Positions 1 to 64,000 of a DNA stretch of 64,000 nucleotides are shown piece after piece. Origin of the DNA: Streptomyces curacoi (GTDB taxonomy: Bacteria > Actinomycetota > Actinomycetes > Streptomycetales > Streptomycetaceae); the NCBI RefSeq assembly GCF_001513975.1, contig NZ_KQ947986.1, positions 1 through 64,000 of the forward strand. Direction: 5' to 3'. The notes under the pieces were generated by a model, which was given only the letters and a program-made list of their open reading frames with translations, made no database searches and had not been told where the DNA came from. A program made the translations under genes and the position numbers. Numbering within the stretch: the stretch's first letter is position 1; the number at the start of each line of letters is the position of its first letter.

Positions 1-257
1 TCGTCGAACACGGCCTGCTTCTGCTCGTTGTGGAACGACATCAGCGGCATCACCAGCGCCGCGGTGGCGTTGCCGCCGAGGAAGCCGTAGCGCTCCACGA
101 GCACGACGTCGGCGCCGGCGTCGGCCGCCGCGTAGGCCGCCGCGGTGCCGGCCGGGCCGCCGCCGACGACCAGGACGTCCGTGCGGCCCCCGTGGCGGGC
201 CGCACGCGGGGGCAGGGTGACGGTCCGGGCGGGCTTGAGTGGTTCCAGGATCGGCAT
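1..257 (-). CDS. FAD-dependent oxidoreductase, N-terminal part (runs off the window)
   Basis: Only the first 85 codons are inside the window; the gene continues beyond base 1. The protein starts at an ATG (255-257) and shows a Rossmann dinucleotide-binding motif GGGPAG at residues 32-37, an acidic residue closing the second strand (VER, E55) and the GGNAT motif at 61-65. This combination is typical of FAD-dependent oxidoreductases of the FAD_oxidored type, which bind FAD by the N-terminal Rossmann fold. Substrate cannot be told from this fragment. It lies 76 bases downstream of the pyruvyltransferase gene on the same strand and could be its operon partner. Confidence 0.85.
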   Translation of the reverse strand, partial: MPILEPLKPARTVTLPPRAARHGGRTDVLVVGGGPAGTAAAYAAADAGADVVLVERYGFLGGNATAALVMPLMSFHNEQKQAVFD

Positions 258-333
258 CGCTTCTTCCCGTCGACTCGGGGTCGGTTGCGGACGGCGCGCT
301 CCGGCGGCCCGGTGGCCCTGCGAGGTCCCGGTG

Positions 334-1569
334 TCACCCCCCGTGGCCCCGCAGATCGGCCGCCCGGGAGCCCGGGGTCAGGATCAGGTCGGCGCCCTCC
401 GCCCGCCGTGCGCCGCGTGCGCCGCCGTCGATGGAGTCCAGGAGGACTCCGCAGCGGGCGCAGGTCTCCCGGGCCAGCGCCCGCAACCCCTGTACCCGGG
501 TGTTGAGGTTCTCCTGCCGTTGCGGGAACTCGTCCCAGAGCCGGTCCACCTCGGCGAGCAGGAGTCCGGCCTGCTCCCGCGCCACGCCGACCAGCGCGGG
601 CGCCCCCGTACGGCGGGCGAAGTCGAAGACCTTGCCGGAGTACGGCAGCGGCAGCACGGGCAGGCCGGAGAGCGCGGCGAAGATCACGACGTGCAGGCGC
701 ATGCCGACCACCATGTCCAGGTGGCTCATGAAGCCGAGGACCTGGCCGGGGCTGTAGGAGTTGTGCAGGATGCGGCCCAGGTCGGGGGCGCTCATCCGGG
801 ACAGCACGCCGTGGGCGTGCCGGACGTCCTGGCGTTCCATCGGCACGAACACCACATGGGCGTCCAGGCGCCGGGCGAGGAAGTCCGCGACGTCGGCGAG
901 CAGGGCGTGGTAGTCGTCCTCGTCGAGTTTCTCCGCCGCCCGGCCGGGCTCACGCACGGACATGCCGACCAGCCGGGCGCCGAGCGGGAGGCCCTCCTGC
1001 CGCATCATCTGCTCGGTGAAGGGTTCCGGGGTGAGCAGCAGCGCCGGGTCGGCGGTGACGGTGAGCTCGCACTCGACGCCGACCTCCTCCAGCACGAGGC
1101 GTGACTCCTCGTCGCGTACGACGACCTCGTCCATCTCCGGCAGCACCTTGCGTACGGCCTCCCGGTCGTCGGCCTCGCGCAGCGGGCCCGCGCCGACCGC
1201 GTAGGCGAAGGTGGGCACGCCGCGCTCCTGGGCCGCGCGCACCAGCCGCAGATAGCGCCGCGCCTCTCCGTCGTAGAGGATCCCGCCGCCGCCCAGCACC
1301 AGCAGGTCCAGTCCGGCCAGGGCGTCGAGGACGGGTTTCTGCGGGACGTTCTCCCAGTCGACCACCTCGTCGGCTTCCGGCTGATGGGTTCGGGTGTGGT
1401 CGGCGTTCCGGCTGAAGACGACGAGCCGGGCATGCGGCCGGTGGGCTCGCAGGCAGCTCAGAACACACATCAAAATCGCTTCGTCGCCCATGTTGCACCC
1501 GCCGTAGGAGCCGAGCAGGCCGATCCGCAGATCGGACGAGGCAGGCGACGGGTGCTGGTTGATCGTCAT
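334..1569 (-). CDS. Polysaccharide pyruvyl transferase family protein (CsaB/WcaK-like)
   Basis: A 411-residue protein. The N-terminal signature GSYGGCNMGDEAI (residues 20-32), a central VLGGGGILYDGE and the C-terminal GMRLHVVIFAALSGLPVLPL are hallmarks of the polysaccharide pyruvyl transferase family, whose members move pyruvate from PEP onto sugars as a ketal. The ATG at 1567-1569 has GGGAG 7 bases upstream; an upstream in-frame start at 1665 lacks any such site and would add a non-family extension. The gene is separate from the heptose chain but on the same strand. Pyruvylation of the heptose glycan is inference from position. Some members of the fold are not pyruvyltransferases. Confidence 0.85.
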   Translation of the reverse strand: MTINQHPSPASSDLRIGLLGSYGGCNMGDEAILMCVLSCLRAHRPHARLVVFSRNADHTRTHQPEADEVVDWENVPQKPVLDALAGLDLLVLGGGGILYDGEARRYLRLVRAAQERGVPTFAYAVGAGPLREADDREAVRKVLPEMDEVVVRDEESRLVLEEVGVECELTVTADPALLLTPEPFTEQMMRQEGLPLGARLVGMSVREPGRAAEKLDEDDYHALLADVADFLARRLDAHVVFVPMERQDVRHAHGVLSRMSAPDLGRILHNSYSPGQVLGFMSHLDMVVGMRLHVVIFAALSGLPVLPLPYSGKVFDFARRTGAPALVGVAREQAGLLLAEVDRLWDEFPQRQENLNTRVQGLRALARETCARCGVLLDSIDGGARGARRAEGADLILTPGSRAADLRGHGG

Positions 1570-1680
1570 CCGGAACTCCCGTTCGAAGGAGGCGGGCGGG
1601 ACCACTGGGCAGTCCTCGACGACTTCCGCGCCCGGGGACTGCCGGGGTCTTCTGGCTGGCAACACGCCGTCATGGCGTCG

Positions 1681-1699
1681 GGCCCGGGTTGCCCGGGCC
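1681..1699. other. GC-rich hairpin in divergent intergenic region
   Basis: Perfect 8-bp stem GGCCCGGG / CCCGGGCC with a 3-base loop, followed on the plus strand by TTTC. It lies 111 bases upstream of the pyruvyltransferase start. It could be a weak terminator for plus-strand transcription or a leader structure on the minus strand. No gene lies in the rest of 1570-1992 apart from the sigma-B-like promoter listed separately. Confidence 0.4.
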
Positions 1700-1883
1700 T
1701 TTCGGAGGAAACCTCACCTCGGACTTTCCGGGGCCGCCGGTCCGGCACGGCGGCGGGGCACGGGCGAAGAGGTGCGCCCGTAGAGACAGTATGGGTGCTT
1801 GCGCACCGGCCGTCCTTTCCGCCGCCGAGCCGTACCGCCGGACGGGTACCCGCTCTGCGGCGGCGATGCGTGTGGGCCGCGCC

Positions 1884-1909
1884 GTGTCACCGGGGTGAGA
1901 GGGGGGTAC
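1884..1909 (+). promoter_or_regulatory. Sigma-B-type promoter for the 60-residue protein
   Basis: GTGT (1884-1887), 16 bases, then GGGTAC (1904-1909) matches the Streptomyces sigma-B consensus GNNT-N14-16-GGGTAC. The start codon of the small downstream gene lies 84 bases after the -10 element. That the gene is general-stress induced is inference from this match. Confidence 0.5.
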
Positions 1910-1992
1910 ACGGTCCTGCGCTCGACGGTGCCGGGCTCCTCCCCCGCCCCGGGGAGGGCCGACCGACCGTCCCGTGCGCAGGAGGGACCACG

Positions 1993-2175
1993 ATGAGCCA
2001 CCACACCCCGTCGCAGGCCGAGGGCGAGCGGGAAGACACCGACACCCCACGGGCCGACCATCCGACTCCGGAGTACACGACACCGTCCCAGGCCGAGGGC
2101 GAGCGCGACGACGCCCCCGAGACGACCGAGGACCTCGGCGGCCCGGACATGGACCGCCCCGGCACGCTGTCCTGA
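1993..2175 (+). CDS. Small acidic repeat protein of unknown function
   Basis: A 60-residue hydrophilic protein with no membrane segment or signal peptide. It contains the nonapeptide TPSQAEGER twice (about residues 5-13 and 30-38), each followed by acidic residues, so half of the protein is an internal duplication. Start: ATG with GGAGGGACCACG directly before it, a strong ribosome binding site. It is the only plus-strand gene within the glycan locus and has its own sigma-B-like promoter. I do not recognise a function; a disordered stress-protectant role is only a guess. Its length and the repeat-shared codons argue for a real gene. Confidence 0.65.
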   Translation: MSHHTPSQAEGEREDTDTPRADHPTPEYTTPSQAEGERDDAPETTEDLGGPDMDRPGTLS

Positions 2176-2192
2176 CGCGGCCGGCACCCTGC

Positions 2193-3116
2193 TCATCCCA
2201 CGTACCGGCGGGCCGGCGAGGAACGCCGGGCGCGCTGCAGGGCCGTGAGCCGGTCCTCGATCTCCGGCGGTACCGGGTCGCGCTGGCGCAGCACCCAGGG
2301 CAGACCGGCCGCCGCGCGGGCGAAGGCGCGGGCCGAGGCCACGTCGTGCGGGACGGTGGCCATCAGATGGGCCGTACGCCGCAGGGCGGGCAGGAGCGGG
2401 CGGCGCAGCCAGGTGAACCAGAGGGTGTTGCGCAGCCCGAGGATTCTGCGTGCCGTGCTGTCCCGCAGCACGGAAGCCTGGTGATGGACGGTCAGCTCCT
2501 CGGCGTAGCTCAGCCACCAGCCCTGCCGCTGCAGATCGGTGGCCAGGAGTTCCTCCTCGCCGCCGAGCCACAGCCCCGGGTGGAAGCCGCCCCCGGCGCG
2601 GAAGGCTTCGGTGCGCATGACGGTGGCGGCCGCGAGGAAGGAGCCGAGGGCCGGTCCGGGCAGCCAGTCGGGTCCCGTCAGCGGTGATTCCCTGAGTTCG
2701 GGTACGACCGGATCCTCCGAGCCGTTCGGCTCCACGAGGATGCGGGCGGTGACCGCCGCGAGCCGTGGCCGTCCGTCGAGCAGGTCCGCCGCGCGCCGCA
2801 GGCTGCCCGGTTCCCACCAGGTGTCGTCGTCGCAGAAGGCGACGTAGGGCGTACGGACCAGGCGCACCGCCAGATTGCGGCCGACCGCGCCCAGGTTGCG
2901 GGCGGGCCGCAGCAGCAGGACGTCCGGGAACTCGCGCCGCACGGCTTGGGCGGTTCCGTCGGTGGAGGCGTTGTCCGTGACGATGACCCGCGGTCGCTCG
3001 GGCAGCTCGCGCAGGCGCCGGAGGGTGTGCAGGAGCTCCGCGCACCGGTTGTGGGTGATCACCACGACGGTCGTGCGGTCGTCCGGCCCGCCCAGGGCGG
3101 GGTGCGGTGCGTTCAT
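2193..3116 (-). CDS. Family 2 glycosyltransferase
   Basis: A 307-residue GT-A fold glycosyltransferase: VVITHNR nucleotide-binding strand near residue 17, TDNASTDGT at about 47, and a DDD metal/nucleotide motif (AFCDDDTWW) near 95. An acceptor-side GGEEE motif follows at about 185. It is soluble, without membrane segments. It is the last gene of the overlapping chain; its start overlaps the stop of the next gene upstream by 4 bases (3113-3116), showing translational coupling. It is clearly paralogous to that neighbour and keeps the same motif order. Predicted to add one sugar to the cluster's glycan; donor and acceptor unknown. Confidence 0.88.
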   Translation of the reverse strand: MNAPHPALGGPDDRTTVVVITHNRCAELLHTLRRLRELPERPRVIVTDNASTDGTAQAVRREFPDVLLLRPARNLGAVGRNLAVRLVRTPYVAFCDDDTWWEPGSLRRAADLLDGRPRLAAVTARILVEPNGSEDPVVPELRESPLTGPDWLPGPALGSFLAAATVMRTEAFRAGGGFHPGLWLGGEEELLATDLQRQGWWLSYAEELTVHHQASVLRDSTARRILGLRNTLWFTWLRRPLLPALRRTAHLMATVPHDVASARAFARAAAGLPWVLRQRDPVPPEIEDRLTALQRARRSSPARRYVG

Positions 3117-4066
3117 GCGGGCCTGCTCCCCTCCCCCGGCCCGAGCGCACCGCTCCCGTCGAGCAGGCGGGCCGCCTGCTCGACGTGCGCCGGCAGCGGC
3201 GTGCGCCGTGCAAGGGCGGCGGGGAGCCGCGCCAGCACTCCGCGCAGGGCCCGGCGGGCGTCGGGCTCACCGGCGACGGCGGCGGCCGTCAGGCGCGCGC
3301 TGGCCCGCAGGGCCACGGGGAGCGGTCGGCGCAGCCACAGGGTCAGCACTTCGTTACGGCGTTCCAGATGGCCGCGGCCGTCGCGCCCCGCCGGATCCGG
3401 CTGGTGACGGGCCGTCAGTGAGGGCTCGTAGGTGACGCCCCAGCCGCCGGCCGCGAGGTCGTAGGCGAGCAGGGTCTCCTCGCCGCCGAAGAAGAGCAGC
3501 GGATGGTAGCCGCCCGCGGTGAGGAAGGCGTCCCGGCGCACCACGCAGGCGCAGCCCAGGAAGCCGAGCACCGGGCGGCCCGGCAGGTCGGGCTCGGCCG
3601 GCAGGGGTGAGGCGGCGAGGACGGCGTTGAGCGGGTCCTCGGCCCCGTCGGCGCCGACCAGGGTGCGGGCGGCCAGCAGGCCGAGGCGGGGGTGCGCGTC
3701 GAGCAGGTCGGCCGCCCGGCGCAGCGCGCCCGGTGTCCACCAGGAGTCGTCGTCGCTGAACGCGACATAGGGCGTGTCCGCGTGCCGTACGGCGAGGTTG
3801 CGGCCCAGGGCGCCGGTGTTCTCGCGGGGCCTGAGCACCCGGGCGGCCGCCGGGTGGCGGCGCACCGCGACGCAGGTCGAGTCGTCGGAGCCGTTGTCCA
3901 CGACGATGACCGGGGGCCGCTCCGGCAGGGCGGCCAGGGCGTCCAGGGTGCGCAGCACGCTCGCGGGGCGGTCGCGGGTGATCACCGCGACCGTGACTCG
4001 CCCGTCGGGTCCGTCCGCGCGAAGGGGCGGCGCGTCAGGAGCGGACTGATGGGCCACGGATGTCAT
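3113..4066 (-). CDS. Family 2 glycosyltransferase, paralogue of the neighbour
   Basis: A 317-residue GT2 enzyme with VAVITRDR, VVDNGSDDST and AFSDDDSWW (the DDD metal site), then GGEETLLAYDL. Alignment by eye with the gene just downstream is continuous over the whole length, so the two arose by tandem duplication. Its start overlaps the 3' end of the GT9 gene by 32 bases and its stop overlaps the next start by 4. Two divergent copies suggest two different linkages in one repeat unit, but this is inference. Confidence 0.88.
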   Translation of the reverse strand: MTSVAHQSAPDAPPLRADGPDGRVTVAVITRDRPASVLRTLDALAALPERPPVIVVDNGSDDSTCVAVRRHPAAARVLRPRENTGALGRNLAVRHADTPYVAFSDDDSWWTPGALRRAADLLDAHPRLGLLAARTLVGADGAEDPLNAVLAASPLPAEPDLPGRPVLGFLGCACVVRRDAFLTAGGYHPLLFFGGEETLLAYDLAAGGWGVTYEPSLTARHQPDPAGRDGRGHLERRNEVLTLWLRRPLPVALRASARLTAAAVAGEPDARRALRGVLARLPAALARRTPLPAHVEQAARLLDGSGALGPGEGSRPA

Positions 4067-5054
4067 CTCCTTTCGGTGGCTGCGCGGTCGTCCGGTGGGA
4101 TGGCAGCAGGCTCAGCGCGGCGGTGACGACTTCCTCGGTGCCGATCCGCAGCAGCTGCGGGTCGGGGACGTCGCCGTGCGGGTCGCCCGGCGGGCCGGGT
4201 TTCCACAGGGCGATGTGGTGCTCGGCGCGCGGCGGTCCCCACAGCCGGGGGGACACCGGTCCGAACAGGGTCACGGACGGTGTGCCGTGGGCCACCGCGA
4301 GATGCGCGAGGCCGGTGTCGCCGCTGACGACGAGCGCGGCACGGGCGACGAGCGACGACAGCGCGCCGAAGGGCAGCCCGCCAAGCAGCATGTCCCGTGG
4401 GGGCAGGTCGGCGCGTTCGGCGACGTCCAGGACCAGCGCGTCCTCGGCGGGTCCGCCGGTGAGGACGACGCGATGGCCGGCGGCGCGCAGCCGCCGTACG
4501 ACGACGGCGTACCGCTCGGCCGGCCAGCGGCGGGCCGCGGACTCCGCCCCCGGATGGACGACGACGGCGCCCGGCGCCGGGGAGGGCGCGGCCGGCGGGG
4601 GCAGCCGTACGTCGTCGGGGTCCGCCGGGATGCCGTACGCCCCGAGGAAGCGGCACCACCGTTCCCGTTCGTGTTCGTCCGGCCGCCACACGGGGGGCCG
4701 GACGAGGCCGTGGTCCGGTTCGGCGTACGCGAGCAGCCGGCAGGGTTCGAGGGCGGCCAGTGCGTCGCGGCTCTCGGGTCCGTTGCCGTGCAGGTCGACG
4801 GCGATGTCCGGGGGCGGCCCGGTCCAGTGCCGCAGCGACGGCACGCCCCGGCCGGGTGCCTCGGCCGGGAGGACGCTGTCGACGGCTCCGGTGGCCAGGG
4901 CGGCCTCGCCGAGTGCGGGCGGCAGCGCCAGCACCACCTCGTCCCGGGCGAAGGCCCGCCGAACGCCCCGCAGCGCGGGGACCCCGGCGAGCAGATCGCC
5001 CAGCCCGAGCGCCCGCAGCACCAGCACGCGGCGCCGCTGCGGTGGATCGGTCAC
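4035..5054 (-). CDS. Family 9 glycosyltransferase (heptosyltransferase-like)
   Basis: A 339-residue ADP-heptose:acceptor heptosyltransferase-type protein. It opens with RRRVLVLRALGLGDLLAGVP, the N-terminal signature of GT9. The C-terminal donor domain carries VVHPGAESAARRWP, VVLTGGPAED and VVSGDTGLAHLAVAHGTPSVTLFGP. I chose the GTG at 5052-5054 because GGAGG precedes it and it overlaps the stop of hldE as GTGA; the open frame runs much further upstream without support. GT9 enzymes use nucleotide-heptose in known cases, which fits the hldE, gmhA and gmhB genes of the same chain. Confidence 0.88.
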   Translation of the reverse strand: MTDPPQRRRVLVLRALGLGDLLAGVPALRGVRRAFARDEVVLALPPALGEAALATGAVDSVLPAEAPGRGVPSLRHWTGPPPDIAVDLHGNGPESRDALAALEPCRLLAYAEPDHGLVRPPVWRPDEHERERWCRFLGAYGIPADPDDVRLPPPAAPSPAPGAVVVHPGAESAARRWPAERYAVVVRRLRAAGHRVVLTGGPAEDALVLDVAERADLPPRDMLLGGLPFGALSSLVARAALVVSGDTGLAHLAVAHGTPSVTLFGPVSPRLWGPPRAEHHIALWKPGPPGDPHGDVPDPQLLRIGTEEVVTAALSLLPSHRTTAQPPKGDDIRGPSVRS

Positions 5055-6508
5055 CGTGACCTCCGTCCACTGCCCGCCGCCGGGCGGGTGCCCGGCGTGC
5101 GCGTGCGTGGGGCCAGGGCCGCTCGTTCGGCGATGCCGGTGGTGGAGCGGCCGTCGAGGTAGGGGAACAGCACGACCTGGCCGCCCCAGCTCTCCACGAG
5201 GGGCGCCTCGGGCAGGCTGGCCATGGCGTAGTCGCCGCCCTTGGCCCAGATGTGGGGGCGCAGCTCGGCGAGGAGGCGTTCCGGTGTGTCCTCGTCGAAC
5301 ACGGCGACCGCGTCGACGCATTCGAGTGCGCGCAGCACGCGGATCCGGTCGGCCTCCGGGACGAGCGGCCGGCCGTCGCCCTTGCGCCGGCGTACGGAGG
5401 CGTCGGAGTTGACGCACACCACCAGGCAGTCCCCGGTGCGCCGGGCGGCCTGCAGCAGCGCGACATGGCCCGCGTGGAGGAGGTCGAAGCAGCCGCCCGC
5501 GGCGACGACGGTGCCGCCGGCGGCCCGTACCCGGGCGGCCGTGCGCAGGGCGTCGTCCGTAGGTTCGCCCTCGGACGGCGGACCGGCCGGTTCGGTCGGC
5601 GCGGGGTCCGTGGCGAGGGTCCGGACGCCGCCTTCGGCGACGTAGCGGGTGGCGGCGTGCACGGCGCCCCGTACGGCCGTCTCGACGAGTTCGCCGTCGG
5701 CCAGGAGCCCGGCGGCGGTCGCCGCGAACCGGTCCCCGGCGCCACAGGCGTCGCCGTCGGCCGTGACCGGGGACGGCACCAGCAGCGGTGTCGCGCCGTG
5801 CGACAGCAGCGCGCCGCGCCCGCCGAGGGTGACCGCCACGGAGGCCGCCCGCCAGGCGCGGACGAGCCGGCCGGCGTCCTGCGCGGCGGTGTGCAGCTCG
5901 CTGCCGTGCCCGGCTTCCTCGGTGTCGTCGGCGGGGCCCGCGAAGGCGTGTGCCTCGGCGGCGCACGGCGTCGCCAGCCGGACGCCGGGGACCGGTGGCC
6001 GGCCCCGGGGATGCGGATCCCAGACGACGGGCACCCGTGCCGCCGCACCGGCCAGCGCCTCGCGCAGGACATCGGCGGTGCCGCGGCCGTAGTCGGCGAC
6101 GAGTACGGCTCCCGCCTCGGCGATCGCCCGGGCCGCCTCCCGGGTCCCTTCCCGGGCTCTGCCCTCGCCGTCGTCCAGGCGCAGCAGCGGCCGGCCGTCC
6201 GCGAGGACCCGGGTCTTGCTGGACAGGGCTCCGGTGAGGGGCAGTTCCACCAGCTCCAGCCGGTCGGCCAGGAGTTCGCGCAGGGTGGCGCTGTCCGGGT
6301 CGTCGCCCAGCGCGGTGACGAGGGTGACCGGTCGGCCGTCGGCCGCCGCGAGGCAGGCGGCGAGCGCGGCGCCGCCGGGGCGGGTGGCGCGCCGGGGGCC
6401 GCTGACGACCGGTACGGGCGCGTCGGGGGCCAGCCGTTCGACCCGGCCGCAGACGTCGCGGTCGAGCAGGGCGTCCCCGACGACCAGCAGGGGGGCCGGT
6501 ACGGTCAT
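5051..6508 (-). CDS. hldE: Bifunctional heptose 7-phosphate kinase / heptose 1-phosphate adenylyltransferase
   Basis: A 485-residue two-domain protein. Residues 1 to about 300 are a PfkB-type sugar kinase with the anion-hole motif CGAGD at 255-259. Residues 335-460 are a nucleotidyltransferase with GGCFDLLHAGH (HxGH at 345-348) and WAKGGDY at 421-427. In the known pathway the kinase makes heptose 1,7-bisphosphate and the second domain makes nucleotide-heptose after GmhB removes the 7-phosphate. The full-length fusion matches E. coli HldE. ADP rather than GDP as the nucleotide is expected from family but not proven here. The ATG has GGAGGAGGCCAC upstream and overlaps the gmhA stop (ATGA). Confidence 0.9.
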   Translation of the reverse strand: MTVPAPLLVVGDALLDRDVCGRVERLAPDAPVPVVSGPRRATRPGGAALAACLAAADGRPVTLVTALGDDPDSATLRELLADRLELVELPLTGALSSKTRVLADGRPLLRLDDGEGRAREGTREAARAIAEAGAVLVADYGRGTADVLREALAGAAARVPVVWDPHPRGRPPVPGVRLATPCAAEAHAFAGPADDTEEAGHGSELHTAAQDAGRLVRAWRAASVAVTLGGRGALLSHGATPLLVPSPVTADGDACGAGDRFAATAAGLLADGELVETAVRGAVHAATRYVAEGGVRTLATDPAPTEPAGPPSEGEPTDDALRTAARVRAAGGTVVAAGGCFDLLHAGHVALLQAARRTGDCLVVCVNSDASVRRRKGDGRPLVPEADRIRVLRALECVDAVAVFDEDTPERLLAELRPHIWAKGGDYAMASLPEAPLVESWGGQVVLFPYLDGRSTTGIAERAALAPRTRTPGTRPAAGSGRRSR

Positions 6509-7179
6509 GTGGCCTCCTCCTCCGTGAGGAACGCCCAGCGCTCCCGGTGCCGCCGCTCCGTGGTCTCGCCGCGATCGACGGTCCCGTACCGCCGCTCCGC
6601 CGCCGCCCTGCGTTCGACCGCCTGGTCGAAGGCCTCGCAGAGCATGTGCACGGCCACGAGGTGCAGCTCCTGCACCGTCGCGGAGGTCGCCGCGTCGACG
6701 CACAGAGCGTCGTCGGCGGCGCCCGCCAGCGGGTTGGGCGCCGGGCCGGTCAGGGCCAGCACGGTCATGCCGAGGCGGTGGGCCTCGCGCGCCGCGACGA
6801 GCAGGTTGGCGCTGGCGCCGCTGGTGGACAGCAGCGCGAGGACGTCCCCGGCGCGGCCGTGCGCCGCGACCTGCCGGGCGAAGATCTCCTGGACGCCGTA
6901 GTCGTTGGCGATGGCGGTGGTGGAGGACGTGTCGGCGTGCAGCGCGAGAGCGGAGAACGGCGGGCGGTCGTCCCGGTAGCGGCCGACCAGCTCGGCCGTG
7001 AGGTGCTGGGCCTGGGCCGCGCTGCCCCCGTTGCCCGCGACCAGGAGCCGGGAGCCCGACCCGAGCCGGGAGGCGAGGGAGATGCCCCAGCGCTGGACCA
7101 CGGGGGCGGCGTAACCGCGGAATCCTTCGAGTGCCTTCATCAGGTCGTCGCAGTGCGTGACGTCGGTGGCGAGTTTCAT
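6505..7179 (-). CDS. gmhA: Sedoheptulose 7-phosphate isomerase
   Basis: A 224-residue SIS-fold isomerase that converts sedoheptulose 7-phosphate to D-glycero-D-manno-heptose 7-phosphate, the first committed step. Evidence: phosphosugar-binding GNGGSAA at 49-55, H59/E63 in the position of the zinc ligands, LSTSGASANLL in the second binding loop, and QELHLVAVH near 172-180 supplying further ligands. It is about 30 residues longer than E. coli GmhA, with a charged C-terminal tail. Coupled by 4-base overlaps to both neighbours. It must supply substrate to hldE immediately downstream. Confidence 0.9.
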   Translation of the reverse strand: MKLATDVTHCDDLMKALEGFRGYAAPVVQRWGISLASRLGSGSRLLVAGNGGSAAQAQHLTAELVGRYRDDRPPFSALALHADTSSTTAIANDYGVQEIFARQVAAHGRAGDVLALLSTSGASANLLVAAREAHRLGMTVLALTGPAPNPLAGAADDALCVDAATSATVQELHLVAVHMLCEAFDQAVERRAAAERRYGTVDRGETTERRHRERWAFLTEEEAT

Positions 7180-8408
7180 CGGACGGCTCCCGAGAGTGAG
7201 GGGACGGAGGAGACGGCGCTGTAGGCGCGGGTGACGCCGTCGGCCACGCGGTCCCAGGTGTAGCGGGCCATGACACGGCGCCGCCCGGCCGTGCCGTAGC
7301 GGGCGAGCAGTCCGGGGTCGGCCAGGAGGCGGCGGATGGTGCCGCTGATGTCGTGGTCGTCGTCGGGCGGGACGAGGACGCCCGTGATGCCGTCCACAAC
7401 GGTGTCGAGCTGCCCGCCGACGGCGGTGGCGAGGACGGGCGCGCAGCAGGCCATGGCCTCGACCGGCACGATGCCGAACGGCTCGTAGCGGGGCAGGGAC
7501 AGCACGAGGTCCGCGCTGGACATCAGCTCGGGCATCTGCTCCCGGCTCACCCCGCCCAGGAGCGTGACCCGGTCGGCGACCCCGCACTCGTCGGCGATCG
7601 CGCGCAGCCGCTCGGCCTCGGGTTCGGCGAGGAGCAGGGCGGCCTCGGGCCCGCCGGCGATGAGGAGTTCGGCGTCGGGGACGTCGGCCAGGGCGCGGAT
7701 GGCGCGGTCGAAGCCCTTGCGGGGCACGAGCCGGCCGACGGCGAGCAGCCGCCGGGGCGCGGACGCCGGCCTGCGGGCCGCGGCGACCGGCGCGAACTGC
7801 ACGGGGTCGACCCCGCAGGGGACGACGGAGATGTGCCGCCGTGACAGTCCCATGGCCTCCAGTTCGGCCACCTCGTCCTTGCAGGTCGCGATGATGCGGC
7901 TGCACTCCCGGCCGACGGCGGTCTCGATCGCGATGCGGTCGGGCGGGCTGGTGTCGGCGGCGCCCTGGTAGCGCCTCTTGACGGTGCCGAGCGCGTGGTA
8001 GGTCTGCACGACGGGCACACCGAGGCCGCGCGCGCCGGCCAGGGCGGCCCAGCCGGACATCCAGAAGTGGGCGTGTACCACGTCGGGCGGTTCGGTGGCC
8101 CACTGCCGGGCCAGGAAGTCCCCGAACTCCGGCATGTACGGCGGCAGTTCGTCCTTCGGTATCGGAGCCGCCGGTCCGGCGGGCACATGGACGACCCGGA
8201 ACCCGTCGGGTGTGGTGACCCGGTCCGGCAGCCGGGGGTCGTCCCGCCGGGTGTACACGGTGACCTCGTGCCCCCGGCGGACCAGTCGCCCGGCGAGTTG
8301 CGCCACGTACACGTTCTGCCCGCCCGCGTCCGGCCCGCCGAGCGCGGCCAGCGGACTGGCGTGCTCGGAGACCATGGCGACACGGCCGGCCGAGGGGTGG
8401 GTGCTCAT
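7176..8408 (-). CDS. Family 4 glycosyltransferase
   Basis: A 410-residue GT-B enzyme. The N-terminal loop ALGGPDAGGQNVYV, the acceptor-domain VHAHFWMSG, the hinge VGRLVPRKGFD and the catalytic-type E-x7-E motif in YEPFGIVPVEAM identify GT4. The extended GGQNVYV loop resembles the sucrose-phosphate-synthase/MshA branch, which uses nucleotide-activated donors. Start is the ATG at 8406-8408, overlapping the preceding gene's stop by 4. Likely cytosolic or membrane-peripheral. Donor unknown; a heptose or hexose is equally possible. Confidence 0.88.
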   Translation of the reverse strand: MSTHPSAGRVAMVSEHASPLAALGGPDAGGQNVYVAQLAGRLVRRGHEVTVYTRRDDPRLPDRVTTPDGFRVVHVPAGPAAPIPKDELPPYMPEFGDFLARQWATEPPDVVHAHFWMSGWAALAGARGLGVPVVQTYHALGTVKRRYQGAADTSPPDRIAIETAVGRECSRIIATCKDEVAELEAMGLSRRHISVVPCGVDPVQFAPVAAARRPASAPRRLLAVGRLVPRKGFDRAIRALADVPDAELLIAGGPEAALLLAEPEAERLRAIADECGVADRVTLLGGVSREQMPELMSSADLVLSLPRYEPFGIVPVEAMACCAPVLATAVGGQLDTVVDGITGVLVPPDDDHDISGTIRRLLADPGLLARYGTAGRRRVMARYTWDRVADGVTRAYSAVSSVPSLSGAVR

Positions 8409-9367
8409 CGGGTGACCTCCTTGATCAGGCGTTCCCAGTCGTCCCGGAAACGCCGCTCTCCGTAGCGGGCCTGTACCGCGGCCCTGGCGGCCTCCCCTGT
8501 CAGCCGGGCGTCCGCGGGATCCGCGAGGAACCCGCGCATGGCGTCCTGCAGTACGTCGAGCCGGTTCGAGACCACCCCGGCTCCCTCCGGGACGGCCTCG
8601 CGCACCTCGGTGGTGTCCAGTGCCACGACGGGCATCCCGAGGAACATGGCCTCCAGCAGGGACAGCCCGAGGGACGTCCACCGGACGGGGTGGAGGTACA
8701 TGCGGCAGCGGGCCATCGCCGGGTGCAGGCTGCTCTGGGGCAGGTCGCGGCTGCGGAGGCGGTCGGGCGGCAGTCCGAGGTGGTCCCCGAGCCCCTCGGT
8801 ACGCATGCCGAAGACGTCCAGCGGCACCGCGCGGGCGAACGTCGGCAGCAGGTCGGTTCCCGTGGTACGGCCGCGCCGTACGGGCTCGTTGACGACGACG
8901 GCGGCGCGTGGCTCGTCGCCGGTCCACAGGTGTCCGGGGTCGATGATGCCGTGCTCGATCACCGTGGTCGGGGCCCGGCCGTTGTCCCACATCAGCCGGT
9001 TGAAGTGGGTGACGTGCACCAGGGTGATGTCGGTCCGGTCGGCCAGCGGGTGCCGGGTGTCGGTGGGCGTCTCGTGCGGGCTGTTGTGCTCGACGTAGAC
9101 GGCGGGCACGTCGATGCCCGGGCGGCGGCCGGTCCACCGCCGGGCCAGTTCGATCTCGTGCGGCCGTTGCAGCACCATCAGGTCGATGTCCGCCTCGCGC
9201 AGTTCGGCGGGGCTCAACTCCCGTACCGTGGGCGGCCATTGCCATGTTCTGGCCCGCCCCAGACCGTCGGGGCCCCGGTCGGGGGTGACGGGGACGAGGA
9301 AGGTGTGGGGGCCCTGGACGAACGACGTCAGCCAGGAGCCGTGCACATGCCAGACAAGGACGTTCAT
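8405..9367 (-). CDS. Glycosyltransferase, GT-B fold
   Basis: A 320-residue protein beginning NVLVWHVHGSWLTSFVQGPH. It keeps YVEHNSPHETP in the middle, VIEHGIIDP at the hinge and SLGLSLLEAMFLGMPVVALDT in the donor domain, where the E-AM-G pattern of GT4-type enzymes is visible. No membrane segment. Family-typical proteins of this kind occur in actinobacterial sugar clusters, but I cannot assign a donor. The overlap with the GT9 gene upstream (9364-9367, ATGA) keeps it in the coupled chain. Confidence 0.82.
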   Translation of the reverse strand: MNVLVWHVHGSWLTSFVQGPHTFLVPVTPDRGPDGLGRARTWQWPPTVRELSPAELREADIDLMVLQRPHEIELARRWTGRRPGIDVPAVYVEHNSPHETPTDTRHPLADRTDITLVHVTHFNRLMWDNGRAPTTVIEHGIIDPGHLWTGDEPRAAVVVNEPVRRGRTTGTDLLPTFARAVPLDVFGMRTEGLGDHLGLPPDRLRSRDLPQSSLHPAMARCRMYLHPVRWTSLGLSLLEAMFLGMPVVALDTTEVREAVPEGAGVVSNRLDVLQDAMRGFLADPADARLTGEAARAAVQARYGERRFRDDWERLIKEVTR

Positions 9368-10371
9368 GTGGTCTCCCCCATGAGTTTCTGCACCGCGGCC
9401 ACGACGTCGTGGGCCGTGACCTCGTCGAGGCACGGATGGCCGGGCACGGGACAGCGCAGGGCCCTGGTGTCGGCACAAGGCGCGTGCTGGTCGCCGAGGA
9501 GCACGCTCGGAACGCCGTAGGGCGCCCAGCGCTCCGCCGGGACGACGGGAGCGAACAGGGCCACGACCGGCGTGCCGACGGCCGCGGCCAGGTGGGTGGG
9601 GCCGGTGTTGCCGCACACCACGACGTCGGCGGTGCGCAGGACCCCGGCGAGGGTGCGCGGGTCGGTCTTGCCGCCGAGGTCGACCGCGGTGTCGCCGCTG
9701 ACCTTCCGGGTGAGGCCGGCCTCGTCGGGGCCGCCGGTGACGACGACCCGGTGGCCGGCGTCGGCGAGCAACTCGACGGCCTCCGCGCAGCGTTCGGGGC
9801 TCCAGGCGCGGGCGGGCGCGCTGGCGCCGGGGTGCAGCACGAGGTAGGGGCCGTTGCCGGTCAGCGCGATGGTGTCGGGCGGCGGCAGCACGCGCAGCCG
9901 GCCGTCGTCCCCCGGGTGCGGCAGGAAGCCCATGGCGGCGGCGGTGTCCAGGGCGGCCTCGGCCTCGTGGCGGCCGGGCAGCCGCCGGTGCCGTACGTCG
10001 AGGAGGCGGCCGGGATGGTCGACGCTGTCGGCGCCGATGCGCGGGACGCCGGACAGGCGCAGCAACAGCGCGGTGGGCAGGGGGCTTTGATGGAACGAGG
10101 TGAGCACGAGCGCGGCGTCGAACGCCGCGTCCCGCAGGCGCCGTACGAGGCCGTCGACGTCGGCCTCCTGGACGGTGGGCGGGTCGAAGCCCTCCCACGG
10201 GGCCTCCCACACGATCACGTCGTCCACGCCGGGCAGCAGCCGCGCGGCGGGTTCGCCGCGGGGGCCGCACAGCATCGTCACCTGGGAGGAGTGCGCCGCC
10301 ACCGCCCGGACCGCCGGTCCGGCGAGCAGCACGTCGCCGAAGCTGTCGAGGCGTACGACCAGTGTCTTCAC
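9364..10371 (-). CDS. Family 9 glycosyltransferase (heptosyltransferase-like)
   Basis: A 335-residue GT9 enzyme and the second of the locus. The N terminus MKTLVVRLDSFGDVLLAGP is the classical heptosyltransferase opening, including the conserved Asp of the GD pair. The donor half has LVLHPGASAPARAWSP, VVVTGGPDE and VVCGNTGPTHLAAAVGTPVVALFAPV. The C-terminal segment contains three Cys (CADTRALRCPVPGHPC) in the position where such enzymes often carry a Cys/His cluster. Being next to gmhB, it is probably the first heptosyltransferase, but the order of action is not readable from sequence. Confidence 0.9.
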   Translation of the reverse strand: MKTLVVRLDSFGDVLLAGPAVRAVAAHSSQVTMLCGPRGEPAARLLPGVDDVIVWEAPWEGFDPPTVQEADVDGLVRRLRDAAFDAALVLTSFHQSPLPTALLLRLSGVPRIGADSVDHPGRLLDVRHRRLPGRHEAEAALDTAAAMGFLPHPGDDGRLRVLPPPDTIALTGNGPYLVLHPGASAPARAWSPERCAEAVELLADAGHRVVVTGGPDEAGLTRKVSGDTAVDLGGKTDPRTLAGVLRTADVVVCGNTGPTHLAAAVGTPVVALFAPVVPAERWAPYGVPSVLLGDQHAPCADTRALRCPVPGHPCLDEVTAHDVVAAVQKLMGETT

Positions 10372-10925
10372 GAGCGACCACCCCGCGTCTCGGTGAGGAG
10401 CCGCCGGACCGCCGTGAGCAGGTCGGGGGCGGTGCTGGGTGCTGTCTCGACCTCCCCCGGCAGGGTGGCCGCGTTGGGCACGAGCACGCCCCGGGCGCCC
10501 GCCGCGCGCGCCGCCTGGACGTCGGTCGCGATGTCGCCGATCACCACGCAGTCCGCCGGGGCCACGCCCAGGCGCCGGGCGGCCTCGATGACCAGTCCCG
10601 GGCGGGGTTTGCGGCAGCCGCAGCCGGCCTCGGGCGAGTGCGGGCAGTAGAGCCAGGTGTCGAGGCCGCCGAGCAGGGTGTTCGCGCGGTCGTTGACGCG
10701 TCGGACGTCGGTGTCCGTGAGCAGTCCGCGGCCGATGCCGGACTGGTTGCTGACCACCCCGGTCGGGATACCGGCGGCGCGCAGCAGGTCCAGTGCCCGC
10801 CGGGCGCCGGGCAGCGGGCGTACGCGGGCGGGGTCGCCGTTGTAGGGGACATCCTCGACGAGGGTTCCGTCGCGGTCGAAGAGAACGGCGGCGACGCGCC
10901 CGACGTGTGGGGTCGGCGAGTTCAC
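10368..10925 (-). CDS. gmhB: D-glycero-D-manno-heptose 1,7-bisphosphate phosphatase
   Basis: A 185-residue HAD phosphatase. The nucleophile motif FDRDGTLVED (DxDGT), SNQSGIGRG, and the zinc-binding loop CPHSPEAGCGCRKPRPG (Cys-x-His...Cys-x-Cys followed by RKP) are specific for GmhB and histidinol-phosphate phosphatase relatives. The heptose genes around it settle the choice. It removes the 7-phosphate between the two HldE reactions. Start: GTG at 10923-10925 overlapping the upstream stop as GTGA. The length is that of the family. Confidence 0.9.
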   Translation of the reverse strand: MNSPTPHVGRVAAVLFDRDGTLVEDVPYNGDPARVRPLPGARRALDLLRAAGIPTGVVSNQSGIGRGLLTDTDVRRVNDRANTLLGGLDTWLYCPHSPEAGCGCRKPRPGLVIEAARRLGVAPADCVVIGDIATDVQAARAAGARGVLVPNAATLPGEVETAPSTAPDLLTAVRRLLTETRGGRS

Positions 10926-11917
10926 GGCGTGCTCCTCAGGGGCGTGACCCGCCGGTGGCGCAGCAGGCCGTCGAGCCAGTGGCGGATCGCGAGGGGCGGG
11001 ATGACCACGCTGGTGGCCACCATGGTGGTGATCTCCCGCGGGGTGCGCGGCCCGGGCTTGATGCGGGCCAGGGCGAACTCGGCAGTGCCCAGCGCCCACA
11101 GGGCCGCGGCGGCCCCGGCGGCGCGGCGCCGGCCGGCCAGCGCGAGCGCGGGTGCCGTCAGTGCCATGGACGTCACGAGCGCATGCCGGGGCAGTCGTCC
11201 TCGGGGGGCCTGGGCGCGCGCCCACCAGTCGGGGCCGTGCAGTCGGGTCATCAGGGCGTCGTCGGCGTTGCCGCGTTGGGCCCGGACCGACACCCAGGGG
11301 TCGGCCGCCCGCACCGGATGGCGTGTCGTGCGCCGGCCCCGGTGCAGCGACCATCCGGCCTCGCACACGCGCAGCGCCAGGTCGGCGTCCTCCCGGAAGG
11401 CCCGGCCGAACCTCTCGTCGAAGCCCTGGACGCCCGCGAGTGCGGCGGTGCGGTAGGCCATGTCCGCCGTGGCCCAGGCGGCGTGTTCCAGTCCCGCCGT
11501 GCCGCGTTCGAAGTCGGTGGGCCGGCGGTCCTCGGGCAGCGGGACGCGCAGCCGCCCCTGGATGCCGCCGGTGGAGGCACCGGCCGCGGCGAGGTCCTGC
11601 GCGAGGCGGCGGGACCAGTCGGGCAGCACCTGGACGTCGTCGTCGAGGAAGACGGTCCAGGGTGTACGGACCGTGCGCCAGCCGGCGTTGCGGGCGGCGG
11701 CCGGGCCCCGGCCGCCGGTACGCAGCGTGCGGAGCCGTCCGCGCAGTGCGCCGGCCGCCTCCAGGGGCAGTACGCCGCCGGGGTCGGGGCGGTCGTCGAC
11801 CACGACGACCTCCTCGGGCGGGTGGCCGGTGGCCTCGGCGAGCGCGCGCAGGCAGTCGGCGAGGCAGGGACGCCCGATCGTCGGGATGACGACGGAGTAG
11901 GCGGGAGCACCCGTCAT
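10922..11917 (-). CDS. Family 2 glycosyltransferase with C-terminal hydrophobic segments
   Basis: A 331-residue protein. The first 210 residues are a GT2 domain: SVVIPTIGRP, VVVDDRPDP, AARNAGWRTV and the metal motif VFLDDDVQVLP, followed by DERFGRAFREDADL. The last 90 residues contain two or three hydrophobic stretches (LVTSMALTAPALALAG, AALWALGTAEFALARI, VATSVVIPPLAI), so unlike the other GT2 enzymes of the locus it is probably membrane anchored. It may therefore start or finish the lipid-linked chain; that is inference. 4-base overlaps on both sides. Confidence 0.86.
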   Translation of the reverse strand: MTGAPAYSVVIPTIGRPCLADCLRALAEATGHPPEEVVVVDDRPDPGGVLPLEAAGALRGRLRTLRTGGRGPAAARNAGWRTVRTPWTVFLDDDVQVLPDWSRRLAQDLAAAGASTGGIQGRLRVPLPEDRRPTDFERGTAGLEHAAWATADMAYRTAALAGVQGFDERFGRAFREDADLALRVCEAGWSLHRGRRTTRHPVRAADPWVSVRAQRGNADDALMTRLHGPDWWARAQAPRGRLPRHALVTSMALTAPALALAGRRRAAGAAAALWALGTAEFALARIKPGPRTPREITTMVATSVVIPPLAIRHWLDGLLRHRRVTPLRSTP

Positions 11918-13548
11918 GCGAACACCTTCTTCCGCCGGACCGCGAACGGTCCGAGGGCCAGCAGGTCCACGGGCGCGGAGCCGAAGCACTCCAGGGCGTC
12001 GCGCGGATCGTCGACCATGGGCCGGCCCGCGGTGTTGAGACTGGTGTTGACGACGACGGGGAGTCCGGTGCGACGCTCGAACCCGTCGATCACACGCGCG
12101 ACCAGGGGTTCGTCTCGCCGGTCCACCGTCTGGATGCGGGCCGTGCCGTCCACGTGGACGACGGCCGGGATGCGGTCCCGCCACTCCTCGGCGACGTCGT
12201 GCACGAACAGCATGTAGGGGCTGGGCAGCGGCCCGTCGAAGAGCTCCGCGGCCCGCTCGGCCAGGACCATGGGCGCGACGGGACGGAACTCCTCGCGGCC
12301 CTTCACGGCGTTGAGGCGTTCCAGGTTGGCCGCGCGGCCGGGGTGGGCGAGCAGGGAGCGGTGGCCGAGGGCCCGGGGCCCGTACTCGCTGCGGCCCTGG
12401 AACCAGGCCACGATGCCGTCCGCGGCGAGTTCGGCGGCGACGGTCTCGGCGATGTCGTCGGGTTCCTCGTAGGGCACGGCCGCCCGTTCCAGCCAGGTGC
12501 GCAGTTCGTCGTCGCTCCAGCCGCGGCCGAGAGCGGCCGTCGGCATGGCCTCCACGGCTTCCTTCTGGTTCGCGACATGGAGCGCGGCGCCGAGTGCGGT
12601 GCCCGCGTCTCCGGCGGCGGGCTGCACCCACACGCGGCTGAAGGGTGTCTCCCGGTGGATGCGGGTGTTGGCGACGCAGTTGAGCGCCACACCGCCCGCG
12701 AGCGTCAGCACGTCCTCGCCGGTACGGTCGTGCAGCCAGCGTGCGAGGCCCAGCAGGACCTCCTCCAGGCAGGCCTGCGCGCTGGCGGCGATGTCGGCGT
12801 GGTCCTGTGTCCAGGCGCCGCCCGGCACACGCGCCGGGACCAGCGTCCCCCAGGGGACGGGGCGGGCCCGGAAGCCGCCCTGGCCGTCGAGGTGGACGTA
12901 CTCGCGCAGCTGGTCGAGGAAGCGGGGCTCGCCGTAGGACGCCAGCGCCATCACCTTGAACTCGTCGCTGCTGCGCAGGAATCCGAGGTGCTGGGTGAGG
13001 TCCTCGTAGAACAGGCCCATCGAGTCGGGCAGGGACTGCGAGCCCAGCACGGTGAGTTCACGGTTCGCATAGCGGCCGGCCAGGTGGGAGCCGCACTCGC
13101 CACGACCGTCCAGCACCAGGACCGCGCTGTCGGGATACGGGGCGGCCTGCCCGGCGGAGGCGGCGTGCGCGACGTGGTGGGCGACGAAGCGGACCTTGTC
13201 CTGGCCGAGTCCGGGCAGGGCCTCGGCGAGGAACTCGGGGGCGCGGCGGGCGTACTCCTGACGCAGGTGGTCCCAGGGGTCGTACAGACCCAACTGCTCC
13301 GGCGGGCGGGCCAGTTCGGGGTCGTAGGAGTAGGCGACCGCGTCCAGGTCGGACGGGGACAGGCCGGCCTGCTCCAGGCACCATCGGGCGGACAGTTCGG
13401 GCAGTTCCCAGGCGGAGAAGGGGACGGGCCGCTTGCCGTGCTTGCGCCGGCTGAAGCGTTCCTCCTCCGCCGCTGCCACTATCTGGCCGTCCACGACGAG
13501 AGCGGCGGCGGGGTCATGGAAGAGGGCGTTGATTCCCAGGACACGCAT
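11914..13548 (-). CDS. Carbamoyltransferase (NodU/CmcH family)
   Basis: A 544-residue O-carbamoyltransferase. The N-terminal Kae1-like domain shows INALFHDPAAALVVDGQIV and HHVAHAAS at 124-131 (metal and carbamoyl-adenylate site); the C-terminal domain shows GRSEYGPRALGHRSLLA and VNTSLNTAGRPMVDDP. Such enzymes transfer carbamoyl from carbamoyl phosphate to a sugar hydroxyl with ATP. Start is the ATG at 13546-13548 with GGAGG nearby; longer in-frame starts lack a site. It heads the overlap-coupled chain and predicts a carbamoylated sugar in the product. Confidence 0.9.
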   Translation of the reverse strand: MRVLGINALFHDPAAALVVDGQIVAAAEEERFSRRKHGKRPVPFSAWELPELSARWCLEQAGLSPSDLDAVAYSYDPELARPPEQLGLYDPWDHLRQEYARRAPEFLAEALPGLGQDKVRFVAHHVAHAASAGQAAPYPDSAVLVLDGRGECGSHLAGRYANRELTVLGSQSLPDSMGLFYEDLTQHLGFLRSSDEFKVMALASYGEPRFLDQLREYVHLDGQGGFRARPVPWGTLVPARVPGGAWTQDHADIAASAQACLEEVLLGLARWLHDRTGEDVLTLAGGVALNCVANTRIHRETPFSRVWVQPAAGDAGTALGAALHVANQKEAVEAMPTAALGRGWSDDELRTWLERAAVPYEEPDDIAETVAAELAADGIVAWFQGRSEYGPRALGHRSLLAHPGRAANLERLNAVKGREEFRPVAPMVLAERAAELFDGPLPSPYMLFVHDVAEEWRDRIPAVVHVDGTARIQTVDRRDEPLVARVIDGFERRTGLPVVVNTSLNTAGRPMVDDPRDALECFGSAPVDLLALGPFAVRRKKVFA

Positions 13549-13588
13549 GCGATGCCTCCGTGCGGCGTACGGGAAGGGGCTGTCCTGC

Positions 13589-14575
13589 CTACGGGGCCGG
13601 GTCGCCCGCGGACTGTGCCGTGGCGAAGTGGGCGATGGTCTGCTTGATGCCTTCCTCCCAGGGCACGCGGGGCGTCCAGCCCAGCAGTTCACGCGCGAGG
13701 CCCGTGTCGGGGCGGCGTCGCTGCGGGTCGTCGGTCGGGCGGTCGACGTACACGATGCGGGAGGAGGAGCCGGTCAGTTCGACGACGCGACGGGCGATCT
13801 CGCCCACCGTGACCTCGTCGCTGCCGCCGATGTTGACGGGGCGGACCGAGTTGCTCGCCGCGACCAGCAGGACTCCCTCGACCGTGTCGTCCACGTAGCA
13901 CAGGGACCGTGTCTGCCGGCCGTCCCCCGCCACGGTCAGCGGTTCACCGGCCAGGGCCTGGCTGACGAACGTGGGGACGGCTCGCCCGTCGTGCGCGCGC
14001 ATGCGCGGTCCGTAGGTGTTGAACAGGCGGACGATGCCCGCGTTCGCGTCCTTCTCGCGCACATGGGCGGTGACCAGGGCCTCGGCGAACCGTTTGGACT
14101 CGTCGTACACGCTGCGCGGACCGACCGGGTTGACGTTGCCCCAGTAGTCCTCGCGCTGTGGATGCCGCAGGGGATCGCCGTACACCTCGGACGTCGAGGC
14201 GAGCAGGAAGCGTGCCCCGTCACGCTCCGCGACGGCCAGCATGTTGCGCGTGCCCAGGCTGCCGACGTCGAGCGTCTCCAGGGGCAACCGGAGGTAGTCG
14301 GCGGGTGACGCGGGGCACGCGAAGTGCAGGACCAGGTCGTACGGCCCCGGCAGTCGCCGTGGGGCGTCCGGTGCCGAGACGTCGCACTCGACGAACCGGA
14401 ATCCGCGCCGGTCCTCAAGGTGCGCGATGTTCTCGCGCGCGCCGGAGGACAGGTTGTCGGCGCAGTCGACTTCGACCTCTGAATTCAGCAGGCGCTCGCA
14501 CAGATGGCTGCCCAGGAAACCGGCGCCGCCGGTCACCAGGGCACGGTGCCATGTGCACGTCGGGACAGCGTTCAT
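13589..14575 (-). CDS. NAD-dependent nucleotide-sugar epimerase/decarboxylase (UDP-glucuronate decarboxylase-like)
   Basis: A 328-residue extended SDR. GGAGFLGSHL is the NAD site; the STSEVYGDP and YDESKRFAEAL segments give the S-Y-K catalytic triad. The surrounding PLRHPQREDYWGNVNPVGPRSVYDESK is the characteristic pattern of UDP-xylose synthase, so UDP-glucuronate to UDP-xylose is the best guess. A 4-epimerase or a heptose epimerase role cannot be excluded. The first gene of the minus-strand cluster, 40 bases ahead of the carbamoyltransferase; GGAAG precedes the ATG. The cluster promoter should lie in 14576-14933. Confidence 0.87.
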   Translation of the reverse strand: MNAVPTCTWHRALVTGGAGFLGSHLCERLLNSEVEVDCADNLSSGARENIAHLEDRRGFRFVECDVSAPDAPRRLPGPYDLVLHFACPASPADYLRLPLETLDVGSLGTRNMLAVAERDGARFLLASTSEVYGDPLRHPQREDYWGNVNPVGPRSVYDESKRFAEALVTAHVREKDANAGIVRLFNTYGPRMRAHDGRAVPTFVSQALAGEPLTVAGDGRQTRSLCYVDDTVEGVLLVAASNSVRPVNIGGSDEVTVGEIARRVVELTGSSSRIVYVDRPTDDPQRRRPDTGLARELLGWTPRVPWEEGIKQTIAHFATAQSAGDPAP

Positions 14576-14664
14576 GGGGCTTCCTTCGTCCGCGCGCGCA
14601 GGCACAAGGGAGCGACGCCCTGGGCACACCGTTCGGCGCGGTACAAGAGGGGTTTTCGGGGATG

Positions 14665-14688
14665 CGGAAAGCTTCGCGAGCTTTTCCG
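14665..14688. other. Imperfect hairpin in the leader of the glycan cluster
   Basis: CGGAAAGCT, loop TCGCG, then AGCTTTTCCG: a 9-bp stem with one bulged T. It lies 90 bases upstream of the epimerase start, within the 358-base gene-free region 14576-14933. It could be part of the 5' leader of the cluster mRNA or an operator. Confidence 0.4.
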
Positions 14689-14753
14689 GAGCTATGGGCG
14701 AGAGTGAAAGAGCATGTCGCTGACTGCGCTGAGCGGCGGAGCCGCTTCGGCGG

Positions 14754-14772
14754 GTCGCCGTTCTCCGGCGAC
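14754..14772. other. Perfect hairpin between divergent promoters
   Basis: GTCGCCG, loop TTCTC, CGGCGAC: a perfect 7-bp dyad midway between the glycan cluster and the hemerythrin gene. Without a U-tract it is not a typical terminator. An operator or structured leader is possible. Confidence 0.35.
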
Positions 14773-14933
14773 GCAGAGACCGGGGTTCCCGGGTCAGTTG
14801 TTTTCACACGTTGATTCCCACTATGCGCCGGTTCGCAGATGCTCGCGACTCCCCGTGTGAGTGCGCCGACCGCGGGCACTCGGAGCCGCGGCGGATCCGT
14901 CCGGACCGCCGCCCAAGGCTGGAGGTGAAGGAC

Positions 14934-15497
14934 ATGGGTCATGGTGGGAACGTCATCGACGAGCTGATGACCGATCACCGCGAGGTCGAGGAGCTCTTCG
15001 GCCGGATCGAGGGGCTGCCGCCCGGGGCCAAGGACCGCAAGGTCTACGCCGACCAGGCCACGATGGAGCTGGTGAGGCACTCGGTGGCCGAGGAGGAGTA
15101 CCTGTACCCGGCCGTGCGGGAGCACGTGGCGGGCGGGGACGCCATGGCCGACAAGGAGATCGACGACCACTCCAAGGCCGAGCGGATGATGAAGGACCTG
15201 GAGGGGTGCGACGCCGACGATCCCGAGTTCGACCGGCTCATCGGGATGCTGATGAGCGAGGTCCGCTCGCACATCGCCGACGAGGAGCAGAACCTCTTCC
15301 CCAAGCTGCGCGCGGCGTGTACCGCTCAGACCCTCGACGACCTGGGCGACAAGGTGCGTCAGGCGAAGAAGATGGCGCCGACCCGCCCGCACCCGTCCGC
15401 CCCGGACAAGCCGCCGGCCAACAAGCTGCTGGCCCCGGGAGCCGGCCTCGTCGACCGTATGCGCGACGCGCTGACGGGACGCGGCAAGAAGGACTGA
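14934..15497 (+). CDS. Hemerythrin-domain protein
   Basis: A 187-residue protein with a four-helix hemerythrin-like domain in the first 130 residues. Candidate iron ligands are visible in order: H near 16 (DHREVEELF), RHSVAEEEYLYP (H with downstream E), DDHSKAERMM, and HIADEEQNLFP (H and E). The last 55 residues are Pro/Lys-rich and basic. Such proteins bind O2, NO or iron in the cytosol. Start: ATG with GGAGGTGAAGGAC. The upstream frame stays open but no other start has a site. It stands alone, divergent from the glycan cluster. Confidence 0.88.
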   Translation: MGHGGNVIDELMTDHREVEELFGRIEGLPPGAKDRKVYADQATMELVRHSVAEEEYLYPAVREHVAGGDAMADKEIDDHSKAERMMKDLEGCDADDPEFDRLIGMLMSEVRSHIADEEQNLFPKLRAACTAQTLDDLGDKVRQAKKMAPTRPHPSAPDKPPANKLLAPGAGLVDRMRDALTGRGKKD

Positions 15498-15759
15498 GCG
15501 CACCGGGCGGACGGCCGTGCGGGCCGGCCGCCCGAGGGCTGTGAGCAACCACACTCGATCACCCAAATACGGGAGCTTTCCGGGCAGTTGGCCCCCGGGA
15601 CGGCGGCGCGGCAGGGCAGGCGTCGTCGACTCGGGGGTCCCGTCTGTCACGATGGTCCGCGCCGTGACCGACTCGGTGGAACCGCCGCGCAGTGCAGCCG
15701 GTGATTCCGGTTCCCCCCGGTCCCTCCTGTGACTCCTCCTGGTTGTCGAGTACCGCACT

Positions 15760-17127
15760 GTGTCTTCCACCACCCCTGCCCTGCCCCCGCCTGCGCCGAA
15801 AACCGTCTCCGTCCCGTCCAAGGGCGCGTCCCGCTCGCCGTGGCGGTCGCTGAGGTACCGCAGCATGCGCTGGTGGTCCGTCGCCAACTTCCTGTCGAAC
15901 GCCGGTACGTGGATGCAGCTCACGGTGCAGAACCTGCTGGTGCTCCAGATCACCGGCTCGGCCGCGGCGACGGGTCTGTCGATGTCCGTGCAGGCCGCTC
16001 CCGCCCTGTTCATGAGCCTGCTGGGCGGCACCGCCGTGGACCGCTGGCCCCTGAAGCTGACGGCCGCCGTCAGCCAGGCCCTGCTCGGCGCCGTCGCCTT
16101 CACCACGGCCGTGCTGGTGGCGCTGGACCAGCTGGACATGACGTCCCTGATGGTGCTGGCCGCCGTGACCGGCGTGATCGCCACCGTCGACGGGCCGGCC
16201 TGCGCCCTGCTGGGCAACGACCTCGTCCCGGTGGAGGACGTCCCCTCCGCGATCGGTGTCGGCGCGCTGGTGCACAACGCGGGCCGGCTCGTGGGGGCCG
16301 CCCTGGCCGGTGTGACGGTCGGCTTCCTCGGTACGGCCGCCGCGTACGCCGCGAACGGTCTGTCGTTCCTCTTCGTGGCCTCGGTCATCCCGTTCCTGCG
16401 TGCGGCGCCCGGCGCGGTCCGCCACGCCGCCCAGGTGCGTGCCGCTCGCGGGCGCGAGCGCGGCGAGCCGGGCCACGACCTGACCGTCCGCCAGGGCCTG
16501 CTCTTCTTCGCCCGCCGGCCCCGCCTGGTCGCGCTCGCCGCGGTCACCGGCGTCAGCTCGGTCTTCGGCCGGAACTACGGCCTCACCCTGGCGGTGCTCG
16601 TCACCGGACCGCTCGCGGGCGGCGCGGGCTCCTTCGGCACGGTCTCCACGGTTCTCGCCGTGGGCGGCATCCTGGGCGCGGTCCTCGGCGCCCGGCTGCG
16701 GCGGCCCTCCGTCCGGCTCGTGGGCACCCTGGCGGCCGCGGGCGGTCTGTTGCAGGTGGCGGCCGGGCTGTCCCCCTCGCTGGCGGTGCTGCTGGTCCTG
16801 GTCCTCCCGATGGCCGTCGTGGAGTCCGTCTCGGACACCGCCGGAACCTCCGTACTGCAGACCGACCCGCCCGCTCACCTGCGTGGACGTGTGCTGGGCG
16901 TGTGGAGCAGCATCGGCACGGTCTGGGGCCTGGGCGGCCCGCCGGCCCTCGGCCTGCTCATGGAACTGGCCGGGGCCCGCGGCGCCCTGGTGACGGGCGG
17001 CCTGATCATCGCGGGCGCGATCGGAACGGGCCTCGCCCTGCGCACCCGCCGGACTCCGACGCCGGTGCCCCTGCCGACGAAGGACGGCGACGTCACGGAC
17101 CGGGCGGCACTGAGCACGGCTGCCTGA
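15760..17127 (+). CDS. MFS transporter (EntS-like exporter)
   Basis: A 455-residue integral membrane protein with about 11-12 hydrophobic segments and a basic loop near residue 235 (RAARGRERGE) splitting the two halves. NFLSNAGTWMQLTVQNLLVLQITGS and GGTAVDRWP resemble the DUF894/EntS branch of the major facilitator superfamily, known for export of siderophores and drugs. The start is a GTG; there is no neighbouring biosynthetic gene to reveal the substrate. The stop is followed by the tandem-repeat region. Confidence 0.85.
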   Translation: MSSTTPALPPPAPKTVSVPSKGASRSPWRSLRYRSMRWWSVANFLSNAGTWMQLTVQNLLVLQITGSAAATGLSMSVQAAPALFMSLLGGTAVDRWPLKLTAAVSQALLGAVAFTTAVLVALDQLDMTSLMVLAAVTGVIATVDGPACALLGNDLVPVEDVPSAIGVGALVHNAGRLVGAALAGVTVGFLGTAAAYAANGLSFLFVASVIPFLRAAPGAVRHAAQVRAARGRERGEPGHDLTVRQGLLFFARRPRLVALAAVTGVSSVFGRNYGLTLAVLVTGPLAGGAGSFGTVSTVLAVGGILGAVLGARLRRPSVRLVGTLAAAGGLLQVAAGLSPSLAVLLVLVLPMAVVESVSDTAGTSVLQTDPPAHLRGRVLGVWSSIGTVWGLGGPPALGLLMELAGARGALVTGGLIIAGAIGTGLALRTRRTPTPVPLPTKDGDVTDRAALSTAA

Positions 17128-17212
17128 CGGGGCGGTGCGGCGGCCGAGCCGTATGTGCGGGGCGTACGGCCGCTGCGGGGCGGGCGGCCCGTGACGCGGG
17201 GCTCAGGGGACA

Positions 17213-17484
17213 GGGCCTGGGCCGGGTCGAGGCGCTCGTGGAGCGCGGGGCTGCCGTAATCGGGCTCAGCGGAGTGCAGGGCGGCCGTAACCGGGCGCAG
17301 GCGATGAGTTGCGGCGCAAGGCGGCCGTAACGCGGGGGCCAGCGATGAGGGCCTGGGCCGGGTCGAGGCGCTCGTGGAGCGCGGGGCTGCCGTAATCGGG
17401 CTCAGCGGAGTGCAGGGCGGCCGTAACCGGGCGCAGGCGATGAGTTGCGGCGCAAGGCGGCCGTAACGCGGGGGCCAGCGATGA
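17213..17484. repeat. Two identical 136-bp tandem repeats derived from a gene tail
   Basis: Two copies (17213-17348 and 17349-17484) read identical by eye and are followed at the same 136-base phase by a degenerate third piece (17485-17552). Each copy contains minus-strand codons for ALHERLDPAQALIA and ends like the C terminus of the adjacent gene (ALHERLDPGQALIA). The unit therefore looks like repeated duplication of that gene's 3' end. The unit is 45 codons plus one base, so each copy lies in a different frame. A run of 9 C (17541-17549) separates the array from the gene. No other gene is seen in 17128-17552. Confidence 0.85.
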
Positions 17485-17552
17485 GGGCCTGGCCGGACCG
17501 AGACGCTCCCGGAACGCCGCACGAAACAAAGCGGGCCACTCCCCCCCCCGGC

Positions 17553-18155
17553 TCAGGCGATGAGAGCCTGCCCCGGATCCAAGCGCTCATGGAGCGCCGT
17601 GCGGTGCAGGGCGGCCACGGGGGCGAGGAGGTCGGGGTGGCGTAGCAGGGCCGCTGCCTGGCGGTCACGGGTGTCGGGGGACACCAGGCGCCGGAACGCG
17701 ATCGGTGCGCCGGTCGAGTGGCCGCCGTCGGCGAGCGCGGCGACCGCCAGCCGGGCCAGTTCCTCGTCGGTGAGCAGGCAGGCCGCCCAGCTCGCCACGA
17801 CCTCGTCCACCCAGGTGCGCCAGGCGAAGTCGTCCGCCTCGTCCTGCGGGGTCGCGTCCGCGCCGGTGATCCAGTCCAGGCCTGCCGAGCCGCCGGGGCC
17901 GGCCATCTGGACCAGGGCGGCGTCCGTCGGCGTCGGATAGCGCAGCCAGGCCGCGACCGTGACGGCCTGCCGGGCCTGCACCTCGCCCAGGGCGGCGGCG
18001 AGCGCGCCGCCGCACGCCGGGTAGGAACGCGTCAGCCACTGAGTCGTGGCGGCGATGAGCGGGGAGAGATCTGCGAGCACTGCCGGGCCGTCCGAGGTAC
18101 TGGCGATGAACGGGAATCCCTCAAACGGTAGCCCGTCGTGCCGGACGGCGGACAT
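17553..18155 (-). CDS. Protein of unknown function with C-terminal tail repeated downstream
   Basis: A 200-residue mostly helical, soluble protein with no recognised domain. Visible features: GLPFEGFPFIASTSDGP at the N terminus, a DEADDFAWRTWVDEVVASW acidic-aromatic helix in the middle and HERLDPGQALIA at the end. The ATG at 18153-18155 with GAGG upstream is preferred, but the frame stays open upstream to 18293 and, ignoring one TAG, to 18518. The two could once have been one reading frame. Its last codons are the source of the 136-bp repeats. Function not assignable. Confidence 0.55.
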   Translation of the reverse strand: MSAVRHDGLPFEGFPFIASTSDGPAVLADLSPLIAATTQWLTRSYPACGGALAAALGEVQARQAVTVAAWLRYPTPTDAALVQMAGPGGSAGLDWITGADATPQDEADDFAWRTWVDEVVASWAACLLTDEELARLAVAALADGGHSTGAPIAFRRLVSPDTRDRQAAALLRHPDLLAPVAALHRTALHERLDPGQALIA

Positions 18156-18518
18156 GCCTGTGACCTCGTGAGCGACGTGGCCTCGCCCACACCGGGACAA
18201 TCCGAAGCACGGCCGGAACGCGATGGCGGCCTGCGGCGCGTGCCGGCGGACGGGGTGCACGACCTGCTCGAAGAGCAGGAGCAGCTGCTCGGCCTAGCGG
18301 ATCCCGCCGCCGATCAAGACCACGTCCCACGGACGCTCGGTCAGTGACGTGACGAGGGCGGACTCGGCCGATCCGTCCGACACGACCAGCGTCATGGCCG
18401 CGTCGATGCCGTGCTCGCCGAACCGGGCCAGCTCCGCGTCGAGAGCGTCGCGAAGGGCCTTGCCGTCGACGCCGGATATCGCCTGCGGGTCGTACCCGAC
18501 CACCAGTACTGAGGACAT
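18156..18518 (-). pseudogene. Nonsense-interrupted small protein gene (in-frame TAG)
   Basis: ATG at 18516-18518 opens a 74-residue frame MSSVLVVGYDPQAI...VVLIGGGIR, stopped by TAG at 18294-18296. Beyond the stop the same frame continues with sensible coding sequence (LLLLFEQVVHPVRRHAPQAAIAF) into the next gene. From memory, small Streptomyces proteins of this type run through the position of this stop to about 110 residues, so I read it as a point-nonsense pseudogene. An alternative is that the 74-residue product is functional. There is no sign of suppression or stop-codon recoding elements. Confidence 0.55.
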
Positions 18519-18568
18519 GCGGCCCTATCGGGACCCGTCCGAGCATGATCCACCGGTCGGCGCCCCGC

Positions 18569-19333
18569 TCAGCCCGCTCGGTCGTCCGGGGGGCCGGCCG
18601 TCGCCCGCTCGGGTCCCGCGAGGTGGTAGACGTGGAAGGCCCGGCCGATCACCGGCTGCGCGACGTTGCGCACCTTCACACCGCCGCTGGTCATGCCGTG
18701 CTCCGTACCCAGGTGCGCGTGCCCGTGCACCGCGAGGTCGGCGCCCGCCGTGTCGATCGCCTCGGCCAGCAGATAGCTGCCGAGGAAGGGGTAGATCTCG
18801 GGCGGCTCCCCGGCCAGCGTGTCCGGCACCGGGGAGAAGTGCGTGAGAGCGATGCGTACGTCGCAGTCCTGACCCTCCAGTTCCTGCAGCGAGGCCCGCA
18901 GGGTGTCGGCGCGCCGGCGCGAGTACCTGACGAACTCCTTCATGATCGGCTCACCGAACTCCCCGGCGCACCGCCCCACGAATCCGCCGCCGAACCCCTT
19001 CGTACCGGCCACGCCGATGCGCGCGTCACCGTTGCCCACGACGGTCGCCTGCCCCTCCAGGACTCGCACGCCCGCGTCCCGCAGCACGGCGGCGACCTCG
19101 TCGGCGAGATCGGCGTGGTGATCGTGGTTGCCCAGCACCGCCACCACCGGGACCGCCAGGCCCTCGATCTCGCGCGCGACCACCCGGGCCTCCTCCGGGG
19201 TGCCGTGGCGGGTGAGGTCCCCGGCGAGGAGCAGGACGTCGGCGCAGTCGGGCAGGGTCTCGAACGAGGGGCGGAGCGAGCCCTTGCTCTCGGGTCCCAT
19301 GTGGATGTCCCCGACGGCCGCTATCCGGATCAT
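18569..19333 (-). CDS. Metallophosphoesterase
   Basis: A 254-residue calcineurin-like phosphoesterase. The metal-binding blocks are in order: GDIHMG (D-x-H), GDLTRHG (GD), GNHDHH (GNHD), HFSPVP (H) and HGHAHLG (GHxH). It hydrolyses phosphodiesters or phosphomonoesters with a dinuclear metal centre; substrate unknown. No signal peptide, so cytosolic. It is the third gene of a coupled operon (4-base overlap 19330-19333 with the BON gene) that begins behind a sigma-B-type promoter, which suggests a stress role. Confidence 0.9.
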   Translation of the reverse strand: MIRIAAVGDIHMGPESKGSLRPSFETLPDCADVLLLAGDLTRHGTPEEARVVAREIEGLAVPVVAVLGNHDHHADLADEVAAVLRDAGVRVLEGQATVVGNGDARIGVAGTKGFGGGFVGRCAGEFGEPIMKEFVRYSRRRADTLRASLQELEGQDCDVRIALTHFSPVPDTLAGEPPEIYPFLGSYLLAEAIDTAGADLAVHGHAHLGTEHGMTSGGVKVRNVAQPVIGRAFHVYHLAGPERATAGPPDDRAG

Positions 19334-19614
19334 TCGACCTCCTCGGCGTGGTCGGGCGCGGAGGTGTCCGCGACCATGATGTCGCTGTGGACGAGGGTTC
19401 CCGGCAGCTCCTGGCGGGCCAGGCGCAGGACATCGTCACGGCACTGCGCGGACGGCACGGTGCCGGTCAGCAGGACCGCCTCGCCGCGGATCTCGATCCG
19501 CACGCCCAGCTCGCCGAGGTCCCCGGCGGCCAGGTGGTCGGCGAGATGGGCCACCCGGTAGTCCAGGCTCGCTCCGCCGGCGCCGGGAGCCGGGTGTGCG
19601 CCGTAGCGGCTCAT
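19330..19614 (-). CDS. BON-domain protein
   Basis: A 94-residue protein with one BON domain: DYRVAHLADHLAAGDLGELGVRIEIRGEAVLLTG with the conserved G near the strand turn, then a helix and a final strand. BON domains bind membranes or ligands and are frequent in osmotic-stress proteins (OsmY family). There is no signal peptide here, so it is presumably cytosolic. Coupled on both sides by 4-base overlaps, so it is made together with the phosphoesterase and the nucleotidyltransferase. Confidence 0.75.
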   Translation of the reverse strand: MSRYGAHPAPGAGGASLDYRVAHLADHLAAGDLGELGVRIEIRGEAVLLTGTVPSAQCRDDVLRLARQELPGTLVHSDIMVADTSAPDHAEEVE

Positions 19615-20381
19615 CGGGACTCCTCCCGTGGGGCGATCACGTTCAGGCGTTCGAGGAGGAAGAAGAACGCGGCGGGCATCGGCTCGTCCCCGCAGGAGCG
19701 CCGTACGTCCTCCCAGTCGACCTTCTCGCGCAGGGCGCGGGCCGCGGCGAGCACCGGCCCGAAGTCGCAGTAGTGCTCCGAGAAGGGCTCGATCAGCGCG
19801 CGCATGAGGTCGGTCGGCGCCAGGACGGGCATGCGCACCGAGTCGACCGGCAGGTCGTGCGCCCGGGCCAGGATGTCCGTGGTGACCGGCCGGTGGGCCA
19901 GCTCGAAGAGGATGTCGACGTCCTGGCCGAAGCACGTCGTCTTGATCAGCCAGTCCTCGGGGGGCGTACGGACCGTGAGGCCGGCTTCGGTCAGTGTGCC
20001 GGCCACCGCTTGCGCGTCGGAGCGGCGGATGCAGAAGTCGGCGTCGTGCTGGAGATGGCCGCTGCCGCCGTGGGCGTAGACGGCCACGCTGCCGGCCAGG
20101 GCGAACTGGTGGCCCGTGCGTTTCAGGAGCGCGCCGATCTGCTTCGCCGCCTCAAGGATCGCCTGGCTGCGATCGCGGGGCAGGTCCTGGTTGGTGCGCG
20201 GCGGCGACTCCTGCGGCGCCGACTCCTGCAGCGGCGGCTCCTGCAGCGCCGACTCGTGCAGCGGAGGCTCCTGCATCGGCGGCTCCTGCATCGGCGGCTG
20301 GACCGGGCTCTCCCCTACCGGGCGCAGCTCGGGAACGCCGGGTCGCCGCGCGGGCGTCACACTCTCCCGGTTCTGCGTCAT
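19611..20381 (-). CDS. Nucleotidyltransferase-fold protein with Pro/Gln/Glu repeats
   Basis: A 256-residue protein. Residues 80-230 resemble minimal nucleotidyltransferases: QFALAGSVAVYAHGGSG with downstream DAD as the metal acids, and KTTCFGQDVDILFEL supplying a further acid. Residues 29-61 are a low-complexity tract of near-repeats of PPMQE/PPLQE encoded by 15-base DNA repeats. Start: ATG at 20379-20381 with GGAG 6 bases upstream, preferred over an ATG 18 bases earlier without a site. First gene of the operon. Whether it modifies a nucleic acid, protein or antibiotic is unknown. Confidence 0.72.
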   Translation of the reverse strand: MTQNRESVTPARRPGVPELRPVGESPVQPPMQEPPMQEPPLHESALQEPPLQESAPQESPPRTNQDLPRDRSQAILEAAKQIGALLKRTGHQFALAGSVAVYAHGGSGHLQHDADFCIRRSDAQAVAGTLTEAGLTVRTPPEDWLIKTTCFGQDVDILFELAHRPVTTDILARAHDLPVDSVRMPVLAPTDLMRALIEPFSEHYCDFGPVLAAARALREKVDWEDVRRSCGDEPMPAAFFFLLERLNVIAPREESR

Positions 20382-20455
20382 GACGACTCCATTCGCCATC
20401 CGGCCGTCCGGCGCAGGTCCCTGCCGGGACCCTGGGCGGGCTCGAAAGCCTCCGA

Positions 20456-20481
20456 GTACCCGGCACCCGCGATTTCGATAC
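20456..20481 (-). promoter_or_regulatory. Sigma-B-type promoter of the nucleotidyltransferase-BON-phosphoesterase operon
   Basis: On the minus strand GTAT (20481-20478), 16 bases, then GGGTAC (20461-20456): a full match to GNNT-N14-16-GGGTAC. It lies 75 bases upstream of the first start codon. The rest of the 356-base region 20382-20737 holds no gene I can support. Confidence 0.5.
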
Positions 20482-20737
20482 GACACGTCTTCGCCACGGT
20501 TCGTCCGGCCCGGGCTCCGGCGTCGCTGCCGGCGTTCGGGTGTGAGGATCCGGTCCTGCGCGGTCGGGAGCGTCGCGCGGGGTGCCGGCGGCGCGGTCAC
20601 TCCCGCGCGGTCCGGCCGCGACCGAGCGGACGGCGTCGACCCCGGCCACCTTCGAGGGCCCGTTCAGCCCCTACGGTCAACCCGCCTCCGCCGGCGTCCT
20701 GTTGACGAAGGAACTGGAGATCGCTGCCCGGGATCGC

Positions 20738-21844
20738 TCACGCCGCCGTGTAGCCGAGCTGGCGTCTCATATAGGGGGTCATGAGGGTCTTGGCCTTGGC
20801 GAGGGTGGTGGTGCGGCTGCCGAGGACCGCCGTCTCACCACCCGGCACGGGCAGCAGGGTCACTCCGTCGGCCGGGCCGAACGGGACGATGAGCGGGGTG
20901 CGGTGGATCGGCCGGTAGAAGCGGGGCTCCTTGCGGTGCTTGCCTCCGCTGTTGAGGTAGGCGCGGATGTTGTGGGCGGCCAGGTCCGCCTGGGCGAGCG
21001 CGGCGGGCGTGATCTTGAGCTCGGTGGCGTCGTTCACGTCGCCGACCGCGAAGACGTCGAGCCACCCCTGGACCCGCAGTGCCTGGTCGACCTTCACGTG
21101 CCCCGCCGCGTTCAGCCAGTCCCCGTGTCCGGCCAGGCGCAGCCAGAGCGTGTTGGGCGTGGTGCCGGTCGCCCAGAAGGAGCGGTCGGCCTCGATGATG
21201 TCGCCGCGGGCGTCGCGATAGGTGCCGAAGTCGTTGCCCGGCGCCGTGAAGGCGTCGAGCCGCACCTCCACGTCGTGGGACTCCAGCCAGGCCCGCGCCT
21301 TGCGCCCGGCCCGTGCGCTGCCCGTGGAGTGCAGCAGCTCCGGTCCGGAGTGGGCGAGCGTGACCCGGGCGTCGGGCCGGGCGAGACGGATCTCGGCACT
21401 GAGCTCGACCCCGGAGGGCCCGCCGCCGACGACCAGGATGTGCTCGGCGGCGGCGATGTGCTGCTGGTGCGTGGCGAAGGACTTCGCCGCCTCCTCGGCG
21501 GTGGTGCCGGTGAAGCGGGCCGGTTCCGGATAGTCGGCGCCGGTGGCGATCACCAGCACGTCGTAGCGGAGCCGCTCCCCCGTCGCCAGCGCCACCTCCC
21601 GCGCGGTGGTGTCGATGCGGACCGCCTTGCCCACGGCCACGCGGCCGTTGCGCAGCAGCCGGTCGTACGGAATGAACGGGGTGGCCGACCACTCCGGACG
21701 CACCCCGGCGCGCAGGGAGGCGATGCGGTGGAAGAAGACCTCCTTGCGGTCCACCAGCGTGACCCGCGCCGTCGTGTCCAGTCGCTTCGCGAGACGGACG
21801 CCCGCATAGCCGCCGCCGATCACCACTACGTCGCCGTCGAGCAC
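20738..21844 (-). CDS. NAD(P)/FAD-dependent oxidoreductase (AIF/FSP1-like)
   Basis: A 368-residue two-dinucleotide-binding flavoprotein. FAD site VVVIGGGYAGVRLA at 5-18, NAD(P)H site ILVVGGGPSGVELS near 138-151, ATGADYPEP and the C-terminal VFAVGDVND that closes on FAD. It resembles type II NADH dehydrogenases and the AIF/FSP1 quinone reductases, but lacks their membrane-anchoring tail. The GTG start (21842-21844) is 50 bases downstream of a MarR-type palindrome, so repression by an unlinked regulator responding to phenolics or oxidants is plausible. Confidence 0.86.
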   Translation of the reverse strand: MLDGDVVVIGGGYAGVRLAKRLDTTARVTLVDRKEVFFHRIASLRAGVRPEWSATPFIPYDRLLRNGRVAVGKAVRIDTTAREVALATGERLRYDVLVIATGADYPEPARFTGTTAEEAAKSFATHQQHIAAAEHILVVGGGPSGVELSAEIRLARPDARVTLAHSGPELLHSTGSARAGRKARAWLESHDVEVRLDAFTAPGNDFGTYRDARGDIIEADRSFWATGTTPNTLWLRLAGHGDWLNAAGHVKVDQALRVQGWLDVFAVGDVNDATELKITPAALAQADLAAHNIRAYLNSGGKHRKEPRFYRPIHRTPLIVPFGPADGVTLLPVPGGETAVLGSRTTTLAKAKTLMTPYMRRQLGYTAA

Positions 21845-21894
21845 GCCGAGTCTCCTGTGCTGTGGGGGAAGGACCAGAGAGAGGCGAAGCGTAG

Positions 21895-21912
21895 CTCTTG
21901 AAACTTAAAGAG
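21895..21912. promoter_or_regulatory. MarR-type palindromic operator
   Basis: CTCTTGAAACTTAAAGAG is an 18-bp imperfect palindrome in an otherwise GC-rich region, close to the TTGAAA/TTTCAA style recognised by MarR-family repressors. It is 50 bases upstream of the flavoprotein start. No MarR gene is in the window. Assignment to a regulator family is inference. Confidence 0.45.
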
Positions 21913-21984
21913 ACTGATGGGGCCTGGTGTGCGTTGTGTGAAAACTGCGGCATGTGAGGTGCGAGCGCCCCGCCCGCATACGAC

Positions 21985-22024
21985 GACGTCCAGGCCGACC
22001 CGGTGCGGGGCCGGCCTGGACGTC
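21985..22024 (-). terminator. Terminator of furA-katG
   Basis: Perfect 13-bp stem GACGTCCAGGCCG / CGGCCTGGACGTC, extended by three more pairs after one mismatch. It sits 13 bases after the katG stop. There is no U-tract, as is common in high-GC actinobacteria. Confidence 0.8.
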
Positions 22025-22037
22025 AGGCGGTCGGCGA

Positions 22038-24275
<2,238 letters not shown>

Positions 24276-24284
24276 CTAGGTGGA

Positions 24285-24734
24285 TCACAGCGCTCGGGGT
24301 GCGCTGTTGGCGGTGGAACAGTCGGGGCACAGGCCCCAGTAGATGACCTCGGCCTCGTCGATGGCGAAGCCGTGGTCGTCGGACGCGGTCAGGCAGGGCG
24401 CTTCGCCGACCTCGCAGTCGACGTCGGCGACGGCACCGCACGACCGGCAGACGACGTGGTGGTGGTTGTCACCGACGCGCCCCTCGTACCGGGCCGGGCT
24501 GCCGGCCGGTTCGATACGGCGCACGAGTCCCGCCGCGGTGAGTGCGTGGAGGCCCTCGTACACGGCTTGAAGCGAGACATGACCTACGCGATCACGCACT
24601 CCGGAGGCGATGGCCTCGACGCCGAGGTGGTCACCGGCCCGGACGGTCTCCAGCAGCGCTACACGCGCCGCGGTCACCCGCAGGCCGGCACCGCGCAGCT
24701 CCTCGGCGGGGGCAGGAGTCTGGGATGCGGTCAT
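24285..24734 (-). CDS. furA: Fur-family redox regulator of katG
   Basis: A 149-residue repressor. An N-terminal winged helix (LRVTAARVALLETV, HVSLQAVYEGLHALTAAGLVRRI) is followed by the metal/dimer domain with NHHHVVCRSCG and a C-terminal CPDC, giving the usual two Cys pairs. In mycobacteria and Streptomyces, FurA/FurS/CatR proteins repress their own operon with katG and release it under peroxide. The AT-rich repeats directly upstream are the expected operator. Gene order and spacing to katG support the assignment; the symbol is used in this sense. Confidence 0.9.
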   Translation of the reverse strand: MTASQTPAPAEELRGAGLRVTAARVALLETVRAGDHLGVEAIASGVRDRVGHVSLQAVYEGLHALTAAGLVRRIEPAGSPARYEGRVGDNHHHVVCRSCGAVADVDCEVGEAPCLTASDDHGFAIDEAEVIYWGLCPDCSTANSAPRAL

Positions 24735-24759
24735 GGCGCCAACCTACCGGCATAAACAC

Positions 24760-24783
24760 GAATGATTCAAGAAAACGAATGAT
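24760..24783 (-). promoter_or_regulatory. AT-rich direct-repeat operator/promoter of furA-katG
   Basis: GAATGAT occurs at 24760-24766 and 24777-24783, 17 bases apart, and ATTC-N8-GAAT forms an inverted repeat between them. This is the only AT-rich stretch nearby and sits 26 bases upstream of the furA start, as expected for Fur-type autoregulation. The rest of 24735-25230 (496 bases) has no gene; it must also hold the protease promoter, which I could not place. Confidence 0.55.
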
Positions 24784-25230
24784 GAAAGTTTGGTGAGTGA
24801 CGCCGGGGACGGGAGCCGGCCTCCCGCGAGGGCGGCTCGCGCACGTCACGGCCGGGGCGCAGCTCACGTACCGCCTCTCGTGTGATCACTCCGCAAGCCA
24901 TGGCGATTTCAGGCACTTTGCCCGTTTAGCATGCGTGATCCGTTCTCCCGGGCCGGCGCCACCGCGCGACGGGGCCCGGGCGCGGACACGTGTGCCGGAT
25001 CGCCCGGATCCGATGCCGGCGTGCGTGAGGGGCGACCACCCGGGACCCACCGGCCTTGCGTGCCGTTCGCCCCTGGACGTGCCTCGATGCCGTCCGCCGA
25101 CGCAAGGAGCGCCATCTCTCGGGCGCCCCCCAACGCGCGAAAAATCATCTCTTCTGACATCGATTCACGCCGTTCCGTCAAGGCCTGGACATGGTCGCAA
25201 TCCCATCCGTATTCGACGGAGGTACATCGC

Positions 25231-26607
25231 ATGCTCGGAAGACATACCGCGGCTGGTCGCCGCATCGCCCTGACCGCCCTCGGCACCCTCGTCCTCACCG
25301 GGGTCACCGCGGCAGCGGCGGCCGCGCCGCCACCCAAACCCGCGCCCGCGTCCGACGCCGCGCAGACGGTCGGTGCCGACCGGCCGCCCGCGGCGCTGCT
25401 GCGCGCCCTGGAACGTGACCTCAAGCTCAAGCCGGGCCAGGCGGCCGAGCGGTTGGTCAACGAGGCCGAGGCGGGCGTGCGTGCCGGCCGTCTCCGCAAC
25501 GCCCTGGGCCAGCGCTTCGCGGGAGCCTGGGTGCGCGGGGCGACCTCCGCCGAGCTGACCGTCGCGACCACGCGTGCCGCCGACGTGTCCGCCATCCGCG
25601 CCCAGGGCGCGAAGGCCGCGGTCGTCAAGCGCCCGCTGAGCGAGCTCCAGGCCGTCAAGAAGAAGCTGGACCGGGCCGCCGCTCGCATCGGGGCACGCAA
25701 CACGCCGGTCTGGTACGTCGACGTTCCGGCGAACCGGGTCGTCGTCCAGGCGACCCAGCGGTCGGCCGCCACCGCCTTCATCGAGGCCGCCGGCGTCGAG
25801 AGCAAGGGCGTGGGCGTGCGTGTGTCGACGGTACGGCCACGGCTGCTGGAGGACCTCATCGGGGGCGACGCCTACTACATCGAGAGCTCCGCCCGCTGTT
25901 CGATCGGGTTCTCCGTCACCAAGGACCAGCAGCAGGGCTTCGCCACGGCGGGCCACTGCGGCAGCCAGGGGGACAACACCGCCGGCGCCAACATGGCCGA
26001 ACAGGGCTCGTTCCAGGCCTCCACGTTCCCGGGGAAGGACATGGCCTGGGTGTCCGTCAACAGCAGCTGGACCGCCACGCCCGACGTGGACGGGGAGGAC
26101 GGCAAGCGGACGCAGATCACCGGCTCGGTCCAGGCGCTCGTCGGGGCGTCGATCTGCCGTTCCGGCTCCACCACCGGATGGCACTGCGGCACCATCAAGC
26201 AGCACGACACGAGTGTCAGCTACTCCGAGGGCACCGTCGACGGCGTGACCGAGACGACGGTGTGCGCCGAGCCGGGTGACTCCGGCGGCCCGTACGTCTC
26301 CGGCTCCCAGGCACAGGGTGTGACCTCCGGTGGCTCCGGTGACTGCACGGACGGCGGGACCACCTTCTTCCAGCCGATCAACCCGATCCTCAGCGACTTC
26401 GGCCTCGTGCTGAAGACCGCGTCCGACCAGGCGGGCACGCCCGCCCCGGAGGACAACGGGGCGGCACAGGCATGGGCCGCGGGCCGGGTCTACGAGGTCG
26501 GTGCCACGGTGACCCACTCGGGCGTGCGTTACCAGTGCCTGCAGAGCCACCAGGCCCAGGGTGCGTGGTCGCCGGGCTCCACTCCGGCCCTATGGCAGCG
26601 GTTGTAG
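25231..26607 (+). CDS. Secreted streptogrisin-type serine protease with C-terminal chitin-binding-like module
   Basis: A 458-residue preproenzyme. Residues 1-33 are a signal peptide (twin Arg, LTALGTLVLTGVTAAAAAAP). A propeptide with LLRALERDLKLKPGQAAERL follows to about residue 210. The mature chymotrypsin-fold domain starts near DLIGGDAYY, with the triad H242 (TAGHCG), D270 (GKDMAW) and S351 (GDSGGP). Residues 410-458 are a CBM5/12-like module (AWAAGRVYEVGATVTHSGVRYQC). This layout matches streptogrisin C (S1E family). Start: ATG with GGAGGTACATCGC; the frame is open 100 codons further up without support. Exported and self-processed; it degrades extracellular protein. Confidence 0.93.
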   Translation: MLGRHTAAGRRIALTALGTLVLTGVTAAAAAAPPPKPAPASDAAQTVGADRPPAALLRALERDLKLKPGQAAERLVNEAEAGVRAGRLRNALGQRFAGAWVRGATSAELTVATTRAADVSAIRAQGAKAAVVKRPLSELQAVKKKLDRAAARIGARNTPVWYVDVPANRVVVQATQRSAATAFIEAAGVESKGVGVRVSTVRPRLLEDLIGGDAYYIESSARCSIGFSVTKDQQQGFATAGHCGSQGDNTAGANMAEQGSFQASTFPGKDMAWVSVNSSWTATPDVDGEDGKRTQITGSVQALVGASICRSGSTTGWHCGTIKQHDTSVSYSEGTVDGVTETTVCAEPGDSGGPYVSGSQAQGVTSGGSGDCTDGGTTFFQPINPILSDFGLVLKTASDQAGTPAPEDNGAAQAWAAGRVYEVGATVTHSGVRYQCLQSHQAQGAWSPGSTPALWQRL

Positions 26608-26608
26608 C

Positions 26609-26623
26609 AGTCGTCGTACGACT
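26609..26623 (+). terminator. Small hairpin after the protease gene
   Basis: AGTCGT-CGT-ACGACT begins two bases after the TAG stop of the protease: a perfect 6-bp stem with a 3-base loop. It may act as terminator between the convergent genes. It is weak by size and lacks a U-tract. Confidence 0.35.
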
Positions 26624-26678
26624 CCTCCGGTGCGGGGCCCGGTTCCCGCACCGGCCGCTCCCCTGCTTCCCTTTTCCG

Positions 26679-27761
26679 TCACTCCCCCGCGAGCAGCGCG
26701 TACGCGGTGGGGACGAAGGAGTCACGGGCGCGGAAACGGCGCGTGCAGAGCCCGACCAGGGCGGTGCCCGTGTCGGGGCGGAAGCCCAGGAAGGCCTGCT
26801 GGCCGAGGGTCGCCCCGCTGTGGAAGTACATCGGTCCGCCGTTCGTGGGGTGCCTGAACCACGTCACCGTGTGGACGTGCCGGTGTCCGAGGCCGCGCCG
26901 GAGCACGGGTGTACGCACCGCCCGCAGTGCGCCGGGCAGCGGGGAGGCGGCCGGGTCGAGGTGGGCTTCGAGGAAGGTCAGCAGGTCGTGCGGGGTGGCG
27001 CGGAGCGCACCCGCCGCCTGGAAGCCGCCGGCGTCGAAGGCGGGGGTGGGCGTGCGACCGTCCTTGCCGTGCCCGACGGCGTCGGTCTTGGGGTCCTCCG
27101 CCCGCAGGGCGGTGCCGGTCAGGCCGAGCGGTCGCAGGACGTGTGCGCCGAGCAGTTCCTCCCATGCCGTGCCGGTGGCCGCGGCGATGGCGTGGCCGAG
27201 TACGGCGACGCCGAAGTTGGAGTAGTACCACCGGGTGCCGGGCCGCTGCCGGGGGCGCCGGCGCAGGAAGGCGTCGGTCACGGCCTCGGCGGGATAGCGG
27301 CCGTAGGGGTTGGTACGCCAGGCGGGCAGCGCCCGTAGGTAGAAGTCGGCGGGCAGGGCGGGCAGTCCGGCCGTGTGCGTGATGAGGTGGGCGAGTGTCA
27401 CGGGGTCCGCGCCGGTTCGCCGCCCCGGGTCCAGGCAGGCGGCGGCCGGTTCGCCCCCGGAGAGCAGGCCGCGCTGGATGAGCTGGGCCAGCAGCAGTCC
27501 GGTGAAGGTCTTGGAGGCCGAACCTATCTCGTAGCGCAGGTCCCCCCGGGGGACCGGCGGGGGCGGGGCGGTGCCACCGCATATCAGGGTGCGGCAGCCC
27601 GACCGCGAGACGGCGAACACGACGTCGGGCGCGTCGACGGCGTCGACGGCACGCTCCAGCCGCTCCCGCAGCGTCTCGTCCGGGCCGGGGACGCCGTCCG
27701 CACCGGCCTGTTCCGTGTCGTCGGCCAGGTCGCCCGGCCAGGGCGTGGACCGGCCGGTCAT
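26679..27761 (-). CDS. Cytosolic serine hydrolase of class C beta-lactamase fold (last gene of unknown operon)
   Basis: A 360-residue S12-type hydrolase. Catalytic motifs: SASK at 81-84 (SxxK), YSN at 180-182 (YxN) and HSG at 314-316 (KTG equivalent), with LITHTAGLP at 126-134. Unlike secreted beta-lactamases and DD-peptidases it has no signal peptide or lipobox; its first 50 residues are charged. It is therefore intracellular, and its 4-base overlap with the DUF6895-like gene places it in a biosynthetic rather than resistance context. Esterase, peptidase or amidase activity is possible. Confidence 0.88.
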   Translation of the reverse strand: MTGRSTPWPGDLADDTEQAGADGVPGPDETLRERLERAVDAVDAPDVVFAVSRSGCRTLICGGTAPPPPVPRGDLRYEIGSASKTFTGLLLAQLIQRGLLSGGEPAAACLDPGRRTGADPVTLAHLITHTAGLPALPADFYLRALPAWRTNPYGRYPAEAVTDAFLRRRPRQRPGTRWYYSNFGVAVLGHAIAAATGTAWEELLGAHVLRPLGLTGTALRAEDPKTDAVGHGKDGRTPTPAFDAGGFQAAGALRATPHDLLTFLEAHLDPAASPLPGALRAVRTPVLRRGLGHRHVHTVTWFRHPTNGGPMYFHSGATLGQQAFLGFRPDTGTALVGLCTRRFRARDSFVPTAYALLAGE

Positions 27762-28678
27762 GAGGTGGCGTGCGTCAACGCGCTGAGGGCGCGGGAGGTG
27801 GCCAGCACCGAGGCGAAGGCGGCGACGAGCGTCGGGTGGTAGACGATGTCGAACACCTCGTCGGGCTCGCCCTCGGGCATGGTCCGCACGGCGGGCATGG
27901 CGCCGTCGGGCTGCTGCGCGGCGGCGAAGCCCTCCCAGGCCCGTTCGTCCAGGGTGGGGCGGGGCAGGCAGGCATCGACGACGAGGAGTTCGCCGAGCAG
28001 GTCCCAGCGCTTCAGGTCCAGCCAGTCGTCGATCCAGACCGGCAGCCAGGTGGCGAGGTAGTCGGCGATGTCCGGCGGCAGGCCGTCGGGGCGCTCTCCC
28101 CAGTCGGTGAGGTGGAACACCGCGTGGGTGACGTCGTAGGCGATGTGCCCGCTGACCGTCCAGGGCTCGGGTGTGCGGGCCAGCCAGGTCGGGCCGACGA
28201 GGTCCGCCTCGGGCGGGTGGGGCGTCAGGCCGAAGCGGCGCTGGAACGCGGCCAGTCCGAGGCGCCGGGTCGGGTCCAGTTCGAGGGCCGACCAACTCCT
28301 CAGCCGGTGGTAGAGGACGGTGGCACGCTCCACCTCGGGTTCGCTGTACCCCATTTCCTTGTACGGCAGGTACACCTCGAACGGGATGGGCGAGAGCGGC
28401 TCGATGCGCTGGCCGCGCACCAGCATGCGGCCGCCGTCCAGGGTGTGCCGCCAGGTGTGGTCCAGCAGCCGGCGCGCCAGGTCGGCCTGCCGTGATCCGG
28501 CCACCCCTTCGCGGAACAACACCTGGCAGATCAGGGCCAGTTCGCCGATCGGTTTGAAGCGCTCCAGGAAGCCGACCTCCGGATCGACGTCGGGCTCCAG
28601 GCGGAATCCGTCGCGATGGGACCACAGCCATTCCAGGGCGCGGACGCCGACGGTGTGCATCAGACGGGTGTCGGTCAT
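27758..28678 (-). CDS. DUF6895-like protein, copy 2
   Basis: A 306-residue soluble, Trp-rich, helical protein. Shared with the copy encoded upstream: KPIGELALICQV near residue 43, TRRLGLAAFQRR near 138, HAVFHLTDWGERPDGLPPDIADYLATWLPVW (positions about 185-215; note H-x3-H then TDWG), LLGELLVVDACLP, and YHPTLVAAFA near the end. I associate these with DUF6895 from memory. The paired His and Asp could be catalytic or metal binding. Both ends overlap neighbours by 4 bases. No function known to me. Confidence 0.8.
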   Translation of the reverse strand: MTDTRLMHTVGVRALEWLWSHRDGFRLEPDVDPEVGFLERFKPIGELALICQVLFREGVAGSRQADLARRLLDHTWRHTLDGGRMLVRGQRIEPLSPIPFEVYLPYKEMGYSEPEVERATVLYHRLRSWSALELDPTRRLGLAAFQRRFGLTPHPPEADLVGPTWLARTPEPWTVSGHIAYDVTHAVFHLTDWGERPDGLPPDIADYLATWLPVWIDDWLDLKRWDLLGELLVVDACLPRPTLDERAWEGFAAAQQPDGAMPAVRTMPEGEPDEVFDIVYHPTLVAAFASVLATSRALSALTHATS

Positions 28679-29679
28679 CCGGGCACTCCTTGTCCGCCGT
28701 ACCGGTTGTGTATGCCGTCCAGGTGCGGTCCGCGGCCGTCGCCGCCGGTGCCGTCGCGCTCGCCGGTGAGGCGGTTGACGGTCTGTGCCGCCGCGAAGGC
28801 GGCCATCAGGGTGGAGTGGTAGCACCGCAGGAAGTCCGGCTCCTCGTCCGCTCCGGCAGCGTCCTGTGGGGCCTGCTCCGGGAGCGCGCCGGAGTCGTAC
28901 TGCGCGCGGGCGATGCGCGTCCACGCGTCCTGCAGGGCGGCGGGGTCGGGCGGGTCCGGCAGGCTCGCCGCCACGATCAGCAGTTCGCAGCTCAGGTCCC
29001 ACATCCCGGCGTCCAGGCAGGTGTCGAGCCAGGGCGGCAGCCAGTGGGCCAGGTAGGCGGCCAGGTCCGCGGGGACGCCGGCGGGGGTGCGGCCCCAGTC
29101 GGTGAGGTGGAAGACGACGTGGGTGAGCGCGTATCCCGAGGAGCGCTCGAACGTCCATGGTTCCGGCAGCCCGCCCAGCCAGGTGCGCCGCAGTGCCTGC
29201 GCGGCCTGCTCCGGCCGGTGGATGCCGCTGCGCCGCTCGGCGCGCAGGACGCCGAGCCGGCGGGTCGGTTCCTGCTCGGTGAGGCGCCAGCCGCGGGTGC
29301 GGGCCGTCGTGGCGGCCGCGGCCTCGTACCCGGGGTGCCTGAGCCCGGCCGCGGCGAAGACGGAGTAGATCTCCAGGGGGTAGGTGGCGAAGGGCTCCAG
29401 CCGCTGGAGCCGGAGGAGGAGTTCGCCCCGGCCGGTCTGCTGCCAGGCGAACCGCAGCAGGTCGGACGCGCAGGCGTACAGCGGGTCCGACGGCGGGGTG
29501 TGCGCGCGAACGCTCGTGCAGGTCTGGGCCAGTTCCCCGAGCGGTTTCCAGCTGGTGTCCACGTGGCCGTCCGCGGTGAGCGCCTCCTCGCCCAGGGCGA
29601 AGTCGCCGCGGTGCGCAGACAGCCAGGCGAACGCGGCGGCCCCCACCTCCCGGATCTCCCTGACGCCCATGGCCGTCAT
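28675..29679 (-). CDS. DUF6895-like protein, copy 1
   Basis: A 334-residue paralogue of the next gene: KPLGELAQTCTSV near 46, PTRRLGVLRAERR, HVVFHLTDWGRTPAGVPADLAAYLAHWLPPW, LSCELLIVAASLP and YHSTLMAAFAAAQ occupy the same order. The overall divergence is high while the HLTDWG block is nearly invariant, so this block is the likely functional core. It carries about 30 extra disordered C-terminal residues (GERDGTGGDGRGPH). Start: ATG at 29677-29679 overlapping the previous stop. Two diverged copies suggest a heterodimer or two sequential steps. Confidence 0.8.
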   Translation of the reverse strand: MTAMGVREIREVGAAAFAWLSAHRGDFALGEEALTADGHVDTSWKPLGELAQTCTSVRAHTPPSDPLYACASDLLRFAWQQTGRGELLLRLQRLEPFATYPLEIYSVFAAAGLRHPGYEAAAATTARTRGWRLTEQEPTRRLGVLRAERRSGIHRPEQAAQALRRTWLGGLPEPWTFERSSGYALTHVVFHLTDWGRTPAGVPADLAAYLAHWLPPWLDTCLDAGMWDLSCELLIVAASLPDPPDPAALQDAWTRIARAQYDSGALPEQAPQDAAGADEEPDFLRCYHSTLMAAFAAAQTVNRLTGERDGTGGDGRGPHLDGIHNRYGGQGVPG

Positions 29680-30386
29680 ACGAACGCTCCGGCCGCCCGC
29701 ATGACCCGGGCCGCCTGCACCTGCAGGGCCACACGCGGGTCACTGCCGCCCATCAGCTCCACGAAGTCGAGGCCCGCCTCAAGCCCTAGGGTCTCGGGCA
29801 CCTCGGGGAGCAGGGTGAGCCAGCGTCCGGCTCCGGCTGCCTGCTGCCAGTCCCTGCGGCGCACCGCCCGTACGAAGCCGCGGGCCACGTCGACCGGGCG
29901 GCGCCGAGCCGCACGGGCCACCGCGCAGTCCTCGCCGGGCACGGCGAGCGGGGCGAGGACCGCGAGCTGGTGCGTCAGCACCTGCCAGGTCGCCTCGTCG
30001 AGCCAACCGGCGTCGGGTTCCGCGGCCTCCTGCACGGCGGGCGAGCCGGTGAAGGGCGGGTCGAGCCGCGCCAAGGTGCGACTCATGCCCCAGTGGCTCC
30101 ACTTGACGGTGGGGCCCGCGTCGGCGCGGGGCGGGAACGCCTCCACCGTCGCCCGGAACGCGGTGAGCGCCTCCGGGGCCGGGGGGACGGGGAAGAGCAC
30201 GTGCGGCAGCAGCGTGTCCGCTCCCAACACCCGTACGGCCGCGAGGGCGAGGCTGCCCTCCGGGTCGTCCACCGCTCCCGTGCCGGACAAGCGCACGTGG
30301 TCTCCGCCACGAAGGGCGGAGACCACGTCGGACGCAAGGTCCTGCACCGCGCCCTGCAAGAGAGCCGAAGTGCCTGACTGCTCCAT
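29676..30386 (-). CDS. Unknown 236-residue protein of the DUF6895-like operon
   Basis: A soluble, mostly helical protein without a recognised domain. It starts with a Thr/Ser-rich helix (MEQSGTSALLQGAVQDL), has a central VKWSHWGMSRTLARLDPPF and a helical C-terminal half with an Arg cluster (ARAARRRPVDVARGFVRAVRRRDW). No signal peptide, no membrane segment, no nucleotide-binding motif seen. It lies 21 bases after the small peptide gene and overlaps copy 1 by 4, so it belongs to the operon. It might be a carrier-binding or scaffolding partner; this is a guess. Confidence 0.7.
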   Translation of the reverse strand: MEQSGTSALLQGAVQDLASDVVSALRGGDHVRLSGTGAVDDPEGSLALAAVRVLGADTLLPHVLFPVPPAPEALTAFRATVEAFPPRADAGPTVKWSHWGMSRTLARLDPPFTGSPAVQEAAEPDAGWLDEATWQVLTHQLAVLAPLAVPGEDCAVARAARRRPVDVARGFVRAVRRRDWQQAAGAGRWLTLLPEVPETLGLEAGLDFVELMGGSDPRVALQVQAARVMRAAGAFV

Positions 30387-30407
30387 CAGCCGCTCCCGTC
30401 GGTCCGC

Positions 30408-30593
30408 TCAGCCCTTCTTGGGGCGAGGAGTCGGCGGGGACAGGAACAGCTTGAGGTCTGCGGAGAGGAGCGCCAGCCCGGCGCACTCCCGGCTGTCACG
30501 GTAGACGCCGTCGGACTCGACAGGGTCAAGTGCCGCCTCTAGGTCGGTCCGGACGCCCGTTATGTCCTCGATCGCCTTGTCCATGGAAGGCAT
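30408..30593 (-). CDS. 61-residue peptide, first gene of the DUF6895-like operon
   Basis: A short peptide: acidic helical first half (MDKAIEDITGVRTDLEAALD), a single Cys at about residue 37 in SRECAGLALL, and a tail with five prolines ending in basic PKKG. Start: first of two nearby ATGs, because AGGAG lies 8 bases before it. It could be a precursor peptide with leader and core, a small regulator, or a structural subunit. No typical RiPP leader motif (no GG, no repeated Cys/Ser/Thr core) is present. The 281 bases upstream are unusually AT-rich and must hold the operon promoter. Confidence 0.65.
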   Translation of the reverse strand: MPSMDKAIEDITGVRTDLEAALDPVESDGVYRDSRECAGLALLSADLKLFLSPPTPRPKKG

Positions 30594-30874
30594 ATCACCA
30601 TCTCCTCTGGGTCAGCCATAGCCTTCACACCTCAGAGCACCACATGGTCACAAAAAGCGCATCTTTTCCCAATAAACCCGCATGTCACTGATTCGGCATT
30701 TTTACTGAGCCGCCAGGGTTCCTCACTGCCGAGCGAAGGACGGAACCTGGGCGAACTGTCCTGTGGCAGGAGCCCCTTGGAGGACGTACGTCAACAGCTC
30801 GCCACGGCGACGACCTCGCTGAAGTGCGCGAGCGCGCCGATGAGCCGGGGCGCTCCCACCCTCGACGGTCGCCG

Positions 30875-31894
30875 CTACGCCGCCTGCGGTTGCAGGAAGC
30901 GGGCCAGCAGGTCGTCCAGCGTCACCATGCCGGTGAGCCGGCCCGACCCGTCGCGGACCATGGCGAGCGAGGTCCGGCGCCGGCGCAGCAGGTCGATCGC
31001 GTCGGCCACCGTGGTGTCCTCGGTCAGCTCGGGCACCGGGCGGGCCAGCGAGCGGGCGTCGGCGGGTCGTTGCTGGGCGCGGGCGACCAGGACGTCACGG
31101 GCGTGCAGCGAGCCGACGACGGTGCCCCGGTCGCGGACCAGGAGCCGGGTGCGGTCGTTGGCGGCGGCCAGCCGGAGGATCGCCTCGGCGCCGGCCGCCG
31201 CGTCGACCCAGGAAATGTCGTCGGCCGGCACCTGGAGCTCGCGTACCGGAGTCTCGGGCTCGGTCAGCGAACGGGTCAGCAGGACCGAGTCCGCCTCGCT
31301 GATCAGTCCGAGCCGCTGGGACTCCTCGACCAGGTGGGTGAGCTGTTCGCGGTTGTGCACCGAGGCCAGCTCGTCGCGCGGGGTGACGCGGCACAGCCGT
31401 ACCAGGCCGTTGCTCATCTTGTTCAGCACCCGGATCAGCGGACGCACGGCCCTGACCACGCCCCGGAAGGCGGGCGCGAGCAGCATCGCGGAGCGCTCGG
31501 GGTGGGCGATGGCCCAGGACTTGGGTGCCATCTCGCCGACGACCATGTGCAGGAACACCACGACGATCATGGCGACGGCGAACGCGACGCCGTAGCTCAG
31601 CGCGTCGGGCAGGCCCAGGTCGTGCAGCACGGGGTCGAGTGCGTGCGAGATCGCGGGCTTGGAGACCGAGCCGAGGCCCAGTGTGCAGACGGTGATGCCG
31701 AGTTGGGCGCCGGCCAGCATCAGCGACAGCTCGCGCATGCCGGCCACCGCCGCCCCGGCGCCGCGCCGCCCCTCGGCGGCGGCCTTCTCCATGCGGTGCC
31801 GTTTGGCGGCGACGAGCGCGAACTCGGCCGCCACGAAGAACCCGCTGCCGATCAGGAGCAGCACGGTGACGAACAGCGCCATCGGGAAACTCAT
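30875..31894 (-). CDS. CNNM/CBS membrane protein (CorC/hemolysin-III-like family)
   Basis: A 339-residue protein: an N-terminal CNNM (DUF21) domain with three or four membrane segments (residues 1-150; ALFVTVLLLIGSGFFVAAEFALV, MLAGAQLGITVCTLGLGSVSKP, VGEMAPKSWA), followed by a CBS pair (DISWVD...DRTRLLVRD, DTTVADAIDLLRRRRTSLAMV). Members bind adenine nucleotides and relate to Mg/Co efflux. Unlike its partner it lacks a CorC_HlyC domain at the C terminus. ATGA overlap with the partner gene. Confidence 0.88.
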   Translation of the reverse strand: MSFPMALFVTVLLLIGSGFFVAAEFALVAAKRHRMEKAAAEGRRGAGAAVAGMRELSLMLAGAQLGITVCTLGLGSVSKPAISHALDPVLHDLGLPDALSYGVAFAVAMIVVVFLHMVVGEMAPKSWAIAHPERSAMLLAPAFRGVVRAVRPLIRVLNKMSNGLVRLCRVTPRDELASVHNREQLTHLVEESQRLGLISEADSVLLTRSLTEPETPVRELQVPADDISWVDAAAGAEAILRLAAANDRTRLLVRDRGTVVGSLHARDVLVARAQQRPADARSLARPVPELTEDTTVADAIDLLRRRRTSLAMVRDGSGRLTGMVTLDDLLARFLQPQAA

Positions 31895-33219
31895 GCCGGC
31901 TCCTCCGCCTTCTGTGCCACCCGCTCGACCCGCACCCGTTCGGGCACGTGCCGGTCCAGGGTGCGTACGTCGATCACCACGCCGTCGCCGTCGGGCAGCG
32001 CGACCGTCAGCCGGTCGCCGATGGTCGGGAAGCGGCCCAGCCGGTCCACGACCAGGCCGGCCACGGTGTCGTAGTCCTCCTCCTCGGGCAGCTCGATGCC
32101 GGTCGCGTCGGCCACCTCGTCGAGACGGCGCCCGGCATCCACCAGCCAGCCCTCGCCGTCCGCCACCGCGATCTCGGTGACGGTGTCGGTCTCGTCGGCG
32201 ATGTCACCCACGAGTTCCTCGGCGATGTCCTCGTAGGTGACGATGCCCGCCACACCGCCGTGCTCGTCCAGGACCACGGCGAACTCGTCGTCCCGCGTCC
32301 GCATCTGCGCCACGGCGTCCGGCAGCGGCAGGGTGTCGGGCAGCAGCAGCGGCCGACGGGCCGCCGAACCGGCCGTGGTGGCCGTCAGCCGGTCGGCGGC
32401 CAGTCCCATCAGCTCCCGTACGCCGAGCACGCCCGCGACGTCGTCCGGATGGTCGCCGAGGACGGGGTAGTTGGAGTGGCCGTGCCGGGCGATCAGGTCG
32501 ATCGCCTCGGCGGCGGTGGCGTCCTTGCGGACGAAGACGGCGTCGGCGCGCGGGACCATCACCTCGTCCAGCGTCCGGTCGGAGAACTCCAGGGCGTGGT
32601 CGAGCAGTTCGGCGGTCTCGCGGGGCAGCTGTCCCTGTTCGTGGGACTCGCCGATCAGGTGGCCCAGCTCCTCCAGGGTGGCGCCGTGGTGCAACTCCTC
32701 CACCGGCTCGATACCGGCCTTGCGCAGCAGCCGGTTCGCGGCGCCGTCGAAGATCCGCACCACCGGTCCGACGACCTTCAGGTATGCCAGTGTGGACGCG
32801 GCCAGCGACTTCGCCAGCCGCTCCGGGACGGCGATGGCGAGGTTCTTCGGGGCCAGTTCGCCGAGCACCATCTGCACGACCGTGGCCAGCACGAAGGCGA
32901 GCACGACGGAGACGCCGCTCACGGCGGCGCCGGGGAGGCCGAGTCCGGACAGGGCGGGCCTGAGCAGCGCGGACACCGACGGTTCGGCGATGAAGCCGAC
33001 GACCAGGCCGGTCACGGTGATGCCGAGCTGGGCGCCCGAGAGCATGAAGGACAGCCGCTCCAGCACCTTCAGGGCGCGGGCGGCCTTCTTGTCGCCGGCC
33101 TCGGCGTCACGGGCGAGGGCGAGCCGGTCGGCGGAGACGTAGGCGAACTCCTGGGCGACGAAATAGCCGGTGCCGGCGGTCAGGACGAAGACGGCCAGCA
33201 GGCCGAGTGCGGCACTCAA
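31891..33219 (-). CDS. CNNM/CBS/CorC_HlyC membrane protein
   Basis: A 442-residue protein with the complete family layout: CNNM domain (1-190: VFVLTAGTGYFVAQEFAYV, SFMLSGAQLGITVTGLVVGFIAEP, VLGELAPKNLAIAVPERLA), a CBS pair around 205-330 (MVPRADAVFVRKDATAAEAI, EFAVVLDEHGGVAGIVTYEDIAEELVG), and a CorC_HlyC domain to the end (GWLVDAGRRLDEV). It starts with TTG (33217-33219); no ATG/GTG in frame fits without cutting the first membrane segment. The paralogous pair is probably one heteromeric transporter or regulator. Confidence 0.88.
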   Translation of the reverse strand: MSAALGLLAVFVLTAGTGYFVAQEFAYVSADRLALARDAEAGDKKAARALKVLERLSFMLSGAQLGITVTGLVVGFIAEPSVSALLRPALSGLGLPGAAVSGVSVVLAFVLATVVQMVLGELAPKNLAIAVPERLAKSLAASTLAYLKVVGPVVRIFDGAANRLLRKAGIEPVEELHHGATLEELGHLIGESHEQGQLPRETAELLDHALEFSDRTLDEVMVPRADAVFVRKDATAAEAIDLIARHGHSNYPVLGDHPDDVAGVLGVRELMGLAADRLTATTAGSAARRPLLLPDTLPLPDAVAQMRTRDDEFAVVLDEHGGVAGIVTYEDIAEELVGDIADETDTVTEIAVADGEGWLVDAGRRLDEVADATGIELPEEEDYDTVAGLVVDRLGRFPTIGDRLTVALPDGDGVVIDVRTLDRHVPERVRVERVAQKAEEPA

Positions 33220-33342
33220 CCAACACCACCCCGCCGCGTGCCGTGCTCAGGGGAAACCTGGCGGGATGGTCGGGGACTGTGCCCCGGAGGGTCCGTCGGT
33301 CTGGCGGACACGTGCGCGCTCCTAGTCTCGTTGTTCGTCTGT

Positions 33343-34457
33343 TCAACGATTCTGGCCGAATCTGTGTTCCCGCCCATGGAGGGCATACGCCATGCGGGGG
33401 TGCGTCACCCAGCCGAAGACCCGCTGGACAGCGGGGGTGCACAGCGCGGTCATGACCGCCGCCGCGACCAGCGTGACGGTGATCTCACCGAGGGGCCGCC
33501 GGATCCAGGCGGGGTCGTACCAGCCCAGGTACTTGGCGCCCTGGGCGACGAAACCGTGCAGCAGGAAGCCGTACAGGGTGCCGGCGCCCAGCACCGTGCA
33601 CCACGTCCGGCGTCCGGGCACCCAGGCGAGGAAGCAGACGACCAGGACGGTCGAGCAGCCGAAGGTGACCAGCGTCATCAGGGGCCGTACCAGGCGGGCG
33701 CGGCGAGTGCCTCGGCGCTCTCGCTGTGGAAGAACCAGGCGTAGTTCATCCGCGGGACCGCCCAGTACGCCACCGCGAGGGCGCCGGCCCAGACCGGCAG
33801 GGCCAGGACGCGCGCCGCGCGGCGGCGGACGAGCCGGAAGTGCTCCGGCCTCAGCAGCAGGCCGAGCACGAAGTACGGCAGGAACTGCAGGACGCGTTGC
33901 AGGCCGAGGTCGTTGCCGATGGACGGCGAGAGGGTGGCGAGCATCGCGATGGCGAGTGCGAACGGCAACGGCCACCGCAGGAGCCGCCAGAGCGGGCTGG
34001 TCAGCCGCCACAGGAACAGCGCCGCCAGGAACCAGGTCAGATACAGCGGGTCCAGCAGGCTGACGGGGCGGTCGGGGCCGTCACCGGCCCATCGGACGAA
34101 CAGGGTGTACGCCAACTCGAAGAGGACGTACGGCACGGCGACGCCCCGGACGAGACGTGCGAGGCGCTCGGTGCTCGCGTGCCAGTCACGCGAGAAGTAG
34201 CCGCACAGGACGATGAACACCGGCATGTGGAAGGCGTACACGAGCATGTACAGCGCGGTGACGGCCCGGCTGCCCTCGCGCAGGGGCTCCCAGGCGTGAC
34301 CCGCCGCCACCAGCACGATCGCCAGGTACTTGGCGTTGTCGAACAAAGGGACCCGCTCGCCGGCCCGTCTGGCCGACGCCCGTGCGACCGGCAGCGGTTG
34401 CTGCTGTCGCTCCGGTGCGCGTGTGGCTACGGGGACTGGCGTGGCGTCAGCGGACAT
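33343..34457 (-). pseudogene. Membrane acyltransferase (family 3-like), split by a frameshift
   Basis: A membrane protein of the acyltransferase-3/OpgC type: FDNAKYLAIVLVAAGHAWEPL, YMLVYAFHMPVFIVLCGYFSRDW and TWFLAALFLWRL. The first frame (34457 to 33678, 259 residues) ends in the middle of the fold with TGA; the rest (MTLVTFGCSTVLVVCFLAW..., 111 residues) continues in the -1 frame to 33343. Stop and restart overlap as TGATG. The site is a run of four C followed by TGATGA, so a lost base or sequencing error is likely; reinitiation of a split protein is possible. The final segment FGWVTHPRM is family-typical. Confidence 0.75.
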
Positions 34458-34586
34458 CGCAGCACCCTAAGCACACGTCCGCACGCCGGCTCAACCTCGC
34501 CGTGTGCGAACGCACACCTTATGAGCCACCCCAGGCGCCGGTACGCCCGGGGGCCCCACGCCCAGGCGGCAGAAACCCTCCTGCTA

Positions 34587-34608
34587 ACTTCTACACCACT
34601 GTAGAAGT
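34587..34608. promoter_or_regulatory. Perfect 22-bp dyad operator upstream of the TerB gene
   Basis: ACTTCTACA-CCAC-TGTAGAAGT: a perfect 9+9 inverted repeat with a 4-base spacer, 60 bases upstream of the TerB start and 130 bases upstream of the divergent acyltransferase. The TACA...TGTA core resembles sites of BlaI/CopY-family repressors, and a BlaI-like gene exists in the window at 37666. The link between them is inference. Confidence 0.6.
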
Positions 34609-34667
34609 CAGGGAGTGGCCGCTCGACCCGGGCGGCCACCGAACCCCCGTACCCGTTTGGAGTTCTC

Positions 34668-35123
34668 ATGGCCCTGTGGGACCGCATCAAGGAGTCCGCG
34701 TCGACGATGCAGACCCAGCTGCTGGCGAGGAAGAACGACCTCAAGAGCGGCGCCTTCCGCGACGCGAGCATGGCCATGTGCGCCCTCGTCGCCGCCGCGG
34801 ACGGCACCGTCGACCCCTCCGAGCGGCAGCGCGTAGCCCAACTGATCGCCACCAACGAGGTGTTGCAGAACTTCGCCGCCGACGATCTGCGCCGGCGTTT
34901 CGAGGAGAACCTGCACCGGCTCACCACCGACTTCGACTTCGGCAAGGTGAGCGTCATGCAGGAGATCGCCAAGGCGAAGAAGAAGCCCGCCGAGGCACGG
35001 GCCGTCATCCAGATCGGCATCGTCATCGGGAGCGCCGACGGCGACTTCGACCAGGACGAGCAGGCCGTGGTACGCGAGGCGTGCTACGCGCTCGGCCTGC
35101 CGCCGCACGAGTTCGACCTCTGA
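34668..35123 (+). CDS. TerB-family tellurite resistance protein
   Basis: A 151-residue soluble all-helical protein. ALVAAADGTVDPSERQRV at 42-59 and IGIVIGSADGDFDQDEQAVV at 124-143 are the two conserved TerB acidic loops (AADG...E and SADGDFD..E), which bind metal in known members. Length matches the family (about 150). TerB proteins take part in membrane-associated stress and phage-defence complexes with TerC/TerD; no such partner is adjacent. Start: ATG with GGAG 5 bases upstream. Likely controlled through the dyad upstream. Confidence 0.9.
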   Translation: MALWDRIKESASTMQTQLLARKNDLKSGAFRDASMAMCALVAAADGTVDPSERQRVAQLIATNEVLQNFAADDLRRRFEENLHRLTTDFDFGKVSVMQEIAKAKKKPAEARAVIQIGIVIGSADGDFDQDEQAVVREACYALGLPPHEFDL

Positions 35124-35173
35124 CCGACCGGCATCCGTGCCGGGCGCGAGCGGCGTCCGCCCGGCACGGCCGG

Positions 35174-36559
35174 TCAGCGGATGCCGTCGGGGTCGAGGTC
35201 CTTGCCCACGACCAGGGTGACCACGTCCGCCGTGGCGTCCGGCGCCTGCGTGGCCCTGACTCCGGGCAGCCGGGCGGCAAGTGCCTTCGCCGACTTCTCC
35301 AGGCCCGCCGGGTAGGTGACCGTCGTGGTGCCGGTGGTCTCCGGAGCGTTGCCCGTACCGGTGACCGTGAGGCCGGCCTCGCGCAGCTTCCCGGCCACGG
35401 TGGCGGCCAGTCCGGAGACTCCGGTGCCGTTGAGGACCTGCACCCGCACGGAGGAGGCGTACAGGGGGTCCTTGGCGTCCGCCTCCAGTCGCTTCTTGTC
35501 GACCTCCCTGTCCTTGGCCAGGGAGGTGAACAGCTCGGCGGCCTGCGGGTACTGCCAGACGACGTTGGCCCTGTCGGTGGCCACGTCGGCCTCACGCGGG
35601 TAGTTGGGGACCGTGAGGAAGGTCAGGCGATCGCTCGGGATTCCCTTGAGCTCCGACGCGAGGCTGTACAGCGGCTTGATTCCGGCCAGATCGGGGTCCG
35701 TGGTCAGGGACTTGGTCGCGGACTGCAGGAAGCCGTAGAGCGCGTTCGGGCTGGTCAGCTTGTCCTGGGCCTTCTCGGCCAGCGCGTCCATGAACTCCTG
35801 CTGGCGGCCGATGCGTCCGATGTCGGAGTTGTCGCCGACGCCGTAGCGGACCCGCACATAGCCGAGGGCCTTCTCCCCTCCGACCGTCTGGCAGCCGGGC
35901 TCCATGTCCAGGCGGGCCTTCTTGGAGTGGATGGCCTCCTCGGGGCAGACCTCGATGCCGTCCAGGGCGTCGACCATGCCCTTGAAGCCCTGGAAGTCGA
36001 CGGACATGAAGTGGTCGATGCGCAGGCCCGTGTGCTCCTCGACCGTCTTGATGGAGCAGGCGGCGGCCCCGGCGACCTCGCCGCCTGAACCGCCGATCGC
36101 GAACGCCTCGTTGATCTTCGCGTGGTGCGGGTCGGAGGTGCTGCCGTCGCCCTTGTCGCAGGCCGGTATCTCCACCCAGGAGTCGCGGGGGAACGACACG
36201 ACCGCGGCCCATTTACGGTTCGCGGGAACATGCAGCACCATCAGCGTGTCCGACTGCATGGTGGTCAGGTCCTTGCCGTACTTCGCGTTGGCGCCGTCGC
36301 GGCTGTCGGACCCGACGACGAGTATGTTCTTCGAGCCCGGGCTGAGGTTCTCCGGACGGTCCCCGCCGATCTTGTCGTCGACGTCGGCCGACCTGATGTT
36401 GTTGTTGAGGTCCTGGTAGACCCAGGCGCCCACCCCGGCGACGCCGAGCACGACCGCCGAGGTCACCCCCGCGCTCCACGCCAGTATCCGCCCCCGCCGC
36501 GTCAGCCGGGCCTTCCCCGTATCGCCCGACTCACGTCGACGCTTCCCCGTCCCGCTCAT
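35174..36559 (-). CDS. LCP-family cell wall glycopolymer ligase
   Basis: A 461-residue LytR-CpsA-Psr protein that joins glycopolymers from lipid carriers to peptidoglycan outside the membrane. Cytoplasmic basic N terminus, one membrane helix (about 24-48), LCP domain with NILVVGSDSRDG, VVSFPRDSWVEIP and GRIGRQQEFMDAL (conserved Asp/Arg residues), and a C-terminal LytR_C domain (VRVQVLNGTGVSGLAATVAGKL). Start: the ATG at 36557-36559 has GAGGGGG upstream; an ATG 21 bases earlier has none. It could attach the glycan of the left-hand locus, but there is no physical link. Confidence 0.92.
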   Translation of the reverse strand: MSGTGKRRRESGDTGKARLTRRGRILAWSAGVTSAVVLGVAGVGAWVYQDLNNNIRSADVDDKIGGDRPENLSPGSKNILVVGSDSRDGANAKYGKDLTTMQSDTLMVLHVPANRKWAAVVSFPRDSWVEIPACDKGDGSTSDPHHAKINEAFAIGGSGGEVAGAAACSIKTVEEHTGLRIDHFMSVDFQGFKGMVDALDGIEVCPEEAIHSKKARLDMEPGCQTVGGEKALGYVRVRYGVGDNSDIGRIGRQQEFMDALAEKAQDKLTSPNALYGFLQSATKSLTTDPDLAGIKPLYSLASELKGIPSDRLTFLTVPNYPREADVATDRANVVWQYPQAAELFTSLAKDREVDKKRLEADAKDPLYASSVRVQVLNGTGVSGLAATVAGKLREAGLTVTGTGNAPETTGTTTVTYPAGLEKSAKALAARLPGVRATQAPDATADVVTLVVGKDLDPDGIR

Positions 36560-36725
36560 CCGCGCCCCCTCTGTAGACATATGGCCGGAAGCCCGGACCC
36601 CTCACCATGAACAGACGACGATCTTCGCAACATCCGTTGCCCGCGACCGCACGAACGCACGAATTTCCCGGCGGAACCGCACGCCGCCCCACGGCCGACG
36701 CGACGCCCGATCCCTCGCCCCTCGT

Positions 36726-37659
36726 TCAAAGAGGCGTCGCCGCCTGCAGGATGAGGACCATCGTCACCGCCGCGTTCGCGGACGACATCGCCGATACGGC
36801 CGTCCCGGCGGCGGCGCACCATGCCGCCAGGCCCACCGACGTGAACAGCGACGGCCAGCGGCGCACCGCCGGAGCGGGCCCGAGCAGCGCGGCCACCCGG
36901 CGCGGCACCGGCCCAAGCGCCGCGAAGCCCGCCAGCGTCGCGACCGGAGTCCCCCGGGAGACCAGCGCCGCCTTGCCGATCGCACAGGCCACCGTACGAC
37001 GGCTGCCGACCGCCTGGGCCGCGGTTTCGTCAGCCCACCGTTCCGCGGTGTACGACACGGCCGTACGCAGCGGGCGCAGGAACGGGTTGGCGCGGGCGGC
37101 CAGTTGGACGGTGAGCAGGAAACGGTGGTGCCGCGCGGCCAGATGGGCCCGCTCGTGGGCGAACAGCGCCCGGCGTTCGGCGGGTTGGAGGTGGTCCAGC
37201 AGGGCGGTGGTCACCACCACCCGGTCCCGGCGTCCGCCCGGCAGCGCGTACGCGTACGGCACCGCGTCGGGGAGTACGGCCACGCCGGTCCCCGGCAGCC
37301 CGGCCAGTGCCCGATGGGCACGGCGACGCACCCGGCAGTGCCGCCACAGCGTCCGGCCGCAGGCCGCAACCACCGCGCACAGCGCCGGAATCGCCGCCTT
37401 GCCGACGACCTCGTCAGTACGGCACCGCCGCCCGCACCTCGGGGTCCGACCAGCCGTCGGGCAGCGGATTGCCGGGCAGTTGGGCGGTGCCCACCACCAT
37501 CACCAGGCCCAGGCACACCGTGCTGCACATCGCCATGACCGCGGCGACGCCGGTGAGCAGCCTCGTCGCGGTGCGGGGATGAAGATGCTGCTCGGCCAGG
37601 CGGGCGATCGGCCAGGCCGTGAGCGGCAGGACGAGCGGCAGAAAGACGAAGACCCCCAT
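36726..37659 (-). pseudogene. M56-family (BlaR1-like) membrane metallopeptidase, frameshifted
   Basis: Two frames together give a complete protein of about 311 residues. The first 81 codons (37659-37414; MGVFVFLPLVLPLTAWPIAR, two membrane segments) end at TGA in TAC TGA C. The same protein continues in the +1 frame with DEVVGKAAIPALCAVVAACG and includes the zinc motif HERAH (FAHERAHLAARHH) and terminal membrane helices. UGA followed by C resembles +1 recoding sites, but the shift is more likely a one-base insertion or sequencing error. Six bases separate it from the BlaI gene, the usual sensor-repressor pair. Confidence 0.78.
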
Positions 37660-37665
37660 GAGGTG

Positions 37666-38052
37666 TCAGTTCTCCCCTTCGCTCCGGGCCTGCCCCAGCA
37701 GCTCACGCAGCAGCCGCTCGTCGTCCGGCCCGAGGCCCGTGACGAAGCTGGCCAGCACCGCCTCCCGGTCGCTCTCGGCGTCCAGCACCCTGCGCATCCG
37801 GTGCGCGGCGAGGCCCGCCTGGTCCGACGCCGGCGTCCAGGCGAAGGACCGCCCCGTGCGCTCCCGGGTCACCGCGCCCTTGGCCAGCAGGCGGGTCAGG
37901 ATGGTGATCACCGTCGTATAGGCGAGATCCCCGCCGAGCCGCTCCTGCACCCAGCCGGCCGTCACCGGACCGTCCGCCTCCCGCAGGGCCGACAGGACCA
38001 GCACCTCCAGCTCGCCCTGCCCCCGCCGGGAACGCCGCCGGTCGTCCGCCAT
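37666..38052 (-). CDS. BlaI/MecI/CopY-family transcriptional repressor
   Basis: A 128-residue winged-helix repressor: GELEVLVLSALREADGPVTAGWVQERL, then YTTVITILTRLLAKGAVTRER (recognition helix) and FAWTPASDQ, with a helical dimerisation tail. In this family the partner M56 protease senses a signal and cleaves the repressor; the partner gene follows 6 bases downstream but is frameshifted. The ATG at 38050-38052 has GGGAG upstream. Just upstream, TACATCGTA may be part of its operator. Targets could include the TACA...TGTA dyad at 34587. Confidence 0.9.
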   Translation of the reverse strand: MADDRRRSRRGQGELEVLVLSALREADGPVTAGWVQERLGGDLAYTTVITILTRLLAKGAVTRERTGRSFAWTPASDQAGLAAHRMRRVLDAESDREAVLASFVTGLGPDDERLLRELLGQARSEGEN

Positions 38053-38232
38053 GCCCCGTCTCCCTTCCGCTGCCCCGCACGTCACTGCCCTGCCCCGAGC
38101 GATACATCGTAAGGAAAGGTGCGCCGGGCCCGGCCACCGTCCCGGCCGCCGCTGCCGCGCCCGGCTCGGCCGTGGGATGCTGCCCTGCCTGCGTCACCAC
38201 CTCACCCAGCGCACCGGAAGGACAGAACCCAG

Positions 38233-38454
38233 ATGTTCGGACTGAGCGAACTCGCCGTCATCCTCATCGTCGTCGCAGCCGTCCTCTGCGCGAAGAAGCT
38301 GCCCGAACTGGCGCGTTCGGCGGGCAAGAGCGCGCGCATCCTCAAGGCCGAGGCCAGGGCGATGAAGGACGAGGACGAGCCGGCCGAGCACCGGGTGATC
38401 CAGGGTGAGGTCGTCGCCCCGGACCGGCAGGGCGCGCAGCGGCGTCGGCAGTGA
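38233..38454 (+). CDS. TatA/E-like Sec-independent translocase protein
   Basis: A 73-residue single-span protein: MFGLSELAVILIVVAAVLCAKKLPELARSAGKSARILKAEARAM shows the N-terminal helix, the FG/LP hinge and the amphipathic helix that line the Tat pore. A charged tail follows (residues 46-73). It carries E at position 6 as in TatA/TatB. Family length fits. It is divergent from the BlaI gene with 180 bases between. It is probably an additional TatA copy, since the main tatAC locus of Streptomyces is usually elsewhere. Confidence 0.85.
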   Translation: MFGLSELAVILIVVAAVLCAKKLPELARSAGKSARILKAEARAMKDEDEPAEHRVIQGEVVAPDRQGAQRRRQ

Positions 38455-38572
38455 CCGGCGGACATCGGACGCGGGACCTCCGCGGCGGGCGGCGGTCCCA
38501 CGGCACCGGCCACGGCCGCGACCGGCCCGTGTGGAAGACTGCGAGACCGGAGCCACGGGGAGGAGGGGCGCG

Positions 38573-38773
38573 GTGACCGCCCGTACGCGACTGTCGCAGG
38601 CCGCCGTCGAGGAGCGCGGTGAGACCCGCCGGACCGCCCCGTACGCGCACCGCACCGTGGCCGGCCACAACGCCGTCGTCACCGGCACCGCAAGCCCCAC
38701 CTCCGCACGCGCGGCCGTGCACGGCCTCCCAGTCTCCGTCCAGACCGTCGAGCCCGAAGAGCCCTCCCTGTGA
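38573..38773 (+). CDS. Small unknown protein coupled to a HAD gene
   Basis: A 66-residue frame starting at GTG with a strong GGGGAGGAGGGG site, and ending in a GTGA overlap with the next gene. It is rich in Thr, Ala and Arg, with HNAVVTGTASPTSARAAVHGLP in the middle; no domain recognised. Support comes only from the ribosome site and the overlap. It could also be a leader that couples translation of the HAD gene. Confidence 0.45.
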   Translation: MTARTRLSQAAVEERGETRRTAPYAHRTVAGHNAVVTGTASPTSARAAVHGLPVSVQTVEPEEPSL

Positions 38774-39507
38774 TCCACACCCTGTTCGAAACGCCGAGCA
38801 CCTACCGCCCCAGCGATGCCGAGATGGCCGCGCCCGTGCCACCGGTCCGGGCCTTGCTGTTCGACTTCAGCAACACCATCTTCCAGATGATCGGCCTGGA
38901 GTCGTGGCTGCGCCGGGTCGGCGCCGCCGCCGGCCGCCTGGCCGTGCTGGACGAGCCCGGTGCGGTGGCCGAGATCTCCGGCCAGCTGCGCGCCGCCTCC
39001 CTGCTGCCCTCCGTCGTCGCCCTCCAGGAAGGCCGTGACCTCTCCGCCGAACAGCACCGCCGCGCCATGCGGGGCTGGTGGGAGCGGGTGGACTTCCTGC
39101 GCGGCGCGGAGGAGGCGGCGTACCGGGAACTCACCGCCCCGGACGCCTGGGTGCCCTATCCCGACACCGAGCCGGTCCTGCGTGCCCTGCGCGAGCGCGG
39201 ACTGCGCATCGGCGTCGTCAGCGACTTCGCCTGGGACCTGCGCGGCCACCTCGCCCACCACGGGCTGGAGGACCTGATCGACACCTGCGTGCTCTCCTAC
39301 GAGCAGGGCCGCGAGAAGCCCGACCCGCAGCTGTTCCTCAAGGCCTGCGCCGACCTCGGCGCCGATCCACGCGCCACCCTCATGGTCGGCGACAACCCGG
39401 TCCGCGACGGCGGCGCGTCCGCCTGCGGTCTGCGCACCTACATCCTGCCGGCGGAACCCCGCACCGGTGAGCGCGGCCTGGCGGACGTGCTGCGGCTCGT
39501 GACCTGA
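38770..39507 (+). CDS. HAD-family hydrolase
   Basis: A 245-residue haloacid-dehalogenase-like phosphatase. Motif I is LFDFSNTIF, with S where most have D/G, keeping the nucleophile D31; motif II VVSDFAWD near 157; motif III K in REKPDPQLF; motif IV MVGDNPVRD. A helical cap lies between motifs I and II. The GTG start overlaps the small upstream gene; an ATG 18 codons later is also possible and would remove a non-conserved N terminus. It ends 2 bases from the convergent glycosidase. Substrate unknown. Confidence 0.82.
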   Translation: MIHTLFETPSTYRPSDAEMAAPVPPVRALLFDFSNTIFQMIGLESWLRRVGAAAGRLAVLDEPGAVAEISGQLRAASLLPSVVALQEGRDLSAEQHRRAMRGWWERVDFLRGAEEAAYRELTAPDAWVPYPDTEPVLRALRERGLRIGVVSDFAWDLRGHLAHHGLEDLIDTCVLSYEQGREKPDPQLFLKACADLGADPRATLMVGDNPVRDGGASACGLRTYILPAEPRTGERGLADVLRLVT

Positions 39508-39509
39508 CC

Positions 39510-41255
39510 TCAGGTCCGGTGTGCCCCGCGCCGGAGTTCGTGGGCCTCGGCGAGCAGGAGATAGCTGCTGGCGGTCCAGGTGTAGGCGCGGTCGCGCAGG
39601 CCCGTTCCGGTGAGGGCGTCGAAGTTCTCGGCGAAGCCGTGGGTTTCGCACAGGGCACGGAAGCGGGCGCTGATCTCGTCCGCGAGGCGGTGATGCCCGG
39701 CGCGGCGCAGGCCGTCCTCGATCAGGACGGTGACCGGGGCCCAGATCGGGCCGCGCCAGTAGCCGTCGGCGAGGTAGTGCGGTGAGGTCGTCAGTTCGGT
39801 GGCGAGGCCGTACGGCGTCAGGTGCGCCTTGATGCGGTCCGCCAGCGCGCTGCCGACATCGCCGGGCAGATGCTCGCCCAGCACGACGGGCATCAGGTCC
39901 AGCAGGCTGGAGCTGCTCCATGTGTCCCCGGTGGCGACGCCCCGCGCGACGAACCTGTCTTCGGTCCAGAGCTGCTCGAACAGGGCCGTCCTCATCTCCT
40001 CGGCCGCCCGCGCCCACCGACGCGCCTCGTCCGGCCGGTTCAATTCCCTGGCCAGATCGGCGAGTTCGCGCAGTTGGAGGACGAGAAAGGCGGCCAGGTC
40101 GGCGGTGACGACCACGCGCTCGGGGTCGAAGGTGGTGGCGTTGTCCCAGCCGCTGTCGTTGCCGTGCTGGTAGTGGGCCAGTTCGGCCCCGGGGGCACGT
40201 CGTGCGGTGAGCCAGAAGTCCGTCCAGCGTCGCAGCCGGTCGTACACCTCGGCCAGTTCGTCCTGGCCGAGGGCCGTCGGCAGCCGGCGGCGCAGGTGGC
40301 CGAAGGCCCAGCCGTGGATGGGCGGTTTGACGAAGTTGTGCAGGACCTCGGAGTGGGTGACCGAGTCGGGCAGGGCGCCGCTGTCGTCCTGGTGGTCGAA
40401 GGGCAGGGCGAACTGGTCCCGGGCCAGGTCGGGGCGACCGGGGGCAAGGGCCAGGGCGTTGAAGCAGTGGTCCCAGCTCCAGACCTTGTCCATCCAGTGC
40501 TTGGACATCAGCACGGCGGGCCGGGTGACCAGCCCCGCCGGGCGCACGGTCGCCGACCAGACGACGTAGGCGGCGAGTTCGGCGGCCGGGGTGGCGGAGG
40601 AGCGCCAGGGGGCCACGGCGTCGACGAAGTCCGCGAACGCGTCCCGTGCGGACTGAACGACGGCGTCAAAGGCCGCCGGGGGCGTGTACGGCGGCCGGGC
40701 GGTGTCGAGTTCCTCGATCGCGATCTCCCAGGCGCCGTCCGCCTCCCCGGCCAGGACGAGGCCGCGGTCGCCGCTGCCCAGGGCCTGGGCCCCGGCCGTG
40801 TCGGCGACGGTGCCGGCCAGCACGGTGACCCGGTAGCGGCGTCCCGTCTCGTACGACGTGAACACGTACGCGTCCGCGGCCGGGTCGTGGAAGAAGTACG
40901 TGCCGCTGAACGGGGTCAGCGCCTGCGCGGCCGCGGCGACGCCGAAACCGAGGCCGCTCCCCCGCAGGCGTACGGTGTCCGGCGACTGGTAGGCGAGGTC
41001 GACGCGCCCGGCCGGGCCGGTCCAGCTGAGCAGGGCCGGTGTCGCCTGGACACCGGTCTCGGCGCGCGCACCCGTCGCCGCGTCCAGGGGGACCAGGCGC
41101 AGGACGGCGTGCATGCCGTTCTGGTGCGAGACGAGGTGGAGGTCCTCGGCGTATGTCTTCTCCGCCACCACGGGCGAGATGTCGAACCAGGATCCGTATG
41201 CGCTGAACGGAATGTCGTGGACGGAGAAGGCCGGGCCGGATCGGGCGGCGGTCAT
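39510..41255 (-). CDS. Cytosolic glycosidase, GH63/MGH1-like (alpha/alpha)6 barrel
   Basis: A 581-residue enzyme. The N-terminal beta domain (1-210) is followed by an (alpha/alpha)6 barrel: SKHWMDKVWSWDHCFNALALA (W-S-W-D-H with a probable catalytic Asp), FVKPPIHGWAFGHL, HGNDSGWDNATTFD, SSSLLDLMPVVLGE, and DGYWRGPIWAPVTVLIEDGL. These are typical of GH63 and MGH1-like glycosidases and amylo-1,6-glucosidase relatives. No signal peptide, so it acts on imported oligosaccharide. It is the last gene of the LacI-controlled importer operon, 83 bases after the permease. Confidence 0.85.
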   Translation of the reverse strand: MTAARSGPAFSVHDIPFSAYGSWFDISPVVAEKTYAEDLHLVSHQNGMHAVLRLVPLDAATGARAETGVQATPALLSWTGPAGRVDLAYQSPDTVRLRGSGLGFGVAAAAQALTPFSGTYFFHDPAADAYVFTSYETGRRYRVTVLAGTVADTAGAQALGSGDRGLVLAGEADGAWEIAIEELDTARPPYTPPAAFDAVVQSARDAFADFVDAVAPWRSSATPAAELAAYVVWSATVRPAGLVTRPAVLMSKHWMDKVWSWDHCFNALALAPGRPDLARDQFALPFDHQDDSGALPDSVTHSEVLHNFVKPPIHGWAFGHLRRRLPTALGQDELAEVYDRLRRWTDFWLTARRAPGAELAHYQHGNDSGWDNATTFDPERVVVTADLAAFLVLQLRELADLARELNRPDEARRWARAAEEMRTALFEQLWTEDRFVARGVATGDTWSSSSLLDLMPVVLGEHLPGDVGSALADRIKAHLTPYGLATELTTSPHYLADGYWRGPIWAPVTVLIEDGLRRAGHHRLADEISARFRALCETHGFAENFDALTGTGLRDRAYTWTASSYLLLAEAHELRRGAHRT

Positions 41256-41338
41256 GAAGCGTCACTCGTTTCTTCTCGGGCAGGGGCGGCCGGCCGTCCG
41301 GGGTGCGGACGGCGGGAGCCGTGGCGAGGTGGAAGGGG

Positions 41339-42163
41339 TCAGTCCTTGACGGCGCCGGCGGTCACACCGGCGGCGACGTAGCGCTGGGCGAGGACGAGGA
41401 TGACCGCGGCCGGCAGCGAGGCCACGACGGCGGTGGCCATGATGGCGTTCCACTCCTGGTTGTTGTTGCCGATGTAGTGGTAGATGCCGAGGGTGATCGG
41501 CTCGTGGGCGCCGCCGTTGACCAGGGTGCCGGCGAGCACGAAGTCGGACCAGGACCACAGGAACGCGAACAACGAGACCGTGACGACGGCGTTGCGGCTC
41601 ATGGGCAGGACGACGGACCGGAAGGTGCGCAGAGGTCCTGCTCCGTCCATCTGCGCGGCCTGGAGCAGTTCGCCGGGGATGCCGGACATGAACGCGGTGA
41701 AGATGAGCACCGCGAAGGGGACGGCCAGGGTGGAGTCGGCGACGATCAGTCCGGGGACGGACTGGAGCAGGCCGAGTTGGAGGTAGATGGCGTAGAAGCC
41801 CATCGCCATGATGATGCCGGGGATCATCTGCGCGGCCAGCAGGAGGAAGCCGAGGAGGCCGCCGCCGCGCGGGCGCAGCTTGGCCAGGGCGTAGCCGGCG
41901 GGGGCGGACAGGGCCACGGTCAGGACGACGGTGCCCAGGCCGATGGCGAGGCTGGTGCCGAGGTAGGGCAACTGCTCGTCGAGGACCGTGCGGTAGCCGG
42001 CCAGGGTGGCGTGGGCGGGGAACAGGTCCGGTGGGCTCTTGCGCATGTCCTGGTCGCGGGTGAAGGACACGTTCAGCATCCAGTAGACCGGGAAGAGCAT
42101 GGTTCCGGTCAGCAGGAGGCCGATGGCCGTCTTTCCCCAGGTGCGCTTGCCGCTGCGGCTCAT
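41339..42163 (-). CDS. Sugar ABC transporter permease (MalG type)
   Basis: A 274-residue inner-membrane permease with six predicted helices. The EAA loop is AAQMDGAGPLRTFRSVVLPM near residues 185-205, the contact to the ATPase. It opens TAIGLLLTGTMLFPVYWMLNV, as in carbohydrate uptake family 1. Overlaps the MalF-type gene by 4 (ATGA). No ATPase gene is in the operon; Streptomyces importers of this class commonly share the ATPase MsiK encoded elsewhere. Confidence 0.92.
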   Translation of the reverse strand: MSRSGKRTWGKTAIGLLLTGTMLFPVYWMLNVSFTRDQDMRKSPPDLFPAHATLAGYRTVLDEQLPYLGTSLAIGLGTVVLTVALSAPAGYALAKLRPRGGGLLGFLLLAAQMIPGIIMAMGFYAIYLQLGLLQSVPGLIVADSTLAVPFAVLIFTAFMSGIPGELLQAAQMDGAGPLRTFRSVVLPMSRNAVVTVSLFAFLWSWSDFVLAGTLVNGGAHEPITLGIYHYIGNNNQEWNAIMATAVVASLPAAVILVLAQRYVAAGVTAGAVKD

Positions 42164-43131
42164 GACAACGCCTGCTTTCTCTGCACCCGGACGTAGACCA
42201 GGCCGAAGACCAGGGCGGCGACGACCAGCAGGTTGCCGACGGCCGCGCCCGGGCCGAAGGCGGGCAGGAGGTTGCCGAAGCCGAGCTGGTAGGACCAGGT
42301 GGCGAAGGTGGTGGACGATTCCGCCGGGCCGCCCTTGGTCATGATCCAGATGATGTCGAAGACCTTGAGTGTGTAGACCAGGCCCAGCAGCAGCGTGATG
42401 GCGGAGACCGGGCGCAGCAGCGGGAAGGTGATGCGCCAGAACCGCTGCCAGGCGTTCGCCCCGTCGAGGGCCGCCGCCTCGTACAGCGAGTGGGGGATCG
42501 ACTGCAGGCCGCTGTGGAGCACGACCAGGTTGAACGGGACGCCGATCCAGATGTTCGCGATGATCACCGAGGTCAGCGACCAGGACGGCGAGGTCAGCCA
42601 GTTCACCGGGTCGATGCCGACGGCGTGCAGGGCGGCGTTGACGACGCCCGATTCACTGTTGAGCATCCACGACCAGGTGGACGCCGAGACGATCAACGGG
42701 AGCAGCCAGGGCACCAGGAACAGGGCGCGCAGGGTCGCCGACAGACGGAAGTGCTGGTTGAAGAAGACCGCGAGGGCCAGGCCGATGGCGTACTGGAAGG
42801 CCAGGCACACCGCGGTGAACACCACGGTGTGCAGCAGGGCCGGGGCGAAGGTCGGGTCGTCGAAGACGGTCCGGTAGTTCTGCAGGCCCGTGAAGGGGGC
42901 GTCGCCCTGGACGAAGGAGCGGACCGTGTAGTGGCGCAGGCTCAGGTCGAGGTTGCGGTAGAGCGGATAGGCGTAGAAGAGGACGAGGTAGAGGGTCACC
43001 GGGGTGAGGAAGGCCCAGGCGGCCCACTGCTGGGAGGCGGGGCGGCGCCGTGCCGGGGGCTGTGCGGCGGGGGCCGCACCGCTGCGGTCGGGCACGGGCC
43101 GGCGATGCGGGACCTGTGTCGTGTGAGTCAT
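42160..43131 (-). CDS. Sugar ABC transporter permease (MalF type)
   Basis: A 323-residue permease with about six helices after a cytosolic Pro/Arg-rich tail (1-30). AFLTPVTLYLVLFYAYPLYRN is the first span; the EAA loop is EAAALDGANAWQRFWRITFPLL near 225-247, with the conserved EAA-G. ATG at 43129-43131. It lies 22 bases after the binding-protein gene and is coupled to the MalG-type gene, so the three form the importer. Confidence 0.92.
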   Translation of the reverse strand: MTHTTQVPHRRPVPDRSGAAPAAQPPARRRPASQQWAAWAFLTPVTLYLVLFYAYPLYRNLDLSLRHYTVRSFVQGDAPFTGLQNYRTVFDDPTFAPALLHTVVFTAVCLAFQYAIGLALAVFFNQHFRLSATLRALFLVPWLLPLIVSASTWSWMLNSESGVVNAALHAVGIDPVNWLTSPSWSLTSVIIANIWIGVPFNLVVLHSGLQSIPHSLYEAAALDGANAWQRFWRITFPLLRPVSAITLLLGLVYTLKVFDIIWIMTKGGPAESSTTFATWSYQLGFGNLLPAFGPGAAVGNLLVVAALVFGLVYVRVQRKQALS

Positions 43132-43153
43132 GGGAAAGGGCCCTGGACCGCGG

Positions 43154-44401
43154 TCACTTGACGGCGGACTGGGCGGCGCCCAGCGCGTCCTTCGGAGACT
43201 TCGAGCCGCTGAGGGCGGACTGGACGGCCTTCCACAACTGCTCGGAGATCTTCGGGTACTTGGTGCCCAGGTCGTCGCTGGTGCGGCCCTTGGCCGCCTT
43301 GACCGCCTCGATCCAGGGCTTGAGGTCGGGGTCGGCCGCCACCTGCTTGTCCTGGACCTCGGCGGTGGGGGCGACGTAGGACAGGGTGGTGTCGGTGTCG
43401 TACAGGTTCTGGGTGCTGGTCAGGCAGGTCGCCAGCTTCTGCGCGGTGGCGTAGCGGCCGGTGTCGCCCTGGACCGGGATGGTGACGAACTCACCGCCCG
43501 TGGGGGCCGCGGCGGTGCCTCCGTCGGCGGCGGGTATGGGGAGGACGCCATAGTCGAAGCCCGCCTTCTTCGCGTTGGCCAGCTGCCAGGTGCCGTTCTC
43601 GGCGAACGCGTAGTCGCCGCTCGCGAACTCCTGCCAGCTGGTCGTCTGGGTGTTGTTGAGGACCGAGTTGGGCGCGTAGCCCTTCTTCGTCCAGTCGGTC
43701 CACAGGGTCAGGGCGGAGGCGGCCTCGGCGGAGTCGAGCTCGGTCAGCTTCGCGCCCGAGCCCCAGAACCACGGCAGGAACTGGAAGCTGCCCTCTTCGG
43801 TGCCGATCGCGGAGAAGGTGATGCCCTTCTTGCCCGCCTTCTTCACCTTGTCCAGAGCTGCCGTCAGCGACTTCCAGTCCTTGACGGAGGCCGGGTCGAC
43901 CCCGGCCTCCTTCAGCACCTTCTTGTTGTAGTAGAGGGCGAGGGTGTTGGCGCCGATCGGGGTGCCGTAGGTCTTCCCGCCCGACTGGCCCGCGGCGAGC
44001 AGGTTGGGGTCCACCTTCGAGGTGTCGAGCTTGTTGTCGTCGGTGCTGGTGAGCACGCCCGCCTCGGCCAGGGTGGACACCACCGGGTTGTCGACGATGA
44101 GGACGTCCGCGGAGTTGTCCTGCTGCGCCGCCAGCAGGGCCTTGTTGGACAGGTCGCTGGTGTCGAAGGCGGTCCGCTTGATCTTCACGCCGGCCTGGGT
44201 GCCGCAGTCGTCCAGCAGCCTCACCCAGGCCGAGCCCTTGGCGAACTGCGGGTACGGGTCCCAGATGGTGTACGTGCCGCTGTCCGCCGCCTTCGCTCCG
44301 GTGCTGCCCGAGCCGGAGCCGCAGGCGGTGGCGCTGGTGGCGACGGCCAGGGCGGTCAGGGCGGCGGCGGTCAGACGGCGGCGTCCGGAGGAGCTGTTCA
44401 T
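43154..44401 (-). CDS. Sugar-binding lipoprotein of ABC importer
   Basis: A 415-residue extracellular solute-binding protein. Lipoprotein signal: RRRLTAAALTALAVATSATAC, with Cys at about 34 as the lipid attachment site, then a Gly/Ser linker. The mature part shows the family 1 pattern: YTIWDPYPQF, YGTPIGANTLALYYNKKVLKEAG, FASGDYAFAENGTWQ. ATG at 44399-44401 with AAGGAAC upstream; the ORF can be extended 16 codons, but that adds the hairpin-repeat region. Captures the sugar for the two permeases. Confidence 0.93.
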   Translation of the reverse strand: MNSSSGRRRLTAAALTALAVATSATACGSGSGSTGAKAADSGTYTIWDPYPQFAKGSAWVRLLDDCGTQAGVKIKRTAFDTSDLSNKALLAAQQDNSADVLIVDNPVVSTLAEAGVLTSTDDNKLDTSKVDPNLLAAGQSGGKTYGTPIGANTLALYYNKKVLKEAGVDPASVKDWKSLTAALDKVKKAGKKGITFSAIGTEEGSFQFLPWFWGSGAKLTELDSAEAASALTLWTDWTKKGYAPNSVLNNTQTTSWQEFASGDYAFAENGTWQLANAKKAGFDYGVLPIPAADGGTAAAPTGGEFVTIPVQGDTGRYATAQKLATCLTSTQNLYDTDTTLSYVAPTAEVQDKQVAADPDLKPWIEAVKAAKGRTSDDLGTKYPKISEQLWKAVQSALSGSKSPKDALGAAQSAVK

Positions 44402-44420
44402 CGCGGGTTCCTTCTGTTCT

Positions 44421-44460
44421 GGCATGCGGGTGCCGACTGTTTTCGGCATGCGGGTGCCGA
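44421..44460. repeat. 24-bp tandem repeat forming two hairpins upstream of the binding-protein gene
   Basis: GGCATGCGGGTGCCGA occurs at 44421-44436 and 44445-44460. Each copy folds into a hairpin (GGCA-TGCGGG-TGCC; the second TCGGCA-TGCGGG-TGCCGA). The pair is in the leader between the LacI gene and the start codon of the lipoprotein, so it could affect mRNA stability or expression ratio. Confidence 0.55.
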
Positions 44461-44549
44461 GGCGAGGGGTGGAAAGCGGGCACGCCGAACGGCGCTGAGG
44501 GGAGGAGGGTGCTCACAGGGAGGAGGGCGAACCTCTGCTGGGGGTGCGG

Positions 44550-45596
44550 TCAGGCTGTCGTATCGGGCCCGGCGTCCGGGGTGGGCGGGGCGCCCGCGGG
44601 TCCGGTGCTGGCCCGCAGGGAGATGGGGGGCGCGAGGAGGTGGTGCCGGGGTGCCGCGTCGGGCTGGTCGAGCCGCTCCACCAGCAGCTCCACGGCCAGC
44701 CGGCCCATGTCGGCGGCCGGTACGTCCGCCGCGGTGAGCTGCGGGGTGACCGTCTCGGCCCAGCGGTTGGCCACGACGCCGGTGACGGAGAAGTCGCGCG
44801 GCACATGGCGGCCCGCCTGGGCGAGCCCCCGGTAGAGGCCGCCGAGCGCGGCCTCGTTCAGGGTGACCAGTGCCGTGGTGGCCGGGTCGTCGTGCAGGAT
44901 CCGCTCCACGCAGGCCTGGCCGGAGGCGGCGTCGTCCCCGCAGCAGTACGTCCGGACCGTCAGCCCGCGCTCGGCCGCGGCCTTCGTGAATCCGTCCAGG
45001 CCGCGGTGCGCGGACTCGTAACCGGCCCGCAGCAGTTGCTCGGGGCGGTTGACGAAGGCGACCCGGCGGTGGCCGAGGTCCGCCAGGTGGTGGACGCACG
45101 CCGCGGCCAGCGCGGTGTGGTCCAGGCCCACCCACCAGCCGCCCTCGGGACGCGCGGTGCGGCCGATGGCGACGGCGGGGAAGCCCAGCTCGGCCAGGTG
45201 GTCGACCCGGTCGTCGGCCAGCCGGATCTCCATCAGGATGGCGCCGTCGACCCGCCGCTCCCCCAGCAGCCGCTGGAAGGAGCGGTCACTGTCCACGCCG
45301 CTGGGTGACAACAGCACGTCGTAGTCGTAGGCCGCGGCGGCCTCCACGACACTGCCGATGAAATCGAGCTGCATCCCGGTGTAGTGGTTCCCGGCCGGCG
45401 GGAAGACCAGGCCGATCGTGCTGGTGCGCCCGTTGGCCAGGGCGCGGGCGCTGGCGCTGGGCCGGTAGCCCAGCTCGTCGACGACCTGCTGGATCTTGCG
45501 GCGCGTCTCCTCCGAAACCGGGCGCTTGCCGCTCAGCGCGTAGGACACGGTGCTGCGTGAGACACCGGCCCGCTGGGCGATCTCACCGATGTTCAC
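44550..45596 (-). CDS. LacI-family transcriptional repressor
   Basis: A 348-residue repressor. The N-terminal helix-turn-helix and hinge (NIGEIAQRAGVSRSTVSYALSGKRPVS ... SASARALANGRTSTIGL) precede a periplasmic-binding-protein-like sugar sensor domain with GAILMEIRLADDRVDHL and VTGVVANRWAET. The GTG at 45594-45596 with AAGGAG is the start; the frame is open far beyond but is the antisense of another gene. Its recognition helix and hinge suit a central-CG palindrome. One of four such palindromes overlaps its own promoter, indicating autoregulation. Confidence 0.92.
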   Translation of the reverse strand: MNIGEIAQRAGVSRSTVSYALSGKRPVSEETRRKIQQVVDELGYRPSASARALANGRTSTIGLVFPPAGNHYTGMQLDFIGSVVEAAAAYDYDVLLSPSGVDSDRSFQRLLGERRVDGAILMEIRLADDRVDHLAELGFPAVAIGRTARPEGGWWVGLDHTALAAACVHHLADLGHRRVAFVNRPEQLLRAGYESAHRGLDGFTKAAAERGLTVRTYCCGDDAASGQACVERILHDDPATTALVTLNEAALGGLYRGLAQAGRHVPRDFSVTGVVANRWAETVTPQLTAADVPAADMGRLAVELLVERLDQPDAAPRHHLLAPPISLRASTGPAGAPPTPDAGPDTTA

Positions 45597-45610
45597 GGCG
45601 ACTCCTTGCT

Positions 45611-45622
45611 CGAACCGGTTCG
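45611..45622. promoter_or_regulatory. LacI-type operator 1 (CGAACCGGTTCG)
   Basis: Perfect 12-bp palindrome 15 bases upstream of the LacI start codon, positioned for autorepression. Confidence 0.8.
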
Positions 45623-45692
45623 ACAGCTCGCTCGGGGAGCGCTCGCCGGTCGTCAGGCTGGGGGATGGTGAGGAGGCGCGAGGACCGGTCGT

Positions 45693-45704
45693 CGAACCGG
45701 TTCG
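45693..45704. promoter_or_regulatory. LacI-type operator 2 (CGAACCGGTTCG)
   Basis: Identical palindrome 82 bases from operator 1, in the intergenic region 45597-46076. Confidence 0.78.
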
Positions 45705-45835
45705 CGTGAAGCGACGGTAGGAACCGCACGAACGCCTGTCAACACCCCGGGCCGCCCTTTCGGCTCCCCGGCCGGAGCCCGGCAACTCCTGGCGTCGGGG
45801 GGATTGCTGGCCGGATCTCCCGGTGCTAGCTTCGC

Positions 45836-45847
45836 CGAACCGGTTCG
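45836..45847. promoter_or_regulatory. LacI-type operator 3 (CGAACCGGTTCG)
   Basis: Identical palindrome 143 bases from operator 2; preceded by GCTAGCTTCGC, near the likely promoter of the rightward glycoside hydrolase. Confidence 0.78.
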
Positions 45848-45957
45848 ATGAAGCGATCCTTCCGGCGACCGTGGCCCTCGCGTGCGCACAGCCCCCGAGG
45901 CGTGGGGCCGCCACCCTCAGCACCTCGATGGCTCCCCGCCATCGTGACCCCTGTGAT

Positions 45958-45969
45958 CGAACCGGTTCG
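45958..45969. promoter_or_regulatory. LacI-type operator 4 (CGAACCGGTTCG)
   Basis: Identical palindrome 122 bases from operator 3 and 108 bases before the start of the secreted glycoside hydrolase. Four copies allow looping repression of both directions. Confidence 0.78.
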
Positions 45970-46076
45970 GCACGACGCACTCGCCCCGGACTTCCTCGCC
46001 GGAACGGCACGGGGAAGAGCCGCCGGCCGGGATGGGCCGACCGGAACCCGTTACTCAAGGATTGAGGACGCAGTCC

Positions 46077-49000
46077 ATGCCATCCGCTGACAGATCCGCG
46101 CGGCGCCGAGCTCCGGCCGCCGTGGCCCTCACTCTCGGCGCGGGCCTGCTGGCCGCACCCGCCGTGCCCGCTCAGGCGGCCGAGGCGCCCCAGCCCGCCG
46201 CCCGCTACACCTTCGACCAGGACGACCTCGCCTCGGGCAGGATCACCGACAGTTCCGGCAACGGCCTGACGGCGAGCCTGGTGAACGGCTCCACCGCCCA
46301 GTCCGTCCCGGGCACCGAGGGAGGCAGGGCACTGGCCCTGCCCGGCGGGGCGCCCACCTCCGACGGCGCGTATGTCCGCCTGCCCCGGGAAGTGGTCGGC
46401 ACCGCCGCCGACCTGACGGTCTCCGCGCGGGTGAAGTGGAGCGGCGACAGGTCGTCCTGGCAGCGGATCTTCGATCTGGGAACCGACACCTCCAAGTACC
46501 TCTTCGCCACCCCGTACAACAACGGCGGGGTGCTGCAGACCTCCGTGACCACCGGCGGAGGGGGCGCGGAGGCACAGGTGCGCGGTTACGCGATGCTTCC
46601 CGCGAACGAGTGGCGGACGGTCACCGTCACCCTGGACAGCTCCGCCCGCCGGCTCACCACCTACCTCGACGGCGTGGCGGTCTCCTCCGTCGAGACCGGC
46701 ATCAAGGCCAGGGACGTGCTGGCCGCTTCCGCCACGGCCGCCGGCTACATCGGCAAGTCCTTCTGGCCGGATCCGCTGCTCAAGGGCGCGATCGACGACT
46801 TCGCGGTGTGGCACACGGCGCTCAGCGCGGAGCAGGTGGCCGGTATGGCCGGGGCCGTGCCGACCGTCCGGGAGCTCTCGAAGACGTCCTTCGAGGTCCG
46901 CACGACGACCGGCACCGCCCCCTTGCTCCCCACCGCCGTCCGCTCCTCCTTCTCCGACGGCTACGACCGCGACACGCCGGTCACCTGGGATGCCGTACCG
47001 TCCGAGAAGTACGCCCGGCCGGGCACCTTCACCGTGGCGGGAACGGCGGCCGGGCGGGCGGTGAAGGCGACCGTCACCGTGGTCCGCGAGGGGCAGCTCA
47101 CCGTCGACCTCGGCTCGGACACGGGCGCGTTCCACGGCGGCGCCTCCGGCACCCTCTACGGCGTGTACGGACCGGACGTGCCCACCAACAACCTGATGGC
47201 GGGCATGGGCCTGCGCACGGTCTCCACGAAGGCCCAGGACGGTCCTCAGCACCCCGGTGCCGACGCGCTGGAGGTGGTCAAGCCGCTGGCCGACTCCACC
47301 GACGGCGACGTGTACATCTACATGACGGACATCCACCGCGGCTTCCCGTACCAGTGGCCGGGCGACACGCCCCAGGAGAAGGTCGGGCTCTACGAGGAGA
47401 AGATCGCGAAGCAGGTCGACCAGGTCCTGCGGCTGCCGAAGCAGTACCAGGACAACATCGTCTTCGTGCCGTTCAACGAGCCCGAGGGCAACATGTTCGG
47501 CACCGGCGAGTGGAGCTACGACAAGGTCAGCTGGCTCGACGACCCCGACGACTTCTTCGCCGCCTGGGACTCCGCCTACAGGCTCATCAAGGCCAAGATG
47601 CCGGACGCCCGCATCGCCGGCCCCAACACCAGCGTCCTGTTCAACCAGGTGAAGGGCTTCCTCACGCACACCCTGGCCGCCGGCACCCTGCCCGAGGTCA
47701 TCACCTGGCACGAGCTGAGCCACCCGGAGGCGGTGCGCGAGAGCGTCGCCAAGTACCGGGCGTGGGAGAAGGAGCTGTTCAAGGGCACCGACAGGGAGGG
47801 CACCCAACTCCCCGTCAACATCAACGAGTACGCCTTCAACTACCACACCTCCGTCCCCGGCCAGATGATCCAGTGGGTGTCCGCGATCGAGGAGTCCAAG
47901 GTGGACGCCGACATCGCGTACTGGAACATCGACGGCAACCTGTCCGACTCGGCGGTGCAGTCCAACCGGGGCAACGGCCAGTGGTGGCTGCTGAATTCGT
48001 ACGCCTCGATGAGCGGGCACACGGTGGAGGTGGCCCCGCCGTTCCCCGGTGAGAACTACACCATGCAGGGCGTCGCCACGCTGGACGAGAAGAGGCGGCA
48101 GGCCCGGCTGATCTTCGGCGGTTCCACCGGCAAGGGTCACATCACCTTCGCGGGCGTCCCGAAGAAGGTCTTCGGGGGCCAGGTGCACGCCTGGGTGCGG
48201 GAGATCGAGTGGAGCGGGCAGGTCGGCGACTCCTCCGGCCCGAAGCTGCTCACGGAGACGAACCTGAAGGTCGGTGACGACGGCACGGTCGTCGTCGACT
48301 TCGGCGACGGCACGCTGCCGAAGCTGAAGGAGTCCTCGGCGTACGAGATCGTCCTCAGCCCGGCCGGAAAGGCGAAGGGCACGCAGTCACCGCCCGTGCG
48401 CCGGCAGGCGTCGTACGAGGCGGAGGACGCCGCTCACACCGGGTCCGGCTACTCGAAGAACGGCCCCGAGGGGTCGCCGCGCGACGTGTCGAAGTTCTAC
48501 ACCTCCGGCGGCTACGACGTGGGCGGCCTGCGCACCGGCTCGGACGTCACGCTCGACTTCACCGTGGACGTGCCCGAGGACGGCACCTACGACCTGAGCG
48601 TGTTCGCCAACTCCCTCAACACCTTCGACAAGGTGAAGGAGCAGGGCCCCACCAATGTCTTCCTGCGCGTGGACGGCAAGGCGGACGGCGAGCAGGAGCT
48701 GCATCTGCCGCTCGGCTACAAGTGGGTGGTGTGGGACCACACCGACACCAAGGTCCGCCTCACCAAGGGCAAGCACACGCTGACGCTCGCCGCGAAGAGC
48801 CTCGACGGCAAGCGCGCCACCAAGGGCGACGCCATCGTCGACCGCCTCACGCTGTCCCTGCCGGAGGCTTCGGCCGGCACCCAGGTGTACGAGGGGGAGC
48901 TGGCCTGGCCGGCCGGCGGGGCGCGGCCCGTCTACGACCTTCCGAAGCACGCCGCCACCCCCGCCACCGGCTCGGGCGCGGTCCGGCTCCCGAAGGAGGG

Positions 49001-49739
49001 GACCGCCACGTTCTGGGTCTACTCCCCCGCCGACCGTGAGGCCACGCTCAGGGTGGACACCCTCGGCGGCTCGGGAGCCCGGCTCTCCGTCAACGATCAT
49101 GACGTCCTGCGCCTGGCCAAGGGCAGGCACAGCGTTGCGGTCTCCCTCTCGGGCGGCGTCAACAAGGTGACGTTGACGGGGGGTTCGTCGGCCACCCTCG
49201 TCGACCGTCTCACGGTCACGCCGACCGAGGGCGCGCTCCCGTCGCGTACGTACGAGGCGCAGGACGCCGCGCTCGCCGGCTCGGCCACCCTCGCTCTGCT
49301 CTCCCTGGCCACCGACGGCACGGCGATCACCGGGATCGGCGGCGACCCGGGCAACGGCAACACCGCGACGTTCACCGTCGACGCCGACCGGACCGGCCTG
49401 TACGCGCTGCGCGTCCGCTACTCCAACCCGGAGCAGTCGGAGGCCACGCACTACAACCCGGACCCGCTCGCCCGCCACGCCGACATCACCGTCAACGGCG
49501 GCGACAGCCGGCGCGTCGGCTTCCCGCACAGCTTCCACCAGAACAACTTCTGGGAGCTGACCGTCCCGGTCCAGCTGAAGAAGGGGCGCAACACCGTCGC
49601 CTTCCGCTCCGAGGAACGGCCCAACTTCGACGGCACCACATACGCCTCGGACACCTTCCCCGGCGTACTGCTCCGCTCCCGCTACGCGCCGCTGATCGAC
49701 CGGATCACCGTCGCGCCGTATGCGCGGGAGGCGCGCTGA
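46077..49739 (+). CDS. Large secreted multidomain glycoside hydrolase (LamG - Ig-like - clan-A catalytic - CBM35-like)
   Basis: A 1220-residue exported protein. Signal peptide 1-35 (RRRAPAAVALTLGAGLLAAPAVPAQA). LamG jelly-roll about 40-260, an Ig-like domain about 270-350 (TPVTWDAVPSEKYARPGTFTV), then a (beta/alpha)8 catalytic domain about 355-700 with the clan-A pair: acid/base E468 in FVPFNEPEGN and nucleophile E584 in NINEYAFNYH. CBM6/35-like modules follow: YEAEDAAHTGSGY from about 775 and YEAQDAALAGSATLAL from about 1060. GH39/GH30 relatives are closest in pattern; the substrate is unknown. Start: ATG with GAGGAC. Divergent from and probably repressed by the adjacent LacI protein. Confidence 0.88.
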   Translation: MPSADRSARRRAPAAVALTLGAGLLAAPAVPAQAAEAPQPAARYTFDQDDLASGRITDSSGNGLTASLVNGSTAQSVPGTEGGRALALPGGAPTSDGAYVRLPREVVGTAADLTVSARVKWSGDRSSWQRIFDLGTDTSKYLFATPYNNGGVLQTSVTTGGGGAEAQVRGYAMLPANEWRTVTVTLDSSARRLTTYLDGVAVSSVETGIKARDVLAASATAAGYIGKSFWPDPLLKGAIDDFAVWHTALSAEQVAGMAGAVPTVRELSKTSFEVRTTTGTAPLLPTAVRSSFSDGYDRDTPVTWDAVPSEKYARPGTFTVAGTAAGRAVKATVTVVREGQLTVDLGSDTGAFHGGASGTLYGVYGPDVPTNNLMAGMGLRTVSTKAQDGPQHPGADALEVVKPLADSTDGDVYIYMTDIHRGFPYQWPGDTPQEKVGLYEEKIAKQVDQVLRLPKQYQDNIVFVPFNEPEGNMFGTGEWSYDKVSWLDDPDDFFAAWDSAYRLIKAKMPDARIAGPNTSVLFNQVKGFLTHTLAAGTLPEVITWHELSHPEAVRESVAKYRAWEKELFKGTDREGTQLPVNINEYAFNYHTSVPGQMIQWVSAIEESKVDADIAYWNIDGNLSDSAVQSNRGNGQWWLLNSYASMSGHTVEVAPPFPGENYTMQGVATLDEKRRQARLIFGGSTGKGHITFAGVPKKVFGGQVHAWVREIEWSGQVGDSSGPKLLTETNLKVGDDGTVVVDFGDGTLPKLKESSAYEIVLSPAGKAKGTQSPPVRRQASYEAEDAAHTGSGYSKNGPEGSPRDVSKFYTSGGYDVGGLRTGSDVTLDFTVDVPEDGTYDLSVFANSLNTFDKVKEQGPTNVFLRVDGKADGEQELHLPLGYKWVVWDHTDTKVRLTKGKHTLTLAAKSLDGKRATKGDAIVDRLTLSLPEASAGTQVYEGELAWPAGGARPVYDLPKHAATPATGSGAVRLPKEGTATFWVYSPADREATLRVDTLGGSGARLSVNDHDVLRLAKGRHSVAVSLSGGVNKVTLTGGSSATLVDRLTVTPTEGALPSRTYEAQDAALAGSATLALLSLATDGTAITGIGGDPGNGNTATFTVDADRTGLYALRVRYSNPEQSEATHYNPDPLARHADITVNGGDSRRVGFPHSFHQNNFWELTVPVQLKKGRNTVAFRSEERPNFDGTTYASDTFPGVLLRSRYAPLIDRITVAPYAREAR

Positions 49740-50098
49740 GGTGACTCACCCCCGGCGGCGAGGTGGCACGCGCGGCGGCCGAACGGCGAGGCACCGCCTC
49801 CCCACGCCCCGCCCGGCAGTGCCGGGCCCACCTCGCCGCCGGTGCCGCGAGAGCGGGTTGCCCGCCGCCGATCGCGACAGCACCACGTCCCGGGCCGGGA
49901 GACCTTCAACGACCGCCCGGGGCTTTCGCGCGCAGCCGTCCATGATGAGGGCCGGCCCTCCTCGGGACCCATGCCCCACCCGCCGGCCCGAGCGGAAAAC
50001 TGTCCGCTCGCCCGGCGGCCAGGCAGGCGCCGGCCCCGCGAACAACGGGCCGTGAAGTTGCAGGTCCCGGCCGGCGCTGTGGGGCTGCACCGGCGTGA

Positions 50099-50209
50099 CC
50101 AGTTGAAGTACTGGTCCGGTTGTTCGTCGTACCGGGGCGACAGGATGTCGTACATGCCGGGCCGGACATGGCCGTATCGATCCAGGAACGCGGCTTTGTC
50201 GAGCGTTTC
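50099..50209 (-). pseudogene. Fragment of a PEP-synthase-like enzyme
   Basis: About 37 codons read ETLDKAAFLDRYGHVRPGM followed by YDILSPRYDEQPDQYFNW. The YGHxRPGxYDIxSPRYDE pattern is, from memory, characteristic of PEP/pyruvate-binding enzymes related to PEP synthase. Nothing else of such a large protein (about 800 residues) is present on either side. It is therefore a decayed remnant. It lies in the 654-base region 49740-50393, which holds no intact gene that I can support. Confidence 0.5.
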
Positions 50210-50314
50210 CCGGCCGTCCTCACGGACATGCCTGCGCCGGCCAGAACGTGTGACGCAGGCAGGCGTTGGAGTCGAAGAGGCAGGGGCCGTGGTCGGCCCG
50301 GTCACCGGCGGCCC

Positions 50315-50350
50315 TCTGCCCGCCCACCATCACCACGGTGGGCGGGCAGA
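50315..50350 (-). terminator. Strong hairpin terminator of the zinc protease gene
   Basis: Perfect 14-bp stem TCTGCCCGCCCACC / GGTGGGCGGGCAGA with loop ATCACCAC, 43 bases after the protease stop. No U-tract. Being symmetric it can also stop transcription arriving from the left. Confidence 0.8.
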
Positions 50351-50393
50351 CTCAAGCCCCGCGCGGTCGCCGACGCGAACCAGGCGGTGCCGG

Positions 50394-51185
50394 TCAGGTG
50401 CCGGGCTTGGGATACAGCTGGTTCAGCACGGCGAAGTCGTCCGACGACGGGTGCTGCGGGAACTCGGGCACGGACAGGCAGCTGTTGGTGGATCCGTTGT
50501 GGTCGAGTCCGAGGGCGTGGCCCATCTCATGGCAGGCGACGCTGCGCCGCGCCGCGTAGGTGTTCGGGGTGACCTGGTCGTTGAGCTTGACCGTGACGCT
50601 GCCGTCGACGAAGTAGCCGCCCGACGTGGACGCCTCGGTCACGCCGTACCAGGCGGTCCCGTAATTGCCGCTGTACACGTGGACGCAGTGCCGTCCGCCG
50701 CCTGGGCATCCGGCGGTGTGCCAGCGGTAGTAGGCGTCGATGCCGGGGGCCTGGTACCAGTCGACCCGGGCGTCGGTCACGGGCCACGAGTCGCCGCTGT
50801 GGTCGAGGAAGTACACCTGCGGGTCGTTGAACGGTCCGTAGGCCCACTTGTGGCCGCACCAGGCGGAGGCGGTGCCGACGAAGGGTGCGCAGCCGGCGAT
50901 GCCGACGTCGGCGGCACTGTTCGCGTCCTGCACGCCGCGGACGCCCTGGCGGCGCAGGATGCTCCGAAGTTCTTCGCCGGTGACGCCCGGAGCGGGTTCG
51001 TAGATTGCGGTGTACGTGGTGCCGTCAGAGCGGGGCTGGATCACGTAGACGGCGTCGTCCGCCGCGGCGCGGGCGGGCGTCTGCCCCGCCGGCGCAGTCG
51101 TGTCCGCCTGCACGGCTGGGGCCGAGAGCGCGACGACCAGCGCGGTCACCGCCAGTCCGATCGCGGTTCTTGTTCTTCGCAGCAC
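50394..51185 (-). CDS. Secreted zinc metalloprotease (matrixin-like)
   Basis: A 263-residue preproprotein. Signal peptide: RRTRTAIGLAVTALVVALSAPAVQA (about 2-27). A pro-region contains PGVTGEELRSILRRQGVRGV. The catalytic domain has HEMGHALGLDH at 219-229 (HExxHxxGxxH with an Asp-His ending), the zinc site of metzincins of the matrixin type. Cys pairs (GCPGGGRHC, TNSC) suggest disulfides. Start: GTG at 51183-51185 after GGGGGAAGG; the preceding frame is antisense DNA. It could also be called snapalysin-like, but the third His ligand favours M10. Exported, degrades extracellular protein. Confidence 0.87.
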   Translation of the reverse strand: MLRRTRTAIGLAVTALVVALSAPAVQADTTAPAGQTPARAAADDAVYVIQPRSDGTTYTAIYEPAPGVTGEELRSILRRQGVRGVQDANSAADVGIAGCAPFVGTASAWCGHKWAYGPFNDPQVYFLDHSGDSWPVTDARVDWYQAPGIDAYYRWHTAGCPGGGRHCVHVYSGNYGTAWYGVTEASTSGGYFVDGSVTVKLNDQVTPNTYAARRSVACHEMGHALGLDHNGSTNSCLSVPEFPQHPSSDDFAVLNQLYPKPGT

Positions 51186-51344
51186 GGTCCTTCCCCCTAT
51201 CGCCCGCGGCCGCCTCCCACCGCTTCTTCGCGGCGGGACGCGTGAGCGGCCATGGACAGCGGGCGCAAGACTGGCATGTCCTCGACAAGGAGGAAAGCGT
51301 TCCGCGCCCGCCACCACAATTGCCCCGCTCAGCAGAGCTACAGC

Positions 51345-52733
51345 TCAGGCCCAGGCGGTCACCGGCACGAACGAACTGTCCTGCCGGAACAGGTCCGTCC
51401 CGTCCGACCGTTGCACCCGCAGCTGGTAGCTGTAGTGCCGCAGGTAGTAGCCGGGATAGTTGTACGACTCGAAGCGGACCGAGCCGCTCGACGTGCCCGT
51501 GCGGGCGATGAACGTGGCGTCCTTGGCGAACGTCGACGTCCCGTCGTTGGCGTCGAAACGGGCCCGGAAGTCCCAGTGGCGCAGATACCTGCCGGACGCG
51601 TCCCGGAAGGAGTAGCCGTTCGCGTCGGCCAGGCCCGCCACGACCGTGAACGTCGAGGCCTGCTTCTCGGCGGTGGTGCTGGTGCCGCTGACCACGGGGA
51701 GGTTGAGCAGGGAGGACTGCACCTGCCAGTACCGGGTGGAGTAGTTGGCCGACCGGAAGGAGCGGGTGACGTTCCTCGCCAGGGTGGGACCGCCCGAGAC
51801 GGTCTCCTTGATGACCGTGAAGTGGCGGGCCGTTCCCGAGACGGCGGGCAGGGCGGCCGGGGCGGACCAGGTGGCGAAGCCGTCGTAGCTGTCGCTGTAG
51901 TAGTAGGTGCCGTCGCCGTAGCCGTCGAAGAAGAGCCGCCAGCCGCCGTTGTCGAGCTGCACCAGGGCGGGGCCCTCGCGGTAGCTGCCCCAGCCCGCCC
52001 AGTCGCCCGTACGGGAGATGCGGTAGGGGCCGGCGAGGTTGGACGCCGTGGCGTACTCGATGTACTTGGTCGTCTCGTTCTTGGTGAAGGCGTGGTAGGT
52101 CGAGCCGGTCTTCACGATGAAGGTGTCGATGTGATTCGCGCCGATGCCGGACAGCGCCACCGGTGAACTCCACGCCGTCAGCGCGGAGTTCGTGGCCCTC
52201 AGCAGATACGGCGTGAAGATCCACTCGTCGTTGGTGGTCGAGCAGGACACGATGATGTTCACGCTGCCGTCGCTGTCGACGAACCACTCCGGCGCCCAGG
52301 CCCGGGAGAGGTTCGCGATCGGGACCGTGTAGTCGTACAGGAACGTCCAGTTGACCCGGTCGGTGCTGCGGGCGAAGCCGATGGTGGTGCTGGTGTCCTG
52401 CCAGGTGTGGGTCGTGTAGGTGATGTAGTAGGAGCCGTCGGTGTGCTTGAGGATGCTCGCGTCGCGGATGCGGTTGCTCGGCGGTGTGTACGCGGAGGCC
52501 TTGGCCAGGCGGAAGTCGGTGGCGTCGTCCGACTGGTAGACGTTCACGGTCCCGTCGTTGCTGTTCAGGAACGGCACGATGGTGTAGCGCGTGGCCGAGC
52601 CGCTCGGCGGTGCCGCCGCCAGCGCCGTGCCGAGCAGGCCGGGGGCCTCGCCCAGGATCAGCGCCGAGGCGGGCAGGGCGGCCATCGCGCGCAGCAGGGT
52701 GCGGCGGGACGGGGTGTGGGGACGTCTGGTCAC
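51345..52733 (-). CDS. Tat-exported GH43-like hydrolase with AbfB (CBM42) domain
   Basis: A 462-residue protein. Tat signal with SRRTLLRAMAALPASALIL (5-25). A five-bladed beta-propeller similar to GH43 spans about 40-300 (RIRDASILKHTDGSYYITYT with an Asp in the typical base position, RAWAPEWFVDSDG, YREGPALVQLDNG with Glu). Residues 325-462 form an AbfB arabinose-binding beta-trefoil (SFRSANYSTRYWQVQ, LRHWDFRARFD, YLRHYSYQLRV). Predicted to release arabinose or similar from plant polysaccharide. ATG has good context. Divergent from the amidase. Confidence 0.85.
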   Translation of the reverse strand: MTRRPHTPSRRTLLRAMAALPASALILGEAPGLLGTALAAAPPSGSATRYTIVPFLNSNDGTVNVYQSDDATDFRLAKASAYTPPSNRIRDASILKHTDGSYYITYTTHTWQDTSTTIGFARSTDRVNWTFLYDYTVPIANLSRAWAPEWFVDSDGSVNIIVSCSTTNDEWIFTPYLLRATNSALTAWSSPVALSGIGANHIDTFIVKTGSTYHAFTKNETTKYIEYATASNLAGPYRISRTGDWAGWGSYREGPALVQLDNGGWRLFFDGYGDGTYYYSDSYDGFATWSAPAALPAVSGTARHFTVIKETVSGGPTLARNVTRSFRSANYSTRYWQVQSSLLNLPVVSGTSTTAEKQASTFTVVAGLADANGYSFRDASGRYLRHWDFRARFDANDGTSTFAKDATFIARTGTSSGSVRFESYNYPGYYLRHYSYQLRVQRSDGTDLFRQDSSFVPVTAWA

Positions 52734-52769
52734 GTGCGGCTCTCCCTACGGTTCAAGGGACAACTCCGA

Positions 52770-52794
52770 ATCCGTGTATGCGACATCCGTGTAT
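52770..52794. repeat. Direct repeat ATCCGTGTAT x2
   Basis: ATCCGTGTAT at 52770-52779 and 52785-52794, 15 bases apart, 37 bases upstream of the GH43-like start. One-and-a-half-turn spacing is compatible with a direct-repeat operator or tandem binding. Confidence 0.35.
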
Positions 52795-52802
52795 TCGAAA
52801 TG

Positions 52803-52817
52803 CCGAACGCGGTTCGG
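52803..52817. promoter_or_regulatory. CCGAAC-GCG-GTTCGG dyad
   Basis: Perfect 6+6 dyad with 3-base spacer in the divergent region between the GH43-like gene and the amidase. The half-site CGAAC is the same as in the LacI operators but with one more central base, so binding by the same repressor is uncertain. Confidence 0.4.
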
Positions 52818-52982
52818 GAAGTCGATCAGAAGGTAGGGGTGAGGGTCGGGCACGTCAATGGGTTGCGCAGGAGGAAGCGAGACCTGGGATGAACCGCGGG
52901 GGCACACCGGGCGAAAACGTTCCGCCACCACCCTCCGAGAGGTTACCGTTCGGTAGACAACGTCGTCCCGGAGGTGCCCCGT

Positions 52983-54404
52983 ATGACACCTGACCGTGCC
53001 GCAGGCCTCGTGGAGTCCGCCCGTGCGCTGGCCGCCGGGGAGGTGACGTCGCGGACGCTCGTCGCGCAGGCGCTCGCGCGGATCGAGGCGACCCAGGCCT
53101 CCCTGAACGCCTTCCGGGTGGTCCGGGCGGAGGCCGCACTCGCCGAGGCCAAGGCCGCGGACGTGGAGCTCGCCGCCGGAGTGCGCCGGCCGCTGCTCGG
53201 GGTGCCGGTCGCGGTGAAGGACGACATGGACGTGGCGGGCGAGCCGACCGCGTTCGGCTGCTGCGGGGAGTTCCCGCCCGTCGCCGAGGACGGTGAGGCG
53301 GTACGCCGGCTGCGCGCGGCCGGGGCCGTGATCGTCGGCAAGACCAACACCTGTGAGCTGGGGCAGTGGCCGTTCACCGAGGGGCCCGCCTTCGGCGCGA
53401 CCCGCAATCCATGGAACCCGGAGCACACCCCGGGTGGTTCGTCCGGCGGTTCGGCCGCCGCCGTCGCCGCGGGGCTCGTCCCCGCCGCGCTCGGTTCGGA
53501 CGGCGCCGGCTCGGTGCGGATCCCCGCCTCCTGGACCCACCTGATCGGCATCAAGCCGCAGCGCGGCCGGATCTCCACCTGGCCGCGCGGTGAGTCCTTC
53601 CAGGGCATCACGGTCAACGGCACCCTCGCCCGTACGGTGGCCGACGCGGCCCTCCTGCTGGACGCGGCCGCCGGCAACCACGCCCTCGACCCGCACCAGC
53701 CACCGGCCGTCGACGCCTCCGCGGCGGTGGGCCGCGACCCCGGCCGGCTGCGCGTCGCGCTCTCCCTCAAGCCGCCGTTCACCGCCGTGCCCGCACGTCT
53801 GCAGCCGGAGGTGCGGGCCAGGGTCGTCCAACTCGCCGAGCGGCTGAGCGCGTTGGGGCACGTCGTCGAGGAGGCCGATCCGCCGTACGGTCAGATCGGG
53901 CTGACCTTCATCCCCCGCGCGACGGCGGGTATCGCCGAGTGGGCGAGCGAGGCGCCGTCCCCCGCGCTGCTCGACCGGCGCACCCGGGACGCCGCCCGGC
54001 TGGGCCGGTTCCTCGGCGGGTTCCCGCTGCGGGCGGCCCGGCGCGCGGAGGCGGTCCTGCACCGGCGTATCGGCGCGTTCTTCGAGTCGTACGACGTGGT
54101 CCTCGCGCCCACGACGGCCGCTCCCCCGCCCCGTATCGGCGCGATGCTGGAGCTCGGCGGGTTCGCCACCGACCGCGCGATGATCGCCGCCTGCCCCTAT
54201 GCCTGGCCCTGGAACGTGCTGGGCTGGCCCGGGGTCAACGTGCCCGCCGGATTCGTGGGCGGCCTGCCCGTCGGCGCCCAGTTGCTCGGGCCGGCGAACA
54301 GCGAGCCCCTGCTGATCTCGCTGGCCGCGCAGTTGGAGGCTGAGCTGCGCTGGCAGGAGGCGTGGCCGCCGGTCACGGTCGCCTCGGATTCGCCCGCCGC
54401 GTAA
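52983..54404 (+). CDS. Amidase signature family hydrolase
   Basis: A 473-residue cytosolic amidase. The Ser-cisSer-Lys triad is visible: Lys in GVPVAVKDDMDVAG, the Gly/Ser loop TPGGSSGGSAAAVAAG and the nucleophile region GSDGAGSVRIPAS. Hydrolyses a carboxamide to acid and ammonia; substrate not predictable. Start: the ATG at 52983 has GGAGG 8 bases upstream; a GTG nine bases before overlaps that site. The next gene follows after 26 bases but is of different type. Confidence 0.9.
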   Translation: MTPDRAAGLVESARALAAGEVTSRTLVAQALARIEATQASLNAFRVVRAEAALAEAKAADVELAAGVRRPLLGVPVAVKDDMDVAGEPTAFGCCGEFPPVAEDGEAVRRLRAAGAVIVGKTNTCELGQWPFTEGPAFGATRNPWNPEHTPGGSSGGSAAAVAAGLVPAALGSDGAGSVRIPASWTHLIGIKPQRGRISTWPRGESFQGITVNGTLARTVADAALLLDAAAGNHALDPHQPPAVDASAAVGRDPGRLRVALSLKPPFTAVPARLQPEVRARVVQLAERLSALGHVVEEADPPYGQIGLTFIPRATAGIAEWASEAPSPALLDRRTRDAARLGRFLGGFPLRAARRAEAVLHRRIGAFFESYDVVLAPTTAAPPPRIGAMLELGGFATDRAMIAACPYAWPWNVLGWPGVNVPAGFVGGLPVGAQLLGPANSEPLLISLAAQLEAELRWQEAWPPVTVASDSPAA

Positions 54405-54430
54405 GGGGGTTGGGCCCGTACTCTTGGCCC

Positions 54431-54649
54431 ATGGCGGATGCGTCGATGGTCGGGCTCATGGGGCGGGTCACCGGCACGATCGGGCCCGGGCTCGTCGGCG
54501 AGGTGATCGTGCGGGTGCGCGGGGGTGCCGAGCACTTCCTCGCCTATCCGGCCACCGGCACGGACCGCATCGAACGCGGCACGGTGGTGATGGTGGTGGA
54601 GTACCAGCCGCCGCGAACGGTCTACGTCCAGGCGGCGTACGACAGTTGA
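54431..54649 (+). CDS. NfeD-like OB-fold protein
   Basis: A 72-residue protein resembling the C-terminal domain of NfeD: MVGLMGRVTGTIGPGLVGEVIVRV...GTDRIERGTVVMVVEYQPPRTVYV. It lacks the membrane part of YuaF-type partners. Its position 139 bases ahead of a flotillin gene matches the common NfeD-flotillin association, so it probably assists flotillin membrane domains. The ribosome site before ATG 54431 is poor; ATG 54446 is an alternative. Confidence 0.75.
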   Translation: MADASMVGLMGRVTGTIGPGLVGEVIVRVRGGAEHFLAYPATGTDRIERGTVVMVVEYQPPRTVYVQAAYDS

Positions 54650-54788
54650 GACCACTGCTTCGCAGGTGAGAGACGGCTGCGTCAAGGTTGCCACAAGGAT
54701 CCGTCAACACCTGTACCTCCGCCTCGCACAGGCGCACACTCCCCTCGTTCGGTGCTGAAAGGGCACCAGGCAAAGGGGGCGAACGCGG

Positions 54789-56267
54789 ATGGTCATCGGC
54801 GTCGTGGCGGGGGCGGCGGCAGTCGCCGTCCTGGTTCTGATCGGTGTGTTCAAGATGATGTGGCGGGTCGCGGAGCCGAACGAGGCGCTCATCATCTCCG
54901 GTTCCAAGCACCGCACGGAGGGCCTGGAAGAGGGCATGGGTTTCCGTATCGTCACCGGGCGCGGCACGCTGGTGCTGCCCGGTGTGCAGGCGGTGCGCAG
55001 GCTGTCGCTCGACCTGAACGAGACGGAGCTGCAGGTGGACTGCGTGACCCACCAGGGCATTCCGCTGAAGGTGCGGGGCGTGGTCATCTTCAAGGTGGGC
55101 GACGACTTCGTGTCGATCGCCAACGCGGCCCGCCGGTTCCTGGACCAGCAGAAGCTGATGTCGGAGCGGGTGCACAACGTCTTCGCCGGTCATCTGCGGT
55201 CCATCGTCGGCGGGTTGACGGTCGAGGACATGATCCGCGACCGGGAGAAGCTCACCGGTCAGACGCGGGCGGCGTGCGGTACGGAGATGGAGAAGCTGGG
55301 GCTCATCGTCGACTCGCTGCAGATCCACGAGATCGAGGACCCGACCGGGTACATCCAGAACCTGGCCGCCCCGCACACGGCGGCCGTCCAGCGGGACGCG
55401 CGGATCGCGCAGGCGGAGGCGAACCGGCTGGCCACCGAGGCGGAGCAGCAGTCGTTCGCGCGGATGGCGGAGGCCACCCGGGACAGCGAGATCCTCCAGG
55501 CCGGCTACCAGGCCGAGCGCGACAAGGTGGCCGCCAAGGCACGGCAGGCCGGTCCGCTGGCCGAGGCCGCCGCCCGGCAGGAGGTCGTCGTCCAGGAGAC
55601 ACGGGTCGTGGAGCTGGAGGCGCACCGGCGCGAGCAGCAGCTCCAGGCGGATGTCCGTAAGCCCGCGGACGCGCAGGCCTACGAGAAGCGCACCCTGGCC
55701 GAGGCCGAGCGGGACGCGCGGATCTCGGCGGCGCAGGCCAAGGCGAAGGAGACGGAGCTGGCGGCCGCCGCCGAGGCCACCCGGGTCAAGACGGCCGCGG
55801 GCGCCGAGGCCGAGGCGACCAAGACGCGCGGCGCGGCGACGGCCGCGGCGACCCGGGCCACCGGCGAGGCGGAGGCCGCCGCCGCTCAGGCCAAGGGCCT
55901 CGCGCAGGCCGAGGCGACCAGGGCGAAGGGGCTCGCGGAGGCGGAGGCCATCAAGGCCCGCGCCGCCGCCCTCGCGGAGAACCAGGAGGCCGTGGTCGCC
56001 CAGCAACTCGCGGAGAACTGGCCGGAGATCGTCAGGGCCGGCGCCTCCGCCTTCGGCAGCGTCGACCACATGGTGCTGCTCAACGGCGCCGACGGGATGG
56101 CGGACATGTTCGCCAAGGCGCTCACCATGGGCGGTACGGGGCTGGGGCTGGCCCGGCAGCTGCTCGCGTCGATGAACCAGAACGGGCAGGCGCCGAACGG
56201 GGCTTCGCCGCTGGACGGGGTGGCGTCGCCTCGCGCGGCGCGGAAGGTGCCGGTGGACGAGAAGTGA
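54789..56267 (+). CDS. Flotillin-like SPFH protein
   Basis: A 492-residue membrane scaffold. An N-terminal hydrophobic segment (VIGVVAGAAAVAVLVLIGVF, 2-21), an SPFH/band-7 domain about 25-200 (EPNEALIISGS, VDCVTHQGIPLKVRGVVIFKVG), a long Ala/Glu/Lys-rich coiled coil about 205-410 with many EAE/AEA repeats, and a C-terminal Gly/Met-rich tail (GTGLGLARQLLASMNQNGQ). Flotillins organise membrane microdomains on the cytosolic face. Length equals that of bacterial FloT. Preceded by its NfeD-like partner. Confidence 0.92.
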   Translation: MVIGVVAGAAAVAVLVLIGVFKMMWRVAEPNEALIISGSKHRTEGLEEGMGFRIVTGRGTLVLPGVQAVRRLSLDLNETELQVDCVTHQGIPLKVRGVVIFKVGDDFVSIANAARRFLDQQKLMSERVHNVFAGHLRSIVGGLTVEDMIRDREKLTGQTRAACGTEMEKLGLIVDSLQIHEIEDPTGYIQNLAAPHTAAVQRDARIAQAEANRLATEAEQQSFARMAEATRDSEILQAGYQAERDKVAAKARQAGPLAEAAARQEVVVQETRVVELEAHRREQQLQADVRKPADAQAYEKRTLAEAERDARISAAQAKAKETELAAAAEATRVKTAAGAEAEATKTRGAATAAATRATGEAEAAAAQAKGLAQAEATRAKGLAEAEAIKARAAALAENQEAVVAQQLAENWPEIVRAGASAFGSVDHMVLLNGADGMADMFAKALTMGGTGLGLARQLLASMNQNGQAPNGASPLDGVASPRAARKVPVDEK

Positions 56268-56310
56268 CCCGGCGCAGGTGTTCACGGGTGGCAGCCTCTA
56301 GGGTGCCCCC

Positions 56311-56757
56311 GTGAGCACCTCCACCGAAGAGAACGTGCCGGGCCGTCACGGCTCGACAGCCACCACCGAGGCCGATCCCCGCGAGGTCGGCCGGGTACGC
56401 ACCGAGTACTCCCCCGCCCACGACGGCGACCCGGATCCCGGGGAGATCGTCTGGACCTGGGTCCCGTTCGAGGAGAACGACGGGCGGGGCAAGGACCGTC
56501 CGGTGCTGGTGGTGGCCCGGGAGGCGGCGGGGACCTTCCTCGCCGTGCAGTTGTCGAGCAAGCGCCGTGACGGGGACCGTGAGTGGGTCGCCATCGGGAG
56601 CGGGCCGTGGGACCGGTCGGGGCGCGACTCCTGGGTGGATGTGGACCGGATCCTGCGCCTCCACGAGGAGGGCATGCGCCGGGAGGCCTGTGCGCTGGAC
56701 CGGGGGCGGTTCAACCTGGTCAGGCACCGGCTGCACGAGCGCTACGGCTGGCGCTGA
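56311..56757 (+). CDS. PemK/MazF-like toxin-family protein
   Basis: A 148-residue protein. After a 40-residue acidic tail, the PemK fold reads GEIVWTWVPFEENDGRGKDRPVLVV, with the usual GxIVWxxxPxE...KxRPxLV pattern, then FLAVQLSSK and SWVDVDRILRLHEEGMRREACALD. Members are mRNA interferases in type II toxin-antitoxin systems. No antitoxin gene is adjacent on the same strand (the flotillin gene precedes it), so it may be a solitary or domesticated member. GTG start. Its 3' end overlaps the convergent PARG gene by 16 bases. Confidence 0.82.
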   Translation: MSTSTEENVPGRHGSTATTEADPREVGRVRTEYSPAHDGDPDPGEIVWTWVPFEENDGRGKDRPVLVVAREAAGTFLAVQLSSKRRDGDREWVAIGSGPWDRSGRDSWVDVDRILRLHEEGMRREACALDRGRFNLVRHRLHERYGWR

Positions 56758-57566
56758 CGCTCCGGGAACGCCCGTAGGAACGCCTCGCGCACCGCGCTCC
56801 CCGGCGTGCGGTCCAGGACGCCGAACACCACCTGCTCGAAGGCCGAGGCGAACCGCCCGCCCGGCCCGAGCAGCCCCCGGAACGCCCCCGCCACCTGCGC
56901 CGGGTCGTTCTGGAACACCCCGCAGCCCCACGCGCCCAGCACCAGCCGCCGGTATCCGTGCGCCGCGGCCGTCTCCAGCACGCGCTCGGCCCGGGTGGCG
57001 AGCGCGCGCGGCAGCTCGGCCGTGCGCTGCGGGGCCGTACGCCGGACCACTCCCGCGTTCGGCGCGGCGGCGGTCAGGAAGCCGGCGGTGTACGGCTCGT
57101 CCAGGAGGCGACCGCGGTCGTCACGGAAGACGGGCACGCCGGGCGAGTGGATGACACGGTCGGTGTAGAACGGGTCTCGGTGGGCGCGGTGGTGGTCGTA
57201 GAACGCGCGGGCCCCGAGCAGGCAGGTGTACAGCGCCGAGGCGCGGCACAGGGCTTCCTCCTGGGCCTGGGCGCCGTTCAGATAGCCGCCGCCGGGATTG
57301 CGCGCCGAGGCGAAGTTCAGGACGGCCACCGGGCCGGGGAGGCGGCGGGCGGCCTCCAGGCTGCTCTCCCCCGTGACCTCGAAGAACGTCTCCGCCGCGG
57401 AGATCCGCGGTACCGGCACCGGGTCCGGGCCGTGCATCCGCGTGCCGGCCCGTGCCGCCTCGGTCGCCGCCCGGACGGACACCTCGCGGCCGTCCGGCGC
57501 GCGGTACGCGCCCGCCGCCACGATCTGTTCCGTCTGCTGTGCGATGCCGCGCAGGCGTGCGCTCAT
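56742..57566 (-). CDS. Microbial-type poly(ADP-ribose) glycohydrolase (TIGR02452 family)
   Basis: A 274-residue macrodomain-fold hydrolase. The PARG signature is NFASARNPGGGYLNGAQAQEE: GGG followed by QEE with the catalytic Glu pair. It continues with the family's ALCRASALYTCL, VIHSPGVPVFRDDRG and VLGAWGCGVFQNDP. Removes ADP-ribose polymers or ADP-ribose from targets in the cytosol. Start: ATG 57564-57566; the upstream frame is not supported. Convergent with the PemK-like gene. No ADP-ribosyltransferase is seen nearby, so its substrate is unclear. Confidence 0.9.
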   Translation of the reverse strand: MSARLRGIAQQTEQIVAAGAYRAPDGREVSVRAATEAARAGTRMHGPDPVPVPRISAAETFFEVTGESSLEAARRLPGPVAVLNFASARNPGGGYLNGAQAQEEALCRASALYTCLLGARAFYDHHRAHRDPFYTDRVIHSPGVPVFRDDRGRLLDEPYTAGFLTAAAPNAGVVRRTAPQRTAELPRALATRAERVLETAAAHGYRRLVLGAWGCGVFQNDPAQVAGAFRGLLGPGGRFASAFEQVVFGVLDRTPGSAVREAFLRAFPERQRQP

Positions 57567-57638
57567 GGCGCCACCCCCGTGCGCGCCATGACCGTGCGCC
57601 TGCGTCGGCCGCGCGCGATCTCCCCCGTCGTGCTCACA

Positions 57639-57660
57639 CCGGCATCGTGAGCGATGCTGG
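57639..57660. other. Hairpin in the egtA upstream region
   Basis: CCGGCATCG-TGAG-CGATGCTGG: a 9-bp stem with one G-T pair and a 4-base loop, 219 bases before egtA. The surrounding 312 bases (57567-57878) contain no gene; the egt promoter must be here but I cannot place it. Confidence 0.4.
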
Positions 57661-57878
57661 TCCTGCGGTGCAACAGATTTTCCCGTGCCGTACAGACGGC
57701 CGGGAACGACCGGGAAAGGCCCTGCGGACGCCTGGACAGCGGAGATTACGGACCTCGGAACGTATCGGGACGCACCCTTGTGCGAAACGACGCGAGGGTT
57801 TTGGGTGGGACGAGTGCGCCGGCCCGCCCACAAGATCCGGGCCGGTGACATCGTGGACTCTCAGGAGGATTTCGCGAC

Positions 57879-59186
57879 ATGTCCGATTCGGTAAGTGGCT
57901 GTACGGAGCAGCCGCGCTCCGCGGTCACCGAAGCCGAGGTGGAGGCCCTGGTCCGGGGCATCTGCTTCAAGACAGGCCCGCCCCGCACGCTCGGGGTCGA
58001 AGTGGAATGGCTCGTCCATGAGCTGCGCCGCCCGCAGCTCCCCGTGACACCCGAACGACTCGAAGCGGCCTACGCCGCACTGCGGACCGTGCCCCTGAGG
58101 TCGGCGCTCACCGTCGAGCCCGGCGGCCAGCTGGAGCTGAGCTCGCCGCCCGCCGCCTCGCTGATGGAGTGCATCGGCACCGTCTCCGCCGACCTCGACG
58201 CCGCCCGCGCGGTACTGCGCCGGCACGGTCTCGGCCTCGTCGGCATCGGCAACGATCCCTGGCACTCGCCCCGCCGGTTCCTGCGTCAGCCGCGCTACGA
58301 CGCCATGGAGACGTATCTGGACCGCGCGGGTCCGGCCGGTCGCGCCATGATGTGCACCTCGGCCTCCGTGCAGGTGTGCCTGGACGCCGGTCACGAGGAG
58401 CCCGGCCCGCTCGGGCACGGACGGCGCTGGTGGCTGGCCCACCAGCTGGGCGCGGTCCTGGTCGCCGCCTTCGCCAACTCCCCGCTCGCCGGGCACGAGC
58501 CCACCGGCTGGCTGTCCACCCGGCAGCTGCTGTGGATGGAGATCGGCGCGGACCGCGCGGGCGCGCCCCCGCTGGACGGCGATCCGCGGGCCGCCTGGGC
58601 CCGGCACGTCCTGGACGCACCCGTGATGTGCGTACGGCGGGACGGTGGACCGTGGGACGTCCCGGACGGGCTGACGTTCCGGGAGTGGACCAGGTCGCGG
58701 GCGCCCAGGCCGCCGACGCACGAGGACCTCGACTACCACCTCACGACGCTGTTCCCGCCGGTCAGGCCGCGCGGCCATCTGGAGCTGCGGATGATCGACG
58801 CCCAGCCCGGCGAGGACGGCTGGATCGTGCCGCTGGCCGTGACCGCGGCCCTCTTCGACGATCCCGAGGCCACCGAGACCGCCTACCGGGCCGTGAAGCC
58901 GCTGGCCGAACGCGCCCTGGCGCTGCCCGCGCCGCACAACCCGCTGTGGATCGACGCGGCCAGATCCGGGCTGGCCGACCCCGAACTGCAGGAAGTCGCC
59001 CTGGAGTGCTTCGCGGCGGCCCTGGAGGCGCTCCCCCGGCTGGGAGCGACAGCGAAGGTCACGGACGCCGTGGCGGCGTACCGGGACCGCTATGTCGGCG
59101 CGGGCCGCTGCCCCGCCGACGACCTGCTGGACGAGCTCCGCGGCACGGACCGCACCCTGATGCACGGGAAGGACATCCGCTCATGA
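57879..59186 (+). CDS. egtA: Ergothioneine biosynthesis glutamate-cysteine ligase
   Basis: A 435-residue GCS2-family ATP-dependent ligase that makes gamma-glutamylcysteine for ergothioneine. Motifs: TLGVEVEWLVHE (Glu metal ligands), LTVEPGGQLELSSPP (E-P-x-x-Q-x-E), and GHLELRMIDAQPGEDGW. The ATG has AGGAGG upstream. First gene of the egtABCD operon, overlapping egtB by 4 bases (ATGA). Complete. Confidence 0.95.
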   Translation: MSDSVSGCTEQPRSAVTEAEVEALVRGICFKTGPPRTLGVEVEWLVHELRRPQLPVTPERLEAAYAALRTVPLRSALTVEPGGQLELSSPPAASLMECIGTVSADLDAARAVLRRHGLGLVGIGNDPWHSPRRFLRQPRYDAMETYLDRAGPAGRAMMCTSASVQVCLDAGHEEPGPLGHGRRWWLAHQLGAVLVAAFANSPLAGHEPTGWLSTRQLLWMEIGADRAGAPPLDGDPRAAWARHVLDAPVMCVRRDGGPWDVPDGLTFREWTRSRAPRPPTHEDLDYHLTTLFPPVRPRGHLELRMIDAQPGEDGWIVPLAVTAALFDDPEATETAYRAVKPLAERALALPAPHNPLWIDAARSGLADPELQEVALECFAAALEALPRLGATAKVTDAVAAYRDRYVGAGRCPADDLLDELRGTDRTLMHGKDIRS

Positions 59187-60502
59187 CCGACCCCGCCCTC
59201 GACGCCGAGACGCTCCGCGAGCGGGCCCTGACCACCCTGATCACCGCCCGTGCCCGTACCACCCTGCTCACCTCCTGCGTCGACGACCCCGACCTCACCG
59301 CCCAGCACTCGCCGCTGATGTCCCCGCTGGTGTGGGACCTCGCCCACATCGGCAACCAGGAGGAGCAGTGGCTGCTGCGGGCGGTCGCCGGGCGGGAGGC
59401 GATGCGGCCCGAGATCGACGGCCTCTACGACGCCTTCGAGCATCCGCGCGCCGAACGTCCCAAGCTGCCGCTGCTCCCGCCGGCCGAGGCCCGCCACTAC
59501 GCGGCCGAGGTGCGCGGACGCGTCCTGGACGTGCTGGAGCGCACCGCGTTCCACGGGACGCGGCTCACCGAGGCGGGTTTCGCCTTCGGGATGATCGCGC
59601 AGCACGAGCAGCAGCACGACGAGACGATGCTGATCACCCATCAGCTGCGCACGGGCCCGCAGGCCCTGACCGCCCCCGACCCGGACCCGGCACCCCTGTT
59701 CACGGGACCGTCCGAAGTCCTGGTGCCCGGCGGTCCGTTCACCATGGGCACCTCCACCGAGCCCTGGGCGCTGGACAACGAACGCCCGGCGCACCGGCGC
59801 GAGGTGGCGCCGTTCCACATCGACACCACGCCGGTGACGAACGCCGCGTACCAGGCGTTCATCGAGGACGGCGGCTACGACACCGAACGCTGGTGGGCGC
59901 CCGAGGGCTGGGCGCACATCCGGCAGCACTCCATCCACGCCCCGCTGTTCTGGCGCCGGGACGGCAAGCAGTGGCTCAGGCGCCGCTTCGGCGTCACCGA
60001 GGTGGTACCGCCCGACGAACCCGTGCTGCACGTGTGCTGGTACGAGGCCGACGCCTACGCCCGCTGGGCCGGCCGCCGGCTGCCCACCGAGGCCGAGTGG
60101 GAGAAGGCCGCCCGCCACGACCCCGCCGGGGACCGCTCGACGCGCTACCCGTGGGGCGACGCCGACCCGGCGCCCGAGCACGCCAACCTGGGTCAGCGGC
60201 ATCTGCGCCCGGCGCCGGCCGGCAGTTACCCGGAGGGCGAGTCGCCGCTCGGGGTGCGGCAGTTGATCGGTGACGTGTGGGAGTGGACGGCGAGCGACTT
60301 CCTGCCGTACCCGGGGTTCCAGGCGTTTCCGTACAAGGAGTACTCGGAGGTGTTCTTCGGGTCCGAGTACAAGGTGCTGCGCGGCGGTTCGTTCGCCGTG
60401 GACCCGGTGGCCTGCCGGGGCACCTTCCGCAACTGGGACTATCCGATCCGGCGGCAGATCTTCTCCGGGTTCCGTACGGCCCGCTCCGCGGGAGACGTCT
60501 GA
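59183..60502 (+). CDS. egtB: Ergothioneine sulfoxide synthase (non-haem iron)
   Basis: A 439-residue enzyme. The N-terminal DinB-like domain (about 1-160) carries the iron His triad: H in DLAHIGNQEEQW and HxxxH in HEQQHDETML. The C-terminal FGE-sulfatase domain (from about 180) has PGGPFTMGTS, RRLPTEAEWEKAARHD, GDVWEWTASDF and RGGSFA. It couples gamma-glutamylcysteine with hercynine using O2. Stop and the next start share one base (TGATG). Confidence 0.95.
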   Translation: MTDPALDAETLRERALTTLITARARTTLLTSCVDDPDLTAQHSPLMSPLVWDLAHIGNQEEQWLLRAVAGREAMRPEIDGLYDAFEHPRAERPKLPLLPPAEARHYAAEVRGRVLDVLERTAFHGTRLTEAGFAFGMIAQHEQQHDETMLITHQLRTGPQALTAPDPDPAPLFTGPSEVLVPGGPFTMGTSTEPWALDNERPAHRREVAPFHIDTTPVTNAAYQAFIEDGGYDTERWWAPEGWAHIRQHSIHAPLFWRRDGKQWLRRRFGVTEVVPPDEPVLHVCWYEADAYARWAGRRLPTEAEWEKAARHDPAGDRSTRYPWGDADPAPEHANLGQRHLRPAPAGSYPEGESPLGVRQLIGDVWEWTASDFLPYPGFQAFPYKEYSEVFFGSEYKVLRGGSFAVDPVACRGTFRNWDYPIRRQIFSGFRTARSAGDV

Positions 60503-61293
60503 TGTGCCGCCACCTCGCCTACCTGGGTCCCGAGGAGCCGCTCGGCAGACTGCTCGTGGAGCCCCCGCACGGCCTGTACCGCCAGTCGTGGGCGCCCCGG
60601 CGGCAGCGGTACGGGACCGTCAACGCCGATGGTTTCGGGGTCGGCTGGTACGCCGAGGGGGATCCGGTGCCGGCGCGGTACCGCCGGGCCGGGCCCGTCT
60701 GGGCGGATCTGTCCTTCGCCGATCTGGCCCGGGTCGTCCGGAGCACCGCGGTGCTCGCCGCCGTGCGGGACGCGACGGTGGCGGGCGCCGACGGGGAGGC
60801 CGCGGCGGCGCCGTTCGCCGCGGGCCGCTGGCTGTTCAGCCACAACGGCGCCGTGGCGGGCTGGCCGCATTCTCTGGCCCCGCTCGTGCCGAGCCTGCCC
60901 GCCGTGGACCTGCTGTCGCTGGAGGCCCGCAACGACTCGGCGCTCGTCTGGGCGCTGGTCCTGGCCCGGCTGCGCGGCGGTGACGACGAGGGGCAGGCGC
61001 TGGCCGACACGGTCGTGGAGGTCGCCGAGGCGGCCCCCGCGTCCCGGCTGAACCTGCTGCTCACCAACGGCGAGACCATCACCGCGACCGCCTGGGGCGA
61101 CACCCTCTGGTATCTGGCCCGGCCCGGCGGCGGCACCGTCGTGGCCTCCGAGCCCTACGACGACGATCCGCACTGGCGGGAGGTCCCCGACCGGACCCTC
61201 CTCGTGGCGAGCCGCACCGATGTGCTGCTCACCCCGCTCAAGGACCCGAGCGACACCCTGGCCCCCGCACCTTCCAAGGAGCCCAGCACGTGA
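60502..61293 (+). CDS. egtC: Gamma-glutamyl hercynylcysteine sulfoxide hydrolase
   Basis: A 263-residue class II glutamine amidotransferase-fold enzyme. Cys2 directly after Met (MCRHLAYLG) is the nucleophile; NADGFGVGWYAEG and WLFSHNGAVAGWP (N-G oxyanion pair) are typical. It removes glutamate from the EgtB product. Overlaps egtD by 4 bases (GTGA). Confidence 0.95.
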   Translation: MCRHLAYLGPEEPLGRLLVEPPHGLYRQSWAPRRQRYGTVNADGFGVGWYAEGDPVPARYRRAGPVWADLSFADLARVVRSTAVLAAVRDATVAGADGEAAAAPFAAGRWLFSHNGAVAGWPHSLAPLVPSLPAVDLLSLEARNDSALVWALVLARLRGGDDEGQALADTVVEVAEAAPASRLNLLLTNGETITATAWGDTLWYLARPGGGTVVASEPYDDDPHWREVPDRTLLVASRTDVLLTPLKDPSDTLAPAPSKEPST

Positions 61294-62252
61294 GCCCGTT
61301 CGTTCTCACCCGCACGCTGCCCGAGGACGCCACCGACGCCGCACTGCGCGCCGACGTCCTGAAGGGCCTGACGAGCACGCCCAAGACGCTGCCGCCGAAG
61401 TGGTTCTACGACGCGCGGGGCAGCGAACTGTTCGAGCAGATCACCGAGTTGCCCGAGTACTACCCCACGCGCGCCGAGCGCGAGATCCTCATGGACCGGG
61501 CCGGCGAGATCGCCGCGGCGACCGGCGCCCGCACGCTCGTCGAGCTGGGCTCCGGCTCCTCGCGGAAGACGCGGTACGTCATCGAGGCGCTCACCGGGTT
61601 GCACACGTACGTCCCCGTCGACGTCAGCGAGAGCGCGCTCGGCCAGGCCGGGCACGCCCTCATCGCGGAGCGGCCCGGACTGGACGTGCACGCGCTGATC
61701 GCCGACTTCACCGGGGGGCTCTCCCTGCCGGACACGCCGGGGCCGCGGCTGGTGGCGTTCCTCGGCGGCACGATCGGCAACCTGCTGCCGGCCGAGCGCG
61801 CCGCCTTCCTCGCCTCGGTCCGGGCCCTGCTCGCCCCCGGTGACGCGCTGCTGCTCGGTACGGACCTGGTCAAGGACGAGAAGGTGCTGGTCGAGGCCTA
61901 CGACGACGCGGCCGGGGTGACGGCCGCGTTCAACAAGAACGTCCTGGAGGTGATCAACCGTGAGCTGGGCGCCGACTTCGATCCCGCTGCCTTCGAGCAC
62001 GTGGCGCTGTGGGACACGCGGAGCGAGTGGATCGAGATGCGGCTGCGCTCCCGCACGGCGCAGACGGTGAAGGTGCCCGCGCTCGACCTCGCCGTGGACT
62101 TCGCGGCGGGCGAGGAGATGCGCACCGAGGTGTCGGCGAAGTTCCGCAAGGAGGGTATGCGCGCCGAACTGTCGGCGGCGGGGCTGGAGCTGGCGCACTG
62201 GTGGACGGACGGTCAGGGCCGTTTCGCGCTGTCACTGAGCGTGGCGCGGTGA
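61290..62252 (+). CDS. egtD: L-histidine N-alpha-methyltransferase
   Basis: A 320-residue SAM-dependent methyltransferase forming hercynine from histidine by trimethylation. Motifs: YDARGSELFEQITELPEYYPTR (histidine pocket), LVELGSGSSRKTRYVIEAL (SAM motif I), VAFLGGTIGNLLPAER, and the C-terminal EIRTEVSAKFR-like EEMRTEVSAKF. GTG start overlapping egtC. The PLP lyase EgtE is not in the window; the dodecin gene follows instead. Confidence 0.95.
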   Translation: MSPFVLTRTLPEDATDAALRADVLKGLTSTPKTLPPKWFYDARGSELFEQITELPEYYPTRAEREILMDRAGEIAAATGARTLVELGSGSSRKTRYVIEALTGLHTYVPVDVSESALGQAGHALIAERPGLDVHALIADFTGGLSLPDTPGPRLVAFLGGTIGNLLPAERAAFLASVRALLAPGDALLLGTDLVKDEKVLVEAYDDAAGVTAAFNKNVLEVINRELGADFDPAAFEHVALWDTRSEWIEMRLRSRTAQTVKVPALDLAVDFAAGEEMRTEVSAKFRKEGMRAELSAAGLELAHWWTDGQGRFALSLSVAR

Positions 62253-62318
62253 CGGACGGCTCGCGCGATGTCCCGCCGTGGGGCACGGTGGAGTGACGCG
62301 TGTGAGAGGAGCACCCAC

Positions 62319-62534
62319 ATGTCGAACCACACCTACCGGGTCACGGACATCGTCGGCACCTCGCCCGAGGGCGTGGACCAAGCCATCCGCAACGGCATCG
62401 CGCGCGCCTCGCAGACCCTGCGCAATCTGGACTGGTTCGAGGTGACCGAGGTCCGGGGACAGCTCGACAACGGTCAGATCGCGCACTGGCAGGTGACCAT
62501 GAAGGTCGGCTTCCGCCTGGAGGACGCCGAGTAG
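62319..62534 (+). CDS. Dodecin
   Basis: A 71-residue flavin-storing dodecamer subunit. YRVTDIVGTSPEGVDQAIRN and ARASQTLRNLDWFEVTEVRG, with the flavin-stacking Trp in LDWFEV, then AHWQVTMKVGFRLE. Length and motif order match the family exactly. ATG with AGAGGAG upstream; 66 bases after egtD and possibly read through from it. Confidence 0.93.
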   Translation: MSNHTYRVTDIVGTSPEGVDQAIRNGIARASQTLRNLDWFEVTEVRGQLDNGQIAHWQVTMKVGFRLEDAE

Positions 62535-62545
62535 CACGCCAGACC

Positions 62546-63046
62546 TCAGGTCCGCCCCTCCCGCTCCTGCGCCACCTTCAGCGCGGCGGACGGGGCGGTC
62601 CAGCGCGCCCGTACGACGGTGAACCCGGCCCGCTCGGCGTCCTCGCAGACCAGTTCGTCGTCGTCCACCAGGACCCGGATCTCGCGGGTGGCGGCGAGGC
62701 GGCGCAGGATCTCCAGCTTGGTGCGCCGGGCGGGCCTGCGGTCGTCGTTGCGCCGCATGTACACGCGTCCCTCGGGCAGCCCGTGCGCCGCGAGCCAGGC
62801 GAGGGTGTCGCGCCGGCAGCGCTCGGGCCGCCCGGTCAGATAGCGCACCTCGCACTCCTTCGCGCTCTCCAGCACCAGCGCGATGCCCTCCGCGAGCGGC
62901 GGATCCTGCGGGGCGGCCGCGAAGAAGCCGTCCCAGTCGCGGGGTTTGCGCTCCAGGAAGTGCTGCCGGTGTGCCGTGTCGGCGAGGGTGTTGTCCAGAT
63001 CGAACACGGCGAGCGGGCGTTTGCTGCTGTCGGTCACACGGCTCAC
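62546..63046 (-). CDS. HAD-family phosphatase (polynucleotide-kinase-phosphatase-like)
   Basis: A 166-residue HAD enzyme. Motif I FDLDNTLADT with the nucleophile Asp, motif II YLTGRPERCRRDT, a basic motif III (RRTKLEIL) and acidic VLVDDDELVCEDAERAG as motif IV. The YLTGRPE pattern is typical of the T4 PNK 3'-phosphatase-like branch. GTG 63046 is used; GTG 63037 is an alternative. The promoter region contains the MITE-like repeat. Convergent to dodecin. Confidence 0.85.
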   Translation of the reverse strand: MSRVTDSSKRPLAVFDLDNTLADTAHRQHFLERKPRDWDGFFAAAPQDPPLAEGIALVLESAKECEVRYLTGRPERCRRDTLAWLAAHGLPEGRVYMRRNDDRRPARRTKLEILRRLAATREIRVLVDDDELVCEDAERAGFTVVRARWTAPSAALKVAQEREGRT

Positions 63047-63051
63047 CCTAA

Positions 63052-63143
63052 GGGCCTGTCCGGCGGATCATGCCGGCGTCGCGGGTTCTGCTCGGCCGGT
63101 CAGCGCTGTTCCTTGCCGCCGGCCCGATCCGCCGGACAGGCCC
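63052..63143. mobile_element. MITE-like 92-bp element with terminal inverted repeats
   Basis: GGGCCTGTCCGGCGGATC (63052-63069) is repeated in perfect inverted orientation at 63126-63143. After a 2-base mismatch GCCGGC pairs as well (63072-63077 with 63118-63123). The arms enclose 40 bases without coding capacity. The GGGCCTGTCCGGCGGATC end resembles ends of IS5-type elements that I recall in Streptomyces. No clear target duplication was seen. It lies 5 bases upstream of the HAD start and may have altered its promoter. Confidence 0.7.
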
Positions 63144-63229
63144 CGGACGGGTCCCGCAACCCGGCAACCTCCGCGCCCCCGGCGGCCACTGCTGTGCGAC
63201 ACGGCACGCAGGCGGAGGCGGGAGGCCCC

Positions 63230-64000
63230 ATGCGCAACACGGCGAGCGGCATGCGCGGTACGGCGATCTGGACGGCGGCAGCGGTGGGCGCGGCCCTGCT
63301 GACGGTGCTGGGCCCGGCGAGCGAGGCGTCCGGCGCGACGACCCTGGTGGTGGCGACCGACGGGAGCGACTCGGCGCCGGGCACCGTGGACCGGCCGCTG
63401 CGGAGCATCCAGCGGGCCGTGGACCTGGCGAAGCCCGGTGACGTCATCTCCGTGCGCGGCGGCAGGTACGCCCTCACCGACAACATCACCATCACCGCCT
63501 CGGGCACCGCCTCCCAGCCCATCACCCTCGGCGCCCACCAGGGCGAGCGCGTGATCGTCGACGGCGAGCAACTGCCCGCCAGTCACACGCCGGTCGGCGG
63601 CAGCATCCCGCGGGCCGAACGCGGCGCGATCCACATGGAGGCCTCCCACTGGCGGATCTCGGGCCTGGAACTCGTCAACGGCCCGTACGGCGTCTACTGC
63701 GACGGCTGCAACAACAACGTCTTCTCCCGGCTGTCCACGCACGACAACTACGAATCCGGCTTCCAGCTCCAGGGTTCGTCCAGCAACAACCAGATCCTGA
63801 ACCTGGACAGTTACGGCAACCGCGATCCGCGCAAGAACGGCGAGAGCGCCGACGGTCTGGCCGTCAAGGAGGGCAGCGGAACCGGCAACGTGGTGCGCGG
63901 CGCCCGCCTGTGGAACAACGTCGACGACGGGTTCGACGCCTGGAAGTTCGCCTCGCCGATCGTCATCGAGAACACGGTCGCGTACGGCAACGGTTTCAAC
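63230..64000 (+). CDS. Secreted pectate lyase, family 9-like parallel beta-helix (cut by the window end)
   Basis: The first 257 codons of a longer gene. Signal peptide about 1-34 (AIWTAAAVGAALLTVLGPASEASG). TDGSDSAPGTVDRPLRSIQRAV and ISGLELVNGPYGVYCDGCNNN define the right-handed beta-helix. SADGLAVKEGSGTGNVVRG and WNNVDDGFDAWKF match the calcium/catalytic rungs of PL9 pectate lyases (Asp-rich). The ATG at 63230 follows GGGAGG. It is the last gene in the window; the lyase cleaves pectin outside the cell. Confidence 0.87.
   Translation, partial: MRNTASGMRGTAIWTAAAVGAALLTVLGPASEASGATTLVVATDGSDSAPGTVDRPLRSIQRAVDLAKPGDVISVRGGRYALTDNITITASGTASQPITLGAHQGERVIVDGEQLPASHTPVGGSIPRAERGAIHMEASHWRISGLELVNGPYGVYCDGCNNNVFSRLSTHDNYESGFQLQGSSSNNQILNLDSYGNRDPRKNGESADGLAVKEGSGTGNVVRGARLWNNVDDGFDAWKFASPIVIENTVAYGNGFN

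Follow-up and report, generated by a model that had tools for sequence, protein, structure and literature searches.

A DUF6895-family protein has been reported as an epimerase that modifies lasso peptides (Shi et al., ACS Catal. 2026, 16, 1757; cited in PMC13352647). A literature search with DUF6895 returned this single citation, and epimerisation is the only activity that the citing text names for the family. MslH, the epimerase of the lasso peptide MS-271, carries out the task that we propose below for DUF6895, inversion of a residue in a ribosomal peptide, and is described as a metal-dependent acid/base enzyme (PMC10406935). We liken MslH to DUF6895 by task alone.

The second kind of enzyme at issue belongs to the S12 family, which includes esterases and beta-lactamases as well as peptidases such as ClbP and the enzyme of PDB entry 3wwx, both of which are D-stereospecific. 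Alkaline D-peptidase is a D-stereospecific endopeptidase (PMC4570186), and ClbP is periplasmic and membrane-anchored (PMC9889268). The PBP-type thioesterases SurE, PenA and WolJ, stand-alone relatives of PBP transpeptidases in secondary metabolism, need a C-terminal D-residue (PMC11735501). These three have a lipocalin-like second domain and use nonribosomal peptides as substrates.

Here we describe an operon of Streptomyces curacoi in which genes of both families adjoin the gene for a short peptide. The window is the whole stretch of DNA that was analysed, 64,000 nucleotides in length, and its minus strand carries five overlapping ORFs encoding the peptide, a 236-aa protein, two DUF6895 paralogues and an S12 hydrolase (Table 1). 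A prior sequence-only reading had proposed five genes that begin with a 61-residue peptide and are joined by one 21-base gap and otherwise by ATGA overlaps. All of the ORFs are present and their coordinates are confirmed, with the 21-base gap between the peptide and P0002 genes followed by three 4-base ATGA overlaps, and the peptide ORF has a ribosome-binding site, AGAGGAG, at 30602–30608, 8 nt ahead of its ATG. In 65 of 74 rows a TTGAA box is found about 100 nt upstream of the peptide, but the window copy has none. Unlike the system of the lasso DUF6895 epimerase, the operon has no lasso peptidase or cyclase, either among its own genes by Pfam or as a conserved neighbour; instead it combines two DUF6895 paralogues with an S12 hydrolase, P0002 and an unrelated precursor. 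Additionally, Pfam found no LanB/LanC or LanM/LanKC/LanL synthetase among the operon genes.

Table 1. Positions in the window of the operon genes and of the peptide's C-terminal segment
Feature	Coordinates	Strand	Basis
P0001, 61-aa precursor-like peptide	30408..30593	-	ORF and ribosome-binding site
C-terminal segment codons LFLSPPTPRPKKG, proposed core or recognition motif	30411..30449	-	near-invariant in 94 peptides
P0002, 236-aa all-helical protein, proposed precursor-binding partner	29676..30386	-	no known family
P0003, DUF6895 paralogue 1, proposed peptide epimerase	28675..29679	-	PF21836
P0004, DUF6895 paralogue 2, proposed peptide epimerase	27758..28678	-	PF21836
P0005, cytosolic S12/beta-lactamase-fold hydrolase, proposed D-stereospecific peptidase or transpeptidase	26679..27761	-	PF00144

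The earlier suggestion of a small peptide-modifying pathway gained support from three directions: the co-occurrence of the genes, the segmented conservation of the peptide, and the RiPP settings in which other DUF6895 genes are found. In the 8.4 Mb assembly of the window genome, P0003 and P0004 are the only DUF6895 matches. A scan of species genomes with P0003 (DUF6895-1) yielded 74 Streptomyces loci (L003–L076) and one weak fragment (L077); gene content and order are identical in all 74 except where a contig ends or a gene is interrupted. Conservation of the operon is far beyond chance, since this order is kept in 74 loci and the amino acids of the peptide are kept while its codons vary.

Loci were also fetched from an even sample of 150 Streptomyces genomes and classed by gene content. 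The DUF6895 cut-off was exceeded in 72 of the 150 genomes; 47, with the window's own counted, have the five-gene form, and 19 have a sister four-gene form consisting of the peptide, a P0002-like protein, one DUF6895 and an S12 hydrolase. One or other form thus occurs in about 40% of the sampled genomes, and the remaining DUF6895 genomes contain other kinds of locus (lasso, lanthipeptide, radical-SAM or fused). In loci of the two forms, P0002-like, DUF6895 and S12 genes were all present wherever the contig was long enough. A separate search for the peptide placed the five-gene version in the same 47 genomes as a close match to the P0002 gene; it lies immediately upstream of that gene in every case and was never alone among the 150. 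The DUF6895 pair is not, therefore, found mostly apart from the other genes: the peptide accompanies it in 47 of 47 five-gene genomes, and the hydrolase does so except where a contig ends. Intact P0002 copies are so far confined to these operons. What marks a RiPP pathway, a short ribosomal precursor beside modifying enzymes and co-inherited with them, is seen here for the peptide, P0002, DUF6895 and S12 genes, which occur in the same genomes. DUF6895 was present in one of the six genera of a 198-genome order sample, and a 296-genome phylum sample gave no match above the cut-off in any other genus.

A few loci depart, or seemed to depart, from the pattern. The peptide ORF proved to be present on re-reading in L149, L200, L205, L223 and L230, L213 has a frameshift within Pro codons of the peptide gene, and L233 ends at a contig edge. 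The four-gene locus L118 keeps its enzymes while its peptide gene is reduced to MLTQESRK, which counts against the best reading given below. Two further candidates for pathway members, a trypsin-like protease that is secreted and another conserved protein, were rejected; they flank many close-clade loci and not the distant ones, and are accordingly read as a consequence of shared position.

P0001 matched no Pfam or other family. In 94 five-gene peptides the first ∼20 residues are variable and are followed by a conserved middle block, LDPxExDGxxRDSRxCAxLAL, then 4–5 variable linker residues, and then a near-invariant end, LLLSPPTPRPKKG. Within this end, the P, P, R, P and K of SPPTPRPK are invariant despite synonymous codon variation. 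The four-gene peptide is built along comparable lines but ends differently, in LLLSPKEPKEPRGK or a similar sequence; two loci (L136 and L144) encode ∼20 extra residues past a SSNPKK/SANPRR motif. Two precursor genes stand in tandem in one genome (L148). The conservation is thus not uniform along the peptide, as it would be in a housekeeping subunit. Nor did the alignment bear out the expectation of a conserved leader and a variable core: it shows the reverse, with a C-terminus that is nearly fixed. The segmentation fits a precursor with a recognition part, a linker and a fixed product, but does not prove where in the peptide the product lies. For an antibiotic-type RiPP so nearly fixed a core would be unusual, which counts against the best reading. 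A literature search with the core motif returned no paper.

The 236-aa protein, P0002, had no match in Pfam, NCBIfam or PHROG and nothing credible in a PDB sequence search. Its AlphaFold model is all-helical (pLDDT 75, with residues 1–40 unreliable), and the best Foldseek/VIA hit, an armadillo repeat at Z 7.4, was set aside as lying within the range of common helical arrangements. Only a helical-repeat-like fold can be suggested from this model. With its first 40 residues unreliable and no family matched, the all-helical P0002 may have a divergent winged-helix RRE or none at all. From its gene position and exclusive company, our guess is that P0002 holds the precursor peptide.

Both P0003 and P0004 match Pfam DUF6895 (PF21836) over their full length, at E 1.4e-89 (300.8 bits) and E 2.4e-84 (283.6 bits), respectively, against a curated cut-off of 23.8 bits. 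The two are 40% identical, and a PDB sequence search with P0003 gave nothing credible. In the tree, the sequences separate by paralogue (1 or 2) and not by species, which indicates that the two genes have been retained together for much of the time over which the genus evolved; paralogue 2 has as its sister the lone DUF6895 of the four-gene form. The almost invariant HLTDWG core noted in the two paralogues holds as a feature of the S12-linked branch but does not extend to the family, in which the constant part is TH..F.....G, usually with a D preceding the aromatic residue. When 38 DUF6895 rows that cover all settings are compared, K42, T184-H185, F188, G194, D226 and H281 (P0004 numbering) recur with few exceptions, and K42, H185, D226 and H281 are candidates for catalytic acid/base residues. 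P0003 and P0004 keep all four, as does the member of the same Pfam family in a lasso cluster (L131). Among the exceptions, members from lanthipeptide clusters are without K42, and in the first DUF6895 of a pair that accompanies a radical-SAM enzyme a Gln replaces H281, with H185 also missing in two cases; these losses suggest that one partner of that pair may be non-catalytic.

Structure prediction, which had been proposed for the pair, gave for P0004 a confident all-helical alpha/alpha toroid (pLDDT 92.4, pTM 0.91). Its VIA-align neighbours are toroids at Z 13–17, comprising squalene-type cyclases, GH105 and GH88 hydrolases, AprG and N-acetylglucosamine 2-epimerase, the last (2gz6) at Z 13.1 with rmsd 4.4 over 265 aligned residues. 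Toroid folds are widely shared. Since many toroid enzymes tie near Z 13–17, no chemistry is read from the fold, and an assignment of DUF6895 function by toroid match was rejected; the architecture is common and gives no chemistry alone.

Other DUF6895 genes are found in several genomic settings. One divergent member comes after the peptidase and cyclase of a lasso cluster (L131), another lies in a class I lanthipeptide cluster with LanB, LanC and a gallidermin-type precursor (L132, scanned), and a second class I lanthipeptide-type locus (L145) was assigned by position and tree placement. In seven genomes two DUF6895 genes are accompanied by a radical-SAM enzyme, a glycosyltransferase-like protein, a transporter and a prolyl oligopeptidase, as judged from a Pfam run on L124, and by a peptide of 38–42 aa. 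In L119, L134 and L138, DUF6895 is fused to a further stretch and adjoins a small protein. Because a ribosomal peptide is common to these settings, peptide modification appears to be the natural function of the family. Epimerisation is transferred by family membership from one published enzyme, and we consider it probable. The long branch that separates the operon proteins from the lasso-cluster member counts against this transfer.

P0005 matches Pfam Beta-lactamase (PF00144) at E 3.7e-53 (181 bits) over residues 37–358 of 360. The motifs claimed for it, SxxK, YxN and HSG, are present as SASK, YSN and HSG and recur in most of 109 homologues, and the claimed lack of an export signal also held: the N-terminus is not hydrophobic, and neither P0005 nor its homologues have a signal peptide or membrane stretch. 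Among the PDB relatives whose function is known are ClbP (E 4e-14), the S12 peptidase 3wwx (3e-13) and alkaline D-peptidase (1e-11), all of which share with P0005 the S12 fold and the SxxK and YxN motifs. P0005 differs from these D-specific peptidases in its proposed substrate, a ribosomal peptide, and from ClbP in having no membrane domain. The top PDB matches are beta-lactamases by name, which counts against a D-peptidase. The D-residue hypothesis rests on the pairing of a putative peptide epimerase with a hydrolase of a family that has D-specific members, and we give D-specific action by P0005 somewhat less than an even chance. Like SurE, PenA and WolJ, P0005 would be a stand-alone PBP-related enzyme of secondary metabolism that acts at D-residues (PMC11735501). 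Unlike them it is single-domain, since the PF00144 match spans nearly its entire length, and Pfam found no lipocalin-like C-terminal domain.

Taken together, comparative genomics supports a precursor accompanied by its modifying enzymes, and RiPP-type modification of the peptide is very probable. Our best explanation, at a probability of about 55%, is a RiPP-type pathway in which paired epimerases create D-residues, the cytosolic S12 enzyme cleaves there, and a Pro/Lys-rich product is freed. The 61-aa peptide would be the precursor, with the middle block as its recognition part and the C-terminal LLLSPPTPRPKKG, whole or in part, as the product. The helical P0002 probably binds the precursor and presents it to the enzymes. 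The two DUF6895 toroid enzymes would then invert one or more peptide alpha-carbons by removal and return of a proton, for which the conserved His, Lys and Asp are the candidate acids and bases; that there are two such enzymes suggests either two sites or a heterodimer. P0005 would recognise the D-residue and cut there through a serine acyl-enzyme, with release of the C-terminal peptide. We put forward the function of P0002, the S12 step and the limits of the product as hypotheses.

Within a RiPP pathway, the enzymes could act otherwise. DUF6895 may carry out another chemistry, for example elimination, cyclisation or a side-chain reaction, if the published epimerase is unrepresentative of this branch. 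The toroid neighbours, which include terpene cyclases, unsaturated-glycan hydrolases and the transaldolase AprG, would allow this, and so would the radical-SAM partner that is without H281 and sometimes H185; however, the lasso-cluster member and both operon paralogues keep the same K, H, D and H, and no function other than epimerisation appeared in the literature retrieved, so we regard a different chemistry as unlikely. It is improbable, too, that P0005 serves as a cyclase, passing the acyl-enzyme formed at a D-residue to one of the peptide's own amines, either head-to-tail or at the Lys side chain. Its fold and cytosolic location suit such a reaction, and the invariant Lys near the peptide C-terminus is a possible nucleophile, but P0005 does not have the lipocalin-like domain of the PBP-type thioesterases, and hydrolysis is commoner among S12 enzymes. 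The precedent is that those stand-alone thioesterases do likewise for nonribosomal peptides with a C-terminal D-residue (PMC11735501).

Two further readings place the operon outside RiPP biosynthesis. The 61-aa protein could belong to a complex with P0002 and DUF6895 as a stable small subunit or a regulator, the S12 substrate being an unrelated metabolite. A near-invariant C-terminus, as in a housekeeping partner, is consistent with this, and so is a locus that, within a large clade, seems to have been passed down vertically at a single chromosomal site. The lack of an exporter fits as well; comparison of neighbourhoods showed that no exporter or immunity gene is consistently linked to the loci, which counts against our best explanation. 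We nevertheless judge a subunit quite improbable in view of the variable N-terminus and linker, the tandem precursor copy in L148, and the recognised RiPP precursors and enzymes that DUF6895 adjoins elsewhere. A small first gene, tight overlaps and a distribution over only part of the genus would also suit a toxin-antitoxin or anti-phage defence module, which we find scarcely credible: there was no PADLOC or PHROG match, the chromosomal position is common to the clade, and no signs of a mobile element were seen.

Pfam describes the gene set only as a DUF, and the literature searched gave no paper on it. Streptomyces are among the most intensively mined bacteria, and the gene set points to a widespread peptide product that appears not to have been described. 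What is new here is the extent of the system, the near-invariant C-terminus, the sister four-gene form, the RiPP settings of DUF6895 and the link to an epimerase. A more speculative proposal, which we hold as rather doubtful, is a new class of RiPPs whose maturation is signalled by handedness: the DUF6895 pair would write a D-residue, and a cytosolic D-specific S12 enzyme would read it and release or cyclise a conserved Pro/Lys-rich peptide that serves about one third of Streptomyces species as an internal signal or a cofactor-like molecule.

If the pathway is as proposed, a common RiPP family would be added whose product is almost fixed, which suggests that its role is physiological and not that of a weapon. 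A stereospecific peptidase would, in addition, be paired with an epimerase family recognised only recently, a combination that could help to place D-residues in peptides. Lastly, DUF6895 would gain a wider role, since its genes adjoin at least four unrelated kinds of precursor.

The DUF6895 family also occurs outside the operon. A pair of DUF6895 genes is found in RiPP-like clusters of the L124 type, together with genes for a 38-42 aa peptide (for example MPENTN..EDEDIEVVAHSEDEEAEAGCIVNNSSDLS), a glycosyltransferase-like protein, a radical-SAM enzyme, a transporter and a prolyl oligopeptidase. Residue comparison indicates that one DUF6895 of the pair has lost H281 (P0004 numbering), a candidate catalytic residue. 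At L130, an 84-aa peptide gene containing LHILCCNEYG directly precedes a divergent DUF6895, possibly representing a further RiPP type. Additionally, in three loci DUF6895 is longer by about 270 residues, a stretch that Pfam does not match, and a small protein, 39-83 aa long (..LDEVAGYVLAWEKYVLVVA..), is encoded next to it.

Loci fetched from other genomes (L, own coordinates) and a window feature
Feature	Locus	Coordinates	Strand or orientation	Remark
RiPP-like cluster with DUF6895 pair	L124	3590-11875		also L125-L129, L140
Extended DUF6895	L119, L134, L138	around 8000-10000
Divergent DUF6895 with preceding peptide gene	L130	7732-9148
Truncated peptide gene, four-gene locus	L118	about 10438-10470	minus
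Degenerate P0002 remnant	L178	6225-6332		genome G009
Class I lanthipeptide cluster with DUF6895 gene	L132	8193-16563		also L145
Secreted trypsin-like serine protease	window	25231-26607	convergent with operon	by sequence appearance

Among related loci, 65 of 74 rows carry a TTGAA-aagt box at a distance of ~100 nt upstream of the start of the peptide gene, and the window copy has CCGAATCAGTGA in its place. Homologues of the flanking trypsin-like protease accompany 73 of 119 loci, chiefly in the close clade. Also in the window (22038-24734), a gene for a Fur-family-like regulator precedes one for a catalase-peroxidase; by sequence appearance, the two form the usual KatG/FurA pairing.

Only MLTQESRK is left of the L118 peptide gene, while the P0002-like, DUF6895 and S12 genes are retained; either the missing part was deleted recently or the assembly is at fault here. 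The L178 remnant of P0002 lies near a homologue of the flanking protease. The genome scan of G009 gave no DUF6895 match, and with this remnant the operon appears to have been lost there.

Lastly, a DUF6895 gene lies within class I lanthipeptide clusters whose precursor is planosporicin-like (..ITSISYCTPGCTSEGGGSGCSHCC). This placement suggests that such a lantibiotic may carry D-residues or another backbone change.
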